Made by a program: the position numbers and the translations under genes. The notes below the pieces were generated by a model. That model ran no database searches, had not been told where the DNA came from, and saw nothing but the letters and a program-made list of their open reading frames with translations. Of a DNA stretch of 64,000 nucleotides, positions 1 through 64,000 are shown one piece after another. This stretch comes from Streptantibioticus silvisoli (GTDB taxonomy: Bacteria; Actinomycetota; Actinomycetes; Streptomycetales; Streptomycetaceae). How positions within the stretch are numbered: the stretch's first letter is position 1; each line of letters opens with the position of its first letter. The stretch covers positions 1 through 64,000 of the forward strand of contig NZ_JAAGKO020000040.1 in assembly GCF_027947535.2 (NCBI RefSeq), written 5' to 3'.

Positions 1-1
1 C

Positions 2-202
2 GACGACGTCTTCAAGGTCATCAATGCAGGTGGGGCGACTCGCCGCCGGTGGTTCGCGGCCCATCCGAACGCCACTCACGGAACGCACGCCGACGCGGCG
101 CCGGACGATCCCCCGCGTCGCCCGGCAGCCCAAAAGCACGTTCGTGTGACCATCGCACTTTGTTCGTCGTCGCAGGTCAGAGGCGATATCGGATGGGCAT
201 AG
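2..202 (+). CDS. possible 3' end of a gene cut by the left window edge
   Basis: The frame starting at base 2 stays open to a TAG at 200-202 and mostly uses G or C in third positions. It would encode about 66 residues (DDVFKVINAGG near the edge). I do not recognise the product. The other two forward frames also stay open for much of this stretch, so frame choice is weak. A strong hairpin lies about 90 bases downstream, as expected after a gene end. Confidence 0.25.
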   Translation, partial: DDVFKVINAGGATRRRWFAAHPNATHGTHADAAPDDPPRRPAAQKHVRVTIALCSSSQVRGDIGWA

Positions 203-497
203 ATCCGGGTTGACCAGGAGTCCATCCGAGTTGATCCGAGCGGGTCGTCTCCCAGAAATCTCCCACGGGGGACGCTCACGGCCCGGAACGCGCACGCGCC
301 CCGCCCTCGTCGAGGGCGGGGCGCGCTCAGTGTCGGCCTAAGGGGGGTCACCTGACCTTTGGACCGACACGACTCCGGCGGAAGTGGTTCCGCCCGTTCG
401 GGTGGCACGGGCTCTCGGGAGCCGCGCCCGTTCATGATCATAAAAAGCGGCGCGAGATGTACTGACAGGGCACCCTAACTGCTCAAACTTGTATGGG
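203..497. other. intergenic region without recognisable gene
   Basis: Apart from the hairpin at 295-325 and a loose inverted repeat TCGGATGG (189-196) / CCATCCGA (222-229), I see no coding stretch with convincing codon use and no RNA gene here. The 3' part must hold the promoter of the small XRE gene that follows. Confidence 0.5.
295..325 (+). terminator. perfect 15-bp stem hairpin
   Basis: CGCGCCCCGCCCTCG (295-309) and its exact complement (311-325) flank a single T. In RNA the loop would open to about five bases. There is no U-tract, which is common for Streptomyces terminators. Confidence 0.55.
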
Positions 498-740
498 GTG
501 CCAACTGAAGATCAACTGAAGTGGGCGATGGCCGAACGCCATGCCCTTGGCCGGCGCATCCAGGGCGCCCGAGAACAGGCGAACATTCGACAGGAAGCGC
601 TCGCTCACAAGGTGGGGGTAGATCGCCGGACCGTTCAGCGCATCGAGGCTGGCTCCGGTAACGCCACCATCACCACGCTGCTACTCATTGCCCGAGCCCT
701 CGGCGAGCCCCTGGCGGACCTTCTGGCCGAACGGACATGA
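498..740 (+). CDS. small XRE-family helix-turn-helix regulator
   Basis: A protein of about 80 aa that is almost entirely one XRE/Cro-type HTH: RIQGAREQANIRQEALAHKVG followed by VDRRTVQRIEAGSG and a third helix ending in ALGEPLADLL. Such single-domain proteins act as DNA-binding repressors or antitoxin-like regulators. The start is uncertain: the frame opens at TTG 489, GTG is at 498 and ATG at 528, and none has a clear Shine-Dalgarno site. No partner gene is obvious downstream, where 741-916 is empty before a convergent gene. Confidence 0.75.
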   Translation: MPTEDQLKWAMAERHALGRRIQGAREQANIRQEALAHKVGVDRRTVQRIEAGSGNATITTLLLIARALGEPLADLLAERT

Positions 741-916
741 CCCGCCCTTCGTATGGCGCATGCGAGGAAAGAACTGACGGTAACCCCCCTGCTGCGCTGC
801 ACGAAAGCGCTTTGCGCTGGACCATCGAAGCTTGCACCGTCCTGTCACAGCGGGCTCAATCGCCACATGAAGATCACCCCGATATCACAAATGGAATCTT
901 GGAATCGGCCGCTCGG

Positions 917-1114
917 TCACGGAACGAGCGTTCCGTCGGCCGTCTGCGGCAGGCCGCTGTCGCCGACCTGATCAGCCAGCAGAACGACCCCCTTCTTCGT
1001 GCGGCACCGCCCGCACCCGTACATGGTCCAGCCGGGCCCCGAAGCACTGAGGACGGCACCAACCGCCTGAAGATCGGCCCCGGCCCCGTCTATGCCGCAC
1101 CACTTACAGCTCAC
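917..1114 (-). CDS. small cysteine-pair (zinc-ribbon-like) protein
   Basis: A 65-aa protein with two Cys pairs (SCKWCG at the N-terminus, GCGRCR at about residue 33) spaced as in small zinc ribbons. Its GTG start overlaps the TGA of the upstream gene (GTGA), so the two are translationally coupled. Function unknown. It is probably a DNA- or protein-binding accessory protein. Confidence 0.65.
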   Translation of the reverse strand: MSCKWCGIDGAGADLQAVGAVLSASGPGWTMYGCGRCRTKKGVVLLADQVGDSGLPQTADGTLVP

Positions 1115-1491
1115 CGGTCAACCCCGGCCGCACACGAGGCCAGCGCTTCCGCGAGGAGCCGCGGCCCAGTCAGAACCCCGTGCTTCCGGATGGAGCGCAG
1201 CCACCGCTGGCCACCGTCCGCGGACGGCCCGGGGATCGTCACCCAGCAGGCCACGCCGAGGGCCTGGCTGGCCGGGGCGGTCCAGTCGACCGCCGTCCCG
1301 GCCGGGACGAGCCAGTAGACGGTCTCTCCCCACACGTCCTCGATGCACGCGCCGGTGCGCTCGCCGAGAATCTCCAGCACCTGCTGGGCCACAGCGGCGG
1401 GGACTCGGATCGCATCCCAGTCGATTCCCGCGCGGATCGCCTCCATGTCGCGGCCGTCGGGAAGCCACTCGGGTAGTTCGGTAGTCGTCAT
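1111..1491 (-). CDS. conserved hypothetical protein
   Basis: A 126-aa acidic protein (MTTTELPEWLPDGRD...). Codon use is typical of the host. ATG at 1491 is preceded by GAAAGG about 10 bases upstream. The 3' end overlaps the small Cys-pair gene by four bases. It lies directly downstream of an XRE regulator but is separated from it by a strong terminator. I recognise no domain. Confidence 0.7.
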   Translation of the reverse strand: MTTTELPEWLPDGRDMEAIRAGIDWDAIRVPAAVAQQVLEILGERTGACIEDVWGETVYWLVPAGTAVDWTAPASQALGVACWVTIPGPSADGGQRWLRSIRKHGVLTGPRLLAEALASCAAGVDR

Positions 1492-1547
1492 GGCCAGGGG
1501 CCTTTCACCAGTCGTGATCGATCTGGATCAAGGCTGGCAAACGAAAA

Positions 1548-1585
1548 GGGCCTGGAGTGCCACAGTCTTGTGGCACTCCAGGCCC
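1548..1585 (-). terminator. rho-independent terminator of the XRE/TPR regulator
   Basis: A perfect 17-bp stem (GGGCCTGGAGTGCCACA at 1548-1564 with its complement at 1569-1585) and a four-base loop. In leftward transcripts it is followed by CTTTTCG. It starts 15 bases after the regulator stop codon. Confidence 0.9.
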
Positions 1586-1600
1586 GAGCTTCACGGCACG

Positions 1601-2785
1601 TTACAGACCGACCCAGGCGGCCAGATGGTCGAGGCTTCCAGGGGTTCGGCGGGACGTGTAGACGAGGCCCTTGATGGTCTCCCGCGCCCCCGGGTGATAA
1701 CGGGTCTGCTGAGGGGCGAGCTTCCTTGCCAGCGACAGCGACTTCACTGCCGCCTCATGGTTACCGGTCTCCAGCTCGCAGCGGGCTTGGTCGACCTGGA
1801 TGTGGGCCACACGGCTCATCGCCCAGTCTCGGGGCGGATTGAGGTTCCGGGCGCGGGTGAGTGCGTGGTCGTACAAGCCCATCTCGACGTGGGCGGACAC
1901 GTCGTGCGCACCGACATTCGTCGGCCCGAACGACAGGTAGTGAACGTGCCCTGCCTCGCCGGTACGGAGCGCGAACTCACCGGCCTGCTCCAGGTGCGTG
2001 GCGACCGTGCTGGGTTTACGGGACCGGGCAGCGATGATGCTCGCACCGAGATGCAGCTGCCCGGCAACGGCCAGCGCGGAGATCGACGTGTCCTCGTGAG
2101 GGACCAGTTGCTGGCCGGCGGAGATGAGCCGTAGCCCGATCGTGTACTCGCCCTCCCGAAAATACGTCAGTGCCCGCATGTACTGGCGGACGGCGGCGAG
2201 CAGCGGGTCGGAAGCACGTTCCGCGGCCCAGTCCATACGGTCCAGGGCAACCGTGCTGAGGTCGTAGTAGCCGAGCTTGACCGCGATGTCGTGCGCCGTG
2301 CGGTACGTCGAGGCGAGCGCCGCCCACAGTTCAGTCGACGGGGACCGGTACGCGGCCGTGGTGATCTGCGCGATGACCCCGGGCAGTGTGTGGGCGGCCT
2401 CGTGGAGCTTCGTGGCGCGGACGAGGATGCACAGCTTCTCCGCGGCGGCCACGAGTTCACGGTCGGGCGGCAAGGTCATCTCCGGGTTGGCGCCCAGGTC
2501 GTAGAGGTCGAGTGCCTCACGGATGGGCCGCACCATCCCAGCGAGCCGGTCCTGCTGGAGTTCCGTGATGTACGGCTGGCCGGTCAGCGCGGTGACGTCG
2601 ACCCGGAGGGTCCGCGCAACGGTGGCGACCAGGTCGGGGGTGGCGGTGCGTTCACCTCTCTCGACGGCCCGCAGGAGCCGGTACGAGTAGGGGATGCGGT
2701 CGGCGAGGCCGCGTTGGGTGAGGCCGGCGAGTCGGCGGTGTGCGGCGATGCGGGTGCCGGTGTGTTCCTCGGGGGCGGTGGACAT
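1601..2785 (-). CDS. XRE-family regulator with TPR-like C-terminal domain
   Basis: A 394-aa protein. Residues about 10-70 form an XRE HTH (TRIAAHRRLAGLTQRGLADRIP, then LLRAVERGERTATPDLVATVART). The rest is all-helical and resembles the tetratricopeptide-like sensor domain of many Streptomyces XRE proteins. It is divergent from a flavoprotein gene, a pairing I know from Streptomyces genomes, which suggests it controls that gene. A TACCGT hexamer lies six bases upstream of the ATG, as expected of a leaderless transcript. The ligand is unknown. Confidence 0.88.
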   Translation of the reverse strand: MSTAPEEHTGTRIAAHRRLAGLTQRGLADRIPYSYRLLRAVERGERTATPDLVATVARTLRVDVTALTGQPYITELQQDRLAGMVRPIREALDLYDLGANPEMTLPPDRELVAAAEKLCILVRATKLHEAAHTLPGVIAQITTAAYRSPSTELWAALASTYRTAHDIAVKLGYYDLSTVALDRMDWAAERASDPLLAAVRQYMRALTYFREGEYTIGLRLISAGQQLVPHEDTSISALAVAGQLHLGASIIAARSRKPSTVATHLEQAGEFALRTGEAGHVHYLSFGPTNVGAHDVSAHVEMGLYDHALTRARNLNPPRDWAMSRVAHIQVDQARCELETGNHEAAVKSLSLARKLAPQQTRYHPGARETIKGLVYTSRRTPGSLDHLAAWVGL

Positions 2786-2833
2786 AACGGAACGGTACTC
2801 GTGCCCGGCGCCAACGGCGCACGTTCGGAGCGT

Positions 2834-2862
2834 TTGCGTGCGACGGCTTGCGCCGGTGAGAT
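2834..2862 (+). promoter_or_regulatory. sigma-A-like promoter of the flavoprotein gene, leaderless
   Basis: TTGCGT (2834-2839), a 17-base spacer and TGAGAT (2857-2862). The -10 ends six bases before the ATG at 2869, so transcription should begin at or next to the start codon. Confidence 0.5.
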
Positions 2863-2868
2863 ATCGGC

Positions 2869-3411
2869 ATGACGACTCGTGTGCTGTACCTGTTCGGATG
2901 CGCTGCCCCGCCCGTACTCGACCTCGTCCCGGTGATCAGTTCGGCGCGGCGCGACGGCTGGGATGTGTGCCTTGGGCTCACACCCACCGCCGCCAAGTGG
3001 CTGGCGGACGCACTGCCCCGCCTGAAGGCGGTGACGGGGCATCCGGTGCGGTCCGAGTACAAGCTGCCGGGCGAGCCGGACGCGTGGCCGCCGGCGGACG
3101 CGATCCTCGTCGCCCCGGCGACGTTCAACAGCATCAACTCCTGGGCGCTCGGGTTGACCTCGTCGTTCGTGATCGGGGTGGCGGCGGAGGCGATCGGGAA
3201 GCGCATCCCGCTGGTGGCCATGCCGTGCGTCAACAGTGCCTTCGTGCGGCACCCGCAGTTCGACCGGTCCGTCGAGACACTGCGAGGCGCCGGGGTGAAC
3301 GTGCTCTACGGGGAGGACGGCTTTGTGCCGAACCGGCCCGGTGAGAAGAAGCCGTTCCCGTGGCAGGTGGCTCTGGATGCGGTGAACGCCACCGTCTCAC
3401 CCGCCTGTTGA
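2869..3411 (+). CDS. flavoprotein (phosphopantothenoylcysteine decarboxylase-like fold)
   Basis: A 180-aa protein with the flavodoxin-like pattern of the HFCD family: N-terminal VLYLFGCAAPP, a central ILVAPATFNSINSWALG segment matching the substrate-clamp/PASANT region, and VAMPCVNSAF after it. Family members bind FMN and decarboxylate a terminal cysteine or related thiol. The substrate here is unknown. It is divergent from an XRE/TPR regulator, and the two probably form a regulator-enzyme pair. Full length for a single-domain member. Confidence 0.82.
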   Translation: MTTRVLYLFGCAAPPVLDLVPVISSARRDGWDVCLGLTPTAAKWLADALPRLKAVTGHPVRSEYKLPGEPDAWPPADAILVAPATFNSINSWALGLTSSFVIGVAAEAIGKRIPLVAMPCVNSAFVRHPQFDRSVETLRGAGVNVLYGEDGFVPNRPGEKKPFPWQVALDAVNATVSPAC

Positions 3412-3437
3412 CCGCCCCGATTTTCGGCACTCGTCGG

Positions 3438-3443
3438 TAGAAT
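3438..3443 (+). promoter_or_regulatory. -10 element TAGAAT of a leaderless small gene
   Basis: TAGAAT ends seven bases before the ATG at 3451, and there is no Shine-Dalgarno site. This spacing is the usual signature of leaderless transcription in Streptomyces. No good -35 is visible at 17-18 bases. Confidence 0.5.
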
Positions 3444-3450
3444 CGGTCAC

Positions 3451-3633
3451 ATGTCCATCCCGATCATCCGATCTTGCACGTGCGCCGCCGCGTCGCGTCT
3501 GGACCGGGCGCAGGCGGAGATCCGTGCGCTCACCGGCCGGGGGACGCTTTCGGCGGCCGACCGGCTGAAGCTGGCGCGGTGGCAGCGGGAGTGGGTCGCC
3601 GCCTGGCGGGAGACGTCCGGCGCGGCAGCGTGA
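3451..3633 (+). CDS. small hypothetical protein (60 aa)
   Basis: MSIPIIRSC followed by a basic helical region rich in Arg, Leu and Trp. A CTC pair (Cys9, Cys11) lies near the N-terminus. The gene follows the flavoprotein by 39 bases and has its own leaderless-type -10. A perfect palindrome follows the stop. Function unknown. Confidence 0.6.
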   Translation: MSIPIIRSCTCAAASRLDRAQAEIRALTGRGTLSAADRLKLARWQREWVAAWRETSGAAA

Positions 3634-3659
3634 TCACTCTACGGGCGCCCGTAGAGTGA
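3634..3659. terminator. perfect palindrome between convergent genes
   Basis: TCACTCTACGGGC and its exact complement form a 26-bp palindrome between the convergent genes ending at 3633 and 3698. A second imperfect stem, CTGACC..CTTTTC with GAAAAGGGTCAG, follows at about 3664-3701. Likely a bidirectional terminator. Confidence 0.65.
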
Positions 3660-3697
3660 CGCCCTGACCTGGCTTTTCCGCGACAGCACGAAAAGGG

Positions 3698-3964
3698 TCA
3701 GGCGCTCGACTTGGCCGCCAACCCTTCCATCTCCACCGTGACCCGCCGGGCGAGTTCCCCCAGGCGCGCGACAACCACGCTCGCCGTCTCCGCTTCACGC
3801 TGGACGTCCCGCAGTTCGTTGAAGAACTCCCGCCGACGGTGCCGCCGGGCAGCGCGGGCCTCCCGCGTCTCCCGCCACGCCTGAGCGGACACCCAGAGGG
3901 CGGCCAGCAGGAACGCGGCGGCGTGCAGGGCCCCGACGAGGAGAAGCGCGGTCCACAGGTTCAC
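3698..3964 (-). CDS. small membrane protein with C-terminal helix
   Basis: An 88-aa protein starting at GTG 3964, which overlaps the upstream TGA (GTGA). One hydrophobic segment (residues about 3-24, LWTALLLVGALHAAAFLLAA) is followed by a basic, coiled-coil-like tail (REARAARRHRRREFF...). Probably membrane-anchored with a cytoplasmic helix. Last gene of a coupled set running from 4652 to 3698. Confidence 0.65.
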   Translation of the reverse strand: MNLWTALLLVGALHAAAFLLAALWVSAQAWRETREARAARRHRRREFFNELRDVQREAETASVVVARLGELARRVTVEMEGLAAKSSA

Positions 3965-4491
3965 TCGCCCACCGCCTCGGCGTATCCGGTCCGGTCGGAG
4001 AACTCGGCGGCGAGCAGGCGCAGGCGCCGGTTCACGCGTTCGTCTCGGCCGCAGCCGCACGGCTGCCCGCGGCGGTCAGCGTCGGCGTGGCCGCCGTCGT
4101 GGTCGTCGGTTGCGGCGGCGCAGGTGTACCAGGGGTCATCAACGACGAGGTGGCGTTCGGCGAGCAGGTCGGCGACCAGCGCACGCTTGGCCTCGATCGC
4201 ACGGAGGATGCGGGCCGGGTCGTGCGCGGCGATGTGGGCGGCGTCGGCCATTCCTTGCGGGTTGCTCGCCGGGCCGGTTGACGCGACGGCTCCGGTGAAC
4301 GGGTGTGGTCCGCCGTACCCGACAAACTCCTCGCCTTTGGTCAGGTCGTACCGTTCGAACGCCTCAGGATCGAGCCACTGCTTGCCGGGGTTGTGCCACC
4401 ACGGGCCGGGCGTGGCAGCCCGCGCGATCCGTTTGTCTTCGTCGTACTGCTCGCCGATCCACGCGGCCAGCCGGTTGATGTCGTCGATCAT
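3961..4491 (-). CDS. DUF6221 family protein
   Basis: A 176-aa protein starting at ATG 4491 (MIDDINRLAAWIG). It carries the DUF6221 pattern: an N-terminal helix ending EQYDEDKRIARAATPGPWW, a central HIAAHDPARILRAIEAKR segment, and a C-terminal Cys/His-rich part (TCAAATDDHDGGH, PCGCG). This family is frequent in Streptomyces phages and plasmids and has no known function. It is coupled to both neighbours by four-base overlaps. A second DUF6221-like gene lies at 37844. Confidence 0.8.
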   Translation of the reverse strand: MIDDINRLAAWIGEQYDEDKRIARAATPGPWWHNPGKQWLDPEAFERYDLTKGEEFVGYGGPHPFTGAVASTGPASNPQGMADAAHIAAHDPARILRAIEAKRALVADLLAERHLVVDDPWYTCAAATDDHDGGHADADRRGQPCGCGRDERVNRRLRLLAAEFSDRTGYAEAVGE

Positions 4492-4652
4492 CGGTGGCTC
4501 CCGGCGGTCAGGTAGGCGATCCAGACGCTCCAAGCGAGGAGCGCTACCGTGCCAGCGGGCCCGACGAACCGCACCCCGGCCGGGATACCCCGGACGACGC
4601 TGGTGATAGTGCTGGCCAGGTAGCGAAGCGGGCGACGCGGGTACCGGTTCAT
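4488..4652 (-). CDS. small membrane protein
   Basis: 54 aa starting at ATG 4652 (MNRYPRRPLRYL). A basic N-terminus is followed by one clear transmembrane segment (VGPAGTVALLAWSVWIAYLTAG). Its stop overlaps the ATG of the DUF6221 gene. The charge pattern suggests a C-terminus-out orientation. Function unknown. Confidence 0.6.
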   Translation of the reverse strand: MNRYPRRPLRYLASTITSVVRGIPAGVRFVGPAGTVALLAWSVWIAYLTAGSHR

Positions 4653-4666
4653 GCGTCCATCCTCTC

Positions 4667-4882
4667 TCACGGGGCCACGCGCCCGGTGGTGTTGAACGCC
4701 TCTTGCTGTGGCCCCGTCGCGCCACACGGCGGGGCCTCCCAGCAGTCCGGCACATCCAGCAGCCAGCAGCACGACACGGGTTGATGGGATGCCGTCAGCG
4801 TAAGCCCGGCCACCGACAAGGCGGCGGCGTCAACCCAGAGCCTGACGTGCGTGTGCCCGGACGATTCGAGCGTCCGGGGCAC
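4667..4882 (-). CDS. possible small cysteine-containing protein
   Basis: From GTG 4882 this frame gives 71 aa (VRLWVDAAALSVAGLTL, then CCWLLDVPDCWEAPPCG). It fills the gap between its neighbours with good third-position GC, but has no ATG and no convincing ribosome site. It would be the gene between the 301-aa protein and the small membrane protein. Treat as tentative. Confidence 0.45.
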   Translation of the reverse strand: MPRTLESSGHTHVRLWVDAAALSVAGLTLTASHQPVSCCWLLDVPDCWEAPPCGATGPQQEAFNTTGRVAP

Positions 4883-4899
4883 CGTGCTGCGAGTGGACG

Positions 4900-5805
4900 T
4901 CAGTCCTGCATGCCGACGTACTCGACGCCGGACACGAGGCCAGTCTGCGGCGTGGACACGAAGCTGGGAGCCCAGCCTGCGTTCACGAACGCCAGCGCGC
5001 TCTCGTAGGAGATCGCGGAGTGCTTGGACGCGCCCCACGTGTACTCGGGGCTCGCCATCCACCGGGCCAGTTCTTCCGGCGTGGCGAAGGCCGGGGAGAT
5101 CGGACCGCCCTCGGAGACCGTCTGCCAGAGCTGCCACCCGTCACCGGCGGGCGGGTCGGTGGGCTCCCATGCCTCTCGGTCAGCCCACTGCCCGGGGTAC
5201 GCCTCGATTCCGCCTTCTCCCTCGCAGGTCTGGCACGTTGACTCGACGCCCTCCCGCTTGCACCGGGCCTCGATCGCGATGTGCGCGTTGATCCCGTCGT
5301 GGCCGAAGCCGGTCAGGGACCACTCGTTAACCTGGGCAGCCGTGGGGACAGCGGCCGGTTCGATCTTCTCCCAGCGCGGGTTACGGTTGGCGTCGAAGGT
5401 ATGGGTGAACTCGCGGAGGCGGTCGCCCTCGACCAGCGCTTCCACATCCTCCTGTGCCAGGTGGTGGCACCAGGCATTGTTGTAGAGGGTCGTCAGCCGC
5501 ATGGCTTCCAACCCGATGGCGGTCTCGCCGACGCCGTAGTAATCCGGCGCGTGGGCGACGTTGCGCTCGGCCTTCGACCGGATGGCCGGGGCGCTGGGGA
5601 GGTACGGCATCGAGCCGGTGTCCTCCGGCCGAAACGGCACGTTGCCGTACCAGAGGTCGTGCAGATACTCGGCGCGCTTCGACCGGCCGCTTTTGCAGTC
5701 GGGACACGGAAGGCTATCCAGCTCGTCGGGAGACAAGAACCCGCTCCAGGTCTCGTCGAGGGGAAAGTCGAAGTCGAGCGGTACTCGACGGATTTCGCGG
5801 CCCAT
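4900..5805 (-). CDS. conserved hypothetical phage/plasmid protein (301 aa)
   Basis: ATG 5805 is preceded by AGGAGG at good spacing. The protein has two zinc-knuckle-like Cys pairs: LPCPDCKSG near residue 33 and STCQTCEGEGG near residue 190, the latter like a DnaJ CxxCxGxG repeat. The rest is mixed helical sequence rich in Trp and Asp. Similar proteins occur in actinophages, but I cannot assign a function. Confidence 0.75.
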   Translation of the reverse strand: MGREIRRVPLDFDFPLDETWSGFLSPDELDSLPCPDCKSGRSKRAEYLHDLWYGNVPFRPEDTGSMPYLPSAPAIRSKAERNVAHAPDYYGVGETAIGLEAMRLTTLYNNAWCHHLAQEDVEALVEGDRLREFTHTFDANRNPRWEKIEPAAVPTAAQVNEWSLTGFGHDGINAHIAIEARCKREGVESTCQTCEGEGGIEAYPGQWADREAWEPTDPPAGDGWQLWQTVSEGGPISPAFATPEELARWMASPEYTWGASKHSAISYESALAFVNAGWAPSFVSTPQTGLVSGVEYVGMQD

Positions 5806-5816
5806 GGTCAGTCCTC

Positions 5817-6116
5817 CTACTTCTCGTGCTGCTTGAGGTGGTTACGGACGCTGGCGGGGGTGCCGGCGTATCCGCAGTCGCGGGGGCAGTACTCCCAGCC
5901 TCCGCGCTCGACGGCCGCCTTGGTGACGGAGTTGGTGGGGCCGTAGCCGTTCGCGTCGAGCATGCGGGCCACGGAACCCTCGTAGTCGGCGGCGAGGATC
6001 GCGCCCTCGGCGGTCTTGTCGTGTCCCCGGGCGAAGAAGCTGCCGAGGCCGACGGTCTTACCGCAGCCGCACCAGCAGATGCCCGTCGGGAGAAGGCGCT
6101 TCGTGTCTTCACTCAT
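5817..6116 (-). CDS. small zinc-knuckle-like protein
   Basis: 99 aa from ATG 6116 (MSEDTKRLLPTGICWCGCG). The ICWCGCGKTVGLGSFFARGHD segment and the C-terminal EYCPRDCGYAG...HLKQH segment (C-C-H-H, reminiscent of a C2H2 finger) suggest zinc binding and nucleic-acid contact. An upstream GTG at 6131 is possible, but the leaderless promoter geometry favours 6116. It lies just downstream of a repeat-rich operator region. Confidence 0.72.
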   Translation of the reverse strand: MSEDTKRLLPTGICWCGCGKTVGLGSFFARGHDKTAEGAILAADYEGSVARMLDANGYGPTNSVTKAAVERGGWEYCPRDCGYAGTPASVRNHLKQHEK

Positions 6117-6167
6117 AAGAACAAGATACACCTTCTTGGTCAGTCTTCAAGAAGGTTTACCAAGAAG
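6117..6167 (-). promoter_or_regulatory. leaderless promoter with nested operator repeats
   Basis: Reading leftwards: TTGAAG (6150-6145), a 16-base spacer, TATCTT (6128-6123), then six bases to the ATG at 6116. The promoter is covered by two nested inverted repeats: ACCTTCTTG (6130-6138) with CAAGAAGGT (6148-6156), and CTTCTTGGT (6132-6140) with ACCAAGAAG (6159-6167). This layout fits repression of the leftward transcript by a dimeric regulator. Confidence 0.6.
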
Positions 6168-6275
6168 ATTAGACGCGGCAGCGCATAACGTTCCCCTAGG
6201 TGCTGGCCCTGGGGCCTGCGGCCGACGCCCCGTCACCATCACCACGAATGACATGTGTTACCAGCGGTAGCCGCG

Positions 6276-6281
6276 TATAAT
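6276..6281 (+). promoter_or_regulatory. TATAAT -10 upstream of the integrase operon
   Basis: A consensus TATAAT 38 bases before the GTG at 6320. The gene also has a strong ribosome site (GAGGGAGA at 6306-6313), so this transcript has a normal leader. No good -35 at 17 bases is visible, so the promoter may need an activator. Confidence 0.5.
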
Positions 6282-6319
6282 TTCCCTTATACCAATCTGC
6301 GACCAGAGGGAGAATCGCC

Positions 6320-6571
6320 GTGCGGATCAAGCAGATCGAACTCGACGACGAAGGCATGCCCGAGGCGGTACTGGTTCGAATGACCCACGACGAAGCCTTG
6401 TACCTCGCGCTCCTGACTGGCAAGCAGACCGGGGCGACGAGCGCACAGATCATTCCGGGAGGCGCCGCCCGAAACTCCGAGGTGTACGAAGCCCTCACGG
6501 GTGAACTGTTCAACCGGTACTACGACGACGGTGTGAACGATGCCGTGCGGGCCCAGCGGGAGTCGGCGTGA
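6320..6571 (+). CDS. small acidic protein coupled to the integrase
   Basis: 83 aa from GTG 6320 with a strong ribosome site. Sequence MRIKQIELDDEGMPEAVLVRM, then a helical C-terminal half. Its TGA overlaps the integrase GTG (GTGA), so both are made from one transcript. The position would suit a recombination directionality factor or an integrase-associated protein, but I see no HTH or winged-helix motif to support that. Confidence 0.65.
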   Translation: MRIKQIELDDEGMPEAVLVRMTHDEALYLALLTGKQTGATSAQIIPGGAARNSEVYEALTGELFNRYYDDGVNDAVRAQRESA

Positions 6572-7725
6572 GCGAACCCGACGAGGTGGTCGACGCCGAA
6601 CTGGTCGAGGATGACCACCTCCCGATCCGACGCCCCGATAACACCACGGCCCGGCCGCTTGTCGACCTGCACACCATCCTGGTCCCCGGTCAGCCCATCC
6701 CTACTGAAGCCGACCAGCCGACGTACACAGAGGCGGACCTCCGCGTCTCCGAGGCCACTGCCGAGCGGCTGAAGAACAAGTCCAAGCCAGTGAACACCTC
6801 CCGCACCTACGACAACCAGCGCGACCTCTTCCGCCGCTGGTGCGAGACCGAAGGTCGCGTCGCACGGCCGTGCACTACCGCCACCTACGTCGAGTACGTC
6901 GCTCACCTCATCGACGACGGGCGGGCGCCCAACGCCATCAGCGTCGCCATGTCCGCCATCCGCACCTGGATGCCCGACGACAAGAAACCCGGCACCACCG
7001 AAGCACGCGGCATGCTCAACGAGTACAGGAAGGAATGGAACAAGCGCGTCGGCGTGAAGAAGGCGCCGGCCATCACCGACGCCATGCTCCAAGCCATGAT
7101 CGCCACCTGCGACCTGGAGCACCCCAACGGCATCCGCGACCGGTGCGTCCTCCTCCTCGGCCGCGGAGCCCTCAACCGGCGAATTGAACTCGCCGATCTC
7201 ACGATCGGCAACGTCACCGTCGAAGCCGAGGGCGTCGCCCTCTGGATCTCCGCCAGCAAGACCGATCAAGAGGCCAAAGGCGAGGAAACCTTCATCCCCG
7301 CCGACGACGACCCGCTCCTCGACCCGGTGGCCGCCACCCGAGCATGGCTCAACGTCCTCCATCAACTGGGTGTTCACGATGGCGCGTTCCTCCGGGCCCT
7401 CACCCGCGAAGGACGACTCCAGTCCCGCGTCCGCGCCACCAACCGAGGCGAGCACGTTACCGGCGACGCCATCAACACCTGGGTTCGCGGGCGAGCACAA
7501 GCAGCTGGCCTTCCCGGCTGGAAGAAGGTCACCGCACACGGGCTACGACGCGGCGGTGCTCAAGCCATCGCCGACGCCGACGGTGACCCCACCAGCCAGG
7601 GTCGCTGGAAGGCGGGGAGCGCCGTGGTGAAGCGCGAGTACCTCGACCGGGCGCAGAACCGTGGAGCCAACCCTTGGCTCAAGGTGCAGGAGAAACGGCG
7701 CAGTCAGCAGAAGGAGGCTGAGTAG
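6568..7725 (+). CDS. int: tyrosine recombinase / integrase
   Basis: A 385-aa site-specific recombinase. An N-terminal core-binding (SAM-like) domain spans residues about 60-165 (NTSRTYDNQRDLFRRWCETEG), and the catalytic domain about 170-370. Catalytic residues by motif: Arg204 (LNRRIEL), Lys231 (SASKTDQ), His324-x-x-Arg327 (AHGLRRGG), Trp347 in place of the second His (QGRWKAG) and nucleophile Tyr358 (VKREYLD). It would integrate and excise the element at an att site. No att repeat or target tRNA is visible nearby. Confidence 0.93.
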   Translation: MSEPDEVVDAELVEDDHLPIRRPDNTTARPLVDLHTILVPGQPIPTEADQPTYTEADLRVSEATAERLKNKSKPVNTSRTYDNQRDLFRRWCETEGRVARPCTTATYVEYVAHLIDDGRAPNAISVAMSAIRTWMPDDKKPGTTEARGMLNEYRKEWNKRVGVKKAPAITDAMLQAMIATCDLEHPNGIRDRCVLLLGRGALNRRIELADLTIGNVTVEAEGVALWISASKTDQEAKGEETFIPADDDPLLDPVAATRAWLNVLHQLGVHDGAFLRALTREGRLQSRVRATNRGEHVTGDAINTWVRGRAQAAGLPGWKKVTAHGLRRGGAQAIADADGDPTSQGRWKAGSAVVKREYLDRAQNRGANPWLKVQEKRRSQQKEAE

Positions 7726-7988
7726 TGGATGAGGTCGATCTGGAGTGGCAGTTCACCCAGCAGTGGCCCGGCGACGAGACGCTGGACGGCTACGTGCCTC
7801 GCGTCGGGGAGCACGTGTTCTGCTACCGGCCGTCCGACGGCAAGACGCACTGCGGCGTCGTGGACGAGAACCGGTGCGGCCTGTTCCTCACGACGTGCGC
7901 TGGCGGCAAGATGGTGCTGACGGCCGCGCTGTGGAGGGTGCAGCCGCACCCGTGGGCGGCCACGTGTCCGCCGCGGCGCGCTGCATGA
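7725..7988 (+). CDS. small hypothetical protein downstream of int
   Basis: 87 aa. The GTG start overlaps the integrase TAG (TAGTG), with AAGGAGG about 8 bases upstream inside int. The sequence is rich in Cys and aromatic residues (GEHVFCYRPSDGKTHCGVVDE) and looks like a small beta-rich fold. Co-transcribed with int, function unknown. Confidence 0.6.
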   Translation: MDEVDLEWQFTQQWPGDETLDGYVPRVGEHVFCYRPSDGKTHCGVVDENRCGLFLTTCAGGKMVLTAALWRVQPHPWAATCPPRRAA

Positions 7989-8042
7989 ACGACCCGTGCA
8001 AGCCTCTTCCCATCCGGGCGGCGGGAGGGGAAGGGTGGCGGC

Positions 8043-8351
8043 ATGCTCGATCCGACCCTTGAAATCGCTCTCGCGCAGCGGGGCATCGACTTCCCCCGCG
8101 AAGCGGCCCTCGCCCTCGCCAACCTGGAGGCGCTTCTCCGTCGCGCTCCCGACGACATTGCAACGGTCGACGCCTTCTTCCGTCGGCTTGCCGACGAAGG
8201 GGTCATCGCACCGCGCCAGTGGGAAGAAGTGCCCTTCGAGGAGCACTTGAAGGGCTTGGACTCCTGCACGAACGGAACGGTCGAGACGGCGACGAACCTC
8301 GGTCTGTGGCTGGCGCAGCTGAAGCGCCAACTCGGCCCGGCCGCCTGGTAG
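8043..8351 (+). CDS. small helical hypothetical protein
   Basis: 102 aa from ATG 8043, preceded by a GGGGAAGGG ribosome site. All-helical, with leucine-rich stretches (ALANLEALLRRAPDDIATVDAF) and a C-terminal LWLAQLKRQLG. Last gene of the int transcript, convergent with a DUF6233 gene three bases away. No recognisable domain. Confidence 0.62.
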   Translation: MLDPTLEIALAQRGIDFPREAALALANLEALLRRAPDDIATVDAFFRRLADEGVIAPRQWEEVPFEEHLKGLDSCTNGTVETATNLGLWLAQLKRQLGPAAW

Positions 8352-8354
8352 AAG

Positions 8355-8879
8355 CTACCGGCCGGGTCGTGGCGGGTACCGCAGCCAGAGGGGCGCTTTG
8401 TGTGGCCGGCAGTGTTCGCAGGGAACGATGCGATTCTCGGGCCCGTAGAGGCTGCCGCGAACCGTGTCGACCGCCTCTTCATCGGTGAGCGGTAGACCGC
8501 CTTGGGCCTGGCGGCGGCAGTCCTTGCGGTGGAGCATCCCCGCAGGGCCGTCGTCGGGCGGCGGGGAGTAGATGACGACCTTCCACGGTCGCGGGATACG
8601 CTCATCGACCGTGCGCACCGCGGTGTAGTCCTGGCCGGTGATCGGCTCCAGGCGGTCGGCCGGCACGTCGAACCGTACCGGCGCCTGCTCGGGCGCCCAG
8701 CTACCACCGGGCTGCTGAGACCGCATCCAGAGGAGCGCTTCGACCTCGTACCACCAGCCGTCGGGGGTGCGGCGGCGGCCGGTGACGATGACCCGGAGCC
8801 GCTGCCCGCGGGGCAGCGTCACCGTCGCCCACGGGCCGGCGCCAGCCCAGATGTCCTCGGCGGGGTCAGGCTCCGGCAT
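8355..8879 (-). CDS. DUF6233 family protein
   Basis: 174 aa from ATG 8879. Pattern typical of DUF6233: PWATVTLPRGQRLRVIVTGRR, a WYEVEALLW strand, and a C-terminal Cys/His cluster (MLHRKDC...IVPCEHCRPH). The Cys/His cluster suggests a metal site. The family is widespread in Streptomyces genomes and mobile elements and its function is unknown. It overlaps the upstream gene by 14 bases. Confidence 0.78.
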   Translation of the reverse strand: MPEPDPAEDIWAGAGPWATVTLPRGQRLRVIVTGRRRTPDGWWYEVEALLWMRSQQPGGSWAPEQAPVRFDVPADRLEPITGQDYTAVRTVDERIPRPWKVVIYSPPPDDGPAGMLHRKDCRRQAQGGLPLTDEEAVDTVRGSLYGPENRIVPCEHCRPHKAPLWLRYPPRPGR

Positions 8880-9126
8880 GATCCTCTGCCGCAGCATCGT
8901 CGGCGACCTGTTGCTGGAGCACGGCTTTCGCCGCGGTGCCTCTGCCGGGCTCGGCGTTCCACCAGGGGTGTTGTGAGAGCTGGAGAGCCAGATCGCGTTC
9001 GTGGTCGCGAAGCCGCTGGCGTTCTTCGGCAGGGGCATCGGCGGGGAGTGCCCGAAGGCCGATCCCGGTCCGGTGGAAGTCGCGGCGCAGCTGGACGAGG
9101 TCATCGGGGAAGTCGTAGTCGGCCAT
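8866..9126 (-). CDS. small helical hypothetical protein
   Basis: 86 aa from ATG 9126 (MADYDFPDDLVQLRRDFHRTG). Mostly helical with an Ala/Glu-rich tail. Starts on a leaderless-type promoter. Forms an operon with the DUF6233 gene. Similar pairs are common in Streptomyces, so a shared role is likely but unknown. Confidence 0.7.
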   Translation of the reverse strand: MADYDFPDDLVQLRRDFHRTGIGLRALPADAPAEERQRLRDHERDLALQLSQHPWWNAEPGRGTAAKAVLQQQVADDAAAEDHAGA

Positions 9127-9133
9127 GCCCCGG

Positions 9134-9139
9134 ATCGTA
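9134..9139 (-). promoter_or_regulatory. -10 element TACGAT, leaderless
   Basis: On the minus strand TACGAT lies seven bases upstream of the ATG at 9126. No Shine-Dalgarno site is present. Confidence 0.45.
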
Positions 9140-9237
9140 CAAGCGAGCGAATTCGGTTAGAGCGTCACCCCGCCGACAGGTCATTCCATCGAGTGATCGA
9201 CGCCGGAGGAATCCATTCGGTACGAGACGATGGGTTC

Positions 9238-9423
9238 ATGAGCACGCCAGACCCGAACTGCATCGACTGCTACGGCAGCGGCCGTCGCGAGAACCCGTAC
9301 TACCACCCCTGCGACGGCCCACTGTGCGAGGCAGACCAGCCCACCATCGAGTGCGAGTGCGGGGACGGCGGCGTCCCCGGCGAGGAACCGCCGCTCGCCC
9401 AACGGCCCGGTGTCGTCCTATAG
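9238..9423 (+). CDS. small cysteine-rich protein
   Basis: 61 aa, MSTPDPNCIDCYGSGRRENP then PCDGPLCEADQPTIECECG. Seven cysteines in pairs suggest one or two zinc knuckles. No clear ribosome site; a GACGAT hexamer six bases upstream would suit leaderless expression. A very strong terminator starts 12 bases after the stop. Confidence 0.6.
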   Translation: MSTPDPNCIDCYGSGRRENPYYHPCDGPLCEADQPTIECECGDGGVPGEEPPLAQRPGVVL

Positions 9424-9435
9424 CCGGACACGCGA

Positions 9436-9473
9436 CGATGCCCCCACCCCGCCGAAGCGGGGTGGGGGCATCG
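9436..9473 (+). terminator. 17-bp perfect stem, CGAA tetraloop
   Basis: CGATGCCCCCACCCCGC (9436-9452), loop CGAA, and the exact complement (9457-9473). It follows the small Cys-rich gene and insulates the accessory block from the lysis genes. Confidence 0.85.
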
Positions 9474-9812
9474 TGGTCTCCGGGGGCCTCAGCCGCCACG
9501 AGAGCGCACGAGGGCGGGAGAGTCCAGTCACCTGGTCTCGACCTGTCCCGGCAGACAGGTTCCCGGGGGCGTCATCACCGCAAGGTGAAGGAGCTGGCAG
9601 CAGCTCAAGCCGGTTCCCGACGAACGATCCCGCCCGGCTGTCACACCGACTGACTCTCGGGGGCCCGGGTTTCCCACGGGCAGACGAGCGGGTCGCACTG
9701 CCCGGTGACGTGCACTCGGCAACCTAGGTCACCACACCGGGCAGAAGGCGCCTACACCGCCAACAATGGACGGTTCAGCTCCTACCCCAACTATCCCATA
9801 CCGGCAGCTGGT
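9474..9812. other. noncoding stretch between accessory block and lysis genes
   Basis: About 340 bases without a convincing gene. It contains short inverted repeats, CCTGTC/GACAGG near 9543-9560 and GAGCTG/CAGCTC at 9593-9608, and falls downstream of the leftward late operon. It could hold a late terminator, a small RNA or an attachment site. I see no direct evidence for any of these. Confidence 0.4.
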
Positions 9813-10139
9813 TCACACTCCAGTTCGGTCGCGCTGCGGCACTCGGCCGCGCTGCACCCGCAGCAGAATCACGAGGCGCTGCACCATCAACAAGATGATC
9901 GCCGCCGAAACGGTCACCCGCACACCACGCAGCACCGAAGCCGTGGCCCCGTGAGGCCAGAACCAGATCGCCACCGTGTACGCGAGGAACGCGCCCACCG
10001 CGCCAGCGAACGCCATGAGGTTCCGGCCCGCCTCCGACCGCCACCACGGCGCCAGCACGTGGTAAGCCACCACGAACACCAGACAGACGAAGGCCCCCAC
10101 CCCCGACATCACCACGTTCACCACCTGTGCTCCATCCAT
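9813..10139 (-). CDS. holin-like membrane protein
   Basis: 108 aa from ATG 10139 (GTG 10145 is an alternative). Three hydrophobic segments: VMSGVGAFVCLVFVVAYHVLA, LMAFAGAVGAFLAYTVAIWF and VTVSAAIILLMVQRLVILL, ending in a basic tail. This topology and its position at the end of the lysis cassette resemble actinophage holins or antiholins. Last gene of the late operon. Confidence 0.65.
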   Translation of the reverse strand: MDGAQVVNVVMSGVGAFVCLVFVVAYHVLAPWWRSEAGRNLMAFAGAVGAFLAYTVAIWFWPHGATASVLRGVRVTVSAAIILLMVQRLVILLRVQRGRVPQRDRTGV

Positions 10140-10141
10140 GA

Positions 10142-10369
10142 TCACCGTTCACCCCCCATCGCAGCCCGGAACATCTCCGCGAAGTGGTTACGCTCACGCA
10201 GTTCCCTCAGACGGTGCATAGCAGCCGCCACCTCAACAGTCCGCTCATCCTCCACACTCTGAGCCGCCTGAGCCCGCTCCAACGCCGCCTCCGCCTCCCG
10301 CAACCCCGGCGTTGCCTCCTGCGGTCGGGGCTTACGACGGAGGAACAGACGTCCGATCCATCGGAGCAC
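10142..10369 (-). CDS. small basic/helical lysis-cassette protein
   Basis: About 75 aa from GTG 10369, with GGGAGG six bases upstream. A short basic hydrophobic N-terminus (VVLRWIGRLFLRRKPRP) is followed by a coiled-coil region and a C-terminal NHFAEMFRAAMG motif. I have seen NHFAE-ending proteins beside holins in Streptomyces phages. It overlaps the 3' end of the next gene upstream. Likely membrane-associated. Confidence 0.6.
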   Translation of the reverse strand: MLRWIGRLFLRRKPRPQEATPGLREAEAALERAQAAQSVEDERTVEVAAAMHRLRELRERNHFAEMFRAAMGGER

Positions 10370-10682
10370 GACCCACCTCCCCCGGCGGAACAACAGCCTG
10401 GGGAATAGCCCGCAGGACGCGGTCAGTCGTGCGCGCGTACTCCAACAGGTCCCCCAACTGGTCGCTCTGCTTCTGGCGAGACTCCGCCTCCGTCATAGCG
10501 ACCTCACGCCACGTGTCCCGCTCGCCCGACACTTCAGCGATCCGGGCATCACGGTCGTGTCGGAGATCCTGCACCTGTCTACGGGGAACGAGGCGACCAG
10601 TGAGGACGAGGTAGACGACGGCGGCCAGGATCGCGACGGCACCACCCTGTACACCGACGCTCCCCAGGAAGCCGTCGGCCAC
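10332..10682 (-). CDS. membrane-anchored coiled-coil protein of the lysis cassette
   Basis: 116 aa from GTG 10682, which directly abuts the upstream TGA. One N-terminal transmembrane helix (GGAVAILAAVVYLVLTGRLV), then a charged coiled coil (VQDLRHDRDARIAEVSGERD). The layout resembles holin partners or small phage membrane proteins that tune lysis. Function inferred only from position and topology. Confidence 0.62.
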   Translation of the reverse strand: MADGFLGSVGVQGGAVAILAAVVYLVLTGRLVPRRQVQDLRHDRDARIAEVSGERDTWREVAMTEAESRQKQSDQLGDLLEYARTTDRVLRAIPQAVVPPGEVGRAPMDRTSVPPS

Positions 10683-11066
10683 TCACGCCCCCTGGGTGGT
10701 AGTCGGCGTCGGGGCCGGACGAAGCTGGTCGGCGGCCACCGGGGCGGCCACCTGGGTACGCAGCCACGCGGCACCCACCGCGGCGATCAGCGCCATCGCA
10801 CCCGTCTCCAGATCCGGAGCAACGTGGAAGCCGAAGCCCAGCAGCAGCGCGAACCCCGCCTGCGCAAGCCCGGAAACCGCAGCGACGACACCGTCATGAA
10901 CCATGACCGCCACGACCACCGCCAAGACCGCGGCGAGAACAGCGTTCACCGCCGACTGCTGGCCGGACGTGAGATGCCAGACCGCCGCCGACAGCAACTG
11001 GAGCAGGGCCGTCGCCGCACCGAGGATGACCGCCGGCTCACGCCCGAAGATCAGAGCCGGCTTCAC
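10683..11066 (-). CDS. holin
   Basis: 127 aa from GTG 11066, overlapping the endolysin stop (GTGA). Several hydrophobic helices: EPAVILGAATALLQLLSAAV, AVNAVLAAVLAVVVAVMVHD, and FALLLGFGFHVAPDLETGAM with ALIAAVGAAWL. This helix-rich pattern right after the endolysin is typical of actinophage holins. It would form the membrane lesion that times lysis. Confidence 0.75.
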   Translation of the reverse strand: MKPALIFGREPAVILGAATALLQLLSAAVWHLTSGQQSAVNAVLAAVLAVVVAVMVHDGVVAAVSGLAQAGFALLLGFGFHVAPDLETGAMALIAAVGAAWLRTQVAAPVAADQLRPAPTPTTTQGA

Positions 11067-11761
11067 TTGCCCACCCCCTTGTCGGCCAGGCCGCGGACGA
11101 TGCCGTCGATGTCGGTGACGAACGACTCCAACGTCCAGTACCGGTTGACCTTGTCGACCCGGTCGGCGGGCGCCGGGTACAGGCCGTCGGTCTGGGCGAC
11201 GGCGCGGGCGATGGCGGGGCCGGCTGCGGCGATGCGCTCGTCAATGAGCTTGCTGAGCGCGGCCAGGTCGGCCGAGGTGAGCGTCATGGTGTCCTCCGGG
11301 ACGGGCTTGGGGTCGATGCCGGGCCAGTAGTCCGCGACCACGGACTTGTCCCACCCGGGATCGTTCTGGAACTGCTTGGCGACCGCCCCGGTAGGGATGG
11401 TCGCCTTGTTGTCGTACTGGGCGATCCAGTAGTGCGGCTCCGCGATCCCCGCGTTACGGAACGCGGCACGCACGGCCGGCCAGGTGCTGGAGTTGCAGTA
11501 CACCGTCGGATCGACACCCGCGTGCCGTCGGGACACGACCCAGCCCGGGGCCTGAGCCGGGGTGGCGTCACCGGTCTCCACATCCAGCACCTGTCCGGCG
11601 TCGGTGGAGGCCAGGACGGCGATCTCCACGATGCGGGCCTTCGGGAACCGCTTCCGCAGTGCCGTCACGTTCGCGTAGCGGCCGTCCACGTAGCCCGCGT
11701 ACAGGGGGGCTCCGGTCGGCAGGTGGGCGACAGTCACCCCGTCGTACATGGTGCGCGTCAC
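11063..11761 (-). CDS. endolysin, GH25-like glycoside hydrolase domain
   Basis: 232 aa from GTG 11761. Residues about 5-150 match the GH25-like/DUF1906 fold: MYDGVTVAHLPTGAPLYAGYVDG, then the acidic pair in VLDVETGD (Asp60, Glu62), TVYCNSSTWPAVRAAF and YWIAQYD. This should cleave the glycan of peptidoglycan. The C-terminal 70 residues are helical and may be a cell-wall or holin-interaction region. It sits directly upstream of the holin, as in many actinophage lysis cassettes. Confidence 0.85.
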   Translation of the reverse strand: MTRTMYDGVTVAHLPTGAPLYAGYVDGRYANVTALRKRFPKARIVEIAVLASTDAGQVLDVETGDATPAQAPGWVVSRRHAGVDPTVYCNSSTWPAVRAAFRNAGIAEPHYWIAQYDNKATIPTGAVAKQFQNDPGWDKSVVADYWPGIDPKPVPEDTMTLTSADLAALSKLIDERIAAAGPAIARAVAQTDGLYPAPADRVDKVNRYWTLESFVTDIDGIVRGLADKGVGK

Positions 11762-11940
11762 GGCGCCTCCTTCAGTGAGCGGGCATCGAGGATCTGCTCG
11801 ATGCGTTGGGTTTGCTGATGGTGTAGTCGGGTGGTGTGGCGGCGGATCATCACGTGGTGAAGTGCGGCGACCGGCACCCAGATGACGTTGGCGGCCAGGT
11901 TCGGCCAGAGTGACGCCCAGGCGCCGGGAAGCCAGTGCAC
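11758..11940 (-). CDS. small membrane protein upstream of the endolysin
   Basis: 60 aa from GTG 11940. One hydrophobic helix (WPNLAANVIWVPVAALHHVMI) followed by a basic, His-rich tail. Its stop overlaps the endolysin start (GTGA). Likely a holin-like or lysis-regulating protein, by position only. Confidence 0.6.
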   Translation of the reverse strand: MHWLPGAWASLWPNLAANVIWVPVAALHHVMIRRHTTRLHHQQTQRIEQILDARSLKEAP

Positions 11941-11941
11941 G

Positions 11942-12835
11942 TCAGAGGCCCTTGGCCGCCAGCCAGGCGTGAGCGGCGTCCGCGAGCTGCTGGTCGGCCC
12001 CTGACGGTGCTGGCTGAGGCGTCGGGGCCGGTGCCGGGGAGGGGGTGGGCTGAGGCTGCGGGGCGGGTATCGGGTTCGTCTCGCCGGTCAGCGCCGCGTA
12101 GTCCTCGCCCAGGGCGTACAGGTCCAGTCCAGCGTTGTCCACCCCGGACTGGGTGTTCACGAAGTCCGGGGTGATGATGACCCACGCCTCGTCGAAGTAC
12201 TTCTTCCAGAACGCCAGCGTCAACTTCTGCGTTGCTCCCCAGGTCACGCAGGTGAAGCCCGTGGAGTCGTAGGCTCCTACGGTCACACAGTGGCCGCCTT
12301 CGATCTGGGCGCCCTTGACGACGTCCCACGGCTGGCCGTTGTCGAACTGGTTCATGGCGGAGTCGGGGAAGTTGAAGCCGCAGTAGATCTGGCCGAAGGC
12401 CGCGATGGCCTGCCGGACCTCCGTGACGTTCGAGATGTCGACCTTGGCGAAGGCCACGATCTTCTCGCCGTCGAAGCCGGTCTTCTGCCAGTACTCCAGG
12501 ACGTCCTGGCAGACTGCGCCCTGATCGGTATTCGGCTTGCCGGGCACGTAGTGGCCGACGGCCTCGTACAGGTGGAGTACGTCGTCGTCGGTGATTGCTG
12601 CGGCCGGGTTCTTGGCGTCTGCGAGGTCCCCGATGCGCTTGTGGGCGACGCCGGCGCACGTGCAGTCGCCGAGCTGGTCGTTGAGGTACATGCCCCAGGA
12701 GGTGACCTCGGAGAGCCAGTCGGCTGTGGCGGGCGGCGCCGGCGTTTCGGCACCCAGGGCGTGGGAGAACTTGAGGTGCGGGCGTCCCGGCTGGGCGGGA
12801 AGACGGCCGCCACGGAACGTGGTGGTGCTAGGCAT
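11942..12835 (-). CDS. papain-fold cysteine peptidase-like protein
   Basis: 297 aa from ATG 12835. The N-terminal half carries a papain-like active-site pattern: Gln54 followed six residues later by Cys60 (DQLGDCTCAG), a His in EGGHCVTVGAY, and a trailing CVTWGATQ strand. A Pro-rich linker (about residues 258-275) leads to a short helical tail. It lies between tail fibre and endolysin genes, so it may cut peptide bridges during entry or lysis. Substrate unknown. Confidence 0.7.
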   Translation of the reverse strand: MPSTTTFRGGRLPAQPGRPHLKFSHALGAETPAPPATADWLSEVTSWGMYLNDQLGDCTCAGVAHKRIGDLADAKNPAAAITDDDVLHLYEAVGHYVPGKPNTDQGAVCQDVLEYWQKTGFDGEKIVAFAKVDISNVTEVRQAIAAFGQIYCGFNFPDSAMNQFDNGQPWDVVKGAQIEGGHCVTVGAYDSTGFTCVTWGATQKLTLAFWKKYFDEAWVIITPDFVNTQSGVDNAGLDLYALGEDYAALTGETNPIPAPQPQPTPSPAPAPTPQPAPSGADQQLADAAHAWLAAKGL

Positions 12836-12898
12836 GGTGGCTCCTGGGCATGAGGGAAGCCCCGGCCGGCGGCTCGGGGCTCGGGGTGAAGCGGTGGT

Positions 12899-13243
12899 TC
12901 AGGCGTTGGGGGGTTGCCAGTGGTCCGGCAGCACGGTTGCGGCGGTGACGTCCTGCGGGTCCGGGTCGTCCGGCAGCGGTTCCGGGGTGCAGTTGCACCC
13001 GGGCAGGTCCGGCGGGTTCGGTGCCGTGCAGATCGATTCGTGCACGTGGGCGGCGAGGTCCATGCTGATGGCGTGCACGGTACACGCGTACACCGGGACC
13101 GTCACCGTGTCCTCGGTCGGCGGCGGGGCGTACTCCGGCTGGGTCGCGGCGATCTCCACCAGTTCGGCGGCGGTCGGTCGGCGCGTCCACACGACGGCGG
13201 CCGGGTTCGAGCAGCCGCCGACAGCGGCACAGGGCAAGGACAA
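12899..13243 (-). CDS. cysteine-rich hypothetical protein near tail genes
   Basis: 114 aa. The frame opens at TTG 13243 with AGGAGACC upstream. There are seven Cys residues (LPCAAVGGCSNP, YACTVH, SICTAPN, GCNCTP) and a Pro/Asp-rich C-terminus. The Cys pattern suggests disulfides or zinc, as in minor virion proteins exposed to oxidising conditions. It lies between the fibre-like and papain-like genes. Unknown function. Confidence 0.6.
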   Translation of the reverse strand: MSLPCAAVGGCSNPAAVVWTRRPTAAELVEIAATQPEYAPPPTEDTVTVPVYACTVHAISMDLAAHVHESICTAPNPPDLPGCNCTPEPLPDDPDPQDVTAATVLPDHWQPPNA

Positions 13244-13252
13244 CGAGGTCTC

Positions 13253-13810
13253 CTAGTTAGAGATCCATTGGAGGGCGAGCATCGGCCCGAACGCGGTCGT
13301 GGCCGTGGTGGCGGTGGCGAGCGTGGAACCGCTGGACTGCCACATCTGCATCTCGACGTAGTCGCCGACGTTCAACTGGGTCGCGGTGAGCATCGATCCG
13401 ACCCAGCTGTTGCCGGTCGATGGTGGCCCGGCCTGGGTGGTGGAGCCGATGATGCTGACCCCGTTGACCATGATTCCCAGTTCGCGGGTGCCGGTGGTGT
13501 TGCTGACGAATCCGCCGAGGGCGTGGATCAGGTAGGTTCCGGCGACCTGGACGGTGTAGCGGGACGTCTGGGTGGTGGTGGAGTGGCCGCCGTCGCTGTC
13601 GTAGACCTCGCTGTCGAGGAGTATCGACACGTTGGTGGTGCCGGTGGCGACGGACTGGGCGACGGTCGCGTAGCCCTTGAAGCGCGGCACGCCGTTGCTG
13701 CCGGTGCCGAACATCCACTGGAGCGTGGCCTGGACCTGGGCGTTCCAGAGGGCGCTGGTGATGTAGTTGCCCGGTGCTTCGGTTGCGGCGAGCGGGGCGG
13801 TGCGGCCCAT
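13253..13810 (-). CDS. fibre-like beta-sandwich tail protein
   Basis: 185 aa from ATG 13810, with AAAGGA upstream. A short N-terminal GNYITSALWNAQVQATLQWM segment is common in phage appendage proteins. After it come beta-rich repeats (VAQSVATGTTNVSILLDS, SRYTVQVAGTYLIHALGGFV, TRELGIMVNG, VGDYVEMQMWQSSG), a C1q/TNF-like jelly-roll pattern. Probably a receptor-binding or decoration protein at the tail tip. Confidence 0.72.
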   Translation of the reverse strand: MGRTAPLAATEAPGNYITSALWNAQVQATLQWMFGTGSNGVPRFKGYATVAQSVATGTTNVSILLDSEVYDSDGGHSTTTQTSRYTVQVAGTYLIHALGGFVSNTTGTRELGIMVNGVSIIGSTTQAGPPSTGNSWVGSMLTATQLNVGDYVEMQMWQSSGSTLATATTATTAFGPMLALQWISN

Positions 13811-13840
13811 GCTTGTCCTTTCCGGGCTCACGCCCGGTGG

Positions 13841-16800
13841 TCAGTAGGCGAAGGAGGAAGAGTCGAACTTGGCGACGATGTCCCAGGTGCTGGGGTCGGT
13901 GACGCCCGCTGGGAGTGGCTCGCAGACCACGTCACCAGCCGAGTGCGATTTGGTGGTGGCCGCAGTGAGCGTCAGTGTCGCCGTCGTCCACCCGGTCGTG
14001 GTGGCGCCGACGGACAGGATCGCGACGGTCTCCGCGTTCGCGGTGCCCTGACCGAGGACGAGCTGCTGACCGGCTGCGAGCTGGGCTGCCGCCGGGTTGG
14101 TGCTGTCCTGACCGGCGTTGATCGTGACGGTCGTCGCGCCCGTTGAAGCCGCTGTGGCCAGCGTCGTGTGGAACGCGGCGAACACCCCGTACAGCAGCGG
14201 ATCAACCGGGGAGCACTGGAGCGTCCAGAACGCTTCGCCGGTGTCGTCCATGTCGACCTGGATGGACTCGATGAAGCAGTCGACCTGGATCGGAGCTGCG
14301 GGCGACGGTGGCCGGCGCATCACACGAACTCGCATGCCGAGTTCCAGGCTGAGACAGACCGGCCACAGCGACGGGAACGCCGACGGGTGCAGCTTGATGC
14401 TGTCCACGCGGACGAGCGGCTGCTTGTACCGGGAGACGAGGTACCCGGCCGCGTCCTGGCACTCTGCTGCTGATGCGGCGTTGACGGTGCGGGTGAGGGA
14501 GCGCGGAAAGTACTCGGCGATGCTGGTGGAGTCCTGGGCGCTGAAGATCTGGTTGGTCGACTGCTGGGTGACCTGCACCTGATTGCCCAAGTGGGTCGGG
14601 TCGTAGTCGAGTTGGCAGTCCTCGTAAGGCCACTCGCCGGACGCCGTGTTCTCCCCGAACGTGTAGACGGGCGCCAAGGAGTTGTACCGGTTACCGCGGG
14701 ACTGGAAGGTAACCGTCCCATCTCGGGCGACGAAGTGACTCCCCGCCTCGGTATCGACTACGGCTTCGAGGGCGCTGAACGCGTCCGTCCCCGAGAGGTC
14801 GCTCGCCGGCCCCATGTTGGTGGTCAGCCCGGCCTGGAGCGATGTGCCACCCGTGTAGCCGGCGTAGCGCAGGATCCGCGCGTACCGGGCGTCCGTGGAC
14901 TCACCTGCGCACTGCGACCGCCACGCCCCGTACAACGCCGCACAATCGGCCGGAGACAGAGCCGTCGGGAACTCGGCAACATAGGAGATGTCGCCCGCGA
15001 ACGCGCTCAACGCCGCATGTGTAGTGACGTCGTAGTTCGCGCCGACCGTGTTCGAGACCAGCCCGGACGGGATCCAACTCGCTGCGCTTCCTCCAGGAGA
15101 GGCCGTGTTGTAGCCGCCGTCGATGGAGACGAACATGTTCGCGCTAGTGATGCCGGAGTAACCGAAGAGGGCCAAGTGCCAGTTTCCGTCGGCGACATCG
15201 CCGCCACCAGCGGCCACACTGGAAGTTCCGGCGCTGCTGTTGCCGAATCTGAAGCTCAGCGCCCCGGTATTGTCGAGGCAGAGGATCAGCTGGTTACGGA
15301 GCTGCGCCAGGGTGGCGCTTCCGGCGGTGGCCGCCCAGATATCGGCCTCGCCCGTCGGGGCGGTTCCACCTGACCAACGGAACGCGATCATGCGGGTCCA
15401 CGTCCCGCCGACCGGGGCGACGATGCCGGCCTTGGTCAGGTCCAGGAAACTGATCGCGCCGGTTCCAGCGCCGGGGGTGGTCGTAGTGAATGTGGCGACG
15501 CTGTTGTCGTTCAGGTAAGTTCCGCTGGCTGCGGACGCGGTGATGCTCGTACCAAAGGTCACTGTTCCGGAGCCGTATTTGCCGTTCCCGACGGGTGCTA
15601 CCGGATTGGCGCCGGTACTGTCGGTGGCCGCCTGCACCCCGCCCGGATCGGACAGCGGGTAGAGATACCGCGGGCTGCGATACTGAATCTCCTGCGACAG
15701 CGGGTCGGTCAAGGTGACCTGCGACAGCATGGCCAAGGCGTCCACCGCGGTCGCACTGACCACACCGTAGGTGCCGGACATAGTCCAGGTGGACGGCCAG
15801 CGCTCCACGAACCCCGCGTAGATCGGCGACCAGGTACCGGGGGCTACCCAAGCTGAAGGAGAAGGGGCCTTCTCAACCTGCCAACCGTCGGCCTGGATGT
15901 TCGCTGTGGACGTGGCGGTCAACGCCGTCTGCACGCCCACCACCATGTATGCCGCACCCGTCGGGGACGCTGCAACAGAGACCGCCAGCGTGGACCAAGC
16001 TGCGGGCGTTCCACCCGTAAGCGTTGTCGCCGCACCGTTGGTCTGACTGGCCAACACGCCAGCGGCGGTGTAGAAGGCGATGAACGCCTGAGCCGACAGG
16101 CTGCTGGAGACCGTGACGCACCGCGCCCGTACCGTGTGAGCAACCGGCTGCCCTGGATCTGGAGCGACCCGAGCCGTGTAGCAGATCGCCGTCCCCGACG
16201 CTGTGGAGACGGGGACGGCGAACTGAAGGACGTTGCCGCCCTGCCAAGCGCCCGCAGTTGCGACGACGCTTCCACCGGAGGTGTCCGTGCCTGAGGAGAC
16301 CCGTGCCGTCGCGGGGATCAGCCCGGCGGCACCGCCGATGTCGCCGCCGGTCGCCAGATACTGGGACATGAGGTTCGGGGTCGGCGGCCATTGGGCGTGC
16401 TTGCGGTACGGCTGGTAGGGCAGCACGTGCCCGTACCACGGGCCCCCACTGTTAAGCGGGTCGAGAGAACCGTCCTTGTTGGCCAAGGTGACGTCGTAGG
16501 TACCGGACTGGATCTCGTCCAGCTCGTACTGGCGACCGCGCTTGACCGAGGTGGCGCCTTGAGTGCGGCCGGTCAACGCGACCAGATTCGTCACCGGTGA
16601 CGTCGCACCGTTGACGGTCTGCGACGGCCCCCACGCCTCGACGACGGTAGGCCAATTCTGGTTCGCGGCCCCTCCTCGCCGCGTGTTCACGTTCGCGATC
16701 AGCGACAGGTTCCCGCTGACCTCGGTAGCAGCCGCCTGGGACTCGAACGCCAAGGTGACGGCGGTCGCGTCCCACGTGTAGGCCGCAGACGCCTGCTGGG

Positions 16801-17248
16801 TCCAGTTCAGCCCGTCCGGAGAGGTGTCAGCGTAGAACGTGCCGGTCGCTTCCCGAATGCGCCACCAGCGGTGAGTGTCCGGGCTGTAGGCCGGTAGGAC
16901 CGTGGTGACGGTGCTGCCGGCGGTCATCAGGTTCAGGTGGAAGGCGCCCGCTTCGACGGCCATGGCGATCGAGTTGTTGGCGTCGCGCCGAACCCGCGCC
17001 ACCGTCTTGGTCGAGCCGTTCCCGTTCGCCGCCACCCCCACCCGGGCAGCCACCGACGAACTGGTTGCGTCGTACACCGCGGTCGTTCCGAACGAGTTGA
17101 CGGTACCCGAGGTGGTGGGTATGGCGAGCTGGACCTGGTTGTTGACCGTGTCCAGCGTTGCCGCACCCGCCGTGATCGCCCCCCACAGCACGGTGTTGAT
17201 CGCGCCGGTGAAATCGTCCGCGAGGGTGCCGATCTTCGGGTTCGCCAC
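13841..17248 (-). CDS. large minor tail protein (baseplate/tip)
   Basis: 1135 aa from GTG 17248, nine bases after the tape measure stop. The N-terminal quarter contains a jelly-roll/concanavalin-like region (TLADDFTGAINTVLWG...WRIREATGTFYADTSPDGLNW). The middle resembles the distal tail region (RGRQYELDEIQSGTYDVTLANKDGSLDPLN) and another lectin-like domain (TRMIAFRWSGGT...NWHLALFGYSG). The C-terminal part is Thr/Ala-rich. The order after the tape measure matches siphovirus minor tail proteins. Probably combines Dit- and Tal-like roles. Confidence 0.82.
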   Translation of the reverse strand: MANPKIGTLADDFTGAINTVLWGAITAGAATLDTVNNQVQLAIPTTSGTVNSFGTTAVYDATSSSVAARVGVAANGNGSTKTVARVRRDANNSIAMAVEAGAFHLNLMTAGSTVTTVLPAYSPDTHRWWRIREATGTFYADTSPDGLNWTQQASAAYTWDATAVTLAFESQAAATEVSGNLSLIANVNTRRGGAANQNWPTVVEAWGPSQTVNGATSPVTNLVALTGRTQGATSVKRGRQYELDEIQSGTYDVTLANKDGSLDPLNSGGPWYGHVLPYQPYRKHAQWPPTPNLMSQYLATGGDIGGAAGLIPATARVSSGTDTSGGSVVATAGAWQGGNVLQFAVPVSTASGTAICYTARVAPDPGQPVAHTVRARCVTVSSSLSAQAFIAFYTAAGVLASQTNGAATTLTGGTPAAWSTLAVSVAASPTGAAYMVVGVQTALTATSTANIQADGWQVEKAPSPSAWVAPGTWSPIYAGFVERWPSTWTMSGTYGVVSATAVDALAMLSQVTLTDPLSQEIQYRSPRYLYPLSDPGGVQAATDSTGANPVAPVGNGKYGSGTVTFGTSITASAASGTYLNDNSVATFTTTTPGAGTGAISFLDLTKAGIVAPVGGTWTRMIAFRWSGGTAPTGEADIWAATAGSATLAQLRNQLILCLDNTGALSFRFGNSSAGTSSVAAGGGDVADGNWHLALFGYSGITSANMFVSIDGGYNTASPGGSAASWIPSGLVSNTVGANYDVTTHAALSAFAGDISYVAEFPTALSPADCAALYGAWRSQCAGESTDARYARILRYAGYTGGTSLQAGLTTNMGPASDLSGTDAFSALEAVVDTEAGSHFVARDGTVTFQSRGNRYNSLAPVYTFGENTASGEWPYEDCQLDYDPTHLGNQVQVTQQSTNQIFSAQDSTSIAEYFPRSLTRTVNAASAAECQDAAGYLVSRYKQPLVRVDSIKLHPSAFPSLWPVCLSLELGMRVRVMRRPPSPAAPIQVDCFIESIQVDMDDTGEAFWTLQCSPVDPLLYGVFAAFHTTLATAASTGATTVTINAGQDSTNPAAAQLAAGQQLVLGQGTANAETVAILSVGATTTGWTTATLTLTAATTKSHSAGDVVCEPLPAGVTDPSTWDIVAKFDSSSFAY

Positions 17249-17256
17249 GGCAACCC

Positions 17257-20200
17257 CTATCGCTTGTAGTTGGTGTAGGCGACGGGGCGGCGCATGCCCT
17301 TGCGGAGCATCGCCGTTTCGATGCTATCGACCAGTTGGTTCTCGGTGACGGCGTTGCCCGCCACGTTGATGGTGATGTAGGTGTTCCCGCCCGCGGCGGC
17401 GGCGGTTGATCCTGTGGCGGAGCTTGCCCCCAGGGGGCCGAGGCTGGCGGCCTGCCGGACCGACATGGCCATGCCCTGGGCGGCGATTGCGGCCTGTTTG
17501 CTGGATCGGTTAATGCCGACGGCCATGCCTTGTGCCGTGTAGTCGCCCAGTTCGGCCATGACCGTGGACGGCGACTTGATTCCCAGCGCCTTCTTGATCG
17601 CCCCTTGCATCGATTTGGCGATCTTGTCCATCTCCTTCTCGATCGCCGACTCTTGCGACTTCAGGCCCTTCACCAGGCCCTTCGCCGAGTTGATACCGGC
17701 CCCGTACATGGAGTTGGCCACCGAGGTGCCCACGGAGTTCGCCGAGGTCTGGAGGCTCTTCTGGTACTGGTTCATCTGGGCGACAGCCGACTGTGGCCCC
17801 GATGCGAGCGCGGCAACCGTGGCACCGGCCTGCGCCACACCGGCCTGGGCGTACTGCTGGATCAGGTTGCTCGACAACCCCTCTTTCTGGAGCTGCTGGA
17901 GCTGAACGGCGAAAGCTTGTGCCTGCTGGAACTGGGACCGCATGTTCGCGACCACGTCCGCGCTGGACAGGGTGGAGCCGTCAGCGGCGTCCGGTGCGAT
18001 ACCGGATAGGCCCTGCATGATGCTGCTGGCCACCGACGTCTTCTCCTTCGAGAAGTCCGTCTCCAGGCTGGCCAGATTCTTGTTCGCCGCTTTGAGCTTG
18101 GTGGCGATGGAGTCACGATGTTCGGCCAGCTTGGTGAGGGCCGCGTTCTCCTGGGAGACGTATCGGCGGATCCCGGTGTGCCCCTGAAAATCGGTGTACA
18201 GGTCAGTGGAGAGCCGTTTCGTGGTGGCCTTCACCGTGGCGGTACTGCCAGTGAGCCCCTGGACGAGGCCGTAGATGATCCACGCGCCGAAGCTGGCGAA
18301 CTTCTTGCTCGGCGACGCGATGCCCAACTCGTCGGCGAAAGTCCCCATGACGGTGGTGGCCATGCCACGCATGGTCTGGGTCATCGTTCCGGTGGAGCCC
18401 TCGATCGACGAGTGCAGGCCGGCCACGATCTGCATGCCGATGTTCCGGCCGCCGATCTGAGGCGAACCCGAACCGGACAACGGGCCCTTCTTCGCCGGGC
18501 TCCACGGGAGGTGGTCCTTGATCTCCTTCGTGACGCTGGAGATTGCCCCCGTAACCGAACCGACAGCGGATTTGATGCCACTAACCAGACCGTTGATGAC
18601 ATTACGGCCGGCGGCAACCAGCCAGCTCGAAGCACCACCCAGAGCGTTGAGGATCGTGGATTTGATCAGCCCGATGCCGGTGGACGCCAGGCCCTTGAGG
18701 TCGGACCATACGCTTGAGAACGCGGACTTCACGTCCGCCCAAGCCTTCGACCAGTCTCCGTGGATGAGGTCGAGGCCCACCTGGATGATGCCCTTGACGA
18801 TGTCGATGTACGTCTTCACGTAGGCGGCGATGAACGACCAGGCCGCCTTCAGCAGGTCGACAATGCCGTCCCAGGCCGGTTCGAAGATGCTGTGCCACAG
18901 CCACATGGCCGCGGCTCCCACATCCTGGAAGACGCCCTGAACGATGTCGCGGAAGGTCTTGCAGTGGTTGTAGGCGTAGATCAAACCCGCCACCAGCGCG
19001 GCGATGGCGAGGACGATCAGCATGATCGGGTTGGCGTCCATCGCCGCATCCAGAAGCCATTGAGCCGCTGCCATCGCCTTCTCGGCGATGGCCGAGGCCA
19101 GCGCAGCCGTCTTCTCGATGACGAACGCGCCGGCCTGTCGGGCGGCGGCGATCGTTGCGGTCAGTGCTTTACGCGAGAAGTCCAGTGCCGCCAGGGCGGC
19201 CGTCTTCAAGGCGCCGCCGACACCCTTCACTGCGGAGACGAGACCACTCCACGCGCTGGCGGCGCCAGCCTTCGCAGCCGAACCGATCTTGCTGCCTAGC
19301 GTCGCGGCGTTCCCCGCAGCCGTAGAGAAGGCGCTGCCGACGGACGAGGCTGCTTTGCTCACGCCAGAGGCGGCCTTCGACGCCCCGGAAGTGATCCCGG
19401 ACCAAGCTGTGCTGAAGCCGCGGCTGATAGCGCTTGCCGACTTGGAACCGGCGCTCTTGACTCCGTCCCAGGCGTACATGCCCTTCAGGCGCAGCGTTTC
19501 GAAGGCGCTCTGAGCCGAAGACAGCCCAGAGGAAGCGCCGGACCCGATCTTCGACCAGGGCACGTTCCCGATGGCCTTGCCGATCCCGGCGATGCCCTTG
19601 ATCAGCGGTGTTAGGGCACCGGATATGAACTTGACGACCGATCCGAGCAGCACCGAGCCGATGACGCCGGCCAGCGCCTCGGCCGCCGTCTTGTGCTGCA
19701 TGAAGAAGCTGATCGACGACTGGATGGCCGGTATCAACTTCGAGCCGATGGTGATGAGGACGACGTCAAGCTGCTGCTTGAGCTTCCCCATCTGCACGTT
19801 GAACAACTGGCTCGTCGACTTCCAGCCCTCGACGCTGCTGCTGGCGTCGCCGTATGACTTCGCCACCTTCGCGACGTTGTCGCTCGTGCCCTTGGCGCTC
19901 TTCCCGGTCGTCAACAGCGCTGTCTGTAGGCCCGACTGCCCCCCAGTGGCCTTCGACAGCAGGTCGGCGAAGGTGGCGAGCGAGCCGTTGCCAGACTTCA
20001 CGCCGTCGGAGAAGCCCTTCGACTTTGTGACCAACTCCATGAACTGTGAGCCCATGGCGTAGCCGTCCGCGCCGAGGCCCTTGAACGTCTGCCTGAAGTC
20101 TGAGGCCGACATCTTGCCGTTCTCGAACGCCTGCGCCGCCGACCTCAATCCGCTCGGCATCTTCCCGAGCATCGCCTGAAGCGATTGCGCGGCCTGCGCG

Positions 20201-21078
20201 GACTGCTTGAACACCCCGGCCGCGTACAGGCCGGACGGGCCCATCTTCGACTGGATCGCGTTGACAATCGTGTTCAGCGTTCCGGACAGCCCCTGCGTGC
20301 CGAGATCCTTCGACACCTGCTGCGTGGTCAGGCCCAACTGGTTCAGAGTGGAGACGGCGACCGAGTTCGGCTTTTGCAGGCCGCGCAGAGTACCCGACAT
20401 GAGTTGTGCGGCGTGCTGGGCCGTCTCCCCGTGCTGCGTCATCGTCGCGAGCGTTCCGGCGACGTCAGCGAACGACACCTTCGCCGCGTAGGCGGCTGGC
20501 AGGACCGTCGGGAGTGCGGTGGCAAACTCGGCGAACGTGGCCTTCGACTCGCCGGCAGCGGTCTTGAGCGCGTTCATGACCTGCACCGACTTCGATGCAG
20601 GCAGGTTGTAATTCTTCATGACGGTCGTCATCGCGGAGACGACATCGTTGAGCGGGGCGCCCTCCTCGCGGGCGCCTTCCGCGGCAGTACGGACGACGTC
20701 GAGGCCGCCCTTGGCGAAGCTGAACCCGGCCTTCTCCGCTTGGTACATGCCGTCGGTGAGCTGCTGCCACGGGGTGCCCGTGGCGGAGGCGATCGACAGG
20801 ATCCCGCTGCGAACTGCGGCGAGGTTCTTCTTCTGCTCGCCCGCCGCGGTGACGAGGACGTTCGTCTGCTGCTGGAAGTCGCCCGCCATCTTCACCGCGG
20901 CGACAGCGACACCGGCGCCCGCGAGCGTCGTCGCCTTACCGATCTTCGTAATCAGGCCACTGACGCCACCCATTTTGGCCGTGAACGACTCACCGGACTC
21001 TGCAGCGTCCGCCATACCGCGGGTGAACGGAGCGGTCTCGGCGCGCAGGACCGTGTAGAGGTCGGCGACTTCAGCCAT
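17257..21078 (-). CDS. tape measure protein
   Basis: 1273 aa, the longest gene in the window. The N-terminus has the TP901/mycobacteriophage-type core (MADAAESGESFTAKMGGVSGL, then AGAGVAVAAVKMAGDFQQQT, TAKALK-like helices). The centre holds hydrophobic helices (ANPIMLIVLAIAALVAGLIYAY) and several Gly/Ser-rich stretches. The length predicts a tail of roughly 190 nm at the usual 0.15 nm per residue. It sets tail length and is injected with the DNA. The position after the chaperone genes is standard. Confidence 0.92.
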   Translation of the reverse strand: MAEVADLYTVLRAETAPFTRGMADAAESGESFTAKMGGVSGLITKIGKATTLAGAGVAVAAVKMAGDFQQQTNVLVTAAGEQKKNLAAVRSGILSIASATGTPWQQLTDGMYQAEKAGFSFAKGGLDVVRTAAEGAREEGAPLNDVVSAMTTVMKNYNLPASKSVQVMNALKTAAGESKATFAEFATALPTVLPAAYAAKVSFADVAGTLATMTQHGETAQHAAQLMSGTLRGLQKPNSVAVSTLNQLGLTTQQVSKDLGTQGLSGTLNTIVNAIQSKMGPSGLYAAGVFKQSAQAAQSLQAMLGKMPSGLRSAAQAFENGKMSASDFRQTFKGLGADGYAMGSQFMELVTKSKGFSDGVKSGNGSLATFADLLSKATGGQSGLQTALLTTGKSAKGTSDNVAKVAKSYGDASSSVEGWKSTSQLFNVQMGKLKQQLDVVLITIGSKLIPAIQSSISFFMQHKTAAEALAGVIGSVLLGSVVKFISGALTPLIKGIAGIGKAIGNVPWSKIGSGASSGLSSAQSAFETLRLKGMYAWDGVKSAGSKSASAISRGFSTAWSGITSGASKAASGVSKAASSVGSAFSTAAGNAATLGSKIGSAAKAGAASAWSGLVSAVKGVGGALKTAALAALDFSRKALTATIAAARQAGAFVIEKTAALASAIAEKAMAAAQWLLDAAMDANPIMLIVLAIAALVAGLIYAYNHCKTFRDIVQGVFQDVGAAAMWLWHSIFEPAWDGIVDLLKAAWSFIAAYVKTYIDIVKGIIQVGLDLIHGDWSKAWADVKSAFSSVWSDLKGLASTGIGLIKSTILNALGGASSWLVAAGRNVINGLVSGIKSAVGSVTGAISSVTKEIKDHLPWSPAKKGPLSGSGSPQIGGRNIGMQIVAGLHSSIEGSTGTMTQTMRGMATTVMGTFADELGIASPSKKFASFGAWIIYGLVQGLTGSTATVKATTKRLSTDLYTDFQGHTGIRRYVSQENAALTKLAEHRDSIATKLKAANKNLASLETDFSKEKTSVASSIMQGLSGIAPDAADGSTLSSADVVANMRSQFQQAQAFAVQLQQLQKEGLSSNLIQQYAQAGVAQAGATVAALASGPQSAVAQMNQYQKSLQTSANSVGTSVANSMYGAGINSAKGLVKGLKSQESAIEKEMDKIAKSMQGAIKKALGIKSPSTVMAELGDYTAQGMAVGINRSSKQAAIAAQGMAMSVRQAASLGPLGASSATGSTAAAAGGNTYITINVAGNAVTENQLVDSIETAMLRKGMRRPVAYTNYKR

Positions 21079-21120
21079 GTCGGTCTCCCCCTGCCCGTGG
21101 AGTCGTTACGGTGAGGCGGC

Positions 21121-21450
21121 ATGAGAATCCAGGGGCCGATCGCCGTTGCCGTGTTTGCCGTGCTGACCATCTCTGGGTGCGGCAGTTCGGCTCCGAGCAA
21201 GACCGACCAGCTTTACGCGGTGGCGGTTCAGCAGGCTGATCCGGACGATTTCGGTGCGATACCTGTGGACAAGTTGGCGTCCACCTTGAGCGGTGAAGGG
21301 CCCGACATCTGCACCCGCCTCAAGAAGGGTGGCCTCGCGAATGCAGTCGCCTACGTGAAGTTGGGCTACTCGACGAAGGAAGCCGAGGCCTTGATCGGAT
21401 CCGCCGTGCCGGCCTACTGCCCTGGCCAGAAGACCAAGTTGGGCGGCTAG
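21121..21450 (+). CDS. DUF732-type lipoprotein, antisense within the tail operon
   Basis: 109 aa from ATG 21121. It has a lipoprotein signal: MRIQGPIAVAVFAVLTISGC with Cys20 in a lipobox, then SSAPSKTD. The mature part matches DUF732: a LASTLSGEGPDICTRL segment with a Cys, and YSTKEAEALIGSAVPAYCP with a second Cys, probably disulfide-bonded. It is the only rightward gene in 27 kb of late genes. Such surface lipoproteins in prophages often act on the lysogen, for example in superinfection exclusion, but that is inference. Its stop overlaps the convergent gene stop in a shared CTAG. Confidence 0.82.
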   Translation: MRIQGPIAVAVFAVLTISGCGSSAPSKTDQLYAVAVQQADPDDFGAIPVDKLASTLSGEGPDICTRLKKGGLANAVAYVKLGYSTKEAEALIGSAVPAYCPGQKTKLGG

Positions 21451-21920
21451 AGCCGCGGCCAGCCCCCAGTGCGGAACGCGGCCTGGTACAGCTGCGGCGC
21501 TACGACCCTGGTGGCGAAGCTCAGGGCCGGTTTGAGGAACGGGTAGGTAGCTCCGTTGCGGAGCCCGGTCTCCAGGTATTTGCCGTACAGGTTCGCGGGG
21601 GTCTTCTTCTTCCCGTAGGGCGGGTTGAAGCCGACGGCGGTGCCAACCTTGGTTTCCCAACCTCCGCCCGTCCAGATGATCGGGCTGTGGGTCAGGGAGC
21701 GGCGGAGCGTCCCTGAGATGACCGCCGGGCCCGCCCCCGGGCGGGCAGGGGTAGGCGTGCCGTACTTGTGGGCGCCGGATGAAGCGTTGACCTTGGCCTG
21801 TCTTTCGACCGCCAGGGCCAGGCCGGTGAGCATGGTGTGAGCCCGCTTCTGCCCGTCGGCCGCGATCTCGGCGAAGAGGCGCGTGAACATCCCTGGGCGT
21901 AGCTCGGGCAAGGCGCTCAC
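21447..21920 (-). CDS. HK97-gp10-like minor tail / neck protein
   Basis: 157 aa from GTG 21920, overlapping the end of the chaperone extension (GTGA). An N-terminal helix (MFTRLFAEIAADGQKRAHTM) is followed by ISGTLRRSLTHSPI, VGTAVGFNPPYG and a C-terminal YGKYLETGLRNGATYPFLKPAL segment. That last pattern, with a lone aromatic and PFL/PA near the end, is typical of gp10-family proteins. It lies between the tail chaperone and the tape measure rather than before the major tail protein. Confidence 0.65.
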   Translation of the reverse strand: MSALPELRPGMFTRLFAEIAADGQKRAHTMLTGLALAVERQAKVNASSGAHKYGTPTPARPGAGPAVISGTLRRSLTHSPIIWTGGGWETKVGTAVGFNPPYGKKKTPANLYGKYLETGLRNGATYPFLKPALSFATRVVAPQLYQAAFRTGGWPRL

Positions 21921-22258
21921 CTCGTTCGTTGTTGCCGTTCGGCTTTCCGGCGTTCGCGTTCCGACTCGCGTTCTTCGTGCTCGGCGATGATCCCGAGGAA
22001 GTCGAGGACGTAACGGCGGACGTATAGGGGCGTGGCCTGGAGCTGGTCCCAGGACCAGTGCATGCGGCTCATGAGGATGTAGTCGGCCCACTCGGCTGGC
22101 GCCTCGTTGGACGCCCATGTGCCGCCGATGATGGATTCGACGGGCAGGAGGACGTCCTCGTAGTACGGGGAGCCGGGGCCTACTGAGGGTCCGCGACCCG
22201 GCCGATCTCCTCGCTGATGCGGTTGAGGATGGCCATGGGCAGCCGGGCAACGTTCTCG
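21917..22258 (-). CDS. tail assembly chaperone, -1 frame extension (GT part)
   Basis: An open -1 frame that continues beyond the stop of the chaperone G gene and encodes YYEDVLLPVESIIGGTWASN then HWSWDQLQATPLYVRRYVLDF and a charged tail. It has no ATG or GTG start before the conserved part, so it is most likely read by programmed -1 frameshifting, as in lambda G-GT and nearly all siphoviruses. I see no canonical heptamer. Candidates are the C5 run complementary to 22258-22262 and GGACCCT just before the G stop. Confidence 0.7.
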   Translation of the reverse strand, partial: RERCPAAHGHPQPHQRGDRPGRGPSVGPGSPYYEDVLLPVESIIGGTWASNEAPAEWADYILMSRMHWSWDQLQATPLYVRRYVLDFLGIIAEHEERESERERRKAERQQRTR

Positions 22259-22587
22259 GGGGTGACCTTGTCGAGGCGTACCTGGTCTGCGGCTTCGAGG
22301 GCGGCCATCTGGGCGTCGAGGTCGTCGGCGTCCAGGTCGATGGCGGGGGTTTCGCCGCTGGCGGATGCGTCGTACACGCGCCAGTCGACGATCAGCCCGG
22401 CCACCATCTTGTACACGGCCCGCTCGGCGTCTTTCTGGTCGACCGGCTCGCCGTCGGCGTCGACCGGTACGTCTTCGGGTGTGAGATCGTTCGGCGGCTG
22501 GAGCTTGGGGTTGCGCAGCAGCACGGACACCTTCTCGCCGAGTTCGGGGAAGGTGAGGAGCACGAAGCGGTTGTTGTAGCCGGACAT
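22180..22587 (-). CDS. tail assembly chaperone (G part)
   Basis: 135 aa from ATG 22587, with AGGAG upstream. Position (between major tail and tape measure), size and acidic, helical sequence (QKDAERAVYKMVAGLIVDW, then VTPENVARLPMAILNRISEEI) fit the upstream tail chaperone, which binds the tape measure protein. An overlapping -1 frame continues downstream. Confidence 0.78.
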   Translation of the reverse strand: MSGYNNRFVLLTFPELGEKVSVLLRNPKLQPPNDLTPEDVPVDADGEPVDQKDAERAVYKMVAGLIVDWRVYDASASGETPAIDLDADDLDAQMAALEAADQVRLDKVTPENVARLPMAILNRISEEIGRVADPQ

Positions 22588-22625
22588 GGGGTTCTCCTGT
22601 GGATCGAGGGCGTTGAGGGCGTGGA

Positions 22626-22668
22626 CCCTGGCTGGGCAGCGACGCCCTCACGCGCCGCCCAGCCAGGG
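22626..22668 (-). terminator. stem-loop after the major tail gene
   Basis: CCCTGGCTGGGC (22626-22637) and its exact complement (22657-22668), with a 19-base loop. It starts seven bases after the major tail protein stop. Probably a partial terminator that lets the major tail gene be expressed above the chaperone. Confidence 0.7.
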
Positions 22669-22674
22669 AGTTCA

Positions 22675-23838
22675 TCAGTAGGCGGTCGTCACGAAGTTCT
22701 TCAGCACGGCCTGGATCGACCCGGAGTCGGTGGCGTTGAAGATGCCGTTGATCGTGAAGTCCGCGGTCACGTAGGCGCCGGACAGATCGGGCTTGCCTTT
22801 GGACCAGCCGGGCTGAGTGGTCGTGAGCGTCAGCAAGCAGCCGGCCGCATCGACACCGGCGCCGACGGGCTGGGTGAGCGTCATGCTGGTCGGGTTGTTC
22901 TGCAGGGCCTGCAGGTAGAGGTTGTAGTCCGTCTCGTTCTCGTAGATCGCCTTGTAGGTGATGTCGGCGTCGAGGACTGCGGAGAACACCTCGCGCGGCT
23001 GCTGGGTGCCGTTGGACCCGTGGATGGCTTCGGTGGCGCGCTTCAGGGACAGGTCGTAGGTCAGGCCGCGGGTCGATGTGGCACCGGCGTTGGTCATGGT
23101 GAACTGCCAGCCGAGGAGCGGGGCGGGCTCGGAGAACACCGGGGTGAGCGGCCCGTTCTGGATGGCGCCTATCCAGCCGGTGTACTTGGCGTCGATGGTG
23201 CAGATCGCCTTCGGGTCGACCTTGATGTCGACGTCAGACAGCATGCAGCCGGGGTAGCCCCAGATGTCGACGGTGTTCCACTCAGTGATGGACCAGGTGG
23301 GCTTCGCTGTGGTCGGGGACTGCTTGAAGGTGTGGGTGGTCTGGCTGACTACGGTGGCAGCCGATGCATGGGCGTAGGTGAGGCCGCTCGCCGGGGTGGT
23401 GATGGGGATGGTGTACGGGCCGGAGCCGCTCGGGGTGCCGGTGATGGCGTACTCTGCCTTGCCACCCGTGTCGATCATGATGGTGGAAGCGGCCGGGATC
23501 GACGTCGGGACGCTGATCGACGTTGCGCCCGCGGTCGTTGCCGACGAGAGGGTCGTGGAGACGCCCGCCGTTACGGTGTCCGGGCCGATGATCCGCAGGG
23601 CGTAGCCGATGGAGTCCGGGTAGGCCGCGAACTCCAGGTCGACGGCCGACTGGCCCGCGCCCTGGTAGAGGCCCTGCAGGTTCGAGTCGTTGTTCCGGTA
23701 CGACAGGTCTTGCAGCTGGTCGTAGTCGATCTCGGCGTCGCCCTTGGTGACGGGCAGGTAGTAGGTGGGCGTGGCCCACGTTCCCTGGGTGGTCTCCTTG
23801 GCGATGCCGACGTATCCGAGCCGTCCGAGCTGGGTCAC
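22675..23838 (-). CDS. major tail protein
   Basis: 387 aa from GTG 23838, coupled to the upstream gene (GTGA). N-terminal RLGYVGIAKETTQGTWATPTYYLPV is the classic start of siphovirus tail tube proteins. It continues beta-rich, with an inserted Thr/Ser-rich Ig-like region (GATSISVPTSIPAASTIMID, about residues 95-170). The C-terminal part has VTADFTINGIFNATD. It forms the tail tube. The strong stem-loop after it supports high expression. Confidence 0.86.
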   Translation of the reverse strand: MTQLGRLGYVGIAKETTQGTWATPTYYLPVTKGDAEIDYDQLQDLSYRNNDSNLQGLYQGAGQSAVDLEFAAYPDSIGYALRIIGPDTVTAGVSTTLSSATTAGATSISVPTSIPAASTIMIDTGGKAEYAITGTPSGSGPYTIPITTPASGLTYAHASAATVVSQTTHTFKQSPTTAKPTWSITEWNTVDIWGYPGCMLSDVDIKVDPKAICTIDAKYTGWIGAIQNGPLTPVFSEPAPLLGWQFTMTNAGATSTRGLTYDLSLKRATEAIHGSNGTQQPREVFSAVLDADITYKAIYENETDYNLYLQALQNNPTSMTLTQPVGAGVDAAGCLLTLTTTQPGWSKGKPDLSGAYVTADFTINGIFNATDSGSIQAVLKNFVTTAY

Positions 23839-24041
23839 TGCGGCTCACCTCCTTCGGTGTCCGCGGCGTTCCGCTTGCTTGGCTTGGGGTCCGGCATGGG
23901 GGCTCTGGTTGGGGGTTCGTCGTCGATGGCGCTCCAGCCGTCCAGGAGGACAGAGTGGTCGAGGGTTCCGCCGACCTCGATCCGTTGGGGCGTGTCGCCC
24001 GCTACGGTCCAGGCCGAGCCGGTGGTGTTGCGCTGGCGCAC
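23835..24041 (-). CDS. small hypothetical protein in the tail region
   Basis: 68 aa from GTG 24041, with AGGAG seven bases upstream. Short and partly disordered (VRQRNTTGSAWTVAGDTPQRI, C-terminal PDPKPSKRNAADTEGGEPQ). Coupled to the major tail gene. By position it could be a tail completion or chaperone protein. No domain recognised. Confidence 0.62.
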   Translation of the reverse strand: MRQRNTTGSAWTVAGDTPQRIEVGGTLDHSVLLDGWSAIDDEPPTRAPMPDPKPSKRNAADTEGGEPQ

Positions 24042-24097
24042 AGCGGGCTCCTGCAAGCGTGGTGAGGTCGCGACCGGGCGGGCGCGAGAAAGAAGGG

Positions 24098-24589
24098 TCA
24101 GGATGTGTAGTCCTGGTCGTCGCCCTGGTAGGTGATGCGGGCTGTCAGGTCGGCCCGGGGCTGGAGGGTGATGTCCGGGTCGTCGAACTGGACGTCGATG
24201 TCCATGGGGTTCTCGGCGACGCTGAGGAATCGAGCCCCGTGGGTCTTGTCGCCGAACAGGCCGTTGACTCGTTGGAGAATGAGGTCGACGGCTTCGTCGA
24301 GGTCTGACTGGACGGATTCGGCTTGCCCGGTCCCTGACGATTGGGGCCAGGTGATGCGCAGGCTGAACGTGTGGTGGTTGATTTTGCGGTTGAAGCCGAA
24401 TCGTTCGACGTGGATGCCGCTGCGCAGGACGAACAAGCAAGCGCGGCGTGCAGGCGGTGTGCGCGGTAGATACGCCTGAACGACGTCGAACGGTCCTCCG
24501 GACGTCCGCAGGAGGGCGGGGAGTCCGTCGGTGGGGTCGTAGGCGGCCAGCCATGCCGCTTCTCGGGCGACAGCGTCAGCGGTCGACAT
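24098..24589 (-). CDS. tail terminator/completion protein
   Basis: 163 aa from ATG 24589. An N-terminal helix is followed by beta strands (HHTFSLRITWPQSSGTGQAE, DLTARITYQGDDQ) and a helix (SDLDEAVDLILQRVNGLFG), the alpha/beta pattern of tail terminator proteins of the gpU/gp17 type. The position between connector and major tail gene supports this. Confidence 0.65.
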   Translation of the reverse strand: MSTADAVAREAAWLAAYDPTDGLPALLRTSGGPFDVVQAYLPRTPPARRACLFVLRSGIHVERFGFNRKINHHTFSLRITWPQSSGTGQAESVQSDLDEAVDLILQRVNGLFGDKTHGARFLSVAENPMDIDVQFDDPDITLQPRADLTARITYQGDDQDYTS

Positions 24590-24590
24590 T

Positions 24591-25259
24591 TCACCCCCGC
24601 TGGTAGTTGGCGAGGATCTTCTCCGCCCGATCTGAGAGAGCGCCGGGGTCGTGGCCGAACTGGGCTCCGGCTGGGTCGATCTCGGCGAGGGCGTTCACAG
24701 CTGCGACGAGTTTGCAGGCTCGCACCAGATCGGCGGGGATGGTCTTGTAACCGCCGTCGTAGGTGATGCGGATGTTCGTGCCGATCGGCAGGTAAAGGCC
24801 CAGTTGGAAGAAGACGTGGCCAGTGTCCGAGTCGGTGGAGAGAAGCTGTCCTGCGGTCACGGTCTCGGTGCCGCCGTAGGAGCGGACCAAGCTGACGTTG
24901 AGGTTGTCGTAGGACCACAGATCGGCGTATCGAGGTGCCGTCTCGTTGAGCCAGACATGTCGAACCAGGGAACTGGCCCCCAGGGAGTCGGCGTAGGAAC
25001 GGCCGAGCGTCCCCTGGATGTCCATGGGGAGGTTCGAAGAATCGGCATACTCGTCCGGGTCGATGCCCTCAGCCCGATGTGACTCGGGAAGTTGTGTGAA
25101 CGGTGCGAGTCGCCGGCCGCAGGTACCTTCGCATTCCCTGGTGGCCTCGATCATGAGCTGGTCGAGGGCATCGGAGGAGTAGTCGCGCACCAGGTCCGCG
25201 AACTGGCCCTGCTGCATCTGGTCGGAGGTGGCCAGCGGTACGGGGGCATCGTCAGCCAC
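24591..25259 (-). CDS. head-tail connector (adaptor) protein
   Basis: 222 aa. Helical N-terminus (FADLVRDYSSDALDQLMIEATRECEG), central beta region (VWLNETAPRYADLWSYDNLNV, NIRITYDGGYKTIP) and a C-terminal helix. YDGGY...IPADL is a frequent signature in siphovirus adaptors of the gp6/gp15 class. It would dock on the portal ring. Confidence 0.72.
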   Translation of the reverse strand: MADDAPVPLATSDQMQQGQFADLVRDYSSDALDQLMIEATRECEGTCGRRLAPFTQLPESHRAEGIDPDEYADSSNLPMDIQGTLGRSYADSLGASSLVRHVWLNETAPRYADLWSYDNLNVSLVRSYGGTETVTAGQLLSTDSDTGHVFFQLGLYLPIGTNIRITYDGGYKTIPADLVRACKLVAAVNALAEIDPAGAQFGHDPGALSDRAEKILANYQRG

Positions 25260-25286
25260 GTGATCGCCCTTCTCGTCCCGCTGTCG

Positions 25287-25601
25287 TCAGGAGGTCGTGC
25301 GGCGGCGGCCGGGGGTCTTCTTCGCGGTGCTGTCGGTGGCGTCGTCGTCCTTCGGGTCGACTTCCGACATTTCGGCGTCCAGGGCGGGTTCGACGATCGC
25401 GCTCGGCGCCTCGCCGCCCCCGGACGGCTGTTTGTCAGCGGAGGAATCGCCCTGATCGTCAACGGTGAAGCCGCCATCGGGGATGGCGACGAGTTCCATG
25501 GCTTCGTCGTAGTCGACCTGGACGACGTCGCCGTCGCGCCCCCAGGTGTGGCCGTAGGAGTCGGATCCGGCGGTCTGTTTGCGGACGGGGACGGTGGGCA
25601 T
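25287..25601 (-). CDS. small acidic protein after the capsid gene
   Basis: 104 aa from ATG 25601, with GGAG upstream. A short ordered N-terminal half (DGDVVQVDYDEAMELVAIPDGG) and a disordered, acidic then basic C-terminus (DDDATDSTAKKTPGRRRT). Such proteins follow the capsid gene in many actinophages and may be head-completion proteins. No firm function. Confidence 0.65.
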   Translation of the reverse strand: MPTVPVRKQTAGSDSYGHTWGRDGDVVQVDYDEAMELVAIPDGGFTVDDQGDSSADKQPSGGGEAPSAIVEPALDAEMSEVDPKDDDATDSTAKKTPGRRRTTS

Positions 25602-25634
25602 GGCGGCTCCTGCTGTTCGGATTGACGGTGGGGG

Positions 25635-25666
25635 CCGGGGCGGCGACCGATACGGCGCCGCCCCGG
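25635..25666 (-). terminator. GC-rich stem-loop after the major capsid gene
   Basis: CCGGGGCGGCG (25635-25645) and its complement (25656-25666), six bases after the capsid gene stop, before the next gene. Likely a partial terminator that raises capsid transcript over downstream genes. Confidence 0.65.
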
Positions 25667-25671
25667 TGGGG

Positions 25672-27051
25672 TCAGACGCTGACGCCGACGCGGGCGAGAC
25701 GGCCCGTGAACCGCGGCGCACGGACCGCGAGAGTGGTGTCGGAGATGACCGCGTAGGGCAGCGTGTCGGGCGACGCGGTCGTCGGGTACACGTCGAGCGG
25801 TTCGGCCTCGCGCACGTAGGGGCGGACGACGTTGTTGCGGTCACGGCTGATCAGGTAGATGTTCTCCTGGCCGGTCGACGGCGGCAGCAGGTTCGCGTTG
25901 GTCCCGTAGTACTGGACGGGCAGCGTCGCGGGAACAGTCGAGCTGTTCTGCGGGACGAGCGCGGTGCCGGTGTCCACGATCGACGTGGTGAGGATCGGGG
26001 TGACGCCGTCGGCGGCGAGGCCCACGGTGCCATCCACGTAGCCGAGGAACGTCTCGGTGCCCGTCGCTCCACCGGCCAAGGTCCGGTAGACCTTGTACAG
26101 CTGCGGCTGAAGTCCGTCGAGACCGGCGGGGCTGGAGAAGCTCAGGGTGATGGTGTTGGTGGAGGTGCCGGAGCCAGTGGCCTGGGAAACTTCGGCGGAC
26201 GCCCCGATCTCACCCTGCCGTGCGACGACCGCGGAGATCACGTACTTGTAGGTCGACGACGCCGGCAGCGAACCACCCGTGGTGGCGGTCGCGGTGGCGA
26301 CGGTGCCGACGGAGTAGCCGCGGGCCTGGAGGAACGAGGTCTTGACCAGGGGGATGTTGCGGTAGGTCGGCACGATGAGGCCGGCGGCGACCTCAACCGT
26401 GTCGACGTAGCGCTGGCTCGACTGCTGAAGCTGGGCGATCTTCGAGGCGGCGGTGTTCGACAGGACGATCTGCCAGGTGTCGTCGAACACGGGCATGGCC
26501 GCGTTGGTTTCGACCATGTCGATCAGCTCGTCGAGCATGGGCAGCGTCAGGCTGGCGCCGGCCTTGTCCTGGGCGTTCTGGAAGCCGCCGGTGAACGTGG
26601 CGATCTGGGTGTCGAGACCGTCGAACTGGGGCTGGGCGCCGGTCGCGGTGGAGGCGGCGTTGCCCCAGCACATGCCGGTCTCGATGTCCCAGTACAGGCC
26701 CCGAATGGAGCCCTCGATTTCCGTTTCTCGCAGATCCCCGATGACCTGGCGGGTGACCTGCTGCGCGTAGCCGGTGACGGCACCGACGACCTGGACGTGC
26801 TTCATGTCGAACTTCGCCTGCAGGTAAGCCGAGTTGGCGACCGGGCGGGCTCCACCGTCCGGCACGAAACCGCCGGCGGCGACGCTCGTGCGCTGGTTGA
26901 AGTAGTAGGTGTCGGCGGCCCACGGGACGGTCGGGATGGACCGCACGAGGGGGCTGTAGCGGCGCTGGTACTCCAGCAGAATCGGGTCGATGATCTTCGG
27001 GACGAGTGCACTGGCACCCGCGGCGTTGAGCGCTTCACGCAGCTCGGACAT
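25672..27051 (-). CDS. major capsid protein (HK97 fold with inserted Ig/Fn3-like domain)
   Basis: 459 aa from ATG 27051, with AAGGAG upstream. The N-terminal arm and spine helix are visible (QRRYSPLVRSIPTVPWAADTY), as are the P-domain helix (TLPMLDELIDMVETN) and the A-domain (WQIVLSNTAASKIAQLQQ, then PTYRNIPLVKTSFL). Between residues about 255 and 365 sits a Thr/Ser-rich insert (SSTYKYVISAVVARQGEIGAS, LYKVYRTLAGG) with the look of an Ig- or fibronectin-III-like surface domain. The C-terminus (IYLISRDRNNVVRPYVREAEP) returns to the core fold. It forms the shell after cleavage of the scaffold. Confidence 0.88.
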   Translation of the reverse strand: MSELREALNAAGASALVPKIIDPILLEYQRRYSPLVRSIPTVPWAADTYYFNQRTSVAAGGFVPDGGARPVANSAYLQAKFDMKHVQVVGAVTGYAQQVTRQVIGDLRETEIEGSIRGLYWDIETGMCWGNAASTATGAQPQFDGLDTQIATFTGGFQNAQDKAGASLTLPMLDELIDMVETNAAMPVFDDTWQIVLSNTAASKIAQLQQSSQRYVDTVEVAAGLIVPTYRNIPLVKTSFLQARGYSVGTVATATATTGGSLPASSTYKYVISAVVARQGEIGASAEVSQATGSGTSTNTITLSFSSPAGLDGLQPQLYKVYRTLAGGATGTETFLGYVDGTVGLAADGVTPILTTSIVDTGTALVPQNSSTVPATLPVQYYGTNANLLPPSTGQENIYLISRDRNNVVRPYVREAEPLDVYPTTASPDTLPYAVISDTTLAVRAPRFTGRLARVGVSV

Positions 27052-27094
27052 GCTGGCTCCTTGGGAGCGATAGCCCGCAGGACGGGCATGGCGA

Positions 27095-27122
27095 AGGCCC
27101 CGTCACAGGGGTGGCGGGGCCT
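27095..27122 (-). terminator. stem-loop upstream of the capsid gene
   Basis: AGGCCCCG (27095-27102) pairs with CGGGGCCT (27115-27122), in the 145-base gap between the protease stop and the capsid start. It may be a partial terminator or protect the 5' end of a processed capsid mRNA. Confidence 0.5.
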
Positions 27123-27196
27123 GGGGGTTGGGGACCATCGCTGCCGTTCGGCACCAGCCGTGCGAGCTGGCGGTCAGGTGAATCCGAGGGGTCGAG

Positions 27197-29026
27197 TCAG
27201 CCGCGGAAGCGATCCTGGAGGACGTGCTGACGCAGGGCCGGGCCGAAGAACCGGGCGCGCTCGTCCGGGGTGTACTGGTGCAGCGGCTTGTCCGGCCACT
27301 CGGCGGGGGCGCCGTGAGAGTTCAGGCCCGGTTCGTGCGCGGTGGTGGTCTCGGTGACCGGCTGGACGTAGCCCTTTCGGGACGGCGGCCCCTGCCGTTC
27401 GACGGTCTCCTGCACGGCCCCGGGCAGTGCCGCCTTGACCCCTTCGGCCACGAGACGGGCGATCATCTGCTCCTGCGTCTCCTCAACCACCGGAGCGACG
27501 GCCGGGGCGGACTCGACAGCCGGTGCCACCGGTGCGGGCGCCGCCTCGGCCGGCTTGGGTGCCATGGCGGTGACGAAGCCCGCGAGGGCATCGCTCAGCT
27601 TGTCGATCTTCGCCCCGAGGGCGTTGATGCCGTTGTCGGTTCCCGGGGTGTCGGCCGCCGGGGTGGGGGTGGACTCCGCCATGGCGGGCTCCTTCTCCTG
27701 GGTGGGGTCGGCGGCCGGCGTGTCCGGTGCCGAAGTCTGGGTGACGCCGTCTACGAGAGCGGGGGCGATCTCGCCGCTCGCCTCTTCGAGGGTGGCCGTC
27801 GGAAGGCTGATGCTCTCGTCGGCGTCGGGACTCACGGACTTGCATATGTCGCAGCCGCATCCGCAAGGGCAGCCGTCGGCGACGGCCATCGGATGGGGGA
27901 CGGCGCATCCGCAGCCGCACGAGCAAGCCGATCCGGGGGTGGTGGCCACGGTGTCCTCGTCGCTGTCGGTGTCTTCGCCGGGAGCACCGGGCAGGTCGAT
28001 GTCGGCGTCCATGTCCGGGTCCAAGGCCATCAGAGCATCGCAGGCGCCGCCCATTGCTGCCCGGCCGACGATGCCGAGGTCGTGCGGGTCAAGGACCGCG
28101 GAGGAGACGGTGACCGTGGTCGGCCCGTTGGTCAGCGACAGGTACATGGCGCCCGACGGGCTGTCCATGTCCCAGCACTCGGCCAGGGACTCGGTGACGA
28201 CGGTCGCTGGGTCAATCAGCCAGCCTTCGGCTGTCGCCACGGTGACGCCGAAGCCCTTAAGGGCTTTGACGATGCGCTGTTTGACCCGCTTGAGCTGAGC
28301 CGAGGTGTACTGGGCGGCGTTGTCCGACTTCGAGATGAACGCCCAAGCGGCCTTGGCGTGAGCCTTCGTATCGATCTGGTAGCGCTGCTTCTTGTCCTTC
28401 AGATAGCCCGGGTCGGCGTAGGGACCGCCCTCGCCCTTCAAACCGGAGTCACGCTTGGACATCGGCGGGGTGACGGCCTCAACAAGAGCGACCGAAGCCT
28501 CGGGGGCTGCTTCGACGATCGGCATGCGTTCGCTTCCGTCCGACTCGCGTGGCTGGGTGCCGGCGGCGTTGACCGAGGCGATACCGGCGCCGTCCACGCC
28601 CGGCTTGCGGGTGTAGTCGAGGCCGTCGAGTTCCAAGTCTTCAGCGGTCTCGACAGTGCGTCCCTCGTGCTGAATGCGGCGTACAGGACCGACCCAGGCG
28701 CCGCGGATGCTCACGCCGCGCAGGACCGGGTCAGGGCCGGAGATCAGGCCGTGGATATCGCGGCCGTGACTCGTGTCGACGATGTTCGCCTCGTAGGTGG
28801 CGGACCCGTCGGCCTCATGGTTGAGGCCGGTGATACGCCCAACAATTCGGGTGGAATCGTCACCGGCATCGTGGTGGGTGAGGGTCGTCAACGGCATGCT
28901 GCCGTCGGCAATGCGCTGCTGGCCGCGGGCAACCATGCGGCCGATGGCGTCGGCCGTGTAGAGGCGGCCGTTCTTCGATACACCGGGCCGGATCGCGGTC
29001 CCGGTCACGGTGGCGATCGTGGCCAT
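27197..29026 (-). CDS. prohead protease fused to scaffold, with inserted domains
   Basis: 609 aa from ATG 29026. Residues 1-155 form a serine prohead protease: LTTLTHHDAGD (His51/52) and the nucleophile region VLRGVSIRGAWV (Ser106). Residues about 190-262 (KKQRYQIDTKAHAKAAWAFI, then QLKRVKQRIVKALKGFG) look like a DUF6582-type helical domain. Residues 368-395 contain nine Cys (CSCGCGC...CPCGCGCDIC). The last 170 residues are Ala/Pro/Glu-rich with a helix (IDKLSDALAGFVTAM), typical of a scaffold. The protease would remove the scaffold during head maturation. Much longer than a plain protease. Confidence 0.82.
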   Translation of the reverse strand: MATIATVTGTAIRPGVSKNGRLYTADAIGRMVARGQQRIADGSMPLTTLTHHDAGDDSTRIVGRITGLNHEADGSATYEANIVDTSHGRDIHGLISGPDPVLRGVSIRGAWVGPVRRIQHEGRTVETAEDLELDGLDYTRKPGVDGAGIASVNAAGTQPRESDGSERMPIVEAAPEASVALVEAVTPPMSKRDSGLKGEGGPYADPGYLKDKKQRYQIDTKAHAKAAWAFISKSDNAAQYTSAQLKRVKQRIVKALKGFGVTVATAEGWLIDPATVVTESLAECWDMDSPSGAMYLSLTNGPTTVTVSSAVLDPHDLGIVGRAAMGGACDALMALDPDMDADIDLPGAPGEDTDSDEDTVATTPGSACSCGCGCAVPHPMAVADGCPCGCGCDICKSVSPDADESISLPTATLEEASGEIAPALVDGVTQTSAPDTPAADPTQEKEPAMAESTPTPAADTPGTDNGINALGAKIDKLSDALAGFVTAMAPKPAEAAPAPVAPAVESAPAVAPVVEETQEQMIARLVAEGVKAALPGAVQETVERQGPPSRKGYVQPVTETTTAHEPGLNSHGAPAEWPDKPLHQYTPDERARFFGPALRQHVLQDRFRG

Positions 29027-29217
29027 CAGTGGCGTTGTCCTTTCGTGCCGCGGTGAAGAAGGTCAGTGACGAGCCGAGCGACGGCTTCACGGACTTTCGG
29101 ACTGTGGGCGATGGCTGTGGCAAGGCGTTCGTCAAACGAGGTCTCTTCGTCGAGGGCTTCGACTCGTTCGCGCCGCTTCGGGATGTCGTACACCGGCGTC
29201 ACCGGCCGACCAGGCAT
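29026..29217 (-). CDS. small head-region protein
   Basis: 63 aa from ATG 29217. A GTG at 29202 that overlaps the upstream TGA is an equally plausible start. Charged helical sequence (KRRERVEALDEETSFDERLA, C-terminal LVTDLLHRGTKGQRH). It ends exactly at the protease ATG. No recognisable domain. Confidence 0.6.
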   Translation of the reverse strand: MPGRPVTPVYDIPKRRERVEALDEETSFDERLATAIAHSPKVREAVARLVTDLLHRGTKGQRH

Positions 29218-29582
29218 ATCGAGGCGCCGGGAAAGACGGGATTGGTGCCCCCAATAGTCCAGGTAACGCGCGCCCACCGTGGAAGCACCATCGCCGCGGC
29301 AGACGGCATGTGCAGACCAGCGCATGCGGAGACCCGGCCGGGACCGGCGGTCAGTTCGGTCGCGGCCAAGACGCTGGGAAACCAGTTGCCGTCAGGGTCT
29401 CGAACATCGAGCCCGACAGTGAGGGTCGGACTCGTCCCAGTCGACGTGCCGGTGATGGAGACCGACAGCCACACGTCGGTGACCGACATCAGGTCGATGT
29501 TCGTGCTGGCGCCTGTCACGGTCAGGGTGGTGGGGCCAGCGGCTGACAGACGCCAAAGTTCGCGGGGTATCGGGTTGTACAC
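29199..29582 (-). CDS. beta-rich head-region protein
   Basis: 127 aa from GTG 29582, directly after GGAGGAGCG. Beta-rich and Thr-rich (TTLTVTGASTNIDLMSVTDVW, VSITGTSTGTSPTLTVGLDV) with an aromatic-poor core and a C-terminal RWARVTWTIGG strand. It resembles small virion decoration or accessory proteins. It lies between the minor head and protease genes. Function not known. Confidence 0.6.
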   Translation of the reverse strand: MYNPIPRELWRLSAAGPTTLTVTGASTNIDLMSVTDVWLSVSITGTSTGTSPTLTVGLDVRDPDGNWFPSVLAATELTAGPGRVSACAGLHMPSAAAMVLPRWARVTWTIGGTNPVFPGASICLVGR

Positions 29583-29593
29583 CGCTCCTCCGA

Positions 29594-30580
29594 TCAGGTT
29601 GTGAACCAGCCGGCGAAGCGGGTGAGGTTCATGTCGGCGGCCAGGACGCACCGGCACAGTGGATGCGCAGGCGCCTGAGGTACGGAGTTGATCTGCCAGG
29701 GGCTGCCGGTCTCGTTGTCCTCGCAGGTGGGGCAAACGCGGCCGTCGCCGGCGGTGATCCAGTCGACGGCCTGGACGCCTTCGCTGGTATAGAGGGTGAG
29801 CGCACCCTGGTCGGCGCCGGTGGTGAGAGCCCAGTCGACGACGAAGGCGACGGCGTTCACGTCGGCGGTGTCGAGAAGCGTGCTGGCCGCGTCGAGCATG
29901 TCCTCGTAGGAACCGCCGTTAGCCGCTTGTTCGGCCAGGAGGCGACCAAGGTCTGTGGTCGCCCGGTCGAGAAGCCGGGCGAGCCAAGTGTCGGCTTCGG
30001 ACCACAGTTCGTCGAGACGGGCGAGTTGCTGGTAGGCGTGGTCGAATGCGATGTCCCAGTCGAGCCCAATGCGGCCGACGCGTTCGGCGGCGATGGCGAC
30101 GGCGTTGACGATCCCCTCGGCCCGTCCGGCGGCTAGCGCGTCGCGGATGGTTTGACGTAGCGCCGCCCATCCGGAGGTGGTAGCCAGGGAAACGAGGATG
30201 CCGCGTGCCGCGGCCAACGCTGCCGCCCTGATGGCAGCGGGATCGGGCGCGGCTTCGACGAGACCGAGTTGGGCGCGTAGGTGATGCAGTCCGTCGCGGA
30301 AGAGTCGAGGCCGGATGAGCTTTCGCCAGGCGGTGGTGACGGCCGCCGTGTACTGGTCGGTCAGCTTCTCCCGCCGCTGAAACAGCAGGGCCCACATGCC
30401 TTCCAGCTTGCCGAGATCCAGGGTGGCTTCGAGGATCTGCGGATCATCGGCCTGCTCGACCGCTATTCGGACCGCTTCGACGCAGGCGATACGGACCCGG
30501 CCAGTCATCGGGCCGCCTGACACGGCCCAACCGGCGGCAAACGCCTCCCGGGCCGCAAGTGCGATCGAGTGGGCACTCAT
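29594..30580 (-). CDS. minor head protein (SPP1 gp7 / Mu gpF-like)
   Basis: 328 aa from ATG 30580. Long helical body and a C-terminal Cys/His motif (WITAGDGRVCPTCEDNETG, then PAHPLCRCVL), the hallmark of the phage Mu F-like minor head family. Members bind the portal inside the head and stay with the ejected DNA. It follows the portal gene, the standard order. Confidence 0.84.
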   Translation of the reverse strand: MSAHSIALAAREAFAAGWAVSGGPMTGRVRIACVEAVRIAVEQADDPQILEATLDLGKLEGMWALLFQRREKLTDQYTAAVTTAWRKLIRPRLFRDGLHHLRAQLGLVEAAPDPAAIRAAALAAARGILVSLATTSGWAALRQTIRDALAAGRAEGIVNAVAIAAERVGRIGLDWDIAFDHAYQQLARLDELWSEADTWLARLLDRATTDLGRLLAEQAANGGSYEDMLDAASTLLDTADVNAVAFVVDWALTTGADQGALTLYTSEGVQAVDWITAGDGRVCPTCEDNETGSPWQINSVPQAPAHPLCRCVLAADMNLTRFAGWFTT

Positions 30581-30598
30581 AGACCGGGCCCCTTCGTC

Positions 30599-30739
30599 TC
30601 AGGCAATGTCCTTCGGCAGAAGAGCCGGAACGTCGCTGGCACGCAGGGGGTGACTCGGTAGCGTTCCAGGTTCAAGCGCTGTCTCGACTTCGGTCGTCGG
30701 AGCGTCTTCCTGGCCGGCCCCGTCACGGTCCTCGTTCAT
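30599..30739 (-). CDS. small acidic protein between portal and minor head genes
   Basis: 46 aa from ATG 30739, with GGAGGAG four bases upstream. Acidic and Pro-rich (MNEDRDGAGQEDAPTTEVET), with no fold signature. Its start overlaps the portal 3' end by 17 bases. The strong ribosome site argues it is translated. Confidence 0.6.
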   Translation of the reverse strand: MNEDRDGAGQEDAPTTEVETALEPGTLPSHPLRASDVPALLPKDIA

Positions 30740-32234
30740 CGACTCCTCCGGGGAGGCGAGCGAGAGCCTCGCGGAGTCGCCGCCGGTACCGGTCCTGATG
30801 GCTTTCTTCCGGAGGTTCGCCTTGGGGCGTGTCCGCCTCGGGTTCCATCTGTTCGCCCCCGGGCGGCTGTTCGCCGGCTGCGACCGCGGGGGCGCCCTTG
30901 GCTGCAATGTTCGCCGCGGACATGCGGGCAATATCGCGCCACAGCACCAGGTTCTGCCGGTCGACGAGCGTGGGGTCGTCGCCACCGTCGACGGGGGGTT
31001 CGCCGATCTCGGCCCGGTAGCGGTTGAGGGTCCACGAGCCGTTGCGCAGGCGCTGATCGCGGATGTCCTCAATGGTGGCGGAGTCCCGCATGTCGATGTC
31101 GCGGAACTTCATGTGCCAGCCGGCGACACCGAAGCCCTGTCGGGCGATGTGGAAGTTGAGCTTTTCCAGGATCAACTCGGCGATGGGCTGGCAGGTGTTG
31201 ACGCGGAACGTCTTGTCCTGGCTCTCACCGGTGCCACCGCCGAGGTTGCCGGATTCGATCACGGTCGCCTTTGACGGGGGCACGCCGTAGCAGGCAAGGA
31301 TCTCGTCACGCTTCTGGTCCAGGAATGATTGCAGGTCGGCGACCTTGCCCTGGGACAGTTCGTTGACGGTACCGCCGCCCTTGGTGGTGATCGGCGCACC
31401 CAGGTTCCTGGGGCCGATGTTCCGTACCGCGTACTGGTTGAGCCACTTCGTCATCTCGCTGGGTGACATGCCCGCCGGGAAATCGACGTGAATCGTGGGC
31501 GGCTGGCCCTTGCGGAAGATCTCCTTGCCGTTGCTGGCCGCGAAAAGCCATGTGGTGATCGGCAAGAGAGCGGCTTGGGTCGGTGAAACGCCGAACACAC
31601 CCGAGCGGGGCGCGTCGAGGGCTATGTGCACGACCTCACGCGGTTCGAATTGGGCGCGCTGCCCGAACTCGGTGGTCTGCACGTAGCCAGTGACCTGGCC
31701 GTGCTCGTCCGTGAGAGGGAATGTAGTGGGGCAGTCGAGGTTGTACAGGGCGACCGGTTGGTTCCCGACCCAGGTGATCTCGATGAACGCATCGCCGAAC
31801 ACCATGAGGTCGACGATGACGTTCCGGAGGAGTTGGCGGATGTCCTCAGTCGGGTTGCAGTAGGCCAGCAGCCGCTCCAGCGTCAAAACTTCCGCAGGCT
31901 TGTCGGGGGTTTCCTGATCGCCTTCGCCATCGTCGTTGTCCCAATCGGTGACGACACCGCCGGCGGTGATAGTGCGGGAGATCGCAGTGACCGATGCCCA
32001 CGACCAAGGGCACGACAGGTACGCCTCGTACAACTCGGTCATCATCGACGACCGGTCCGTCTGGGTCGAGGCACCCATGCCCTGCCGGTACTCGGTCAGA
32101 CCGCCCGGGGGAACCCCGTACTCGTAGCCGGTCCGCTCGGGCAGCTTCGCCGGCCCCGGGGTGGCCGCCTCGGTGATCGGGAATGGGTCGCGGTCTCCGA
32201 GGAGACGGTTGAGGAGGTTGGAGCCCCAGCCCAC
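30723..32234 (-). CDS. portal protein
   Basis: 503 aa from GTG 32234. Features of HK97-type portals: TELYEAYLSCPWSWASVTAI near residue 70, GDAFIEITWVGNQPVALYNL in the wing, FEPREVVHIALDAPRSGVFG, the stem/crown region LACYGVPPSKATVIESGNLG, then RDIDMRDSATIEDIRDQRLRN. The C-terminal 60 residues are a disordered Pro/Glu tail. It forms the dodecameric DNA channel at the head vertex and docks terminase. Confidence 0.92.
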   Translation of the reverse strand: MGWGSNLLNRLLGDRDPFPITEAATPGPAKLPERTGYEYGVPPGGLTEYRQGMGASTQTDRSSMMTELYEAYLSCPWSWASVTAISRTITAGGVVTDWDNDDGEGDQETPDKPAEVLTLERLLAYCNPTEDIRQLLRNVIVDLMVFGDAFIEITWVGNQPVALYNLDCPTTFPLTDEHGQVTGYVQTTEFGQRAQFEPREVVHIALDAPRSGVFGVSPTQAALLPITTWLFAASNGKEIFRKGQPPTIHVDFPAGMSPSEMTKWLNQYAVRNIGPRNLGAPITTKGGGTVNELSQGKVADLQSFLDQKRDEILACYGVPPSKATVIESGNLGGGTGESQDKTFRVNTCQPIAELILEKLNFHIARQGFGVAGWHMKFRDIDMRDSATIEDIRDQRLRNGSWTLNRYRAEIGEPPVDGGDDPTLVDRQNLVLWRDIARMSAANIAAKGAPAVAAGEQPPGGEQMEPEADTPQGEPPEESHQDRYRRRLREALARLPGGVDERGP

Positions 32235-32251
32235 GGCAGCCCCCTCTTCGG

Positions 32252-33775
32252 TTAGACGAACGGTGAGCGGGCGGTGCTACCGCGGTTGGGCTGTTCGACG
32301 TCGTCCGCCGGCGTGTTCAGCCGTTCCGGTTTCCGCTGGGCGACGCCGGGGGCGAGCGCTTCGAGGAGCCGGGCTACTTCATGGTTCTGATCGTCGGCCA
32401 GGAGCGGGAACTGGGGGCCGGCGCCGAGGTTGATCGCGAGATAACGCAGGGCGTCCATCGCGTGGTCGGAGCCGGTGGTGTCGGCGTCTTCAGGGTCGCC
32501 CGTGGTCGCGTGGGGCAGTGCCGGCAGTTCCCGCAGGAGGTTCGCGCACGTCGTGAAGAAGTGGGTCATCGGGCAGGTTGCCCAGCCGAGAGCACGGTGG
32601 TGTGGGCAGGCGGGTGCCTCCTTGAGCAGGGAGTGGACGCGCTGCCAGCCCGGGACGCGTCCGCCCTTGCCGGCTGGGGTGAGGGTGACGCCGTGCTCGG
32701 CGTAGACGGTCGCGATGGGCTTCGCATCGCCCCGGGTCGCCCACATGGCGTCGTCAGCCCAGCGGGCCGCCACGCTCTCCCCCTCGGTTTCGGCGGCGAG
32801 GATCCGGGCGGCTTGGTCAGCCTCTCCGACCTGGGTGCGGTAGATCTCCCGGTAGATCCACAGGCGTCCGTCCTCGTCGACCGCGCCCCACAGGACACAC
32901 CATGGGGCTGTGTAGCCCCAGTCGATGCCGTTGTAGCGGGTCCATGTGGCGGGGAGGTTGATGGGCTGGAGGACGTGCCGGTCCCAGGAGAACTCGGTGA
33001 ACATTTGACCCATGAAGGCGTCCCACGACCCTTCGAGGAAGGCTTTCCGCATCTGCTCGGGGAGCGCTTTGAGGTCGGCGGCGTACTCAGGGTTGACGTG
33101 CGGATTGTCCGTCAATCGGGACGGAATGAACCGGACTGTTCGGCCGCGTTCATCGACTACGACCTTCTCGCCGTAGTTGGTGGCGTCCACGTACCGGGCC
33201 TTTGCCGTGCCGTGGCCGGGGCCGCCCGGGTTCGTGCCGGAGCGGATACCGATGACGGGGATGTCGGCACGACCGGACCGCAGTCGGCTTTCGAGGAACG
33301 CACACACGTCGGGCGGGGTCAGGTTCCTTTCGTCGAACAGCAGCAGCTGGTACTGGCCGCCCTGCCGCCTTGTCGCGTCCTTGACCGACTCGGCGTAGCG
33401 GAACATCAACAGCGATCCGTTGTTGAAGCGCAACTCGTACTCTGTGCCGTTCCACGAGGCGCCGACGGCGCCCGCGTATCCAACCTGAGCCAACTCCGCG
33501 AGCAGGCTCTCCTTCAACTCACCGTAAGTACGACGGAAGGCTCCAACTCGGAGGCCCGGGTGGCGGACGCACTGTCGGATCCCCTCCATGACAAGGGCCT
33601 TGCTCTTGCCGCCGCCGGCCGCACCGCCGTACAACACGTCGTACTCGGCCGCCTCATGGAACTCCCGCTGCTTCGGCGTCGGCGTGTAGCCGAGGATCGC
33701 GAAGGCATCGAGATTCCGCATTCGGGCGCCCTCGCGACGCTGAAGCTCAGCTTGGAGGAGTTGAAGTTCCTCCAT
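32252..33775 (-). CDS. terL: terminase large subunit
   Basis: About 507 aa from ATG 33775. An in-frame TTG at 33847 would add 24 residues but increase the overlap with terS to 101 bases. ATPase domain: Walker A VLYGGAAGGGKSKALV, Walker B QLLLFDERN, coupling motif GTNPGG. Nuclease domain: the acidic NGIDWGYTAPWC start, AARWADDAMWA and a DHAMDALRYL end. It pumps DNA into the prohead and cuts it. Confidence 0.93.
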   Translation of the reverse strand: MEELQLLQAELQRREGARMRNLDAFAILGYTPTPKQREFHEAAEYDVLYGGAAGGGKSKALVMEGIRQCVRHPGLRVGAFRRTYGELKESLLAELAQVGYAGAVGASWNGTEYELRFNNGSLLMFRYAESVKDATRRQGGQYQLLLFDERNLTPPDVCAFLESRLRSGRADIPVIGIRSGTNPGGPGHGTAKARYVDATNYGEKVVVDERGRTVRFIPSRLTDNPHVNPEYAADLKALPEQMRKAFLEGSWDAFMGQMFTEFSWDRHVLQPINLPATWTRYNGIDWGYTAPWCVLWGAVDEDGRLWIYREIYRTQVGEADQAARILAAETEGESVAARWADDAMWATRGDAKPIATVYAEHGVTLTPAGKGGRVPGWQRVHSLLKEAPACPHHRALGWATCPMTHFFTTCANLLRELPALPHATTGDPEDADTTGSDHAMDALRYLAINLGAGPQFPLLADDQNHEVARLLEALAPGVAQRKPERLNTPADDVEQPNRGSTARSPFV

Positions 33776-34280
33776 CTTCTGGATCTTCAGTGCCAAGATC
33801 GGCGAGTTGTCGACGGGCGTCCGCGAGGGCCTTGTCGAGGGCTTCAAGGGTGAACGCCCCCTCGATCTTCGTCGCCGCCTCAGTTCCGCGTAGCTTCGCG
33901 ACCTGGCCGCTGATCTTCAGGATGCGGTCGATCGCCGCGTACTTGGGGCCCGGGTCGCGCATCGGTTCCCCGCTGATCGGATGCGCAATGGTCTTGCCTC
34001 CCTGGCTGACCAGGTAGTAGTCCTCACGCAGTAGCTCATGGGCGACTTCGGCGAGACCGTCGAGTTCGAGAAGCTGCTCCTCGCGGTAGATCTCGACGGT
34101 CTCGTGCTCTGCCGCTTTGGCCTCTGCCAAGGTGCGGTAGAAGTCCTTTCGGGCCTCAGACTCGCTGTTGTAGCCGATCTCCTTGTAGAACTCCCTGTAC
34201 GGGACCTTCTTGCGTCGGTTGTCGACCAACTGCCTTCGACGTTCGGCCAGCCGTATCTGCTCGGCTCGGGAGACGGTCAC
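33747..34280 (-). CDS. terS: terminase small subunit-like protein
   Basis: 177 aa from GTG 34280, with a perfect AGGAGG six bases upstream. An N-terminal HTH-like region (RRQLVDNRRKKVPYREFYKEI) is followed by YNSESEARKDFYRTLAEAKA, and a coiled-coil C-terminal half (EALDKALADARRQLADLG). It should recognise the packaging site and regulate TerL. It overlaps the TerL start by 29 bases. Confidence 0.8.
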   Translation of the reverse strand: MTVSRAEQIRLAERRRQLVDNRRKKVPYREFYKEIGYNSESEARKDFYRTLAEAKAAEHETVEIYREEQLLELDGLAEVAHELLREDYYLVSQGGKTIAHPISGEPMRDPGPKYAAIDRILKISGQVAKLRGTEAATKIEGAFTLEALDKALADARRQLADLGTEDPEDGGTSTPPS

Positions 34281-34325
34281 GGCGTACCTCCTAGGGGATG
34301 TTGGCGCCCCGGGTGGCACCGCTCA

Positions 34326-34472
34326 TCAGTGGAGGGCGTGGATCATCGTCGGGAGGACGAACGCGGCGAGTCCGGCGTAGGCGAGCCGGTCCCGGTACGG
34401 CACGGTGTCCGGGAGGAGTGCGGCCAGGGCCAGGAGCATGAACGCGATGGTGTAGCAGATGGCGTCGAGCAT
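34326..34472 (-). CDS. small two-helix membrane protein
   Basis: 48 aa from ATG 34472; GTG 34478, which overlaps the upstream TGA, would add two residues. Two hydrophobic segments (ICYTIAFMLLALAALLPDTV and AYAGLAAFVLPTMI) separated by a basic turn (YRDRL). The topology resembles a holin, but it lies upstream of terminase, away from the lysis cassette. Function unknown. Confidence 0.55.
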   Translation of the reverse strand: MLDAICYTIAFMLLALAALLPDTVPYRDRLAYAGLAAFVLPTMIHALH

Positions 34473-34474
34473 GG

Positions 34475-34735
34475 TCACACCTGCTGGGTGGCACCGGGGG
34501 TGGCGGCCTTGGTGGGCTGCTGCTGGGCGTTGAGGGCGTTGGCCACGTCCTGGGCGAGCTGCTGGCCGTCGATTTTGAGGGTTGCGACGACTCCGGTCCG
34601 GTCGGTGAGGATCTGCTCGCGGAGGCCGTCGAACATGGGCTTGAGGTCGGCTTCGAGTGCGGTCGCGAGGGCATGGGCTTCGTCCTCGCCAATGTGGAGG
34701 GCGCGGATGAGGGCGTCCTTGATCTGGGCGAACAT
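34475..34735 (-). CDS. small helical phage protein
   Basis: 86 aa from ATG 34735, with AGGAG upstream. Amphipathic helices (MFAQIKDALIRALHIGEDEA, DGQQLAQDVANALNAQQQ). A small accessory protein before the terminase genes. Unknown function. Confidence 0.65.
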   Translation of the reverse strand: MFAQIKDALIRALHIGEDEAHALATALEADLKPMFDGLREQILTDRTGVVATLKIDGQQLAQDVANALNAQQQPTKAATPGATQQV

Positions 34736-34753
34736 GGGGTCTCCTCGTGGGGG

Positions 34754-34794
34754 CCCGCTGTCCGGCTGGGCGGTGAAGTCGGCCGGACAGCGGG
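34754..34794 (-). terminator. 13-bp perfect stem-loop
   Basis: CCCGCTGTCCGGC (34754-34766) with its exact complement (34782-34794), loop of 15. It directly follows the stop of the leftward gene at 34802. Confidence 0.7.
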
Positions 34795-34801
34795 GGTCAG
34801 G

Positions 34802-35020
34802 TCAGGCTCCCGTCGATTCTGCGGTTGCGCACAGCTGGACGCGTTCGGCGGAAAGGAAGTTTGCGTGTCGGACGGAGTACACGGTCTGGTTGTCGGTGTC
34901 CTTGAAGACCATGCAGGCGTCGTCGTGCTGGAAGTAGGCGGCCGTGACGGTCTTGGTGATGATGCCGCAGCCGGGTTCCTCAACGCGGACCTTGAAGGTG
35001 TGACTGCTGGGCGTGCCCAT
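34802..35020 (-). CDS. small beta-rich hypothetical protein
   Basis: 72 aa from ATG 35020, with AGGAGAAAACC upstream. Sequence SHTFKVRVEEPGCGIITKTV then FQHDDACMVFKDTDNQTVYS, a compact beta fold with three Cys. No known family. Confidence 0.62.
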   Translation of the reverse strand: MGTPSSHTFKVRVEEPGCGIITKTVTAAYFQHDDACMVFKDTDNQTVYSVRHANFLSAERVQLCATAESTGA

Positions 35021-35116
35021 GGTTTTCTCCTGATGGTTGTGGTGTTGGTCGAGCAATCCGCCGCCGGTGTGGCGGAAGTTTGTTCGGAACGGTTTCCGGG
35101 ACCTCGCCGAACAACT

Positions 35117-35299
35117 TCAGTCGGCGACGAATACCGCGGTGCGGTTGGCGCGGCAGGTGTCGCCGAGGCGCCACCAGCGGGTGACTCCGGCGAGTGCGGG
35201 CTGTCCGCAGCGGGAGCAGTGGCCGGGCCGGGGCTGCCAGTCGCCCGGCTGGAACGGGGCGTCGAGCGCCCGCCACTCGTCGCAGGTGCGGGCGGTCAC
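35117..35299 (-). CDS. small zinc-knuckle protein
   Basis: 60 aa from GTG 35299, overlapping the upstream TGA (GTGA). A CSRCGQPALAG knuckle (residues about 28-38) and further Cys near both ends (ARTCDEW, GDTCRANR). Such proteins (TCxEW..D...CSRCGxPxxxG) recur in Streptomyces phages. Likely nucleic-acid or protein binding. Confidence 0.65.
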   Translation of the reverse strand: MTARTCDEWRALDAPFQPGDWQPRPGHCSRCGQPALAGVTRWWRLGDTCRANRTAVFVAD

Positions 35300-35469
35300 A
35301 CGAGTTCCCGACCGTCAAGACTTGCGTGGACGATCAGCCAGCCCATCGACCCGTCGTCCTGCTTCACCGGCTTCACGGTTGGCCCGCAAAGGCAGTTGGG
35401 TTCTTCGGTCGACGTGTCGTGTTCGATCAGGTCGTCGATCGGGCGGACGTGCAGCGTGTGCGTGTTCAT
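35296..35469 (-). CDS. small conserved actinophage protein (57 aa)
   Basis: From ATG 35469, overlapping the tailspike stop (ATGA), to TGA 35296, overlapping the next GTG. Sequence MNTHTLHVRPIDDLIEHDTS, a CLCGP motif, and a C-terminal GWLIVHASLDGREL. I recognise the pattern DDLIEH..CxCGPxxxP...GxxxxHxSLDGRE as recurrent in Streptomyces phages, function unknown. Coupling on both sides supports reality. Confidence 0.7.
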   Translation of the reverse strand: MNTHTLHVRPIDDLIEHDTSTEEPNCLCGPTVKPVKQDDGSMGWLIVHASLDGRELV

Positions 35470-36599
35470 CCGATGCCGTCACCGTCGGCGAGGTGCGTGA
35501 ACCGTAGGCCGGGCCCGGCGAGGTTCGGCGTCACGTTCCGCACCAGGAACGACTGCGACGTGCGATTGTTCTTGCGCACGCAGCCGAGGTAGAGGGCCAT
35601 CTGCCGTCCGGGGGCTTGCGTCTGCGTGTACGAGTGGCGGCCGACGAGTGCGCAGCTCCGGTAGGTGACGAGCCCGGGGTTGATGTACTCGTGGGCGATC
35701 AGGTTCTGGCTCCACGGCTGGAAGCCGAGGGCGGTGTCGTCACACCCGTCGAACAGGATCTGCGAGCCGGACCAGGCGCTGTTGATGACCTGGTGCGTCG
35801 CGTTCCGCAGTTCAAAGCGGACATCCCTGACTGCGAGCTTCTGCACGCTGTCGGCATGCGTGCCGGCGCCGAGCTGGATGAACCGGGACTGGCCGCCGTC
35901 CGGCCGGGTTCCTTCGAGAATCCACGAGCCGCCGCAGATGGCGATGCTGCCGCCCTTGTCGAAGCGGAGAGCGGTGCCGTACTGGTACTCGATCTTGCAG
36001 TCGCGGAGGGCGAAGTTGAGGAACTGGTCCTGCGCCGGGTAGCCGGACTTGCCGGACCACAGCCAGGCGTTCTCGTAGGACCCGGTGACCGCGCACCGGT
36101 CGAAGACCCATTCGGAGTTGCAGTTCGAGTTGGTCGGACCGTCGAGGACGATCCCGTTGCCCCAGGTGCCGCGCCATTCGCAGCGGATGAAGTTCCAGTC
36201 CTGTGCCCCGCCGATGTCGGAGCAGTTGGAGTGGAGGAAGTCCGCGGCCTTGTTCGTGGAGCGGAAGGAGCAGTCGTGCCAGGTGACGCCCATCCAGCGG
36301 TCCGTGTTGACCAGGAGCGGCGCGGTACCGGTCATGACGATCTCGGACGACCGCTTGCCCAGCCCGCGCACCGTGAGGCCCTGGGCGCGTCCGGACACCG
36401 CGGGCATGATCGTGTCGGAGACCGTGTAGACGCCGGCCAGCAGGACCTCGACCGTGGACACCGGGACGGAACCGCCCGCATCCGTGGCCAGCCGCTTGCC
36501 GACATCGGCGAACAGCTTCCGGAACGCGGCCGTCCAGTCCGCGTCGCCGGCCTGGTGGTAGTCCTCGGGCCGGACCGTCCACGCGTTGAGCGGAGCCAT
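35466..36599 (-). CDS. right-handed beta-helix protein, tailspike or depolymerase-like
   Basis: 377 aa from ATG 36599, with AGGGGGAA upstream. The N-terminus (MAPLNAWTVRPEDYHQAGDA then WTAAFRKLFADVGKRL) resembles the pectate-lyase-superfamily start (DD.T.A.Q). After it come short beta-helix coils: VLLAGVYTVSDTIMPAV, LTVRGLGKRSSEIVM, WHDCSFRSTNK, WNFIRCEWRGTWGNGI and so on. Likely a virion spike that binds or degrades a surface glycan. It lies upstream of terminase, not with the tail genes. Confidence 0.78.
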   Translation of the reverse strand: MAPLNAWTVRPEDYHQAGDADWTAAFRKLFADVGKRLATDAGGSVPVSTVEVLLAGVYTVSDTIMPAVSGRAQGLTVRGLGKRSSEIVMTGTAPLLVNTDRWMGVTWHDCSFRSTNKAADFLHSNCSDIGGAQDWNFIRCEWRGTWGNGIVLDGPTNSNCNSEWVFDRCAVTGSYENAWLWSGKSGYPAQDQFLNFALRDCKIEYQYGTALRFDKGGSIAICGGSWILEGTRPDGGQSRFIQLGAGTHADSVQKLAVRDVRFELRNATHQVINSAWSGSQILFDGCDDTALGFQPWSQNLIAHEYINPGLVTYRSCALVGRHSYTQTQAPGRQMALYLGCVRKNNRTSQSFLVRNVTPNLAGPGLRFTHLADGDGIG

Positions 36600-36651
36600 C
36601 GTTCCCCCTGCCGTGTTGGGCCGTGTGCCCCTGTGGAGTGCTCTGTGTGTG

Positions 36652-36713
36652 GTCTCGCGGCCCGACCGGGGGTGGTTCGGGCCGCGAGACGGGCCCGTCC
36701 CCCGCAGGACGGG
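36652..36713 (-). terminator. two consecutive stem-loops upstream of the tailspike gene
   Basis: GTCTCGCGGCCCGA (36652-36665) pairs with its complement (36677-36690), and CCCGTCC (36694-36700) pairs with GGACGGG (36707-36713). They separate the HTH gene at 36760 from the late operon, so the late genes need their own promoter or antitermination. Confidence 0.7.
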
Positions 36714-36759
36714 CATCCCTACCGGCCAGCATCCGCAATGGGCGGCCAGGGCAGGGAGA

Positions 36760-36978
36760 TCAGGCGGCGACGTGGGAACGTTGCGCTGCGGTGCGGGTGG
36801 CGGCTTCGGCACGAAGCACGTCCATCGCCCGGTATCGGGGACGCCCGGTTCGGTTGATCGGCTTGAGCTTTCCGCGGCGCTTCCACTGGTAGATGACGTC
36901 GCAGGAGACTCCGGCTGCCTCGGCGGCTTCCTGAGTCGTCCAGTTGGTTGAGGCGAGGTCTCCGTATATGGCGGTCAC
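36760..36978 (-). CDS. excisionase-like helix-turn-helix protein
   Basis: 72 aa from GTG 36978, with GAGGAGG six bases upstream. A single winged-helix (MerR/HTH_17) motif: NWTTQEAAEAAGVSCDVIYQ then WKRRGKLKPINRTGRPRYRA. Such proteins act as excisionases or small activators. Its position just before the late operon makes it a candidate late regulator or RDF. Inference only. Confidence 0.75.
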   Translation of the reverse strand: MTAIYGDLASTNWTTQEAAEAAGVSCDVIYQWKRRGKLKPINRTGRPRYRAMDVLRAEAATRTAAQRSHVAA

Positions 36979-36998
36979 GATCGCCTCCTCGTGGAACG

Positions 36999-37030
36999 CC
37001 GAAGGCCCCGCACTGTGGCGGGGCCTTCGG
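36999..37030 (-). terminator. 13-bp perfect stem-loop
   Basis: CCGAAGGCCCCGC (36999-37011) with its exact complement (37018-37030), loop ACTGTG. It follows the leftward gene ending at 37078 and precedes the HTH gene. Confidence 0.75.
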
Positions 37031-37077
37031 TAAACATGACTGTCCGTGCACAAATCTGACACGGCAAGATCGGGGTG

Positions 37078-37779
37078 TCAAGCTGCGACTTGTCCGGAGT
37101 GTCCGGCGGCCAGCGTCTTGGTGTGCTCGAAGTACTCGCCGGGGGTGAGGAGGAGTCCGCAGGTGGTGTTGCGGCATTCGATGTAGTCGTCGCCGTCGGC
37201 GCGGAACAGGGTGAGGAGTTCGCACCGGGGGCATGGGACGCGGTGGTGGTCGAGGCGTTCATCGCGGGCGGTGAACCGGGTGGCGGCCCGGTTCCACTGG
37301 TGGATTTGGGAGGCCGGGTTTGCGGAGAGCCGGTCGTGGGTTTCGCCGGCGGCGGGGTGGTATTCGAGGGCCCAGTCGAGGTGTGCAGCGAGGAAGGTCA
37401 CGGACTGGGTAGCGACGACCCCTTCGCGCCGACCGATGGACCGCCCAGTGAGGCCGCGGAGTCCGCGGATGTCGGCTTCGAGTTCTATGAGGCCGCCGAT
37501 GATGTGGTCGGTGATGAGCCGGGAGGCTTGGCCGGGCCATGCGGGGTGGGTTGGGCTGCGGCCGATGGTTCCGGTGGGGAGTCCGCGGGTGCCGTTGGTG
37601 GCTTCGAGCCAGATAGCGGCGAGGAGTTCGGGGAGTTGGGCGAGTTCGCGGTGGGCGCGTTCGGTGCAGCGGGTGCAGTGGAGGGGGTTGCCCCATGCGG
37701 GTTGGAGGTTGTGTGGTTGGCCGTCGGCTTCGGCTTGGCGCCAGGCGGTGTTGTGGCTACCGGGGCAGGCTGTCGGCAC
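37078..37779 (-). CDS. conserved Streptomyces phage/plasmid protein with zinc ribbons
   Basis: 233 aa from GTG 37779. An N-terminal Cys pair (HCTRCTERAHRELAQLPEL), a helical middle (ITDHIIGGLIELEADIRGLRG), and a C-terminal zinc ribbon (VPCPRCELLTLFRAD...IECRNTTCGLLL). The same architecture recurs in Streptomyces mobile elements. The layout suits a DNA-binding protein. No function assigned. Confidence 0.72.
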   Translation of the reverse strand: MPTACPGSHNTAWRQAEADGQPHNLQPAWGNPLHCTRCTERAHRELAQLPELLAAIWLEATNGTRGLPTGTIGRSPTHPAWPGQASRLITDHIIGGLIELEADIRGLRGLTGRSIGRREGVVATQSVTFLAAHLDWALEYHPAAGETHDRLSANPASQIHQWNRAATRFTARDERLDHHRVPCPRCELLTLFRADGDDYIECRNTTCGLLLTPGEYFEHTKTLAAGHSGQVAA

Positions 37780-37843
37780 GGGGTCCTCCGGGTGTGCGGG
37801 TGCTGATCACATGGTGCACCCGCCGCCCGACAAGGCCCGGCAG

Positions 37844-38203
37844 CTACTCGGCGGCCGTCCAGCCGTAGCCCTCGGCGAGCAAGCGGATGGCGTCCTCGGC
37901 GAGGGTGTTGGCGTTAGGACTGTTCCAGCCGTTGAGTACGTTGACGCACTCCGCGAGCATCTTCCGGTCAGCGGCGACCCGGCGGAGCACGTCCGCCGGG
38001 TCGTTGGCAGCCATGTGGTCGGCGTATCGCCGCCAGTAGACGTTGGCGATCGTCCCTGAGTTGCGGGCGTCGCGGATCTCGCCGTCCATTTCCTCGGCGT
38101 CCCAGACCCCGCAAGCGCACTTGTCGTCTTTACACGCTGCCGCACGGGCGAGGGCTTCCCGCCGGGCGAACTCCGTCTCCAGCCACACCGCCAGGTCAGT
38201 CAC
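37844..38203 (-). CDS. DUF6221-like protein (second copy)
   Basis: 119 aa from GTG 38203, overlapping the upstream TGA. Pattern DLAVWLETEFARREALARAAAC at the N-terminus, then HMAANDPADVLRRVAADRKM and a C-terminal LAEDAIRLLAEGYGW. This matches the DUF6221 organisation of the gene at 3961-4491 but is diverged. Function unknown. Confidence 0.7.
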   Translation of the reverse strand: MTDLAVWLETEFARREALARAAACKDDKCACGVWDAEEMDGEIRDARNSGTIANVYWRRYADHMAANDPADVLRRVAADRKMLAECVNVLNGWNSPNANTLAEDAIRLLAEGYGWTAAE

Positions 38204-38538
38204 CGCCGCTCCGTCCACTCCGCGTATCGCCTCTCCCACTGGTCAAGGGGCACGGCTTCCTGCCCGTCAGCGTCGTTGTCCCACACGATCCAGCAGTCCG
38301 CTACAGCGAACGCGGAGCGGACGGCGTCAAGTTCGCTGGCGAGGGTGACGGCATCTGCCATGCCCCATGTACCACCGTCGTACAGGAGGCGCCATACCCC
38401 GTACTCGGTGCCGTCCATCCAGCCTGCGAAGTATGCAGCCTCCGACACGTCCGACATGGCCCGCGCTAGCGCCTGCTGAACTGGATTCAGGTGGCCGTGT
38501 ATCTCGACCCAGATGGACACCATGTCGTTCTCGCTCAT
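38200..38538 (-). CDS. hypothetical protein
   Basis: 112 aa from ATG 38538 (MSENDMVSIWVEIHGHL). Rich in Trp and acidic residues, mixed alpha/beta. A CATACT hexamer lies six bases upstream of the ATG, suggesting leaderless expression. Coupled to the DUF6221-like gene. Not recognised. Confidence 0.65.
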   Translation of the reverse strand: MSENDMVSIWVEIHGHLNPVQQALARAMSDVSEAAYFAGWMDGTEYGVWRLLYDGGTWGMADAVTLASELDAVRSAFAVADCWIVWDNDADGQEAVPLDQWERRYAEWTERR

Positions 38539-38614
38539 GCTCGCAGTATGCGTCCGAAGCCCGACAACCCCCGGCGCTGCTGCGTCAACGGTTGCCATGC
38601 GTCACACTGGGCTC

Positions 38615-38785
38615 ATGGCTGTGGTACTCGGCGTGCTGGCGGACAGTGAGCGGGAAGCCCTGGAGTGGGTGGACCGGCTCATCGCCCTGGGGTTCGAGGC
38701 GCACGGTCGGCCTATGCCCGCAGTAGCCGGGGAACACAGGTGGCTGGCCCGCGTCCGGCCCGCAGCGGAGACCGTCGAGGTGTAG
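38615..38785 (+). CDS. small hypothetical protein (56 aa)
   Basis: MAVVLGVLADSEREALEWVD then LGFEAHGRPMPAVAGEHRWL. Divergent from the 38538 gene. A CACACT hexamer six bases upstream fits a leaderless start. No fold recognised. It is convergent with the split regulator. Confidence 0.5.
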   Translation: MAVVLGVLADSEREALEWVDRLIALGFEAHGRPMPAVAGEHRWLARVRPAAETVEV

Positions 38786-38795
38786 CGCCAGCCGG

Positions 38796-39556
38796 TCAGC
38801 GCTTCCCGATCCGGGCGGCTGTGTTCAGGATGAGGCTGTGGGATGCCCGGGGCGGTAGGGCGACCGACCGTAGGGTGGCGAACTCGGCCTCGGCGGCTCG
38901 GGCCGCTTCAGGTGCCAGCCAGCACACCCCGACGCCGGTATCGACGTAGGCGGCTGGTTGGTCGTCCTCGTGCAGCAGGGTGACCGGGGCCGTCAGCCCC
39001 ACCGGTTCGCCGCTGTTAAGGGGCAGCACCTGGATGGTGATGTGGGGCCGGTCGGCGAGTTCGGCGAGGTGCCGGAGCCGCTGAGCGTGCTCCGTCTGGT
39101 CGCCGACCATGCGGGTGAGCACGCTCTCGTCGAGCACTAGGCAGATCGGGTTACCGGCGTCGAGGATTCGGGCGCGGGCCGTCGGCTCAGCCTCGTCCGA
39201 TGCCGGGTCGACGAGGAACAGTGCGGGCAGCAGGATCGGCGCGTAGTAGAAGAGGGCCGTGCTGGTCGCTTCCGACGGGCGCACCTCGTGCTGCGGGCGT
39301 GGCCGGTCACGAATGTGGGGGCCATCGTGATGATCGCACCGCGTGCATCACACACCATATCCGCAGCTTTCAGGTAGGCCGCGGTCGGCACTCGCCGCCC
39401 GACTTCTACCGAAGAGACCAGGTCCACGCTGTAGCCGATGCGCTGACCGTAGTCGTCCTGGCCGAGTCCGGCCCGGCGGCGCCATAGCCTGAGGATGGTG
39501 CCGGCGAGGCGTAGTACGGCGTCGGACTCCTCTGGCTTCCCGGTGCGGGTGCTCAC
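38796..39556 (-). pseudogene. frameshifted XRE/DUF5753-like regulator
   Basis: From GTG 39556 the first frame gives an XRE HTH (GTILRLWRRRAGLGQDDYGQ, SVDLVSSVEVGRRVPTAAYL) and then runs out into nonsense. The second frame, -1 relative to the first, resumes with RPQHEVRPSEATSTALFYYA and a DUF5753 core (LDESVLTRMVGDQTEHAQRL, RPHITIQVLPLNSGEP, AYVDTG). The switch lies near a G5 run (39317-39321). About 30 residues of a normal DUF5753 middle also seem missing. Either a true decayed gene, a sequence error, or two separate polypeptides. Confidence 0.65.
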
Positions 39557-39688
39557 GGTCTCAGCGTTGCTGGTGCTCGTATCCGCTGCAACTGGCGCTC
39601 GGCCGGTTGGACGAAGGCCAACGGGCCGAGCATGCACCTGCCCCCACCGGTCGTCGATGGGGGCTGGTGGTGCAGACGTGGTTGGTCG

Positions 39689-40279
39689 TCAGTCGGGGTG
39701 TACGGCGGCACGAGCAAGCTGTGCGGTTGCGGCGGCGTTCAGCGAGATGCGGGAGCAGTCACGAGCGAAGTCGCGGAACAGGATGCGGAAGGCGTCGGCG
39801 CGGATGGCTTCCAGTGACGGGTGCTGTGGGTCGCTGCTCCGCAGTCCCGGGAGGGTGGCGCCATACTCGTCGGCCCGGCGGGCACAGAAGGCCCGCACTT
39901 CGTCGAGCGCGGCGGACATGGCGCTGAGCGTCATCTCCACGCTGCCGGCATCCTCACGGCGGTCCTCGGCCGGGGTGGTGAGGTCGAGCGCCACCTCGAA
40001 CTCCTCCTCGGCGACTCCGAGCGTCTCGGTGAAGGTTAGCGCCGCGTCCAGGCGTTCAGCCAGGGTCTTTCCGCGCGGCCGCCCCTGGCCCGTGCGGGCG
40101 GCGCTGGCGGCGATCACCTTGCTGGCCTTCCAGCGGGGGGACCGGCCGTCGTAGGCGTCGGCCTGGGGGGCGTAGCCCTTTGAGACGTAGGAGCGCCAGA
40201 CCCTGCCCGGGTCGGGGCCGGTCAGGCCCCATTCCTCGGCGCAGCGTTCGGAGTTCCACAGTTCGGGTTCGGTGGTCAT
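39689..40279 (-). CDS. winged-helix DNA-binding protein of mobile elements
   Basis: 196 aa from ATG 40279. The N-terminal 65 residues form an excisionase-like HTH (SERCAEEWGLTGPDPGRVWR, YVSKGYAPQADAYDGRSPRW, then KASKVIAASAARTGQGRPR). The rest is helical and ends AAVHPD. Two HTH genes stand in tandem here (next at 40829), as in the regulatory cassettes of Streptomyces plasmids. Likely a regulator or partition/excision factor. Confidence 0.68.
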   Translation of the reverse strand: MTTEPELWNSERCAEEWGLTGPDPGRVWRSYVSKGYAPQADAYDGRSPRWKASKVIAASAARTGQGRPRGKTLAERLDAALTFTETLGVAEEEFEVALDLTTPAEDRREDAGSVEMTLSAMSAALDEVRAFCARRADEYGATLPGLRSSDPQHPSLEAIRADAFRILFRDFARDCSRISLNAAATAQLARAAVHPD

Positions 40280-40292
40280 AGCGGTCTCCGGT

Positions 40293-40829
40293 TCAGGCGG
40301 TGACGCGGGTGGCGGCGGTCCGGGCGTCGTTCATGAGGGTGTTGATCAGGTCGGGGACGGCGGCGGCGAGGTCGAACTCGGGTGCGCGGTTGTCGGCGCG
40401 GTAGAGGCGGTGGCCGCATTCGGCGGTGAGGCGTTCACGGGCCTCGTTCCGGCCGTCCGCCTCATCGGCGGTGAGGGCGATGGCGTAGCGGATGTGGGCC
40501 TGGGCCCATTCGGCTGCGGCGCGGGCGTCGGCGCGGCCACTGAACCGGTCGCGGCTGCCGCCGGGCCGGTCGGCGGCGCGGCAGCCGCGTTCCGGGGTGA
40601 AGCGGGCGACGAGCTGTGCCACCTCGGCGGCTTGGGATGTGAAGTCGTTGGTCATGATGGTCTTCCTGGTTCGCATGGTGCCGATGGCGATGCGGCGGGC
40701 GAGGGAGGTCGCGTCCACGATCCACCGACCGGACGCCTTCGTCGCGGCGATGACGCCGCGTCGGCACCAGGTTCGGATGGTGGCGACGGTGACGTTGGCC
40801 TGGGTGGCGGCTGCGGTGGTGGTGTTCAT
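40293..40829 (-). CDS. MerR/HTH_17-type regulator
   Basis: 178 aa from ATG 40829. Residues 1-45 carry the HTH (MNTTTAAATQANVTVATIRT, then WCRRGVIAATKASGRWIVDA). The C-terminal part is a helical region with ADARAAAEWAQAHIRYAIAL. The promoter overlaps an AT-rich inverted repeat, so the gene is probably autoregulated. Confidence 0.7.
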   Translation of the reverse strand: MNTTTAAATQANVTVATIRTWCRRGVIAATKASGRWIVDATSLARRIAIGTMRTRKTIMTNDFTSQAAEVAQLVARFTPERGCRAADRPGGSRDRFSGRADARAAAEWAQAHIRYAIALTADEADGRNEARERLTAECGHRLYRADNRAPEFDLAAAVPDLINTLMNDARTAATRVTA

Positions 40830-40841
40830 CAGATCCCCTCA

Positions 40842-40885
40842 GATTCAATGCACCTATCTTTGCATCTTTGAATCCTTGAAGTCAA
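40842..40885 (-). promoter_or_regulatory. promoter with AT-rich inverted repeat
   Basis: Leftward TTGACT (40885-40880), 18-base spacer, AAAGAT (40861-40856). Overlapping it, GATTCAATGCA (40842-40852) is inverted against TGCATCTTTGAATC (40861-40874). The AT content is far above the surroundings. A likely operator for the HTH gene that starts at 40829. Confidence 0.55.
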
Positions 40886-40902
40886 GCCCGGGGAAATGCA
40901 GA

Positions 40903-40929
40903 AGCCCCCGCCGGCGCTCAGCGGGGGCT
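40903..40929 (-). terminator. 9-bp GC stem-loop after the DUF3307 gene
   Basis: AGCCCCCGC (40903-40911) pairs with GCGGGGGCT (40921-40929), seven bases beyond the stop of the leftward DUF3307 gene. Confidence 0.7.
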
Positions 40930-40935
40930 GACGGT

Positions 40936-41412
40936 TCAGAGCGCGGTGATCAGCCCGGCGGCCACGGCCAGCATCAGCACGTGCGCCGCCTGATCCACAT
41001 GCGCCGCACCACCCCTCGCACGGAACGCCGCCTGACCGGTGTTGTCCATCCACCACGCCACGATCCACCGGCGGTCTATCAGGGCGTGCGTCGCGGTCAC
41101 CCACACGGTCCCGACGATCGCACCGGTGAGTGTCAGGTTCGGCGCGACCGTGACCGTAGCGATCCCGAGGGCCACGGCGGTGAGCGCGGCGTGAGTACCA
41201 GCATGCGCGAACGCCGCCGCCCATCCGGCCCAACCGGGGTCGGCCTTGTGTCCGGCCTGATGATCCGTCTGGCCGGGGTAGTCGGCGGCCAGATGAGCGA
41301 CGTACAGCAGGATGAACAGGGCGGCGAACACGGCGGCCTCCAGGGGGCGCGGGGATAGTGAGGTCAGGCGATACGCGAACCGGAGAAAAGGTTCGGGGCG
41401 GCCGTGTATCAA
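40936..41412 (-). CDS. DUF3307 membrane protein
   Basis: 158 aa. The frame opens at TTG 41412 with GGGGGCGG upstream, but GTG 41331 is possible. The domain runs AAVFAALFILLYVAHLAADY, PGQTDHQAGHKADPGW, AHAGTHAALTAVALGIATVT, HALIDRRWIVAWWMDNTGQ, HVDQAAHVLML. Its conserved His residues (AHL, DHQ, AHAG, HALID, HVDQ) suggest a membrane-embedded metal site. DUF3307 proteins are common in Streptomyces plasmids and AICEs. Role unknown. Confidence 0.8.
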   Translation of the reverse strand: MIHGRPEPFLRFAYRLTSLSPRPLEAAVFAALFILLYVAHLAADYPGQTDHQAGHKADPGWAGWAAAFAHAGTHAALTAVALGIATVTVAPNLTLTGAIVGTVWVTATHALIDRRWIVAWWMDNTGQAAFRARGGAAHVDQAAHVLMLAVAAGLITAL

Positions 41413-41433
41413 CGGCCGCCCCCGGGGGCGTTG

Positions 41434-41631
41434 TCAGCGGTGCTTCTCGCCGACCACGATGTCGGGGAGGTCTCCGTAGTGGACATCGACCCGGTGGCCG
41501 TAGCGGTCACCCTGGACCATTTCGCCCTGAGCCGTGGTGTGGCTGCTGCTTTCGTCGCCGCTGGTGGCCTTGGTGACGTTGGTGATGTGCTGTCCGCCGT
41601 AGACGACGCCGGTGTTCACGATGCTTCCCAT
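41434..41631 (-). CDS. small conserved protein of Streptomyces elements
   Basis: 65 aa from ATG 41631. MGSIVNTGVVYGGQHITNVT, then a Ser/Thr stretch and VQGDRYGHRVDVHYGDLPDI. The VxTGVVxGGQHxxNVT opening resembles small proteins in Streptomyces effector/regulatory clusters. Function unknown. GAGGCAG ribosome site upstream. Confidence 0.62.
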   Translation of the reverse strand: MGSIVNTGVVYGGQHITNVTKATSGDESSSHTTAQGEMVQGDRYGHRVDVHYGDLPDIVVGEKHR

Positions 41632-41675
41632 GACTGCTGCCTCTTTCTTGGCTGGTTGTGCACTAGGGCATGGAA

Positions 41676-41706
41676 AAGGGGGCCGCGTTTCACGTGCGGC
41701 CCCCTT
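41676..41706 (-). terminator. rho-independent terminator, leftward
   Basis: AAGGGGGCCGC (41676-41686) pairs perfectly with GCGGCCCCCTT (41696-41706). In leftward RNA the stem is followed by UUUUCC. It ends the transcript of the 44-aa gene at 41732. Confidence 0.8.
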
Positions 41707-41731
41707 GGGTGGGGCAGTTGACGGGCGCTGG

Positions 41732-41866
41732 TTACTTCTGGCTGTTCCTCTCCCGGAGCCGCTCGACCTCATCCGGGATTTCGGCCTCGGCTTGGGCGTA
41801 GAGCGCTTCCCTCTCGTCCGGATCGGTGCTTTCAACGGCGGCGCGCAGTGAATCGAAGAACCCCAC
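41732..41866 (-). CDS. tiny acidic helical protein (44 aa)
   Basis: GTG 41866 to TAA 41734-41732. VGFFDSLRAAVESTDPDERE, then ALYAQAEAEIPDEVERLRER. A GAGAGG ribosome site precedes it and a strong terminator follows. Single amphipathic helix. Function unknown. Confidence 0.55.
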   Translation of the reverse strand: MGFFDSLRAAVESTDPDEREALYAQAEAEIPDEVERLRERNSQK

Positions 41867-41891
41867 GGGTTGCCTCTCGGTTTGTGGTCGG

Positions 41892-42080
41892 TCAGTTGTC
41901 GCGGGGGCTGCTCTGGTCGCCGTGGTTGGTGACCAGGTTGGACAGCGCGGGGGCCATCCCGCCGGCGGGGGTATCGGTGCCGCAGCCGGAGCAGGTGACG
42001 TGCTGACCAGTGTGGTCCTGTTCGACGCGGGCGGTGCCCCCGTTGTGCTGGAACTGGGCGCTCACGATTTCGCGGGCCAT
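41892..42080 (-). CDS. small Cys-pair protein
   Basis: 62 aa from ATG 42080, with AGGAGGACCC upstream. MAREIVSAQFQHNGGTARVE, a CSGCG knuckle at about residue 30, and a polar tail. Likely zinc-binding. Unknown function. Confidence 0.6.
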   Translation of the reverse strand: MAREIVSAQFQHNGGTARVEQDHTGQHVTCSGCGTDTPAGGMAPALSNLVTNHGDQSSPRDN

Positions 42081-42195
42081 GGGTCCTCCTGGATGGTGTC
42101 GTTGTGGTCGTGACCCGAATCATCGTGGATCACTTCGTTCCGCCTGGATCACTATGGACCACGTGGAGCATGGTGCGCAACGGGGAGATGCGAAA

Positions 42196-42225
42196 GGGCC
42201 GCCCGGGATAACTCCCGAACGGCCC
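42196..42225 (-). terminator. stem-loop after the small HTH gene
   Basis: GGGCCG (42196-42201) pairs with CGGCCC (42220-42225), with an internal CCGGGA/TCCCG stem. In leftward RNA it is followed by UUUCG. It starts 20 bases beyond the stop at 42246. Confidence 0.65.
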
Positions 42226-42245
42226 ACCGACCTATGTACGCCGAA

Positions 42246-42470
42246 CTACTTCGCGGGCGACTTCCAGGCCCGGATCGTCCCCCGCGCCAGACCTGTCAGC
42301 TCACTGATGCGACGCTCCGACACCTCTGCGACCACGGCATTCACCACCAGGGGCCTCAGCTTCTTATCGATCCCGGCAAGCTTGGTGACCAGCTCGATCC
42401 GCTCTCGCCCAAGGGGGGTGAGAGCTTCTTCCGCGTCGGCCCTCAGGCTGGCCGGTGTGATCTGTTCCAT
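42246..42470 (-). CDS. small sigma-like HTH protein
   Basis: 74 aa from ATG 42470. The C-terminal half carries an HTH (VAEVSERRISELTGLARGTI then RAWKSPAK) like those of small resolvase- or sigma-4-type DNA-binding proteins. It starts on a leaderless promoter. Likely a regulator. Confidence 0.68.
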   Translation of the reverse strand: MEQITPASLRADAEEALTPLGRERIELVTKLAGIDKKLRPLVVNAVVAEVSERRISELTGLARGTIRAWKSPAK

Positions 42471-42477
42471 ATGGGTC

Positions 42478-42483
42478 AGGATA
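42478..42483 (-). promoter_or_regulatory. -10 element TATCCT, leaderless
   Basis: TATCCT on the minus strand, seven bases upstream of the ATG at 42470, with no ribosome site. Confidence 0.45.
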
Positions 42484-42514
42484 GACCGGGTGGCGCGAAG
42501 CAGCCCCCGCCCGG

Positions 42515-43051
42515 TCAGATGTTGCGGGCGTTGGCCAACTCGGCGGCCTGCCACATCAGCCGCACCGGCAGCCGGCTGTCCCGGTTGTCATCGTTCCAGG
42601 ACGGCACCGTCGCCGCGCCGGGGAACCGTCGGCGGATCGCTTCCAGGAGCACGTCCATCGCGGCGGTCTCCTGGGCTGTCGACTCGGCTTCGGCCTGGAT
42701 GGCGCCACGGTCGCAGGTGGCCCCGTCTCCGTCGGTGTCCATGCCGGAGCACCAGCCGTGCTGTTCCAGGCGCCGCGCTGCCCGTTGGAGCAGCGCGGCA
42801 ACCGGTGTCGGGTACGGGGCGAGCGGTAGCAGGGGCGCGGCAACGGGACCACGGACAACGTCGGCCAGGTCAACGGGCTCGGTAGCGAGGTGGGCGGTGT
42901 TCACCTCCATGGCAAGAGCGGCCATGCTCAGCCGGGCCGTCATTTCAACCCCGACGAGCGCCATGCGCGCCTCCAGGTCGAGCCCGGGACCAGCCTCGAC
43001 GGCGGTCGTGCTGGTGGTGGTGCTGGCGGTGGTGTCCGTGAGGCTGGTCAT
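42515..43051 (-). CDS. DUF6197 family protein
   Basis: 178 aa from ATG 43051. A Ser/Thr-rich N-terminal tail, then the DUF6197 pattern: LLQRAARRLEQHGWCSGMDT, DGATCDRGAIQAEAESTAQE and the WND motif in VPSWNDDNRDSRLPVRLMWQ with Asn/Asp. The family occurs across Streptomyces and its phages. Function unknown. Confidence 0.76.
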   Translation of the reverse strand: MTSLTDTTASTTTSTTAVEAGPGLDLEARMALVGVEMTARLSMAALAMEVNTAHLATEPVDLADVVRGPVAAPLLPLAPYPTPVAALLQRAARRLEQHGWCSGMDTDGDGATCDRGAIQAEAESTAQETAAMDVLLEAIRRRFPGAATVPSWNDDNRDSRLPVRLMWQAAELANARNI

Positions 43052-43112
43052 GGCGAACTCCTCTCAGGTCTGGTGGCGGGTTGTCAGGGGGCGGTGTCGC
43101 GCCGGAAGAACA

Positions 43113-43310
43113 TCAGGCGTCCCGGCGGGTGCGGGAGCGGCGGTACCCGAACGGGCCGGGCAGGTCAACGGAGTCGGTGGTGCGCCCGGTCGAGGACCAG
43201 GTGCGGTGGATAGGGCCGAGCTTTAGCGTCCACGAGTGGGACTTCTTGCCGAGGTTGAGGTCAAGCAGGCCGGGGATCACACGGATCTTCCGGCGGTAGG
43301 TCAGGCCCAT
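43113..43310 (-). CDS. DUF4236 domain protein
   Basis: 65 aa from ATG 43310. MGLTYRRKIRVIPGLLDLNL, then a GKKSHSWTLKLGP stretch and a VDLPGPFGYRRSRT end, matching the DUF4236 template (RKRxxxGPGxxLNxSKxGxSxSxG). A short, basic, beta-rich protein of unknown function. Confidence 0.75.
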   Translation of the reverse strand: MGLTYRRKIRVIPGLLDLNLGKKSHSWTLKLGPIHRTWSSTGRTTDSVDLPGPFGYRRSRTRRDA

Positions 43311-43340
43311 GGCGGGGGTCCTCTCGTCGCGATCTGCCGG

Positions 43341-43398
43341 TCTGGCGGATCTCCGTCCGTCCGGGACGCTGGGCCCCGGACGGACGGGCTACCGTCAG
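43341..43398 (-). repeat. intergenic element with variable stem-loop, copy 1
   Basis: Outer arms TCTGGCGGATCTCC (43341-43354) and GGGCTACCGTCAG (43386-43398) are shared with copies at 49570 and 50238. The stem here is CCGTCCGTCCGGG (43353-43365) with its complement (43375-43387). The GTCA of the right arm contains the TGA stop of the upstream gene on the minus strand. Probable terminator. Confidence 0.65.
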
Positions 43399-43589
43399 CG
43401 GCGGCGCAGGTTCTCCTCGGCGGCGTGCACCCGGTCCTGGGCGGCGAGGTTCGCCTGACCGGCAACCGAGTTGATGTCGACGGTGCCGAGTTCGCCGGTG
43501 TTGACGGGGTCGGCGGCGAGAGCCTGCTTGGCGGCCTTCAGCTCCTGCTTCGCGGCCTGCTGCTCCGGGCTGCTGCTACGTCCGAACAT
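43395..43589 (-). CDS. small helical protein
   Basis: 64 aa from ATG 43589, with AGGAGGAACCC upstream. MFGRSSSPEQQAAKQELKAA, then QANLAAQDRVHAAEENLRRR. Two charged helices. No known family. It ends in the repeated stem-loop element. Confidence 0.62.
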   Translation of the reverse strand: MFGRSSSPEQQAAKQELKAAKQALAADPVNTGELGTVDINSVAGQANLAAQDRVHAAEENLRRR

Positions 43590-43629
43590 GGGTTCCTCCT
43601 GGTGCAGTTGGTGGGTGGACAGGGGGCTG

Positions 43630-43815
43630 TCAGTGGCCGTAGTGGGTGGGGAGGGGGAGGCCGAGGGTCGCGTAGTACACCTCGGCGTGCTCGGTGCCGT
43701 CGGTCGCACCGGTCACGTACCGGTCGGTCACCTCGGCGACCACCCCGTCGGCGGTTTCCTGGTCACCGGCTTCGCGGGCGGCGATGTACCGGTCGGTCGA
43801 CTCGTACTGGGACAT
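43630..43815 (-). CDS. small hypothetical protein
   Basis: 61 aa from ATG 43815, with GAAAGGACCC upstream. MSQYESTDRYIAAREAGDQE, then VTDRYVTGATDGTEHAEVYY. Acidic and Tyr-rich. Not recognised. Confidence 0.6.
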   Translation of the reverse strand: MSQYESTDRYIAAREAGDQETADGVVAEVTDRYVTGATDGTEHAEVYYATLGLPLPTHYGH

Positions 43816-43837
43816 GACGGGGTCCTTTCGGTGGTGG

Positions 43838-44617
43838 TCAGCTGGCTTTGGCGGCTTTGCCGCGGCCGTTGCAGGGGGCGCAGACGGTGGTGGTCTGCGT
43901 GCCGGAGTCGAGGGTGTAGAGGGCGCCGGTGCCGCCGCAGTCCCCGCACAGGCCCTTCTTGCGGGCGGCGGCCGGGGTGATGCGGGAGTTCTGGGCGAGC
44001 CACTGCAAGTCGGTCTTCGGGGCGGCGGCGGTGTTGGTCTTGGTGAGCGAGGCGGTCTTCGCCGGGGCGGGGAGGTTGGTCGGGTCGACTCCTTCGGGGA
44101 GTTGCATGACGAGTCCGCCGCCCATGGGCCGGCCGCCGTGCTTCTCCTGCTCGTGGGTGCGGAGTGCCTTGGTGGCGGTCTTGTCGTCGTGGTGGCGGGG
44201 CTTCTGGCTCTTGCCGCAGGGGCACCTCCAGCCCAGGAGGCCCGACCGCTTGTCGACCCCGGCGCGGGCTGCGGCGTGGATCCTGAGCTTGGAGACCTTG
44301 ACCTCGCGCGGCTTGGCAGGGCAGGTCTTGGAGCCGGCGAACGAACCGTCCTTGTCCCGCTTGGTGATCACGCCGAGGCCGCCGCAGGTCTGGCAGCCCT
44401 CATGGGTGATGCGGAGGATCGCCGCATCTTTCCGGGAGCGCACGGACTCGTGATGAGCCTTGGCATGGCGGGCGATCCGGCGGCCGAGCCACGAGGCGAA
44501 CCGTTCGGCGGGGCTGGTGTGGCGGCTCGGCCGCTTGGCAACCGCAGCCCGGGTTGCGGGGCGCTTGGCGGGCTTCTTGGCGGTCCGCTTGCTGGGAGTG
44601 GCGGTCGTCGCGGCCAT
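43838..44617 (-). CDS. zinc-finger protein downstream of traB
   Basis: 259 aa from ATG 44617, with AAAGGACCC upstream. A basic N-terminus (PSKRTAKKPAKRPATRAAVA), then several CxxC knuckles: EGCQTCGGLGV, RCPCGKSQKPRHHDD, LCGDCGGTGALY and VCAPCNGRGK. The last two form a DnaJ-type CxxCxGxG pair. The basic tail and zinc fingers suggest nucleic-acid binding. Its place next to the transfer genes suggests a role in plasmid transfer or its control. Confidence 0.72.
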   Translation of the reverse strand: MAATTATPSKRTAKKPAKRPATRAAVAKRPSRHTSPAERFASWLGRRIARHAKAHHESVRSRKDAAILRITHEGCQTCGGLGVITKRDKDGSFAGSKTCPAKPREVKVSKLRIHAAARAGVDKRSGLLGWRCPCGKSQKPRHHDDKTATKALRTHEQEKHGGRPMGGGLVMQLPEGVDPTNLPAPAKTASLTKTNTAAAPKTDLQWLAQNSRITPAAARKKGLCGDCGGTGALYTLDSGTQTTTVCAPCNGRGKAAKAS

Positions 44618-44670
44618 GATCGGCGGGTCCTTTCAGGATCGTCACAAATACGGAGGAATAGGTTGGCGGG

Positions 44671-44801
44671 AGCCCGGCGTGGACCCGGCGGGAGGGCGGC
44701 GGACACCCGGCGACCTGCACCGATGCCTCGCCGTCCCGCCGGGCTGCCGCCGGGGTTACGCCGGGCTCTTACCGGGGTTCTGCCGGGCCTTCGCCGGGTC
44801 C
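44671..44801. repeat. CCCGGCG repeat cluster beside traB, candidate clt locus
   Basis: CCCGGCG occurs directly at 44673-44679, 44684-44690 and 44706-44712, then as CGCCGGG at 44737-44743, 44748-44754, 44759-44765 and 44792-44798. GGACCCGGC occurs at 44681-44689 and inverted at 44793-44801. The cluster straddles the 3' end of the TraB gene. In Streptomyces plasmids TraB binds short repeats (GACCCGGA in pSVH1, as I recall) at a clt site next to traB. The repeats are visible; the role is inferred. Confidence 0.5.
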
Positions 44802-46897
44802 AACAGGCCCTTCGCGGCCTTCTCGACGTCGTCACGGGTCCAACCGCGGAGGTATCCCTCCGGGCAGTTCTGCCGGTCCGCCTTCACATCGGCGTGGGAC
44901 CGGAGCTTCTTGCCGAGGACGGTGCTGTCGATCCCCTCGATCCCGGCCGCCTCGACAGCGGGGACGAGGATCTCGGTCGACGGCAGGAAGTCCCGGCCAC
45001 GGGAGTCGAACTCCTGAAACAGCACCGACAGCAAGAACGCGTCGGCCTCGTCGGAGACGGCAAGCTGGTCGGTCAGCGAGCCCCGCTGGGCAGTGGACTC
45101 CAGTGCGTATCCGGCGGCGAGGATGGTGTCGGCGTCGGTCCGGTTGACGCCGGCAGCGACGCGCTCCGGCACGGCGTTGAGGATCTGGTCGCGGCTGTAG
45201 CCGTTGAAACGGTGCCGGATCGGGCGGGTGAACTGGCCGCCCATGATGTAGGACTGGCCGGCGTCGTTGACCACCGGGCCGACGGCGGGCTTCATGCGGT
45301 CAGGGCGCCAACCGAGGGCACCCATGCCCGCACCGAACACGATCCGCACGTCCTCGAAGCGACACGCCATGCCGATCCGGTAGGGGATCACCCCGGCCAC
45401 GGCGTCACCGAGGGCGTCCCCGGTGGCTTCCTGACCCATCATAATCAGGTAGACGCCGTACTGGCGCCCCGTGCGCAACACGTCGATGGCCGTCTTCTTC
45501 CCCTTCGGCGTGAGCAGCAGGTACTCGTCGATGAAGATGTAGACGTGCGGGTGCTCGGCGGTCGCCTTCCACCGGTCGCCCATGCCCGGCACGCGGGGCA
45601 TGACTTCCTTGCGGGCGTTGACGTAGGCGAGGGCGCGGTCCAGGGCTTCCTCGCACTCCTCCTGGGTGCGGGCCCGCAGTTCCATGAGATCACCGAACTC
45701 TGCGAGTCCGCCCTTGATCGGGTCGAGGTCCCAGCAGACTGCGTCCACACAGGCGGTGAGGGCCTCGGCGATGGTGCGGGAGGCGCCGAGGGTCTTGCCG
45801 GCGCCCATCGCGCCGACGACCAGGGCGCAGAACCCGTCGAGGGTGATCTCGAACGGGCTGCCGTCCATGGCCCGGCCCATGACGATCGCGTCGTGCACGG
45901 ACAGGGATCGGGGGGCATGGATCTGCGGTCGGGGCATGTCGGCGAACGGGTCGGCGCGGACGAGGCGGACGGTGATGCGGGACTTGTCACTGGCCAGCGG
46001 TTCCATCATGAACCCGCCATCCGGGATGGCCAGGTGAGATTCGATCTGGTCGGCGGCGGACTGAACCTTGCCCGGTGTCGAGCCCTTGAGGACGACATCG
46101 ATCTCGTAGCCCCAATCGCGGACCGACCCGAGGATGATGCTGCGGGTGCTGACACCCTCGGCGGCCAGGGCCCGGCCGACACAGTCGGCGACCTGCTCCG
46201 GCGACTTGCACCAGGCGAGCGGGTAGGGCTCGACACCATCGTCGATGTCCTCGGCGGCGACGATCTCCCCGGGGGCGATCCGGCGGTTGAGCCGGTACCG
46301 CCCGTAGGCGGTGATCGCGGCGACGGCGGCGGCGGCTTCGGCTCCGGGCAGGATGGCCCAGGAGTCGGCGGCGGCCAGGCCGGCTCCGGCGGTGAGGCCC
46401 CACCAGCCGAGGAGGTCGGCGAGTCCGAGGCCGCCGATGCTGCGGGCGAGGAACTTCCAGCGGGTTCGCCGGGTCTGGTGGATCTTGGTCCAGTCGGTGG
46501 CGGATGCCATGCCGCCGATGGTGTCGTGGTGGTCCCGGGCGCGGACGTACCGGTAGCCGAGGCGGCTGGTGTGCAGGAGGCCGTGGCCGAAGTAGCGGGT
46601 GCCGAGGGCGGTGGCGCGGCCGGTGTATCGGGCGGCGGTCATCGCCGCCGACCCGCCACGGTAGAGAACCGGGGGCCTCGGGACGTAGTACTCGACGATG
46701 CCCGGAGCGGTGTCCTCGCCGTCGTCGGCCTGGTCGTCGACAACCATCTCGATGGTGTCGGCGGAGGTGCGGTCGACCACCTCGCCGACGATCGTCAGGT
46801 GCGGCTTGTGGAGGCTCACGGTCGGCGCGTCGGAGCGCATGAAGTCGGGGACATCCAGGTCGTCGCCGGACTCCCGGATCGTGTAGTTAGTAGACAT
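44756..46897 (-). CDS. traB: FtsK/SpoIIIE-type DNA translocase, TraB-like
   Basis: 713 aa from ATG 46897. Hydrophobic helices (LARSIGGLGLADLLGWWGL, WAILPGAEAAAAVAAITAY) lie at about 150-200. A motor domain follows with Walker A VVGAMGAGKTLGASR (Gly362-Thr369), Walker B HVYIFIDEYLLL (452-458) and a MMGQEATGDALG sensor segment. The C-terminal 75 residues form a winged helix (EGIDSTVLGKKLRSHADVKA). This matches Streptomyces TraB/TraSA proteins, which move double-stranded plasmid DNA between mycelia. Encoded beside Spd-like genes and the CCCGGCG cluster. Confidence 0.9.
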   Translation of the reverse strand: MSTNYTIRESGDDLDVPDFMRSDAPTVSLHKPHLTIVGEVVDRTSADTIEMVVDDQADDGEDTAPGIVEYYVPRPPVLYRGGSAAMTAARYTGRATALGTRYFGHGLLHTSRLGYRYVRARDHHDTIGGMASATDWTKIHQTRRTRWKFLARSIGGLGLADLLGWWGLTAGAGLAAADSWAILPGAEAAAAVAAITAYGRYRLNRRIAPGEIVAAEDIDDGVEPYPLAWCKSPEQVADCVGRALAAEGVSTRSIILGSVRDWGYEIDVVLKGSTPGKVQSAADQIESHLAIPDGGFMMEPLASDKSRITVRLVRADPFADMPRPQIHAPRSLSVHDAIVMGRAMDGSPFEITLDGFCALVVGAMGAGKTLGASRTIAEALTACVDAVCWDLDPIKGGLAEFGDLMELRARTQEECEEALDRALAYVNARKEVMPRVPGMGDRWKATAEHPHVYIFIDEYLLLTPKGKKTAIDVLRTGRQYGVYLIMMGQEATGDALGDAVAGVIPYRIGMACRFEDVRIVFGAGMGALGWRPDRMKPAVGPVVNDAGQSYIMGGQFTRPIRHRFNGYSRDQILNAVPERVAAGVNRTDADTILAAGYALESTAQRGSLTDQLAVSDEADAFLLSVLFQEFDSRGRDFLPSTEILVPAVEAAGIEGIDSTVLGKKLRSHADVKADRQNCPEGYLRGWTRDDVEKAAKGLLDPAKARQNPGKSPA

Positions 46898-46900
46898 CGG

Positions 46901-48343
46901 TCAGCCCTCCTGGGGGTCGCTGTTGTGGACCTGCTTGGCGGTGATGGACGCCTGCCGGCGGGCCGCGTTCACGTACTGCGGGGTGTCTCCTGCACGTCGC
47001 GTCGGGGGCTTGCGAGCGGGCCCTCGCTGAGCACGGGGCATTTGGTTTGCACGCTGCGACGACACGCTCTTTTCTGTGCCCTTTTCGGCACCCTGCGTGA
47101 CGTACTTCTGCATGCGGCTGACAGCCGCGTTGCGAGCGCCCACGACGTTCGCGTCCTCACCCGGCGCGGCACCGTTCACGTCGAAGCACGCCTGCCGCCA
47201 CGTGGCCTCCGAAACCGTCGTCTCACCAAGCGCGGTGGACAGTCGGACGGCCCGCTCCCACTCCTTCGGATAGAACTCCTCGCGCTGCTTCGCGAGCTTC
47301 TGCGCAGCCTCCGCCGCAGCCTTCTCCTCGGCAGCCTTCGCGACGTCCGCACGCTGCTTGGCGGCCTTCTCTTCGGCGGCAATCCGGGCGGCTTCCTTCT
47401 TCGCGGCACGCCGCTGTGCGCGGGTCAGCTTCCCGTCGCGGAGGCGGATGCGACCGTGCTCGTGGAGGTCCCACACACCGGGCCCGGCCAGTGATGCGAA
47501 CGCGGTGCCGGCAGCGGTGGCCATGTCGAAGTGCGTCAGGCCGTGGGACAGGTTGATACCGGCGGCGAGGAACGCCAGGGTCCAGGCGATGAGCCGGTAG
47601 TGCCAATGCGGCCGGTGGTCATCAACCGCAGCGGCAGCACCACGGAGCACGACCCAGGCGCCGCCTTCGAGGACGACGGGTGCGGCCAGAAGCCAGGGGG
47701 CGTTCGGGTTGTAGAACGCCGACATCTGTACGGGGAGGGCGACGATCGCGCACACGATTGCGAAGCTGATTGCCGCTTTACGCCATGACTTAGCGGACGA
47801 GGCGACCTTGGTCTGAGCATCGGCGTTCTGGCGCCGTTCGGCTTCGGCAGCCTCGCGGGCTTCGCGGGCCGTGCGCTCCTCCTCTTCCCTCTTGCGGTTG
47901 GCGGCGGCGATGCGGGTGTCGTTGTCGGCCTTCTCGCGGTCGAACCGCAGCTGGTTTCGCTTGAGGTTGAGGGCTTCCTTCTCGTTGGCGATCCGCAGGG
48001 CTTCCTTCTCTTCGGCCGCCTTGGCTGCGGTCGCTTCGGCTTCGGCGGCGGCTGCGACGCGTCGGGCTTCGGCTTTGGCGGCGGCGTCGAGTCGGATCGC
48101 CTCGGCCTGCGCTTCGGCGAGCGGGTCGCTGGTCGGCTGGACGGGTTCGGCGTGGGCGTGCTGCTCGACCGACACCGGCAGGGCGGCCAGGGTCTGGGTC
48201 GGGGCGACGGTCGGCGTCGGCAGGTTGATGGGGAAGTCGACGAGCCGGATCTGGGTCGCCGCGGCCCGCTTGGGCGTGTCGACGGTGTGGCCGTTGACGG
48301 GCTGCCCGTTGGGGCCGTACAGGCGAGCCGGGGCGGTGGTCAC
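46901..48343 (-). CDS. DUF2637 (Spd-like) membrane protein with long coiled coils
   Basis: 480 aa from GTG 48343. Residues about 75-185 form an Ala/Glu/Lys coiled coil (EAQAEAIRLDAAAKAEARRV...). Four hydrophobic helices follow: AAISFAIVCAIVALPVQMSA, LLAAPVVLEGGAWVVLRGAA, LIAWTLAFLAAGINLSHGLT and a fourth around FASLAGPGVWDL. A second coiled coil and an HTH-like C-terminal region (TVSEATWRQACFDVNG) end the protein. DUF2637 proteins accompany traB in Streptomyces elements and act in intramycelial spread. Confidence 0.85.
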   Translation of the reverse strand: MTTAPARLYGPNGQPVNGHTVDTPKRAAATQIRLVDFPINLPTPTVAPTQTLAALPVSVEQHAHAEPVQPTSDPLAEAQAEAIRLDAAAKAEARRVAAAAEAEATAAKAAEEKEALRIANEKEALNLKRNQLRFDREKADNDTRIAAANRKREEEERTAREAREAAEAERRQNADAQTKVASSAKSWRKAAISFAIVCAIVALPVQMSAFYNPNAPWLLAAPVVLEGGAWVVLRGAAAAVDDHRPHWHYRLIAWTLAFLAAGINLSHGLTHFDMATAAGTAFASLAGPGVWDLHEHGRIRLRDGKLTRAQRRAAKKEAARIAAEEKAAKQRADVAKAAEEKAAAEAAQKLAKQREEFYPKEWERAVRLSTALGETTVSEATWRQACFDVNGAAPGEDANVVGARNAAVSRMQKYVTQGAEKGTEKSVSSQRANQMPRAQRGPARKPPTRRAGDTPQYVNAARRQASITAKQVHNSDPQEG

Positions 48344-48375
48344 GGTGGATCAGTCCTCTCAGGGTCAGGTGGGGG

Positions 48376-48672
48376 TCAGGCTGCGGTTTGGGCGCGGGTG
48401 CGGTTGAACTCGGTGGCGAACGCCTCGGCGACGCCTACACCGAGGGACTGGCCGAACGGCTGGCGCCCGGCCTTCGCGGAGGCGGCGTACTCGGCGCGGG
48501 CGGCGATGTAGGCGGCGAGGGTAATGAGGGCGCGGGCGGCCCGGAGGGCGAACACCGCGACACCGAGCAGGGCCAGGCCGGTGGCGACGAGGATGCGCGG
48601 TATCCACCGGCACACCCCCCGCACAACCAGCCGGAACCGGGAGGGCTTCGCGGTGATCAGGTAGGTGTTCAC
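48376..48672 (-). CDS. small Spd-like membrane protein
   Basis: 98 aa from GTG 48672, overlapping the zincin stop (GTGA). Basic start, one or two membrane helices (RILVATGLALLGVAVFALRA, LITLAAYIAARAEY) and a polar tail (FNRTRAQTAA). Location and topology fit the mobile-element transfer (SpdD/SpdB-like) proteins of Streptomyces plasmids. Confidence 0.68.
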   Translation of the reverse strand: MNTYLITAKPSRFRLVVRGVCRWIPRILVATGLALLGVAVFALRAARALITLAAYIAARAEYAASAKAGRQPFGQSLGVGVAEAFATEFNRTRAQTAA

Positions 48673-49118
48673 GCCGACACCCGGCCCGCGAACGTCTCGG
48701 TGATCAGGTGCTCGATGCGGTACGCCTCGTCCTCGTCGGCGTTGATCGCGTCCGGGTTCGCACCCGGGCGGCTGGCCTGGGCGACGTGGACCAGCTCGTG
48801 ACAGAGCGTCGGCCACAGGTGTCGGCGCCCCGCGGTGTGGACGATGACGAGGGAGTCCTCGCCGCCGGTGCAGCCAATGGTCTGGCCGTAGCATCCGCGG
48901 CTGTCCCACCAGGTGCGCAGCCACTCCCGCGCGCCGCCGGGGGTCCAGTAGGTCGGGGAGAGGATCAAGGAGGCCAGGGCGCGGGAGCCGAGCAGCACGG
49001 TGCACTCGGGCACCGGCTCGCCCAGCGCGTCGGCGACGGCGGCACGGGCCCGACGGACCATCGGCGCATCGGACACGTCGGCGGCACGCAGGATCGGCAG
49101 GGCCAGCGGGAAGTACAC
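48669..49118 (-). CDS. zincin-type metallopeptidase-like protein in the transfer region
   Basis: 149 aa from GTG 49118. A metal motif LCHELVHVAQ (His107, Glu108, His111) is followed by DEDEAYRIEHLI, which could give the third ligand (Glu). Upstream, YGQTIGCTGGEDSLVIVHTA forms the strand before the helix. This is the minimal zincin core of DUF-type metallopeptidases. No signal peptide, so it may act inside the cell or on a membrane partner. Coupled to the Spd-like gene downstream. Confidence 0.72.
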   Translation of the reverse strand: MYFPLALPILRAADVSDAPMVRRARAAVADALGEPVPECTVLLGSRALASLILSPTYWTPGGAREWLRTWWDSRGCYGQTIGCTGGEDSLVIVHTAGRRHLWPTLCHELVHVAQASRPGANPDAINADEDEAYRIEHLITETFAGRVSA

Positions 49119-49200
49119 GATGGGAGTCCCTTCGGGGAGTTGCGGGTCTGAGGGGTTGCCACCCGTCCTGGGCGCGGGGCCCGGGGCGGATGGGTGACCG

Positions 49201-49413
49201 TCAGCGGCGGCGGGTGCGGGTGCGGGTGCGGGCGGTGTAGAGCCGGTTGATCGACCACTGGTAGCCGATGAAGCACCCCCAGCCGGCGGCGATCGTGACC
49301 GGCAGCCCGGTGTGGTGGGCGTGGATGCGGTAGGCGATACCGACCGCGAGAACGGCGGCGATCAGGGTGATGAGCAGGGCCGGGGTTGTGTTCTTGGCTC
49401 GGGTGCTGGGCAT
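49201..49413 (-). CDS. small membrane protein, Spd-like
   Basis: 70 aa from ATG 49413. A hydrophobic helix (ALLITLIAAVLAVGIAYRIH) and a second amphipathic one (PVTIAAGWGCFIGYQWSI), ending in an Arg/Thr-rich tail (RTRTRTRRR). Typical of the small membrane proteins encoded between spd genes. Confidence 0.65.
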   Translation of the reverse strand: MPSTRAKNTTPALLITLIAAVLAVGIAYRIHAHHTGLPVTIAAGWGCFIGYQWSINRLYTARTRTRTRRR

Positions 49414-49437
49414 CGGTGTCCTTCGGGCGGTGGTCTG

Positions 49438-49527
49438 TCAGTGGAAGTGGCCGGTAGCCGTGCCGATGATGGCGATGAGTGCGACGGTGAACATCAGGTA
49501 GACGGCGGCGAATGTCAGGTAGCGCAT
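49438..49527 (-). CDS. 29-residue membrane peptide
   Basis: ATG 49527 with GAAGGGG upstream, to TGA 49440-49438. MRYLTFAAVYLMFTVALIAI then IGTATGHFH: a single transmembrane helix with a short tail. Very small, but the ribosome site, the gap it fills and its neighbours make it credible. Confidence 0.5.
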   Translation of the reverse strand: MRYLTFAAVYLMFTVALIAIIGTATGHFH

Positions 49528-49569
49528 GGGTGGGCCCCTTCGGGATTGCTGTGGTGGATGAGGTTGGTG

Positions 49570-49622
49570 CTGGCGGATCTCCAGGCCGCCCGTGCGAGAC
49601 GGGCGGCGAGGGCTACCGTCAG
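49570..49622 (-). repeat. intergenic element with variable stem-loop, copy 2
   Basis: CTGGCGGATCTCC (49570-49582) and GGGCTACCGTCAG (49610-49622) flank a stem built from CCGCCCGT and ACGGGCGG with loop GCGAG. The right arm contains the stop of the RapZ-like gene. Same arrangement as at 43341 and 50238 with a different stem. Confidence 0.65.
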
Positions 49623-50002
49623 CGGCCGATGACGGGCCGGTGCAGGTCGCGGTGGGTCAACTCGATGGCGCCCCCGTAGTTCGCCCGCAGCAGGCCCGCC
49701 ACGAAATCAGCGACCGCTGCACTGCGGTGCCGGCCGCCAACACAGCCGACCGCGACACGGATCGGGGCGTCGCCGGGGCCGGCGAGGTAAGCGCGGACCA
49801 TGGCGACGGTGGCGTCCACGAGGTCCCAGATCCCGGGGGTGGCGCCCACGACCGCGCGCACGGGCATGTCGGCGGCGGTCATCTCCCGCAACGCTGGGTC
49901 GACATGGGGGTCGCGGAAATGCTGGCGGAGGTCGAGGGTCAGGTGAGCCTCCGGGGCCGCACCGTGGCCGTATCCGAAGCTGGTGATCGTGACCTGAGAC
50001 AT
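49619..50002 (-). CDS. RapZ C-terminal-domain protein
   Basis: 127 aa from ATG 50002, with GAAAGG upstream. Strong family pattern: ITSFGYGHGAAPEAHLTLDL, RQHFRDPHVDPALRE, VVGATPGIWDLVDATVAMVR and VAVGCVGGRHRSAAVA. In RapZ this domain binds an amino-sugar metabolite and RNA. Stand-alone copies are frequent in Streptomyces mobile elements, with unknown role. The N-terminal kinase domain is absent. Confidence 0.85.
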   Translation of the reverse strand: MSQVTITSFGYGHGAAPEAHLTLDLRQHFRDPHVDPALREMTAADMPVRAVVGATPGIWDLVDATVAMVRAYLAGPGDAPIRVAVGCVGGRHRSAAVADFVAGLLRANYGGAIELTHRDLHRPVIGR

Positions 50003-50030
50003 GAGAGGCACCTTTCAATGTGGTGAACGG

Positions 50031-50201
50031 TCAGCCGGCGGTGGGGTAGTTGCGGCGCTCCTCCGGCAGGTCGGCGCCGGACTTGAGACCGTCGATCAGC
50101 GGGCCGCGCAGCGGGTCACCGTCCGGGAGGGCGCGGGCAGAGGTGAGCAGTTCGTGGCTGCGGGCGAAGTCATCGGCGTCGGTCTCGCGACGGGGGCTCA
50201 T
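50031..50201 (-). CDS. small polar protein (56 aa)
   Basis: From ATG 50201, with GAGGAGAACCCC upstream. MSPRRETDADDFARSHELLT, then DPLRGPLIDGLKSGADLPEE. Short, charged, single helix. Unknown. Confidence 0.58.
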   Translation of the reverse strand: MSPRRETDADDFARSHELLTSARALPDGDPLRGPLIDGLKSGADLPEERRNYPTAG

Positions 50202-50237
50202 GGGGTTCTCCTCAAGGTCGGGGGTTGATCCGGCGGG

Positions 50238-50297
50238 TCTGGCGGATCTCCGCCCCATCCGGGCCCCAGGGGTCCGGACAGGACGGGCTACCGTCAG
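50238..50297 (-). repeat. intergenic element with variable stem-loop, copy 3
   Basis: TCTGGCGGATCTCC (50238-50251) and GGGCTACCGTCAG (50285-50297) flank a stem TCCGG.CCCC with GGGG.CCGGA. The right arm holds the stop of the gene ending at 50294. Arms are identical to copy 1 over 14 and 13 bases. Confidence 0.65.
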
Positions 50298-50485
50298 CTG
50301 TGGGTGCGGTTGGCTCGGCGGATGTCGTCGTCGGTGGCGCCCAGGGCGTGAGCCCGACGGACAGCGGCAACACCGGCTTCGACCGCGGCGGCGTACTCGT
50401 CGTTGTCGGTACCGAGCACGATCTCCACGGCCGCAACGTGAGTCGCGGCAGAGACAACGGCGGCGGCAGCACCCTTGGGGGACAT
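50294..50485 (-). CDS. small helical protein (63 aa)
   Basis: From ATG 50485; a second ATG six bases upstream sits too close to the GAGGAG site. MSPKGAAAAVVSAATHVAAV, then EYAAAVEAGVAAVRRAHALG. Ala-rich amphipathic helices. Unknown. Confidence 0.6.
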   Translation of the reverse strand: MSPKGAAAAVVSAATHVAAVEIVLGTDNDEYAAAVEAGVAAVRRAHALGATDDDIRRANRTHS

Positions 50486-50511
50486 GGGCATCTCCTCGGT
50501 ATTCGGGTCGG

Positions 50512-50700
50512 TCACGGCCGGCCCTCCGGCTGGACCGTGTACTGGGCGGCGTTCCCGTAGGCGTCCTGCGCTGCCTGCTGGTGGAAGGCCACTGACTGGC
50601 CGGAGAGCTGAAGTTCCACGATCCGGGCGGCCAGGTTGTCGCCCCGCTGCTGCTCCTCCGCCGCCAACATCGGCGCCGGGCCCGATCCGAAGAGGTTCAC
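50512..50700 (-). CDS. small hypothetical protein (62 aa)
   Basis: From GTG 50700, overlapping the TGA upstream. MNLFGSGPAPMLAAEEQQRG, then QLSGQSVAFHQQAAQDAYGN. Gln-rich and helical. Part of a run of coupled small genes from 51320 to 50512. Not recognised. Confidence 0.6.
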   Translation of the reverse strand: MNLFGSGPAPMLAAEEQQRGDNLAARIVELQLSGQSVAFHQQAAQDAYGNAAQYTVQPEGRP

Positions 50701-50849
50701 GACCGGCCACCGTTCCGGAGCCGTTCGGCTTCGGTGCGGGCTTCTTCGGCGAGCTTCCGGGCTTCCTCGGCCTGCGCGATGCGAGCGGCGGTCCAGGAAT
50801 CGGCGTCGGGGTTGGTCTGCTGGCCGATCGATCCGAGGGCCACGGTCAC
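50697..50849 (-). CDS. small helical protein (50 aa)
   Basis: From GTG 50849, overlapping the upstream TGA. VTVALGSIGQQTNPDADSWT, then a charged helix AARIAQAEEARKLAEEARTE. Single coiled-coil helix. Unknown. Confidence 0.55.
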   Translation of the reverse strand: MTVALGSIGQQTNPDADSWTAARIAQAEEARKLAEEARTEAERLRNGGRS

Positions 50850-51004
50850 CACCCCCGGACGGTGGCGACGGTGCGGCGCACGTGCGCCGGGGTCACCGAC
50901 AGGGGCCTCGGCTCGACCGGGTGCTGCCGACGCTCCTCCACCAGTTCGGACGCCGCTTCCTCCGCCGCGTCGCCGATGATCTCGGCCTTCTCCGCCGCGG
51001 TCAC
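50846..51004 (-). CDS. small helical protein (52 aa)
   Basis: From GTG 51004, overlapping the upstream TGA. VTAAEKAEIIGDAAEEAASE, then SVTPAHVRRTVATVRGW. Unknown. Overlaps both neighbours by four bases. Confidence 0.55.
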   Translation of the reverse strand: MTAAEKAEIIGDAAEEAASELVEERRQHPVEPRPLSVTPAHVRRTVATVRGW

Positions 51005-51126
51005 CGCACACCACCCGACAAGCGGGCCAACATCTCGCTGGGGGCCACGGACCCCTTCGGCCGCCCGTACTCCGGGCTGCGAACCTTGCCCTGCTCCAGC
51101 AGCTTCGTGCGAGACGACCGCGCCAT
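51001..51126 (-). CDS. small basic protein (41 aa)
   Basis: From ATG 51126, overlapping the upstream TGA (TGATG). MARSSRTKLLEQGKVRSPEY, then GRPKGSVAPSEMLARLSG. Basic and likely nucleic-acid interacting. Unknown. Confidence 0.55.
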   Translation of the reverse strand: MARSSRTKLLEQGKVRSPEYGRPKGSVAPSEMLARLSGGVR

Positions 51127-51320
51127 CACGACACCCCCAAGGCGGTGACGAGACGGGCCAGGGCAGCCACACCACGCGGCGACAAGTGCTGCGCCGCAGC
51201 GTGAGCAGCGCGATCCGCGTCCGACATGCGAGGGGCCGTGCCACGGACGCGGCGCAGGGCCTCGTCCTCCTGCGACAAGCGATTGGTGGGCGCCGACGGC
51301 GCACCGGTACGATCGGACAT
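51126..51320 (-). CDS. small polar protein (64 aa)
   Basis: From ATG 51320, with AGGAGGACCAG upstream. MSDRTGAPSAPTNRLSQEDE, then MSDADRAAHAAAQHLSPRGV. First gene of the run of coupled small genes ending at 50512. It is preceded by a region with 15-bp direct repeats. Confidence 0.6.
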   Translation of the reverse strand: MSDRTGAPSAPTNRLSQEDEALRRVRGTAPRMSDADRAAHAAAQHLSPRGVAALARLVTALGVS

Positions 51321-51357
51321 CTGGTCCTCCTGGTGAAGCAGGTGGGATTTGACCGGG

Positions 51358-51412
51358 GCGGTGTGCAACCACCAACCCGGGGACTACGGGACCCGTCGCG
51401 GTGTGCAACCAC
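51358..51412. repeat. two 15-bp direct repeats upstream of the small-gene operon
   Basis: GCGGTGTGCAACCAC occurs at 51358-51372 and 51398-51412, exactly 40 bases apart. They lie in the short gap between the HTH gene and the small-gene operon, where a regulator or an RNA-level signal would act. On the minus strand each contains GGTTGCAC. Confidence 0.6.
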
Positions 51413-51432
51413 TGCGGCGGGTTTCTTGCTGT

Positions 51433-51672
51433 TCAGGCGGCTTCGGGCTCGATCTGTGAGCAGCGCAGGTACTCCGTCACGGCCGACTCGGGGATACGGA
51501 GTCCGCGAGGACGAACCTTTCCCTTGCCGAAGCGGTGACTGCGGAGGTCTCCGCTCCGGGCGAGCCGGTAGACGGAAGTCAGCGAGAGGCGCAGCGCCGC
51601 CGCGACTTCCGAAGCGTCGAGCAGCTTCTCGTCCTGTGGTCCCGCGACCACGACGGCAGCTGTGTCGCTCAT
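51433..51672 (-). CDS. excisionase-like HTH protein (Xis-like)
   Basis: 79 aa from ATG 51672, with GGAGGGAGATCA upstream. HTH_17 motif: LLDASEVAAALRLSLTSVYR, LARSGDLRSHRFGKGKVRPR, then GLRIPESAVTEYL. Strong match to the small excisionases encoded next to integrases in AICEs, although int here is far away. It follows a promoter with half-sites shared with the GntR gene. Confidence 0.8.
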   Translation of the reverse strand: MSDTAAVVVAGPQDEKLLDASEVAAALRLSLTSVYRLARSGDLRSHRFGKGKVRPRGLRIPESAVTEYLRCSQIEPEAA

Positions 51673-51732
51673 TGATCTCCCTCCAGACATGGCTAGTAGA
51701 GGCCCGTTTTCTTCCCGGGCTGACAACGACAG

Positions 51733-51775
51733 CTTAGACAACTGGAGCTGTACTGCACAAGCAGTTGTCCTAGAC
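51733..51775 (-). promoter_or_regulatory. operator-like inverted repeats at the xis-like promoter
   Basis: CTTAGACAACTG (51733-51744) is inverted against CAGTTGTCCTAG (51762-51773), 10 of 12 matching. A further TAGAC lies at 51771-51775. Reading leftwards, TTGTGC and TAAGCT with an 18-base spacer form a possible promoter between them. The TAGAC half-site recurs at the GntR promoter. Confidence 0.5.
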
Positions 51776-51796
51776 CAGTTGCGCGCCCAAGATAAA

Positions 51797-51821
51797 AGCC
51801 CCCGGTTGGCGGCCGGGGGCT
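51797..51821 (-). terminator. rho-independent terminator of the GntR gene
   Basis: AGCCCCCGG (51797-51805) pairs with CCGGGGGCT (51813-51821). In leftward RNA the stem is followed by UUUUAUC. It starts 17 bases after the gene end. Confidence 0.85.
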
Positions 51822-51837
51822 GGGCTAGCGAGATCCG

Positions 51838-52590
51838 CTACGAAGGGAACGTGTAGATCAGCCGGTAGCTGTCGGAGTCCATGACCATCTCATTGACCTC
51901 TACCGGGCGATCGTCCGAGTCGTATGCCGTGCGGACGATGCGGAGAATTGGGGTCGTCTGGGTGATCCCCAGGTCTGCGACCTCGTCAGAGAGAGGCAAA
52001 CGAACCTCGATCTCCTCGCGGTAGCGAGCCGGACCGTGGCCGATCTCGTCGAGTCGGGCGTACACCCCCCCCGGGCCCGTGTCGGGCTGTGCGATGCGCG
52101 CTTCTTCGGCCAGGTCTGCCGGATACCAGCCGGTGGACTTCATGACGGTGCGCTTGTCGACCCGATGCAGCCGGCTGCGCCGCCACACCTTCTGGCCGCG
52201 CACTCCGAGCACGCCAGCCACGGGCGCAGGCGGATCGATTTTCTCGACCTGCGTAGTCTCCTGGTGTCCAAGCGGGCCGGTGTCGTGATCCCAGATGGAT
52301 CGACCGGCTCCCCATTGGCTTCTTGAGGCTCGTGCGACCGCATCACGGCTGAGGCGCCGGAAGCTGCGCAGGTGGACACCCGATCCACGGCGTGTCTCGA
52401 TCAGGTCTTCACTGCGCAAGACCTGGAGGGCGTCTCGGACGGTATTTCGAGCAACCCCGTACTGCTCAGACATCTCACGTTCACTCGGGAGCTTGCGGGT
52501 GCCTTCGTAGGCGCCGGACTGGATCTTGGCGCGCAACTCGTCCGCGATCTGCTGATAGCGCGGCTTGTCGCCTCGCGCCTTCCCTGCCAC
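51838..52590 (-). CDS. GntR-family regulator, KorSA-like
   Basis: 250 aa from GTG 52590, with AGGAGG six bases upstream. A winged helix at residues 10-75 (YQQIADELRAKIQSGAYEG, KLPSEREMSEQYGVARNTVR) is followed by a UTRA-type sensor domain (residues about 90-245, ending DSDSYRLIYTFPS). Such regulators control transfer and excision genes in Streptomyces plasmids and AICEs (KorSA of pSAM2). A GTAGAC/GTCTAC operator lies at its own promoter. Divergent from a GIY-YIG nuclease gene. Confidence 0.88.
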   Translation of the reverse strand: MAGKARGDKPRYQQIADELRAKIQSGAYEGTRKLPSEREMSEQYGVARNTVRDALQVLRSEDLIETRRGSGVHLRSFRRLSRDAVARASRSQWGAGRSIWDHDTGPLGHQETTQVEKIDPPAPVAGVLGVRGQKVWRRSRLHRVDKRTVMKSTGWYPADLAEEARIAQPDTGPGGVYARLDEIGHGPARYREEIEVRLPLSDEVADLGITQTTPILRIVRTAYDSDDRPVEVNEMVMDSDSYRLIYTFPS

Positions 52591-52617
52591 GACGTCCTCC
52601 TTCGTGTGTGCTGGTGA

Positions 52618-52636
52618 GTAGACGGTACCTGTCTAC
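52618..52636. promoter_or_regulatory. GTAGAC-n7-GTCTAC operator at the GntR promoter
   Basis: GTAGAC (52618-52623) and GTCTAC (52631-52636) form a symmetrical site 28 bases upstream of the GntR start, in the divergent intergenic region. Size and symmetry are typical of GntR-family operators, so autoregulation is likely. Confidence 0.6.
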
Positions 52637-52653
52637 CCGTGATTCTCATGCTG

Positions 52654-52665
52654 ACCTGCGCAGGT
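52654..52665. promoter_or_regulatory. 12-bp palindrome at the GIY-YIG start
   Basis: ACCTGCGCAGGT is a perfect palindrome overlapping the first possible start (GTG 52664) of the nuclease gene. It could be a second operator. Confidence 0.4.
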
Positions 52666-53350
52666 GACCACTGTGGCAACTCAGCCCATTGACAATTGGT
52701 CCAGTACCAATAAGCATGTTGTCCAGCGCTTGCTGGAGTGGCGTCCTCTGGACGGCCCGGTGAGCACCTTTCGCGCGAACGATCGAACGAAGGAGAAGTG
52801 GATGCCGCCCCAGGGGCGAACCGCCGTCTATACCCTCTACAGCGCCGAGGGAGAGATCATCTACGTTGGCATCTCCAACAGCCCGCACGCCCGCTGGAAG
52901 GCACACGCGGACACCAAAGACTGGTGGAGCACGGTGGCCACTCGGGAGATCGAGTGGTTCCCAAGTCGACTGGAAGCGGAGGCGCGCGAACGGCTACTGA
53001 TCTCTGAATGTAGGCCGATGTGGAACCTCGACCCTGGTATGCCAGAGAATCGCGTTCCCACCCACAGGCATGACCGCATCCGAGCCGGGTGGACCCCTGA
53101 CCAGACGCTCCTCGACTTGGTGGCGCGCTACGAGTCTGAGCAGGCGACCGCTGGCGCCACGCGGGATGAGCTGGAGAGCGAGATCGTCGCCGTGATGATG
53201 AAGGGCGTCTCGGCCAGCCGGATGGCCAAGTTCCTTCCTTGGGGAGTTCCGACGATTCAGGCCATCGGGAAGAAGGGCGGAGTCCCGCTCCTGCGTCGGC
53301 CGACCGTCAGGTCCATCCGGGAGGATTCGTCCGACCCGACCAAGTCGTAG
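52664..53350 (+). CDS. GIY-YIG nuclease family protein
   Basis: 228 aa from GTG 52664. ATG 52802 has a better ribosome site (AGGAGAAG) and would give 182 aa. GIY-YIG core: AVYTLYSAEGEIIYVGIS (Tyr56 and Tyr67), Arg77 in SPHARWKAH, a Glu in RLEAEARERLLI and Asn121 in PMWNLD. The C-terminal half is helical, with an HTH-like KGVSASRMAKFLPWGVPTIQ segment that may bind DNA. Single-domain members cut or nick DNA. Its job here is unknown. Divergent from the GntR gene. Confidence 0.8.
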   Translation: MTTVATQPIDNWSSTNKHVVQRLLEWRPLDGPVSTFRANDRTKEKWMPPQGRTAVYTLYSAEGEIIYVGISNSPHARWKAHADTKDWWSTVATREIEWFPSRLEAEARERLLISECRPMWNLDPGMPENRVPTHRHDRIRAGWTPDQTLLDLVARYESEQATAGATRDELESEIVAVMMKGVSASRMAKFLPWGVPTIQAIGKKGGVPLLRRPTVRSIREDSSDPTKS

Positions 53351-53351
53351 G

Positions 53352-53456
53352 TGGTGCTCCGAGGACGACCGGCCGCCGCTGGAGCAGGTGTACGCGGGGA
53401 TGGTGACCGCGATCACGGCGTTCGAGTCCGGCGGCCAGACGGCCATCGGCGCCTGA
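53352..53456 (+). pseudogene. possible gene remnant (34-codon tail)
   Basis: An open frame reads WCSEDDRPPLEQVYAGMVTA, then ITAFESGGQTAIGA and a TGA. It uses host-like codons but has no start. It looks like the C-terminus of another protein left after recombination, right behind the nuclease stop. I cannot identify the source gene. Confidence 0.35.
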
Positions 53457-53753
53457 GCGCCAGCACCCCGCGACGATCGGCTTCTCCCGTCTGGCGGGAC
53501 GCCTCTGTCGATTGTGGTGTCGTCTCGCGGGATGTGGGTTGCGCGTCTCGGTGCCGGCTTGTGGGGCGGTGCGAGGGTGGGTGGCGGGGTTGCTGCGGAT
53601 GCCCGTGGCGATTGTTTTCGGCCATCCGTTGGCGTCGGGATTGGTTGTCTTCCCGTGCCGTTCGGTCTCGCTGTTCGATCTGTCGGTTGGGAGTTGTTGC
53701 AGGTGGGAGCCCTTAGGTGGGCAAGCATTCGTAACCTTATAGGCCAATTGTCC

Positions 53754-53791
53754 ACCCCGTGGTGAGGTAGAAAAGTGCCTCACGGTGGGGT
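53754..53791. repeat. imperfect inverted repeat
   Basis: ACCCC-n3-GTGAGG (53754-53767) is inverted against CCTCAC-n3-GGGGT (53778-53791), separated by TAGAAAAGTG. Paired arms of 11 matching bases. May be a protein-binding site or a hairpin. Confidence 0.5.
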
Positions 53792-53865
53792 AGAGATCAA
53801 GCCGCTTGGGTCATCCGGATCTTGCGGGTCTGATTCGGTAGGCCCAGTAGCGTCGTTAAACGCGA

Positions 53866-53891
53866 ACGGCCGGAGCGGGAACTCCGGCCGT
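53866..53891 (+). terminator. 10-bp stem-loop before the DUF6907 gene
   Basis: ACGGCCGGAG (53866-53875) pairs perfectly with CTCCGGCCGT (53882-53891). It lies 70 bases upstream of the next start, so it could be a terminator or a leader hairpin. Confidence 0.5.
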
Positions 53892-53961
53892 CGCAAGCAC
53901 CAAGCGGGTCATCACCCCGCTCAGTCAGTGATCCATCACCGTTCAGAGAGAAGGGTTCACC

Positions 53962-54369
53962 GTGTCCACTTTAGCTTCTTCCGTACAGGGCGGCGTGTAC
54001 AAGTCCGCCCCGGCGCCCGCATCGCTTGTGCCCGGGGCCACCCCGCCGCTGTCCCATCCGACCCCGTGTCCGTCGTGGTGCCGGCACCGTTTTCGCCCGC
54101 TCGGCCACCACTTCGGCCCGTCGTCGACGGCGCACTTCTCCTTGCAGCAGGTGTTGGCGAACCCTGATCCGTTGCCGGGTGATCTGCCGGTGTTGCTGCG
54201 TGCGGAGGTGACGCGTCTGGATGAGGGCGGCGAGCTGGGTGAGCCGGTGATGTTCGTGCAGGGTGAGACGGACATCGAGTTGGATGCGGCGGGCGCGGAC
54301 ATGCTGATCGCGGACATGGAGGCGTTTGTGGCGAAGTTGCGGGTGTTGCGCGGGCAGATGGACGTCTGA
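53962..54369 (+). CDS. DUF6907 family protein
   Basis: 135 aa from GTG 53962. It matches the DUF6907 template: TPCPSWCRHRF with Cys/His, a TAHFSLQQVL segment, VLLRAEVTRLDEGGELGEPV, then MFVQGETDIELDAAGADMLI and ADMEAFVAKLRVLRGQM. Family common in Streptomyces and its elements, role unknown. Confidence 0.78.
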   Translation: MSTLASSVQGGVYKSAPAPASLVPGATPPLSHPTPCPSWCRHRFRPLGHHFGPSSTAHFSLQQVLANPDPLPGDLPVLLRAEVTRLDEGGELGEPVMFVQGETDIELDAAGADMLIADMEAFVAKLRVLRGQMDV

Positions 54370-54455
54370 CCGTCTCGCGAGAGTGGTGCGGCCCGGCGGG
54401 TTGTCCTGCCGGGCCGCAGCCGGTCTGCGGCTTCCGTGGGGGGTGCCCGCGCCGT

Positions 54456-54653
54456 CTACGGCTTGTAGAGGGCGGTGATGAGGCTGCCGGCGGGGAGGAT
54501 CCAGATGCCGTCGCTGTCGGGGTCTTTGATGTGTACGAACCCGTTGTCGAGGGCGATTTGGGCGTTGAGGTGGCGTCTTCCGCTTCCGCCGGGGCCGGCT
54601 TGGAAGATTGTTTCGGTGGTTTCGACCTCGGCCGTGATCCAGTTCAGGTCCAT
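54456..54653 (-). CDS. small beta-rich protein (65 aa)
   Basis: From ATG 54653, GAAAGG upstream. MDLNWITAEVETTETIFQAG, then LNAQIALDNGFVHIKDPDSD and GIWILPAGSLITALYKP. Acidic and beta-rich. Unknown. Convergent with the DUF6907 gene. Confidence 0.62.
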   Translation of the reverse strand: MDLNWITAEVETTETIFQAGPGGSGRRHLNAQIALDNGFVHIKDPDSDGIWILPAGSLITALYKP

Positions 54654-54817
54654 GCGGGATGCCTGCCTTTCGATGCCGTCGGTGAAACTTCGGACGTCTG
54701 TGCGGTGACCCTGCTCACGCCCCGTGACCTGCGGTTTTCCCACCTCTTTCCGTCCAACTGACCCCCGATCTTGACGGGTTGGTGGGACAATTGAACCACC
54801 ACAAACCTGGAGGAATC

Positions 54818-55333
54818 ATGACTGGCCGTGCCTTGCCTCATGACCCGTACATCACCGCTGTGTGTAACGCGCTCACCGCCGCCGGCCTGGAGCCTGGCGA
54901 TGACACCTGGCTGTCCGACAGCGAGACGCGTGGCACGTACTGCTACCTCGGCGCGGTCATCACCCTCGACCCGTCCAGCAATGACGAGGACATCCCGGTT
55001 GGCGCCGCATGGCCGCACGGGCTGATCCTGACCTGGGCGTGGCACACCGGCGTTGAGGACGGCGAGCCGGAGCGGGGTCCCGTCTGGGAGTTCGCCGAAC
55101 TGAACGCCGATGGCTCCAACGCCTACCCGACCGATCTGCCGGTCCACGGCTACGCCTCGCCGGCCGCGGTCGTTGAGGCGGTCCGTAGGGTCATCGACCG
55201 CAGCATCGGCGCCGGCCACTTCTACAACGGTGGTCAGCCGAAGTGGGACGGCGGGATCATCGGCGGCTCTTGGGAGCGCGCCGACGAGCTGGCCGCCTGG
55301 TGCGAGGCGTGGAGCGCGAAGGAGGCCGTGTGA
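54818..55333 (+). CDS. conserved hypothetical protein (171 aa)
   Basis: From ATG 54818, with GGAGGAATC upstream. MTGRALPHDPYITAVCNALT, then TYCYLGAVITLDPSSNDEDI, LILTWAWHTGVEDGEPERGP and VWEFAELNADGSN. Similar proteins occur in Streptomyces genomes (DUF6292-like, from memory). Unknown role. First of three coupled genes ending in the SLOG protein. Confidence 0.7.
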   Translation: MTGRALPHDPYITAVCNALTAAGLEPGDDTWLSDSETRGTYCYLGAVITLDPSSNDEDIPVGAAWPHGLILTWAWHTGVEDGEPERGPVWEFAELNADGSNAYPTDLPVHGYASPAAVVEAVRRVIDRSIGAGHFYNGGQPKWDGGIIGGSWERADELAAWCEAWSAKEAV

Positions 55334-55551
55334 TGGTCGAACAGGTCGGCCCGACAGTCTCGTCCCGCTGGTTCTGGTCGCCGTCGTGGGATTCGGCGTG
55401 GTGGCGTCCGCTGATTCTGGCGGGTATCCGTGGCGGGGACGAGAACTGCAACCGGACGGTCGGACTACGGCTGCCGGGCGGGGCGCTGTTTCTGTGCCTG
55501 AACGTTTCGCTGCGGCAGGAGCCGTGCGACGAGTGCCGGGCGCTGTCGTGA
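55333..55551 (+). CDS. small Trp/Cys-containing protein (72 aa)
   Basis: ATG 55333 overlaps the previous TGA (TGATG). MVEQVGPTVSSRWFWSPSWD, then GDENCNRTVGLRLPGGALFL and CLNVSLRQEPCDECRAL. A CDEC motif ends it. Unknown. Confidence 0.62.
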   Translation: MVEQVGPTVSSRWFWSPSWDSAWWRPLILAGIRGGDENCNRTVGLRLPGGALFLCLNVSLRQEPCDECRALS

Positions 55552-55931
55552 CGCCCCCGTTCCGTGTGCTGGTGACGGGTTCCCGTTCGTGGGCGGACAT
55601 GCCGACGGTCCGGGAGGCCCTTCGCCAGGTGCGGTTGGAGGTCGCGGGCGGTCCGATCGTGGTGGTGCACGGGGCGTGTCCGCGTGGTGCGGATGCTCTC
55701 GCTGACCTGCTGGCCACGAGGGCGCCCGCGGAGTTCCGGATGTCGGTGGAGCGGCATCCGGCGGACTGGGACGCGCTGGGGAAACGGGCCGGATTCGTGC
55801 GGAACCAGCACATGGTGGATCTGGGGGCGGACGTGTGTCTGGCGTTCATCCGCAGCGGGTCGCGGGGGGCGTCACACACGGCTCGAGTGGCGGAGCGGGC
55901 GGGGATTCTGGTTCGGCGCTGGACAGCTTGA
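55548..55931 (+). CDS. SLOG-domain protein (DUF2493-like)
   Basis: 127 aa from GTG 55548, overlapping the previous TGA. The SLOG Rossmann-like fold pattern: FRVLVTGSRSWADMPTVREA, PIVVVHGACPRGADALADLL, VERHPADWDALGKRAG and RNQHMVDLGADVCLAFIRSG. SLOG domains bind or modify nucleotide ligands, often in conflict systems. Alone here. A perfect palindromic terminator overlaps the stop. Confidence 0.85.
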   Translation: MTPPFRVLVTGSRSWADMPTVREALRQVRLEVAGGPIVVVHGACPRGADALADLLATRAPAEFRMSVERHPADWDALGKRAGFVRNQHMVDLGADVCLAFIRSGSRGASHTARVAERAGILVRRWTA

Positions 55932-55960
55932 AGGCCGCCCCGACATGTCGGGGCGGCCTT
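55931..55960. terminator. perfect 30-bp palindrome between convergent genes
   Basis: AAGGCCGCCCCGACA (55931-55945) with its exact complement (55946-55960). It overlaps the SLOG gene stop and ends ten bases before the stop of the convergent 40-aa gene. A bidirectional terminator. Confidence 0.85.
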
Positions 55961-55970
55961 CGTGGCGGCC

Positions 55971-56093
55971 CTACTCGCAGGTCTCGCGGCGGGTGCCGAT
56001 GTGGACGGACTTGGCCGGGACGCCGGGTCGGGCACTTTCGATGCTGATCGCCTTGTGGCAGTCCGGGCAGAACTGGATGCTGCGCTCGCTCAT
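55971..56093 (-). CDS. 40-residue zinc-knuckle protein
   Basis: ATG 56093, seven bases after AAGGAGG, to TAG. MSERSIQFCPDCHKAISIES, then ARPGVPAKSVHIGTRRETCE. CPDC motif plus a late Cys. The ribosome site is among the best in the window. Unknown function, probably zinc-binding. Confidence 0.68.
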   Translation of the reverse strand: MSERSIQFCPDCHKAISIESARPGVPAKSVHIGTRRETCE

Positions 56094-56211
56094 GTTGTTC
56101 CTCCTTCGGATCGTGGGGCCGGCTGGCCTCACGCGTTAGGAGTAGCGGACAGATGGGTGGTGTGGGGGGACTCCAAGAATCGTCGTGGTGTCGCGTTTGA
56201 CGAACGTGCTG

Positions 56212-56240
56212 CGGCCCCACCGGGGGTGTTGGTGGGGCCG
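56212..56240 (-). terminator. 10-bp stem-loop
   Basis: CGGCCCCACC (56212-56221) pairs with GGTGGGGCCG (56231-56240). It follows the leftward operon that ends at 56311, about 70 bases beyond the stop. Confidence 0.65.
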
Positions 56241-56310
56241 CTCACCCTGGGGAGGGTGTGGTCACGCTACGCCTCGCCGGCTGAATCAGCGCCGGTCCGG
56301 ACACTGGGAA

Positions 56311-56616
56311 TCACGGCGTCTCCTTGTCGAGGTGGCAGGGGCACTGGCACGGTGTTCGGCAGAACTTGCAGGATGCCGGGGTTTTAGCCCCGCATACACC
56401 GGTTTCGCCTTGGCAGTACTGGTGGCCGGTGCGCCCGTCGGGGAGGCGCATGTCGCCGTGGAGGCAGCCGGTGGACAGGTACTGGTGTTGCCCGTCGTGT
56501 CCGGTGGCGGCGGCTGTGGCGAGGAGCGTTTCGATGTTGGCCTGGGCCCGGCGGGTGCTGAGACCGGCTTGGGTGAGGTAGGCGACGAGCCGGGCCCGCT
56601 GATCGTCGATCGTCAC
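56311..56616 (-). CDS. cysteine-rich protein with helical N-terminus
   Basis: 101 aa from GTG 56616, which overlaps the upstream TGA. An N-terminal helix (TIDDQRARLVAYLTQAGLST, RRAQANIETLLATAAATG), then YLSTGCLHGDMRLPDGRTGH and a CGAKTPASCKFCRTPCQCPC cluster. This pattern (helix, LHG, C..K.P..CK.C..PC) recurs in Streptomyces phages. Likely zinc-binding. Confidence 0.68.
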   Translation of the reverse strand: MTIDDQRARLVAYLTQAGLSTRRAQANIETLLATAAATGHDGQHQYLSTGCLHGDMRLPDGRTGHQYCQGETGVCGAKTPASCKFCRTPCQCPCHLDKETP

Positions 56617-56936
56617 TGGTAGGTCTCCTCCTCTACGGCGGCGAAGAATGCACGCACGGTCAGCTCGGGGTTGTCGGCGGCGGCCTGCTCCAGTTCGTCG
56701 CACATGTTGTTGACGCCTTGGTGGTACCGGCATTGGTCGCCGGTCTCGGTGCACGCCTGGCAGTCGAACGGGCTGGCGGCGTAGGGGGTGATCTCGGGTG
56801 GCTGGTTGGGGTTGGTTGCGGCACGGTGGTCTGCGGGGAGTGCCCAGTCGGGTAGGTCGCGGACGTGGTGGGCGAGTTGGGCGGCGAGGTCGGGCTGGTA
56901 GCGAAGGAGTTGGTCCCATAGCTCGGCGGCGGTCAC
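56613..56936 (-). CDS. hypothetical protein (107 aa)
   Basis: From GTG 56936, overlapping the upstream TGA. MTAAELWDQLLRYQPDLAAQ, a central FDCQACTETGDQCRYHQG knuckle and a C-terminal LTVRAFFAAVEEETYQ. Zinc-knuckle-like middle. Not recognised. Confidence 0.65.
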   Translation of the reverse strand: MTAAELWDQLLRYQPDLAAQLAHHVRDLPDWALPADHRAATNPNQPPEITPYAASPFDCQACTETGDQCRYHQGVNNMCDELEQAAADNPELTVRAFFAAVEEETYQ

Positions 56937-57244
56937 GGCGTGTCCTTGATGAGCGCACCGGTCTCGATGCGCCGGTAGACGCGGGTCGAGTTGACGGCCA
57001 TCTTCTGTTCGACGGCGTCGGCGAGGTCTATGCCGGTCATCTCGGCGAGGCTGACGAGGTACAGGTACACGTCGGCCAGCTCCTCGCCGAGGCCGGGCAG
57101 TCCCTTGCGCCAGGCGTCGAACGCCTCGGCGACCTCGCCGTAGAGCAACCCGAACTCCAGGGGAACGTCGGTGGTGTTGAAGCTCTTGGCCTGCTTGTTG
57201 GCCCAGGTGGCGGACTGCGTGGCACGGATCGACAGGTCAGGCAT
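56933..57244 (-). CDS. MazG-like nucleotide pyrophosphohydrolase (1)
   Basis: 103 aa from ATG 57244. MazG/all-alpha NTP-PPase motif: EFGLLYGEVAEAFDAWRKG (first Glu pair) and LGEELADVYLYLVSLAEMTG (Glu-Glu-x-x-Asp), then KMAVNSTRVYRRIE. It should hydrolyse NTPs to NMPs plus PPi, possibly to clean up or alter nucleotide pools. A second MazG-like gene lies immediately upstream. Confidence 0.83.
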   Translation of the reverse strand: MPDLSIRATQSATWANKQAKSFNTTDVPLEFGLLYGEVAEAFDAWRKGLPGLGEELADVYLYLVSLAEMTGIDLADAVEQKMAVNSTRVYRRIETGALIKDTP

Positions 57245-57581
57245 CGGTGGCCTCCATCCGTTTGGCGATCTTCTGGATCTTGGCTTCGAGCACGCCGGCC
57301 GGGTCGTCAGCGAACCGGTAGAGGGCGACGAGCGCGGTCACGACCACGTCGCACAGTTCGTCGGCCACGTCTTCCTGGGTGTGGGTGATGCCCTTGCGCG
57401 GGTTCTGGCCGATCATGCCGATGTACGCCTGGGTGACCTCGCCGACTTCCTCGGCGAGCTTGAGGAGCCGCATGGCGGTCTCGTGGTCGGAGTGGCCGTT
57501 GGCGTTGTCGATCCACGCCGTGATCCGACGCAGCGTGGCCCACGCATCCGGAGCGAGGACGGGGGTGTCGGTGTTGGTCAT
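57237..57581 (-). CDS. MazG-like nucleotide pyrophosphohydrolase (2)
   Basis: 114 aa from ATG 57581. Motifs LLKLAEEVGEVTQAYIGMI (Glu-Glu-x-x-Glu) and QEDVADELCDVVVTALVALY (Glu-x-x-Asp), then ADDPAGVLEAKIQKIAKRM. A second all-alpha NTP-PPase, eight bases overlapping the first. Two adjacent, diverged copies suggest different substrates or a heteromer. Confidence 0.83.
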   Translation of the reverse strand: MTNTDTPVLAPDAWATLRRITAWIDNANGHSDHETAMRLLKLAEEVGEVTQAYIGMIGQNPRKGITHTQEDVADELCDVVVTALVALYRFADDPAGVLEAKIQKIAKRMEATDA

Positions 57582-57817
57582 GCGGTGTCTACTTCGGCGT
57601 TGCTCAGGTCGCGGATGGCGTCGTCGATGGCCTGGTTGTAGGTGGTGGTCTCGATGCTGTCGGGGTTGTCTGCGGCGCGCTGGGAGCGGATGAGGGCGAC
57701 GAGGTAGCTGCGGGTCGTGTCGTACAGGAGGTCGCGGTCCTCGTCGGTGAGGACTTCGAAGCTGCGGACGTAGTCGAGTTCGCGCTTCGCGGCGGTCAGA
57801 CTGGCGGGCTCGGTCAT
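57578..57817 (-). CDS. small helical protein upstream of the MazG pair
   Basis: 79 aa from ATG 57817; GTG 57820 sits too close to the AGGAG site. MTEPASLTAAKRELDYVRSF, then LTDEDRDLLYDTTRSYLVAL. Helical and acidic. Its stop overlaps the MazG-2 start. Unknown. Confidence 0.65.
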   Translation of the reverse strand: MTEPASLTAAKRELDYVRSFEVLTDEDRDLLYDTTRSYLVALIRSQRAADNPDSIETTTYNQAIDDAIRDLSNAEVDTA

Positions 57818-57848
57818 CACGGTCTCCTCGGGTTGTTGGTGGCGGGTG

Positions 57849-57897
57849 GTGGCGCCTCGGGCGGGATTCGATCCCGCAGCTCATGCGTGGGCCGAGG
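57849..57897 (-). ncRNA. tRNA-like acceptor/T-arm structure lacking D and anticodon arms
   Basis: On the minus strand: GCCTCGG (57897-57891), 14 bases, a T-stem GCGGG (57876-57872), loop ATCGAAT, CCCGC (57864-57860), then directly CCGAGGC (57859-57853), discriminator G and CCA (57851-57849). Both stems pair perfectly and stack in tRNA geometry, with an encoded CCA and a TCGA-bearing T-loop. The D and anticodon arms are replaced by 14 bases. It may be a tRNA remnant, an attachment-site fragment or a processing signal. Visible structure, unknown function. Confidence 0.4.
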
Positions 57898-57939
57898 CTG
57901 GTCCGGCGAAGCGGGTAGTCCAGGACGACGGGCGGACGA

Positions 57940-58299
57940 TCAGGGGGTCTTTGGACGCCAGAAGTCAGCCATTTCGGCGCCGGTGAGTTGCTCCTCATGG
58001 CCGGTGACGTCCTGCCGCAGGGTGTAGACGGTGGGGGCGCCTGACCATCTGCCGCCCTTGGCGCGGTCCCAGTCCACTGCGGTAACGGTCCACGAAGATC
58101 CGTCGGTGTGCACGAGCCGGTCGCCATGAAACAGGGCGCCTTGTTGGCGTGGATGAACTGTGCACACGTCCTTGGCCCATGTCATTCGCCCGTCAACAAC
58201 GGCGGCGACGATGGTTGGCTCGCTGTAGTTCTTCATCGCTTCGAAGTCGTCGTCGTTCACTGGGAGAGCGATGGATGTCTGTTCGGGGTCTGCCGCCAT
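57940..58299 (-). CDS. hypothetical protein (119 aa)
   Basis: From ATG 58299. MAADPEQTSIALPVNDDDFE, then VVDGRMTWAKDVCTVHPRQQ and GRWSGAPTVYTLRQDVTGH. Mixed beta-rich sequence. No family recognised. The tRNA-like structure lies downstream of it. Confidence 0.62.
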   Translation of the reverse strand: MAADPEQTSIALPVNDDDFEAMKNYSEPTIVAAVVDGRMTWAKDVCTVHPRQQGALFHGDRLVHTDGSSWTVTAVDWDRAKGGRWSGAPTVYTLRQDVTGHEEQLTGAEMADFWRPKTP

Positions 58300-58301
58300 G
58301 G

Positions 58302-58484
58302 TCACTTCACCCGCGTCCAGTCGTACCCGCCCTCGGGGTGTCGCCTGTTGAGGAGATCGGTGGTGGCCTCGGCCGCCTTGAATTCGGTGAATGTCCCAAA
58401 CCACCTGCCCTGCACGTCGTGGATCTCGAAGGTGCCAGGCAGATTCATGGTGTAGCGGTGCGGGGTTCGGATGGTGTTGCTCAC
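58302..58484 (-). CDS. small hypothetical protein (60 aa)
   Basis: From ATG 58484. MSNTIRTPHRYTMNLPGTFE, then VQGRWFGTFTEFKAAEATTD. Beta-hairpin then helix. Unknown. It ends two bases before the next ATG. Confidence 0.62.
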   Translation of the reverse strand: MSNTIRTPHRYTMNLPGTFEIHDVQGRWFGTFTEFKAAEATTDLLNRRHPEGGYDWTRVK

Positions 58485-58535
58485 TGTTGGCCTCCGACGT
58501 GCGGGTAGATGGTGGTTGGCGGGCTGGTGAAGCGA

Positions 58536-58703
58536 TTACTGGACTTCGCCGCGCATAACGGCCATGAGGAAGTCGTCGAGGAAGATCGGCGGCACGTCAG
58601 GGCGGGTGGAGTCGTGGAGTTCGAGGCTTCCGCCGTTGGCGGCGGTCTCGCGGATGGCGTCGCCGTTCGGGCTGGACATGTCGATGCGGGTGATGTTGGC
58701 CAT
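58536..58703 (-). CDS. small hypothetical protein (55 aa)
   Basis: From ATG 58703, with GAGGAACCTCAG upstream. MANITRIDMSSPNGDAIRET, then LHDSTRPDVPPIFLDDFLMA. Short and acidic. Unknown. Confidence 0.58.
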   Translation of the reverse strand: MANITRIDMSSPNGDAIRETAANGGSLELHDSTRPDVPPIFLDDFLMAVMRGEVQ

Positions 58704-58713
58704 CTGAGGTTCC

Positions 58714-59046
58714 TCAGGCAGCAAGCGCGACAGCGCTGGTCAGGGTCTGGTGGTTGGTGATGCGGTCGATGCGGAAGTGGGTGTCGTCGCCATCCCGCAG
58801 GTCGTGGGCGCGGAGGATGATGTCGCCCGCCGCGGTGACCCGCAGGTCGAGGGGCCGTATCGCCCGCCGGGACGCCTCGCCGGACGCCTTGCGGTAGCTG
58901 ATGACGACCGTCGTCCCGGTGTCGATCGCCTGGTACAGGTCGACGATCAGGCTGTGCCGGTAGCCGCGCACAGCGGTGACCAGGCAGGGGTCGGCGGTGA
59001 GGGCGGTGCGGATCGTGCGGCGGATGGCGGCGAGCGTGCGGTTCAT
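58714..59046 (-). CDS. WYL-domain-like protein
   Basis: 110 aa from ATG 59046, overlapping the upstream TGA (ATGA). The WYL core: VDLYQAIDTGTTVVISYRKA, SRRAIRPLDLRVTAAGDIIL and RAHDLRDGDDTHFRIDRITN. WYL domains sense ligands (often nucleotide-like) and act in defence and transcription control. The N-terminal DNA-binding part of full regulators is absent here. Confidence 0.78.
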   Translation of the reverse strand: MNRTLAAIRRTIRTALTADPCLVTAVRGYRHSLIVDLYQAIDTGTTVVISYRKASGEASRRAIRPLDLRVTAAGDIILRAHDLRDGDDTHFRIDRITNHQTLTSAVALAA

Positions 59047-59201
59047 CGGGTCACCACGGCAGGAATGGTCACGGTGGGCCAACTGACCAGGGCGTCGTAG
59101 TCGAAGTGGTTCCGGTTGCCGCTGGCACGGTGGTGGCCGTCGTTCTTGCCGCAGGCGAACGTGATGCCGTCCTTCGTGGTGGTGGCCTTGCACTTCTTCA
59201 C
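59043..59201 (-). CDS. small Cys-pair protein (52 aa)
   Basis: From GTG 59201, GGGAG upstream. VKKCKATTTKDGITFACGKN, DGHHRASGNRNHFDYDALVS. Cys and His residues suggest a zinc site. Coupled to the WYL gene. Unknown. Confidence 0.6.
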   Translation of the reverse strand: MKKCKATTTKDGITFACGKNDGHHRASGNRNHFDYDALVSWPTVTIPAVVTR

Positions 59202-59259
59202 GGCGGTCTCCCTGCGGCGGTTGAGCGGTCGTTGGTGGGCTGAGTGCCTCGGGGGGCGG

Positions 59260-59451
59260 TCAGCCCTTGGTGACCTGCGCCCGGTGTACAACGGCGACGG
59301 TCGATCCGGACGCGTTGAGGATCATGAAGAACCGGTCGTCGCGGCCCGCCCACCAGGCGTTCCGAGCGCCGCGGATCGCGGCGTCCAGCGTCTCGCTCCG
59401 GGAGGTGATCTCACGGTTGTCCATCGTGGTGTAGCGGAGCGTGCTGGCCAT
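59260..59451 (-). CDS. small hypothetical protein (63 aa)
   Basis: From ATG 59451, with GGGAGACCACG upstream. MASTLRYTTMDNREITSRSE, then NAWWAGRDDRFFMILNASGS. Beta-rich, aromatic. First gene of the leftward operon, divergent from the HTH gene at 59558. Unknown. Confidence 0.62.
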   Translation of the reverse strand: MASTLRYTTMDNREITSRSETLDAAIRGARNAWWAGRDDRFFMILNASGSTVAVVHRAQVTKG

Positions 59452-59496
59452 CGTGGTCTCCCTGCGGTTGATGCCCTTGGCGATGACTCCATTGTG

Positions 59497-59545
59497 GCCA
59501 ACTCGCTTGGCGTTGTCAACACTGTTGGCATTGGCGTCAGCCAAC
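59497..59545. promoter_or_regulatory. cluster of GCCAA/TTGGC operator-like sites
   Basis: Sites: GCCAA 59497-59501, TTGGC 59507-59511, GTTGTCAAC 59512-59520 (palindrome), GTTGGC 59524-59529, TTGGC 59531-59535 and GCCAAC 59540-59545. They pair as inverted repeats (for example TTGGC-GTCA-GCCAA) within the 106-base divergent region between 59451 and 59558, where both promoters must lie. Likely bound by the HTH protein encoded at 59558. Confidence 0.6.
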
Positions 59546-59557
59546 GCCTATGCCATC

Positions 59558-59842
59558 ATGAACGGCATGGACACCCATGCCCTCGAAGCCGCAGCTCAGC
59601 GTTACAAGAAAGCCGACGATGCCCTCAGGAACGCCCGCGAGAAACTCCAGGTGGAGGCGGTCGCCGCCCTGCGCTCCGGGGTCAAACAAGTCGAGGTCGG
59701 ACGCATCACCGAGTGGAGCCGCGAATACCTGCGGCGCCTGCGCGACGAGGCCGACAAGCGCGATGCCGAAGCAGAAGCTCAGGCGGAACTCGAAGCCCTT
59801 CGCCAACGCGTCGCCGAGCTGGAAGCCGATCCCGACGCCTGA
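59558..59842 (+). CDS. HTH/coiled-coil regulator-like protein
   Basis: 94 aa from ATG 59558; ATG 59567 is an alternative. ALEAAAQRYKKADDALRNAR and EKLQVEAVAALRSGVKQVEV lead into an HTH-like GRITEWSREYLRRLRDEADK, then a coiled coil (ALRQRVAELEADPDA). The AAQRYKxADDALxxAREKL and GxxxxEVxxxTxxSREYLRRL arrangement is that of small Streptomyces plasmid regulators. Sits beside its probable operator cluster. Confidence 0.72.
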   Translation: MNGMDTHALEAAAQRYKKADDALRNAREKLQVEAVAALRSGVKQVEVGRITEWSREYLRRLRDEADKRDAEAEAQAELEALRQRVAELEADPDA

Positions 59843-59892
59843 TCTCCGCCCCCGTTCGCCCCGCCCACCGCCTTGGTGTGCGGGGCGTCTGC

Positions 59893-59908
59893 ATGCCGGG
59901 CCCGGCAT
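59893..59908. terminator. short perfect palindrome between convergent genes
   Basis: ATGCCGGG (59893-59900) with its complement (59901-59908), overlapping the stop of the leftward LuxR-type gene. Weak terminator candidate between the gene ends at 59842 and 59908. Confidence 0.4.
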
Positions 59909-60243
59909 CACGCCGCGTCCCGCCGGGTCTTGAGCCCGGCCCGGTAAACGGCCTCCCCGGACCGGCACGCCTCGCACGGCGGCTCACCGCGGCGTTGGTG
60001 GGTGGTGTAGCCGGCGTGGTCACCGTGCCGCTGCCAGCGAAACACCTGGAGTTCCCACGCCCGGTTCACCGCATGCCGCAGGTTCCGGGCACCGAGGGCG
60101 GCGATGATGATCCGCTCGTGGTAGTCGACCGTGCCCTCGGCAAGGAACAGTGCGGCGGCGATCTCCCGGCGGGACAGGCCCTCGGCAGCCAGACGCAGGA
60201 TCTGCTGTTGCCGGTCAGTCAGGGCCGGCGGGAAGGGGGTCAC
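59908..60243 (-). CDS. LuxR-type HTH protein with C-terminal Cys motif
   Basis: 111 aa from GTG 60243. A LuxR/GerE HTH spans residues about 8-58 (LTDRQQQILRLAAEGLSRRE, IAAALFLAEGTVDYHERIII, ALGARNLRHAV). The C-terminus reads HAGYTTHQRRGEPPCEACRS, a motif (GYxxHxRxGExPCxxC) I know from other actinophage and Streptomyces proteins, probably zinc-binding. No receiver domain, so it is a stand-alone DNA-binding protein. Confidence 0.8.
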   Translation of the reverse strand: MTPFPPALTDRQQQILRLAAEGLSRREIAAALFLAEGTVDYHERIIIAALGARNLRHAVNRAWELQVFRWQRHGDHAGYTTHQRRGEPPCEACRSGEAVYRAGLKTRRDAA

Positions 60244-60413
60244 AGGAGTCCTCTCGTCGGCACGTCCACGACGGGGCGTGCAGGCGGTTCGGGGTCGGGT
60301 TCGTCGTCGACCGGCAGCGGCACGGCAGCGCCCTCCCAGCGGGCGCACCAGCAATCACCCGGCCGGCACACCGACGGGTCGTCGATGCACGGGGCGCGAC
60401 GGTCAGCGGTCAC
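60240..60413 (-). CDS. small Cys-rich protein (57 aa)
   Basis: GTG 60413 to TGA 60242-60240, overlapping both neighbours in GTGA junctions. VTADRRAPCIDDPSVCRPGD, then CWCARWEGAAVPLPVDDEPD and a Pro-rich tail. Four Cys in the first third. Unknown, but the coupling on both sides supports reality. Confidence 0.65.
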   Translation of the reverse strand: MTADRRAPCIDDPSVCRPGDCWCARWEGAAVPLPVDDEPDPEPPARPVVDVPTRGLL

Positions 60414-60838
60414 GGCTGGCCACCCGCGGCGACGCGGAGTAGGACCGCGGCGTGGCAGTGGTCCGGCTCGCCCGGCTCCGGCTCAGCGCACCAGCACATG
60501 AGGTCCCGGCCCGCGAGATCCCGGACTTCGGCCAGCAACTTGGGCTGCGCTTGGATCCACTCGGCGTAGTAGCGCGTGGCTTGCTGGCGGGCGGTCACCT
60601 CGTAAGCGCAGCGCACCCAGTAGGTGCCAGGGATCGGATTGCTGTAGGGATCGCGAGTCCACGAGACGGCCCAACCCTTCGGGTTCTTCGTCGTCACCAC
60701 GGCCCACGGGTTCCCGAAGCGAGTGCCGCGCCCGACGTAGATCGGCTTGCGGCCCTGCTCGTCGAGCGGGGCGGTCCACCCTGCGGTGCGGCGACGCTTG
60801 ATCCGGCGGGGTGTGGTGGCGGGTTCGGGGTTGGTCAT
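60410..60838 (-). CDS. DUF4326 domain protein
   Basis: 142 aa from ATG 60838, with GAGGAG upstream. DUF4326 pattern: PRRIKRRRTAGWTAPLDEQG (R-R-x-x-G-W), KPIYVGRGTRFGNPWAVVTT, then LLAEVRDLAGRDLMCWCAEP and PGEPDHCHAAVLLRVA. The RGTRFGNPW and C-W-C...H-C-H-A motifs suggest a metal- or nucleotide-binding fold. Function unknown. A shortened copy lies at 62577. Confidence 0.83.
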   Translation of the reverse strand: MTNPEPATTPRRIKRRRTAGWTAPLDEQGRKPIYVGRGTRFGNPWAVVTTKNPKGWAVSWTRDPYSNPIPGTYWVRCAYEVTARQQATRYYAEWIQAQPKLLAEVRDLAGRDLMCWCAEPEPGEPDHCHAAVLLRVAAGGQP

Positions 60839-61008
60839 CGGGTGCTCCTCGTGGTTTCGGTTGACGGGATGCGGGCTCCTGGCGCCCCTGGGGGCCTTTC
60901 GTGGGCTCGGTGGACCCGAGGGCCGCTCTTGTGCTGTTCGGCGCTCAGGCGGGCGCGGAGACGGCTTCCCGGGGGCCGGGTGCCGCACATCGAAGGTTCG
61001 GGCTTCAT
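60835..61008 (-). CDS. possible small coupled protein (57 aa)
   Basis: ATG 61008 overlaps the upstream TGA and the TGA overlaps the DUF4326 ATG, both as ATGA. The sequence MKPEPSMCGTRPPGSRLRAR is basic and Pro-rich, and third-position GC falls towards the end. The coupling favours a gene, the composition does not. Confidence 0.35.
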   Translation of the reverse strand: MKPEPSMCGTRPPGSRLRARLSAEQHKSGPRVHRAHERPPGAPGARIPSTETTRSTR

Positions 61009-61232
61009 CCGCCCGCCTCGATCTGATCCGGTTTCGGCGCTTCCAACCCGAGTTGCACCGCCGCGAGTTCCACGGCCTCCCGGATCGACAAGCCCTCCTC
61101 CGAACCGGCCCGCAGAGCCTCCGCACGGGCATGCAGTTCGTCGGCGAGCACCTGCTGCTCGGCGGTGAGCACCGGACGACCACGGCGCCCGCGGGACGGC
61201 CGAGGAGCGGCGGGTTCTTGGATGTGGGTCAT
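61005..61232 (-). CDS. small helical protein (75 aa)
   Basis: From ATG 61232. MTHIQEPAAPRPSRGRRGRP, then VLTAEQQVLADELHARAEAL and EEGLSIREAVELAAVQLGLE. A basic N-terminus and two helices; the second half resembles a small HTH. Unknown. Confidence 0.62.
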   Translation of the reverse strand: MTHIQEPAAPRPSRGRRGRPVLTAEQQVLADELHARAEALRAGSEEGLSIREAVELAAVQLGLEAPKPDQIEAGG

Positions 61233-61301
61233 GTCGGCCTCGATTCGCTGTGTGGTGCGCGTTCTAACGGCCTCGGGGCGCCTTCCGGCCCTCGAGTGCC
61301 A

Positions 61302-61348
61302 CCCGGAGCGCCCACAGGCCCTCACAGGGCCCCTGTGGACGCTCCGGG
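61302..61348 (-). terminator. long bulged stem-loop after the methyltransferase gene
   Basis: CCCGGAGCG (61302-61310) pairs with CGCTCCGGG (61340-61348), and CCACAGG (61312-61318) with CCTGTGG (61332-61338). It begins 28 bases beyond the methyltransferase stop in the leftward direction. Confidence 0.7.
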
Positions 61349-61375
61349 CGGTGGTGGTGCGGTGGGCGGCGGGAA

Positions 61376-62347
61376 TCACGCCGCGGCAGGAAGGGCGGCG
61401 GCAGACGGCAGGCCGGTCGCGGCCGAAAGGACCGCGGTCGCGAACGGGACAGCGACGGCATTGCCAACCTGGAGGTACCGCTGACCCGCCCGGCCGGCGA
61501 ACACCAGGCCCGGCCGGAACCCCTGAAGTACGGCAGCCTCAGCCAGCGTCGGCCGCATGTGGGTTACCCCAACCCGCTCCCGCCACTCGCCAACCCGCTC
61601 CGCCGCGGCCTTCATGGCCCGCCGGGTGCCGTTGCCGAACGGCTCCGCACCACCCGTCGCCGTACCGCCGCCCGTCACTGTGGGCGCCGGCCGCCGGGTG
61701 TAGCCCCAGCCGATCGCCTCCGCCATCGACACGTGCGGCAGCAGCCCCAGCCCGAACCCGTGGGTCGGCTCCGGCAACCTGACCTCCGCGACCCGGCTGG
61801 CAACGAGCACCGCACGCTTACGGTGCTGCGGCAGCCCGAAGTCCGCCGCATCCAGCACCCCGCACGCCGCCGAGTACCCCCAGTCGCGCAGGATCTCGAC
61901 GTACTGCCCCCACAGCGGCAGCACTGCCGGCACCTGCTCCATTGCGATCCACTGTGGGCGCAGGTCGTAATGCCAGCGCATCGGCTCCGCCGTGAGGATC
62001 GACCGCTCGTCCAGGCAGGCAGCCTTGATGGCTGCCCGGGTGTCCCGTCCGCGGGCCAGGTCTTCCACCGCCTGCGCGACCAGCGGCCGGTCGTGCAGGC
62101 CGAGACGGCCACCCGAGCGCGAGTACGCCTGACACGGCGGCGAATCCACCTTGCCGACGGTCCGGCCACGGAACGGCTCGGTCGGGTAGTCGGCCACGTC
62201 GCACTGGACGGTGGCGTGCCCCGCATCGCTGCGAGTTCGGCAGGCCGCCCAGTCCAGCTCCAGCCCTACATCGGCGAGGCCGAGGGGGAGCATGCCCTCG
62301 GACCAGCCGATGCCGGCGAACCCGTGGACGATCAAGTCGGCGGTCAT
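61376..62347 (-). CDS. C5-cytosine DNA methyltransferase
   Basis: 323 aa from ATG 62347, overlapping the upstream TGA. Motif I-like LIVHGFAGIGWSEGM, motif IV with the catalytic Cys72 in VDSPPCQAYSRSGG, motif VI-like WIAMEQVPAV (Glu137), motif VIII PQHRKRAVLVAS and motif X YLQVGNAVAVPFA. The target-recognition region (about 190-270) is short. It should methylate cytosine C5 in DNA. No cognate endonuclease is seen, so it is probably a protective or regulatory phage methylase. Confidence 0.92.
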   Translation of the reverse strand: MTADLIVHGFAGIGWSEGMLPLGLADVGLELDWAACRTRSDAGHATVQCDVADYPTEPFRGRTVGKVDSPPCQAYSRSGGRLGLHDRPLVAQAVEDLARGRDTRAAIKAACLDERSILTAEPMRWHYDLRPQWIAMEQVPAVLPLWGQYVEILRDWGYSAACGVLDAADFGLPQHRKRAVLVASRVAEVRLPEPTHGFGLGLLPHVSMAEAIGWGYTRRPAPTVTGGGTATGGAEPFGNGTRRAMKAAAERVGEWRERVGVTHMRPTLAEAAVLQGFRPGLVFAGRAGQRYLQVGNAVAVPFATAVLSAATGLPSAAALPAAA

Positions 62348-62580
62348 CAGGCGGCCTTTCCGGTCTGGGCGGTGGTGTCGGGTACGGCGCGGAGGTGCCG
62401 GCGACGGCGGACCGCGGGTTCGCCGATGGCGGCGGCCAACTCGGCGTAATGTGCGGCAGCCTCAGCCGGCGTGGTCACCCGACGGGGCCCGAGGAGCTGT
62501 ACGCCCGTCTGCGGGCCTCTCACGCCCCCGAACGTCCCGGTGGGCAGTTCCTCCGCCAAAAGCCGCTCCAGGGGCGTCAC
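62347..62580 (-). CDS. small hypothetical protein upstream of the methyltransferase
   Basis: 77 aa from GTG 62580, overlapping the upstream TGA. VTPLERLLAEELPTGTFGGV, then TPAEAAAHYAELAAAIGEPA and a basic tail (RRRRHLRAVPDTTAQ). Coupled to the methyltransferase start. Unknown. Confidence 0.65.
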   Translation of the reverse strand: MTPLERLLAEELPTGTFGGVRGPQTGVQLLGPRRVTTPAEAAAHYAELAAAIGEPAVRRRRHLRAVPDTTAQTGKAA

Positions 62581-62756
62581 AGCGTCTCCCCGGGGGCATC
62601 GTTCGCCAGCCGCAGCAACACCGCGGCGTGGCAGTGGTCTGGCTCGCCCGGCTCCGGCAACGGGCACGTGCACGCCAAGTCCTTGCCGCGAAGCAGGTGG
62701 AGATCCGCGAGGGTCCAGCCCTTCGTGCGCTTGCGCTGAACACGTTGCGGGCTCAT
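62577..62756 (-). CDS. shortened DUF4326-like protein
   Basis: 59 aa from ATG 62756. It keeps the N-terminal RVQRKRTKGW (as RRIKRRRTAGW in the 142-aa copy) and the C-terminal LRGKDLACTCPLPEPGEPDH, CHAAVLLRLAN, but lacks about 80 residues in between, including the RGTRFGNPW motif. Coupled on both sides. It may be a truncated, still expressed paralogue. Confidence 0.75.
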   Translation of the reverse strand: MSPQRVQRKRTKGWTLADLHLLRGKDLACTCPLPEPGEPDHCHAAVLLRLANDAPGETL

Positions 62757-63046
62757 GCGGTGACTCCTTCGCGGCTGACGGGATGCGCGGCGGCCGACCA
62801 CGCGGTCAACATCCGCACGCCCTCGAACTCACTGCGGGGCGCCAACACCAGCTGGCCGAGCGGGCCCTGGATGCGCTCCAGGGCGACTTCCGCGGATCCG
62901 GCCCAGGTGCAGCAGACGGCGTACAGGCTGCGGCTGGTGCCGTTCAGCGCGATGGCGTTGACGATCGTCGCCGCGGGCTCGTACTCGCCGTCGACCGCGT
63001 ACTGGAGCGCCGCGAGCGAGAAACGCTTGACCTCTTCGAGTTCCAT
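62753..63046 (-). CDS. hypothetical protein (97 aa)
   Basis: From ATG 63046. MELEEVKRFSLAALQYAVDG, then AATIVNAIALNGTSRSLYAV and LTAWSAAAHPVSREGV. Mixed fold. The stop overlaps the DUF4326-like ATG. Not recognised. Confidence 0.65.
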   Translation of the reverse strand: MELEEVKRFSLAALQYAVDGEYEPAATIVNAIALNGTSRSLYAVCCTWAGSAEVALERIQGPLGQLVLAPRSEFEGVRMLTAWSAAAHPVSREGVTA

Positions 63047-63059
63047 GATCGTTGGCCTT

Positions 63060-63362
63060 TCAGGCGGCACGCGAGGTGCGGTCGGCTTCGGTGTGGCGCT
63101 GCGGATGCACGGCCCCGCCGGGGAGCGGGATGCCGCCGGCGTGGCACGGGGTGGACGGGGCGACCTGGCAGGCAGGGCAGACGGCGACGGTCCGAGCCCA
63201 GGCGTCGAGGCGGGCCGGATGCACTGGGCTGTCCGTGATCCGGTGGCGCCCCGACCGAGTCGTGCACGCCTCCCGTGCGCCAGCGCCACAGTGCGGGCAC
63301 GGAACGCTGCGGGCCGGGTGCGGTGCGGTCCCCAGCAGGCGGCGGAGTTCATGAACGGTCAT
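63060..63362 (-). CDS. double zinc-finger protein (100 aa)
   Basis: From ATG 63362. Two Cys-knuckles of the CPxCGAxxxxxC type: SVPCPHCGAGAREACTTRSG with RHRITDSPVHPARL, and AVCPACQVAPSTPCHAGGIP with HPQRH. This fold is common in Streptomyces as small DNA/RNA-binding zinc proteins. Function unknown. Its start overlaps the previous stop (ATGA). Confidence 0.76.
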   Translation of the reverse strand: MTVHELRRLLGTAPHPARSVPCPHCGAGAREACTTRSGRHRITDSPVHPARLDAWARTVAVCPACQVAPSTPCHAGGIPLPGGAVHPQRHTEADRTSRAA

Positions 63363-63601
63363 GGAGTGGCCTCGGGTTCTTCGATCGGGCAGGGACAGTC
63401 GGGCGGGCAGAAGTGCTGGCTGGGCGGGTGTGTGCCAGCTGGCCACTCGCCAGGTCGGCGCCCTGTTGGGGTGGGCTGCTGCTGTGGGGCGGGTTTTGCG
63501 TCGCGGCGGGCGACGCCCTCGGCGATCTGGGCGCGGAGGTAGGCACGCAGGTCGCCCTGGCAGCGCATCACGGTGATGTCGTCGGGGTCGACGTCGGTCA
63601 T
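63359..63601 (-). CDS. small hypothetical protein (80 aa)
   Basis: From ATG 63601, overlapping the upstream TGA. MTDVDPDDITVMRCQGDLRA, then YLRAQIAEGVARRDAKP and a Pro-rich region ending FCPPDCPCPIEEPEA with CxxxCxC. Unknown. Confidence 0.65.
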   Translation of the reverse strand: MTDVDPDDITVMRCQGDLRAYLRAQIAEGVARRDAKPAPQQQPTPTGRRPGEWPAGTHPPSQHFCPPDCPCPIEEPEATP

Positions 63602-64000
63602 GACGCTTCGCCTTCGACGATCTCCGCGCCCCAGACCTCGTCGTTCTGCATTCGAACCAGCGCCAGACGGGAAGCGGCTCGGCGGCGTTCTTCTTCAGCT
63701 GTTCGCTGCTCGGCGGTCTGCTCGGTTGTCCCAGCCGCTGCCCGAAGGCGTGCGCCGTGCGGTTTCCGGCGGGGCTTGCCGATGGGCTGTTTCTCGCTGC
63801 CTCCCGGCGTCTTGCACGGCCGACCGATCGCAGCGCCGCATGCCGGGCAGCGGATACCGAGCGGGCCGGAGCGCCGTACTTCGGCAGCGAGGGATTCCTC
63901 GTCGGAGTCGGGCACCAGGCGGCCGATGTTGGCGCCTTCAAGGACCTTCGCGACGTCCTTGTGTGGGCCGCCGGTCAGCGCGGGGAGATCGGCCGGCGGG
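63598..64000 (-). CDS. zinc-finger protein, 5' end cut by the window edge
   Basis: The reading frame is open to base 64000. Visible C-terminal part: DLPALTGGPHKDVAKVLEGA, a RCPACGAAIGRPCKTPGGSE knuckle with KPHGAR following, and a C-terminal coiled coil (TAEQRTAEEERRRAASRLAL). A GTG at 63915 could start a 105-aa form, but coding continues upstream. Zinc knuckle of the same type as the 63060 gene. Confidence 0.65.
   Translation of the reverse strand, partial: PPADLPALTGGPHKDVAKVLEGANIGRLVPDSDEESLAAEVRRSGPLGIRCPACGAAIGRPCKTPGGSEKQPIGKPRRKPHGARLRAAAGTTEQTAEQRTAEEERRRAASRLALVRMQNDEVWGAEIVEGEAS

Follow-up and report, generated by a model that had tools for sequence, protein, structure and literature searches.

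Introduction

The clt loci of the plasmids pIJ101, pJV1, pWTY27 and pSVH1 contain direct or inverted repeats, and in pSVH1 TraB reads 8-bp repeats through helix α3 of its C-terminal domain (PMC3583192, PMC4170104, PMC5133688). The TRS of pSVH1 is given as GACCCGGA, 8 bp in length (review PMC5133688), in agreement with the pSVH1 TraB repeat named in an earlier note on the DNA analysed here. In pWTY27, a clt that takes in 16 bp of traA has been footprinted with TraA, and the clt of pIJ101 has been placed close to korB (PMC3583192). The principle that repeats at traB are read by helix α3 is thus already known from pSVH1. In the FtsK/KOPS system, a winged-helix gamma domain reads short polar sites and orients the hexameric motor; KOPS are scattered over the chromosome, however, rather than arrayed at the motor gene as in the locus described below.

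This locus lies in a window of 64,000 nucleotides (positions 1 to 64,000 of contig NZ_JAAGKO020000040.1 of Streptantibioticus silvisoli, the contig being 81,972 bp long), in which an array of short repeats with the core CCCGGC overlaps the end of a traB-like gene and includes a box with the 7-mer GACCTGC. Like this array, the clt of pWTY27 straddles the stop codon and combines direct with inverted repeats, but its repeats, TGACACC and CCCGCCC, are unlike the window core (PMC3583192). The published CCGCACA-type repeats of the pJV1 clt likewise begin at the traB stop codon, but they are spaced about 8–13 bp apart in one orientation and their array is without GACCTGC. Of the eight bases of the pSVH1 TRS, seven are present in the window array as GACCCGG, whereas the 11-bp ladder, GACCTGC box and phage setting are unmentioned in the available descriptions of pSVH1, the comparison being one by description. 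In pFP1 and other Streptomyces plasmids with a TraB of the window's branch, an array plus box occurs at the same place; the core in pFP1 is CTCTAC, its carrier is a plasmid and its TraB shows 34% identity to the window protein across about half of the latter's length. Classical TraB loci, unlike the window, are mostly without the box (7/20 hold GACCTGC, four of these at or before the stop codon). A motif finder recovered TGACACC, the repeat of pWTY27 footprinted by TraA, in several of these 20 loci; one of the 20 (L105) scored no higher than its control. Nothing further on repeats was found in passages of PMC9513070 and PMC3218068, and the literature as available, the key 2011 paper aside, yielded no mention of an 11-bp ladder, of a box common to such loci, of exchange as a cassette or of a clt carried by a phage.

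Results

The window encodes a TraB-like motor, the C-terminus of which was modelled separately.

44756–46897, minus strand: traB-like gene P0001, 713 aa, FtsK/SpoIIIE-type DNA motor (PHROG 12531, E 3e-86)
44759–45085, minus strand: winged-helix-like C-terminal domain of TraB, residues 605–713 (AlphaFold2, mean pLDDT 73.5)
44894–44926, minus strand: predicted recognition helix STVLGKKLRSH, residues 658–668 (helix 54–64 of the fragment model; role assigned from position)

P0001 matched pIJ101 Tra across the motor by BLASTP (E 3e-9), its family profile matched pIJ101 with 98.1% probability, and the Walker A and B motifs read GAMGAGKT and IFIDEY; P0001 therefore combines homology to a known conjugative Tra motor with both Walker motifs, in keeping with the FtsK/SpoIIIE assignment. 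Against the TraB model NCBIfam NF041214 it scored 34.2 bits (E 1e-8), short of the curated cut-off of 800 bits, which indicates a distant relative rather than a member of that equivalog. P0001 had no Pfam match at E ≤ 1, to PF01580 or any other family, and its relatives L002 and L004 scored 22.8 and 17.4 bits against PF01580 (cut-off 24). A second-look list of structures similar to the C-terminal domain held many winged-helix domains (best Z 6.4), and a Foldseek search with the domain model returned no match at E ≤ 0.001. FtsK gamma was absent from the structure lists, an absence that is uninformative either way. The TraB relative of a Kitasatospora plasmid (L081) carries Pfam FtsK gamma (PF09397, 52 bits) at its N-terminus, residues 16–71. 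The predicted recognition helix reads ATSLSTKLRKH in L002 and L003, SAKLARILQSH in L004 and ATKLSAMLRAH in L062.

The earlier note had reported seven CCCGGCG/CGCCGGG heptamers within 131 bases at the end of traB, and all were located: CCCGGCG at 44673, 44684 and 44706, and CGCCGGG at 44737, 44748, 44759 and 44792. The sequence GGACCCGGC, said to appear once in each orientation, is present inside the cluster at 44681 and 44793. The cluster described there is better read as an 11-bp ladder with a GCAGGTC box than as a loose group of heptamers. On the traB strand, six forward CCCGGC-type units are followed by a 19-bp gap, the box, and four inverted positions, three of them good and one decayed.

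44793–44798, minus strand: forward unit 1, CCCGGC
44782–44787, minus strand: forward unit 2, CCCGGC (next base A)
44771–44776, minus strand: forward unit 3, variant CCCGGT
44760–44765, minus strand: forward unit 4, CCCGGC
44749–44754, minus strand: forward unit 5, CCCGGC, directly past the stop codon
44738–44743, minus strand: forward unit 6, CCCGGC
44711–44726, plus strand: box CGACCTGCACCGATGC (GACCTGC at 44712–44718, a 7-mer common to most related loci examined)
44706–44711, plus strand: inverted unit, CCCGGC
44695–44700, plus strand: decayed inverted unit, GGCGGC, assigned by its 11-bp position on the ladder
44684–44689, plus strand: inverted unit, CCCGGC
44673–44678, plus strand: inverted unit, CCCGGC

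Two of these units, CCCGGC at 44782–44787 and CCCGGT at 44771–44776, lie beyond the heptamers noted before; with these two on the same ladder, the spacing of all six forward units is exactly 11 bp. The array as a whole (44673–44798) straddles the traB stop codon (44756–44758); four forward units thus lie wholly within the gene, as the earlier description of a cluster partly inside coding sequence had it, and the ladder continues across the end of traB.

The enrichment that the earlier note wanted checked by simulation was evident. Seven heptamers in 131 bp form the densest cluster among 7-mers with at least four copies on the 81,972-bp contig, and Markov simulation of the window (300 copies, 100 at each of orders 1, 3 and 5) never gave more than four per 131 bp. 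The lag-11 autocorrelation of the contig peaks at 44734–44799 with a value of 0.67, against a mean of 0.56 and a maximum of 0.62 for the best window in each of 30 order-3 copies of the contig; since the period is 11, codons cannot be its source. One pattern of three cores spaced by 11 bp occurs a single time in the 8.7-Mb genome, in the array. Pairs of CCCGGCG and CCCGGC at 11-bp spacing number 67 in the genome, four of them in the array, versus 26 for the same pattern read backwards. The repeat cluster is real and far beyond chance.

Relatives of the TraB protein were collected at E ≤ 1e-20 from three overlapping sets of genomes (14/199, 42/394 and 32/391); matching records examined numbered 11/48 for plasmids and 3/89 for phages. 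A related-locus search of the genome contigs found no relative, and a DNA-level search of plasmids gave no match. From a starting set of 71 loci, outside which were left L070 (the same place as L055), three phages, pIJ101, pJV1 and ZL12, six redundant loci were removed to give 65; removal of L036 (two internal stops) left 64, of which 59 entered a first covariation test, and removal of the short L006 left 63. The CCCGGC core was found again in L002, L003 and L022 (G416), and CCCGTCT occupied its place in L004 and L062. Farther relatives carry at the same place the cores TGCTCA, TGCTA, GATCCGTC, GATCGGC, GGAACC, GTGACG, CCTGTC, TGTGTC and CTCTAC. When a motif finder was run with coding stretches of traB as the only controls, the region of the traB stop outscored the traB body of the same locus in 55 of 63 loci and all of the controls in 48. 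Of 443 pairs of neighbouring repeats in the same orientation, 178 were spaced by 10–12 bp and 116 by exactly 11 bp; these controls gave 34 and 1 of 443, and 32 of the 34 spacings were 12 bp, the coding period. No clear array was seen at the stop codon in L012, L038, L041, L042, L075, L076 and L080; such relatives may have their recognition site elsewhere or may have lost it. By eye, no array follows the motor gene within 250 bases in the phages NootNoot, StarPlatinum and Tomas (L044, L045 and L046), whose motor genes are homologous (34–37% identity), so the array does not come with the motor as such. Nor was one seen by eye in the 420 bases after the FtsK gene of the plasmid-phage ZL12, which is matched by four of the window's predicted genes.

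The second shared element is the box. GACCTGC is the most widespread 7-mer in the region from −60 to +200 of the traB stop in the 63 loci, where it or its complement occurs in 50 of them, at 5.0 per kb near the stop versus 0.62 elsewhere in the same loci. The 9-mer TGACCTGCG, with one mismatch allowed, was present in 51/63 loci against 16/63 control stretches, and in both orientations in 27/63. The box of the window has two mismatches to TGACCTGCG and so is counted through the 7-mer alone; the longer version of the window's box, CGACCTGCACCGATGC, matches L031 at 15 of 16 bases. In pIJ101 (L048), GACCTGC is found at 6888 amid GTTGC/GCAAC repeats (about 6840–6930), as well as in six other places, and the site around 6888 may be the mapped clt of that plasmid. 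Among the titles listed by a literature search on the letters of the box, none concerned conjugation.

Covariation of the core with TraB was then measured, taking motor identity over P0001 residues 340–560 and domain similarity over the last 95 residues. Given the motor, core and winged-helix similarity showed a partial correlation of 0.45, which none of 2000 label shuffles reached (55 loci, 1485 pairs); given the domain, core and motor gave 0.05 (126 of 2000 shuffles). Among pairs with like motors, the core was shared in 66/73 when the domains were alike and in 1/13 when they were not; among those with unlike motors, the figures were 24/32 and 101/1175. These counts cover 1293 of the 1485 pairs, are derived from fractions and concern pairs that are not independent. 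Eight loci in which the finder saw no ladder (L012, L038, L041, L042, L056, L075, L076 and L080) were dropped beforehand, an analyst's choice that favours covariation, and one of them, L056, does hold a CCTGCC-type array by eye. In the first, cruder test, which scored 6-mer overlap in 59 loci, the partial value was only 0.18, and about 0.01 when the pairs were limited to those with motors less than 50% identical; the strength of the effect thus depends on how cores are compared. As domain and array are adjacent, they would be linked even if they were simply inherited together. This is countered by the 32 pairs with unlike motors and like domains, in which non-core columns matched at only 0.33 and core columns at 0.50, although at offsets that were chosen for core matches. 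Across the 55 loci, the pattern indicates that the core is tied to the C-terminal DNA-binding domain of TraB and not to the motor.

Natural replacements point the same way. In L003 and L004 the motor regions are 98% identical, and both the domain and the core differ. In 100-bp bins, DNA identity of this pair is 0.89–0.95 in the motor, drops to 0.54–0.78 from about −400 to +100 around the stop, and is 0.87–0.96 from +100 on, while in a control pair with the same core (L003/L002) it stays at 0.77–0.95 throughout. The differing stretch, roughly 500 bp, spans the DNA-binding domain and the array. The two can thus travel together as a cassette, which would also account for the overlap of array and gene. 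L009/L011 and L023/L024 have the same shape with a less sharp return of identity, L025/L062 returns only slowly after the array, and in L015/L053, L007/L009 and L055/L019 identity never returns after it. L002/L024 and L003/L024 are unlike upstream and alike (0.74–0.94) only past the array. These relatives suggest that the DNA-reading domain and the ladder can be exchanged together as a unit.

Other genes in and near the transfer region are the following.

43838–44617, minus strand: gene adjoining the array, product with a lysine/arginine-rich start (weak DnaJ zinc-finger match, 25.8 bits, cut-off 32.7)
46901–48343, minus strand: gene before traB, a membrane protein as suggested by hydrophobic stretches (by eye)
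51838–52590, minus strand: GntR-UTRA regulator, past the opposite end of the transfer region

Relatives of the gene at 43838–44617 come after the array in L002, L003, L004 and G416, and its product could be a DNA-binding partner, for instance of the shared box. The genes after several other arrays encode products that start with a lysine/arginine-rich tail (KKPAKR-like, by eye). In pFP1 the position before traB is held by a DUF2637 gene. The earlier note had compared the site with those of Streptomyces plasmids; on the carrier, its reading is corrected here. The contig carries the gene set of a temperate tailed phage, with terminase, portal, major head, tape measure and integrase genes (PHROG 1, E 1.5e-7, for the integrase; Pfam 25.7 bits, below the cut-off of 27.1), together with exonuclease and antirepressor genes. 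The contig ends showed no terminal overlap of 15–127 bases. This gene content marks the carrier as a phage-like element rather than a plain plasmid; three relatives on viral contigs sit on IMG/VR contigs of 84–89 kb. Two DNA methyltransferases, one of the cytosine-5 type, are predicted on the element (window 61376–62347; L020:4116–4907). Elsewhere in the same genome, L104 (G000:C104:7784-9769) encodes a second, classical TraB (821 bits, above the cut-off), which is accompanied by a separate array with the core GCTGACACC and by a GACCTGC box; the two TraB systems would have different addresses.

Discussion

The array is probably a clt-type recognition locus of the adjacent TraB-like motor, its core being read by the C-terminal winged helix. 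The earlier proposal of a candidate clt site at the 3′ end of traB is thereby strengthened: the array lies at that end, it consists of multiple short direct and inverted repeats beyond chance, and position, repeats and element-specific cores recur in relatives. That the winged-helix domain sets the specificity of the repeats is suggested by the covariation and the natural swaps only, the cruder test being weak. We infer binding, loading, direction and DNA transfer between cells from this arrangement as follows. The domain at the TraB C-terminus would read the CCCGGC core; steps of 11 bp, about one helical turn, would place the cores on one face of the DNA, where several TraB subunits could dock side by side. 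The motor ring could then load on the element's DNA in preference to the chromosome, and motors loaded on the opposed arm would face the other way. Domain and array, adjacent and replaced jointly, would constitute one specificity cassette. Movement of the element between cells by the TraB/array route is plausible on these grounds.

Four other explanations were weighed. Iterons and centromeres are likewise ladders of short repeats, and pWTY27 has a RepA iteron with direct and inverted repeats (PMC3583192), so the array might be a replication or partition origin bound by Rep or ParB, its position next to traB being a coincidence of gene order. Within the subset of proteins scanned, however, none was recognised as serving replication or partition, and a core that tracks the TraB DNA-binding domain and swaps with it makes an origin unlikely. 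We give little credence to an operator spaced for cooperative repression by a GntR-type or other repressor of the transfer genes: a GntR-UTRA gene does lie ~7 kb from the array, and the transfer genes of pIJ101 are controlled by the repressors KorA and KorB (PMC4170104), but the array sits at the end of traB, no sigma-70-type promoter was found in 44500–45000 by a scan that covers Streptomyces promoters poorly, and the core tracks TraB.

Action as RNA or cruciform, through a long hairpin that might, for example, act as a terminator or give the traB transcript a structured end, seems very improbable. The traB strand folds better than shuffled sequence (z −2.8, 0/200) and the 33-nt arms are 82% complementary, but inverted copies of one core pair by necessity, so that inverted repeats give such a fold by themselves. 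Linkers in register were complementary at 345/979 positions (0.35) versus 1746/5384 (0.32) in shifts by multiples of 11 (54 loci), about the level of the shifted controls, which speaks against a selected hairpin; neither a terminator-like site nor an Rfam match was found. That the repeats clustered by chance in GC-rich coding DNA, or drifted from a simple repeat, has a negligible probability despite the 68% GC of the window and the frequency of CCCGGC-like words (83 heptamers on the contig), given that no simulated window held more than four in 131 bp and that the comparative data, with the same architecture around other cores in dozens of relatives, already refute it.

Beyond recognition by TraB, such loci may be address sites of two layers, an element-specific ladder read by TraB and a shared box (TGACCTGCG) read by something common, perhaps a host protein, with the cassette exchanged among phages, plasmids and integrated elements and serving here a phage that may also spread as naked DNA; we offer this wider proposal tentatively and regard it as possible, though somewhat doubtful. 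If true, an element could keep its motor and still acquire a new DNA address, so that it would neither move rival elements nor be moved by them. The dozens of domain/core pairs, among them a nearly isogenic natural swap, provide a sequence code, open to test, that would specify the DNA moved by a Streptomyces-type motor. They suggest that such elements may change specificity in one recombination step, they draw attention to the shared box, and they would place a conjugation-type docking site on a phage-like genome.
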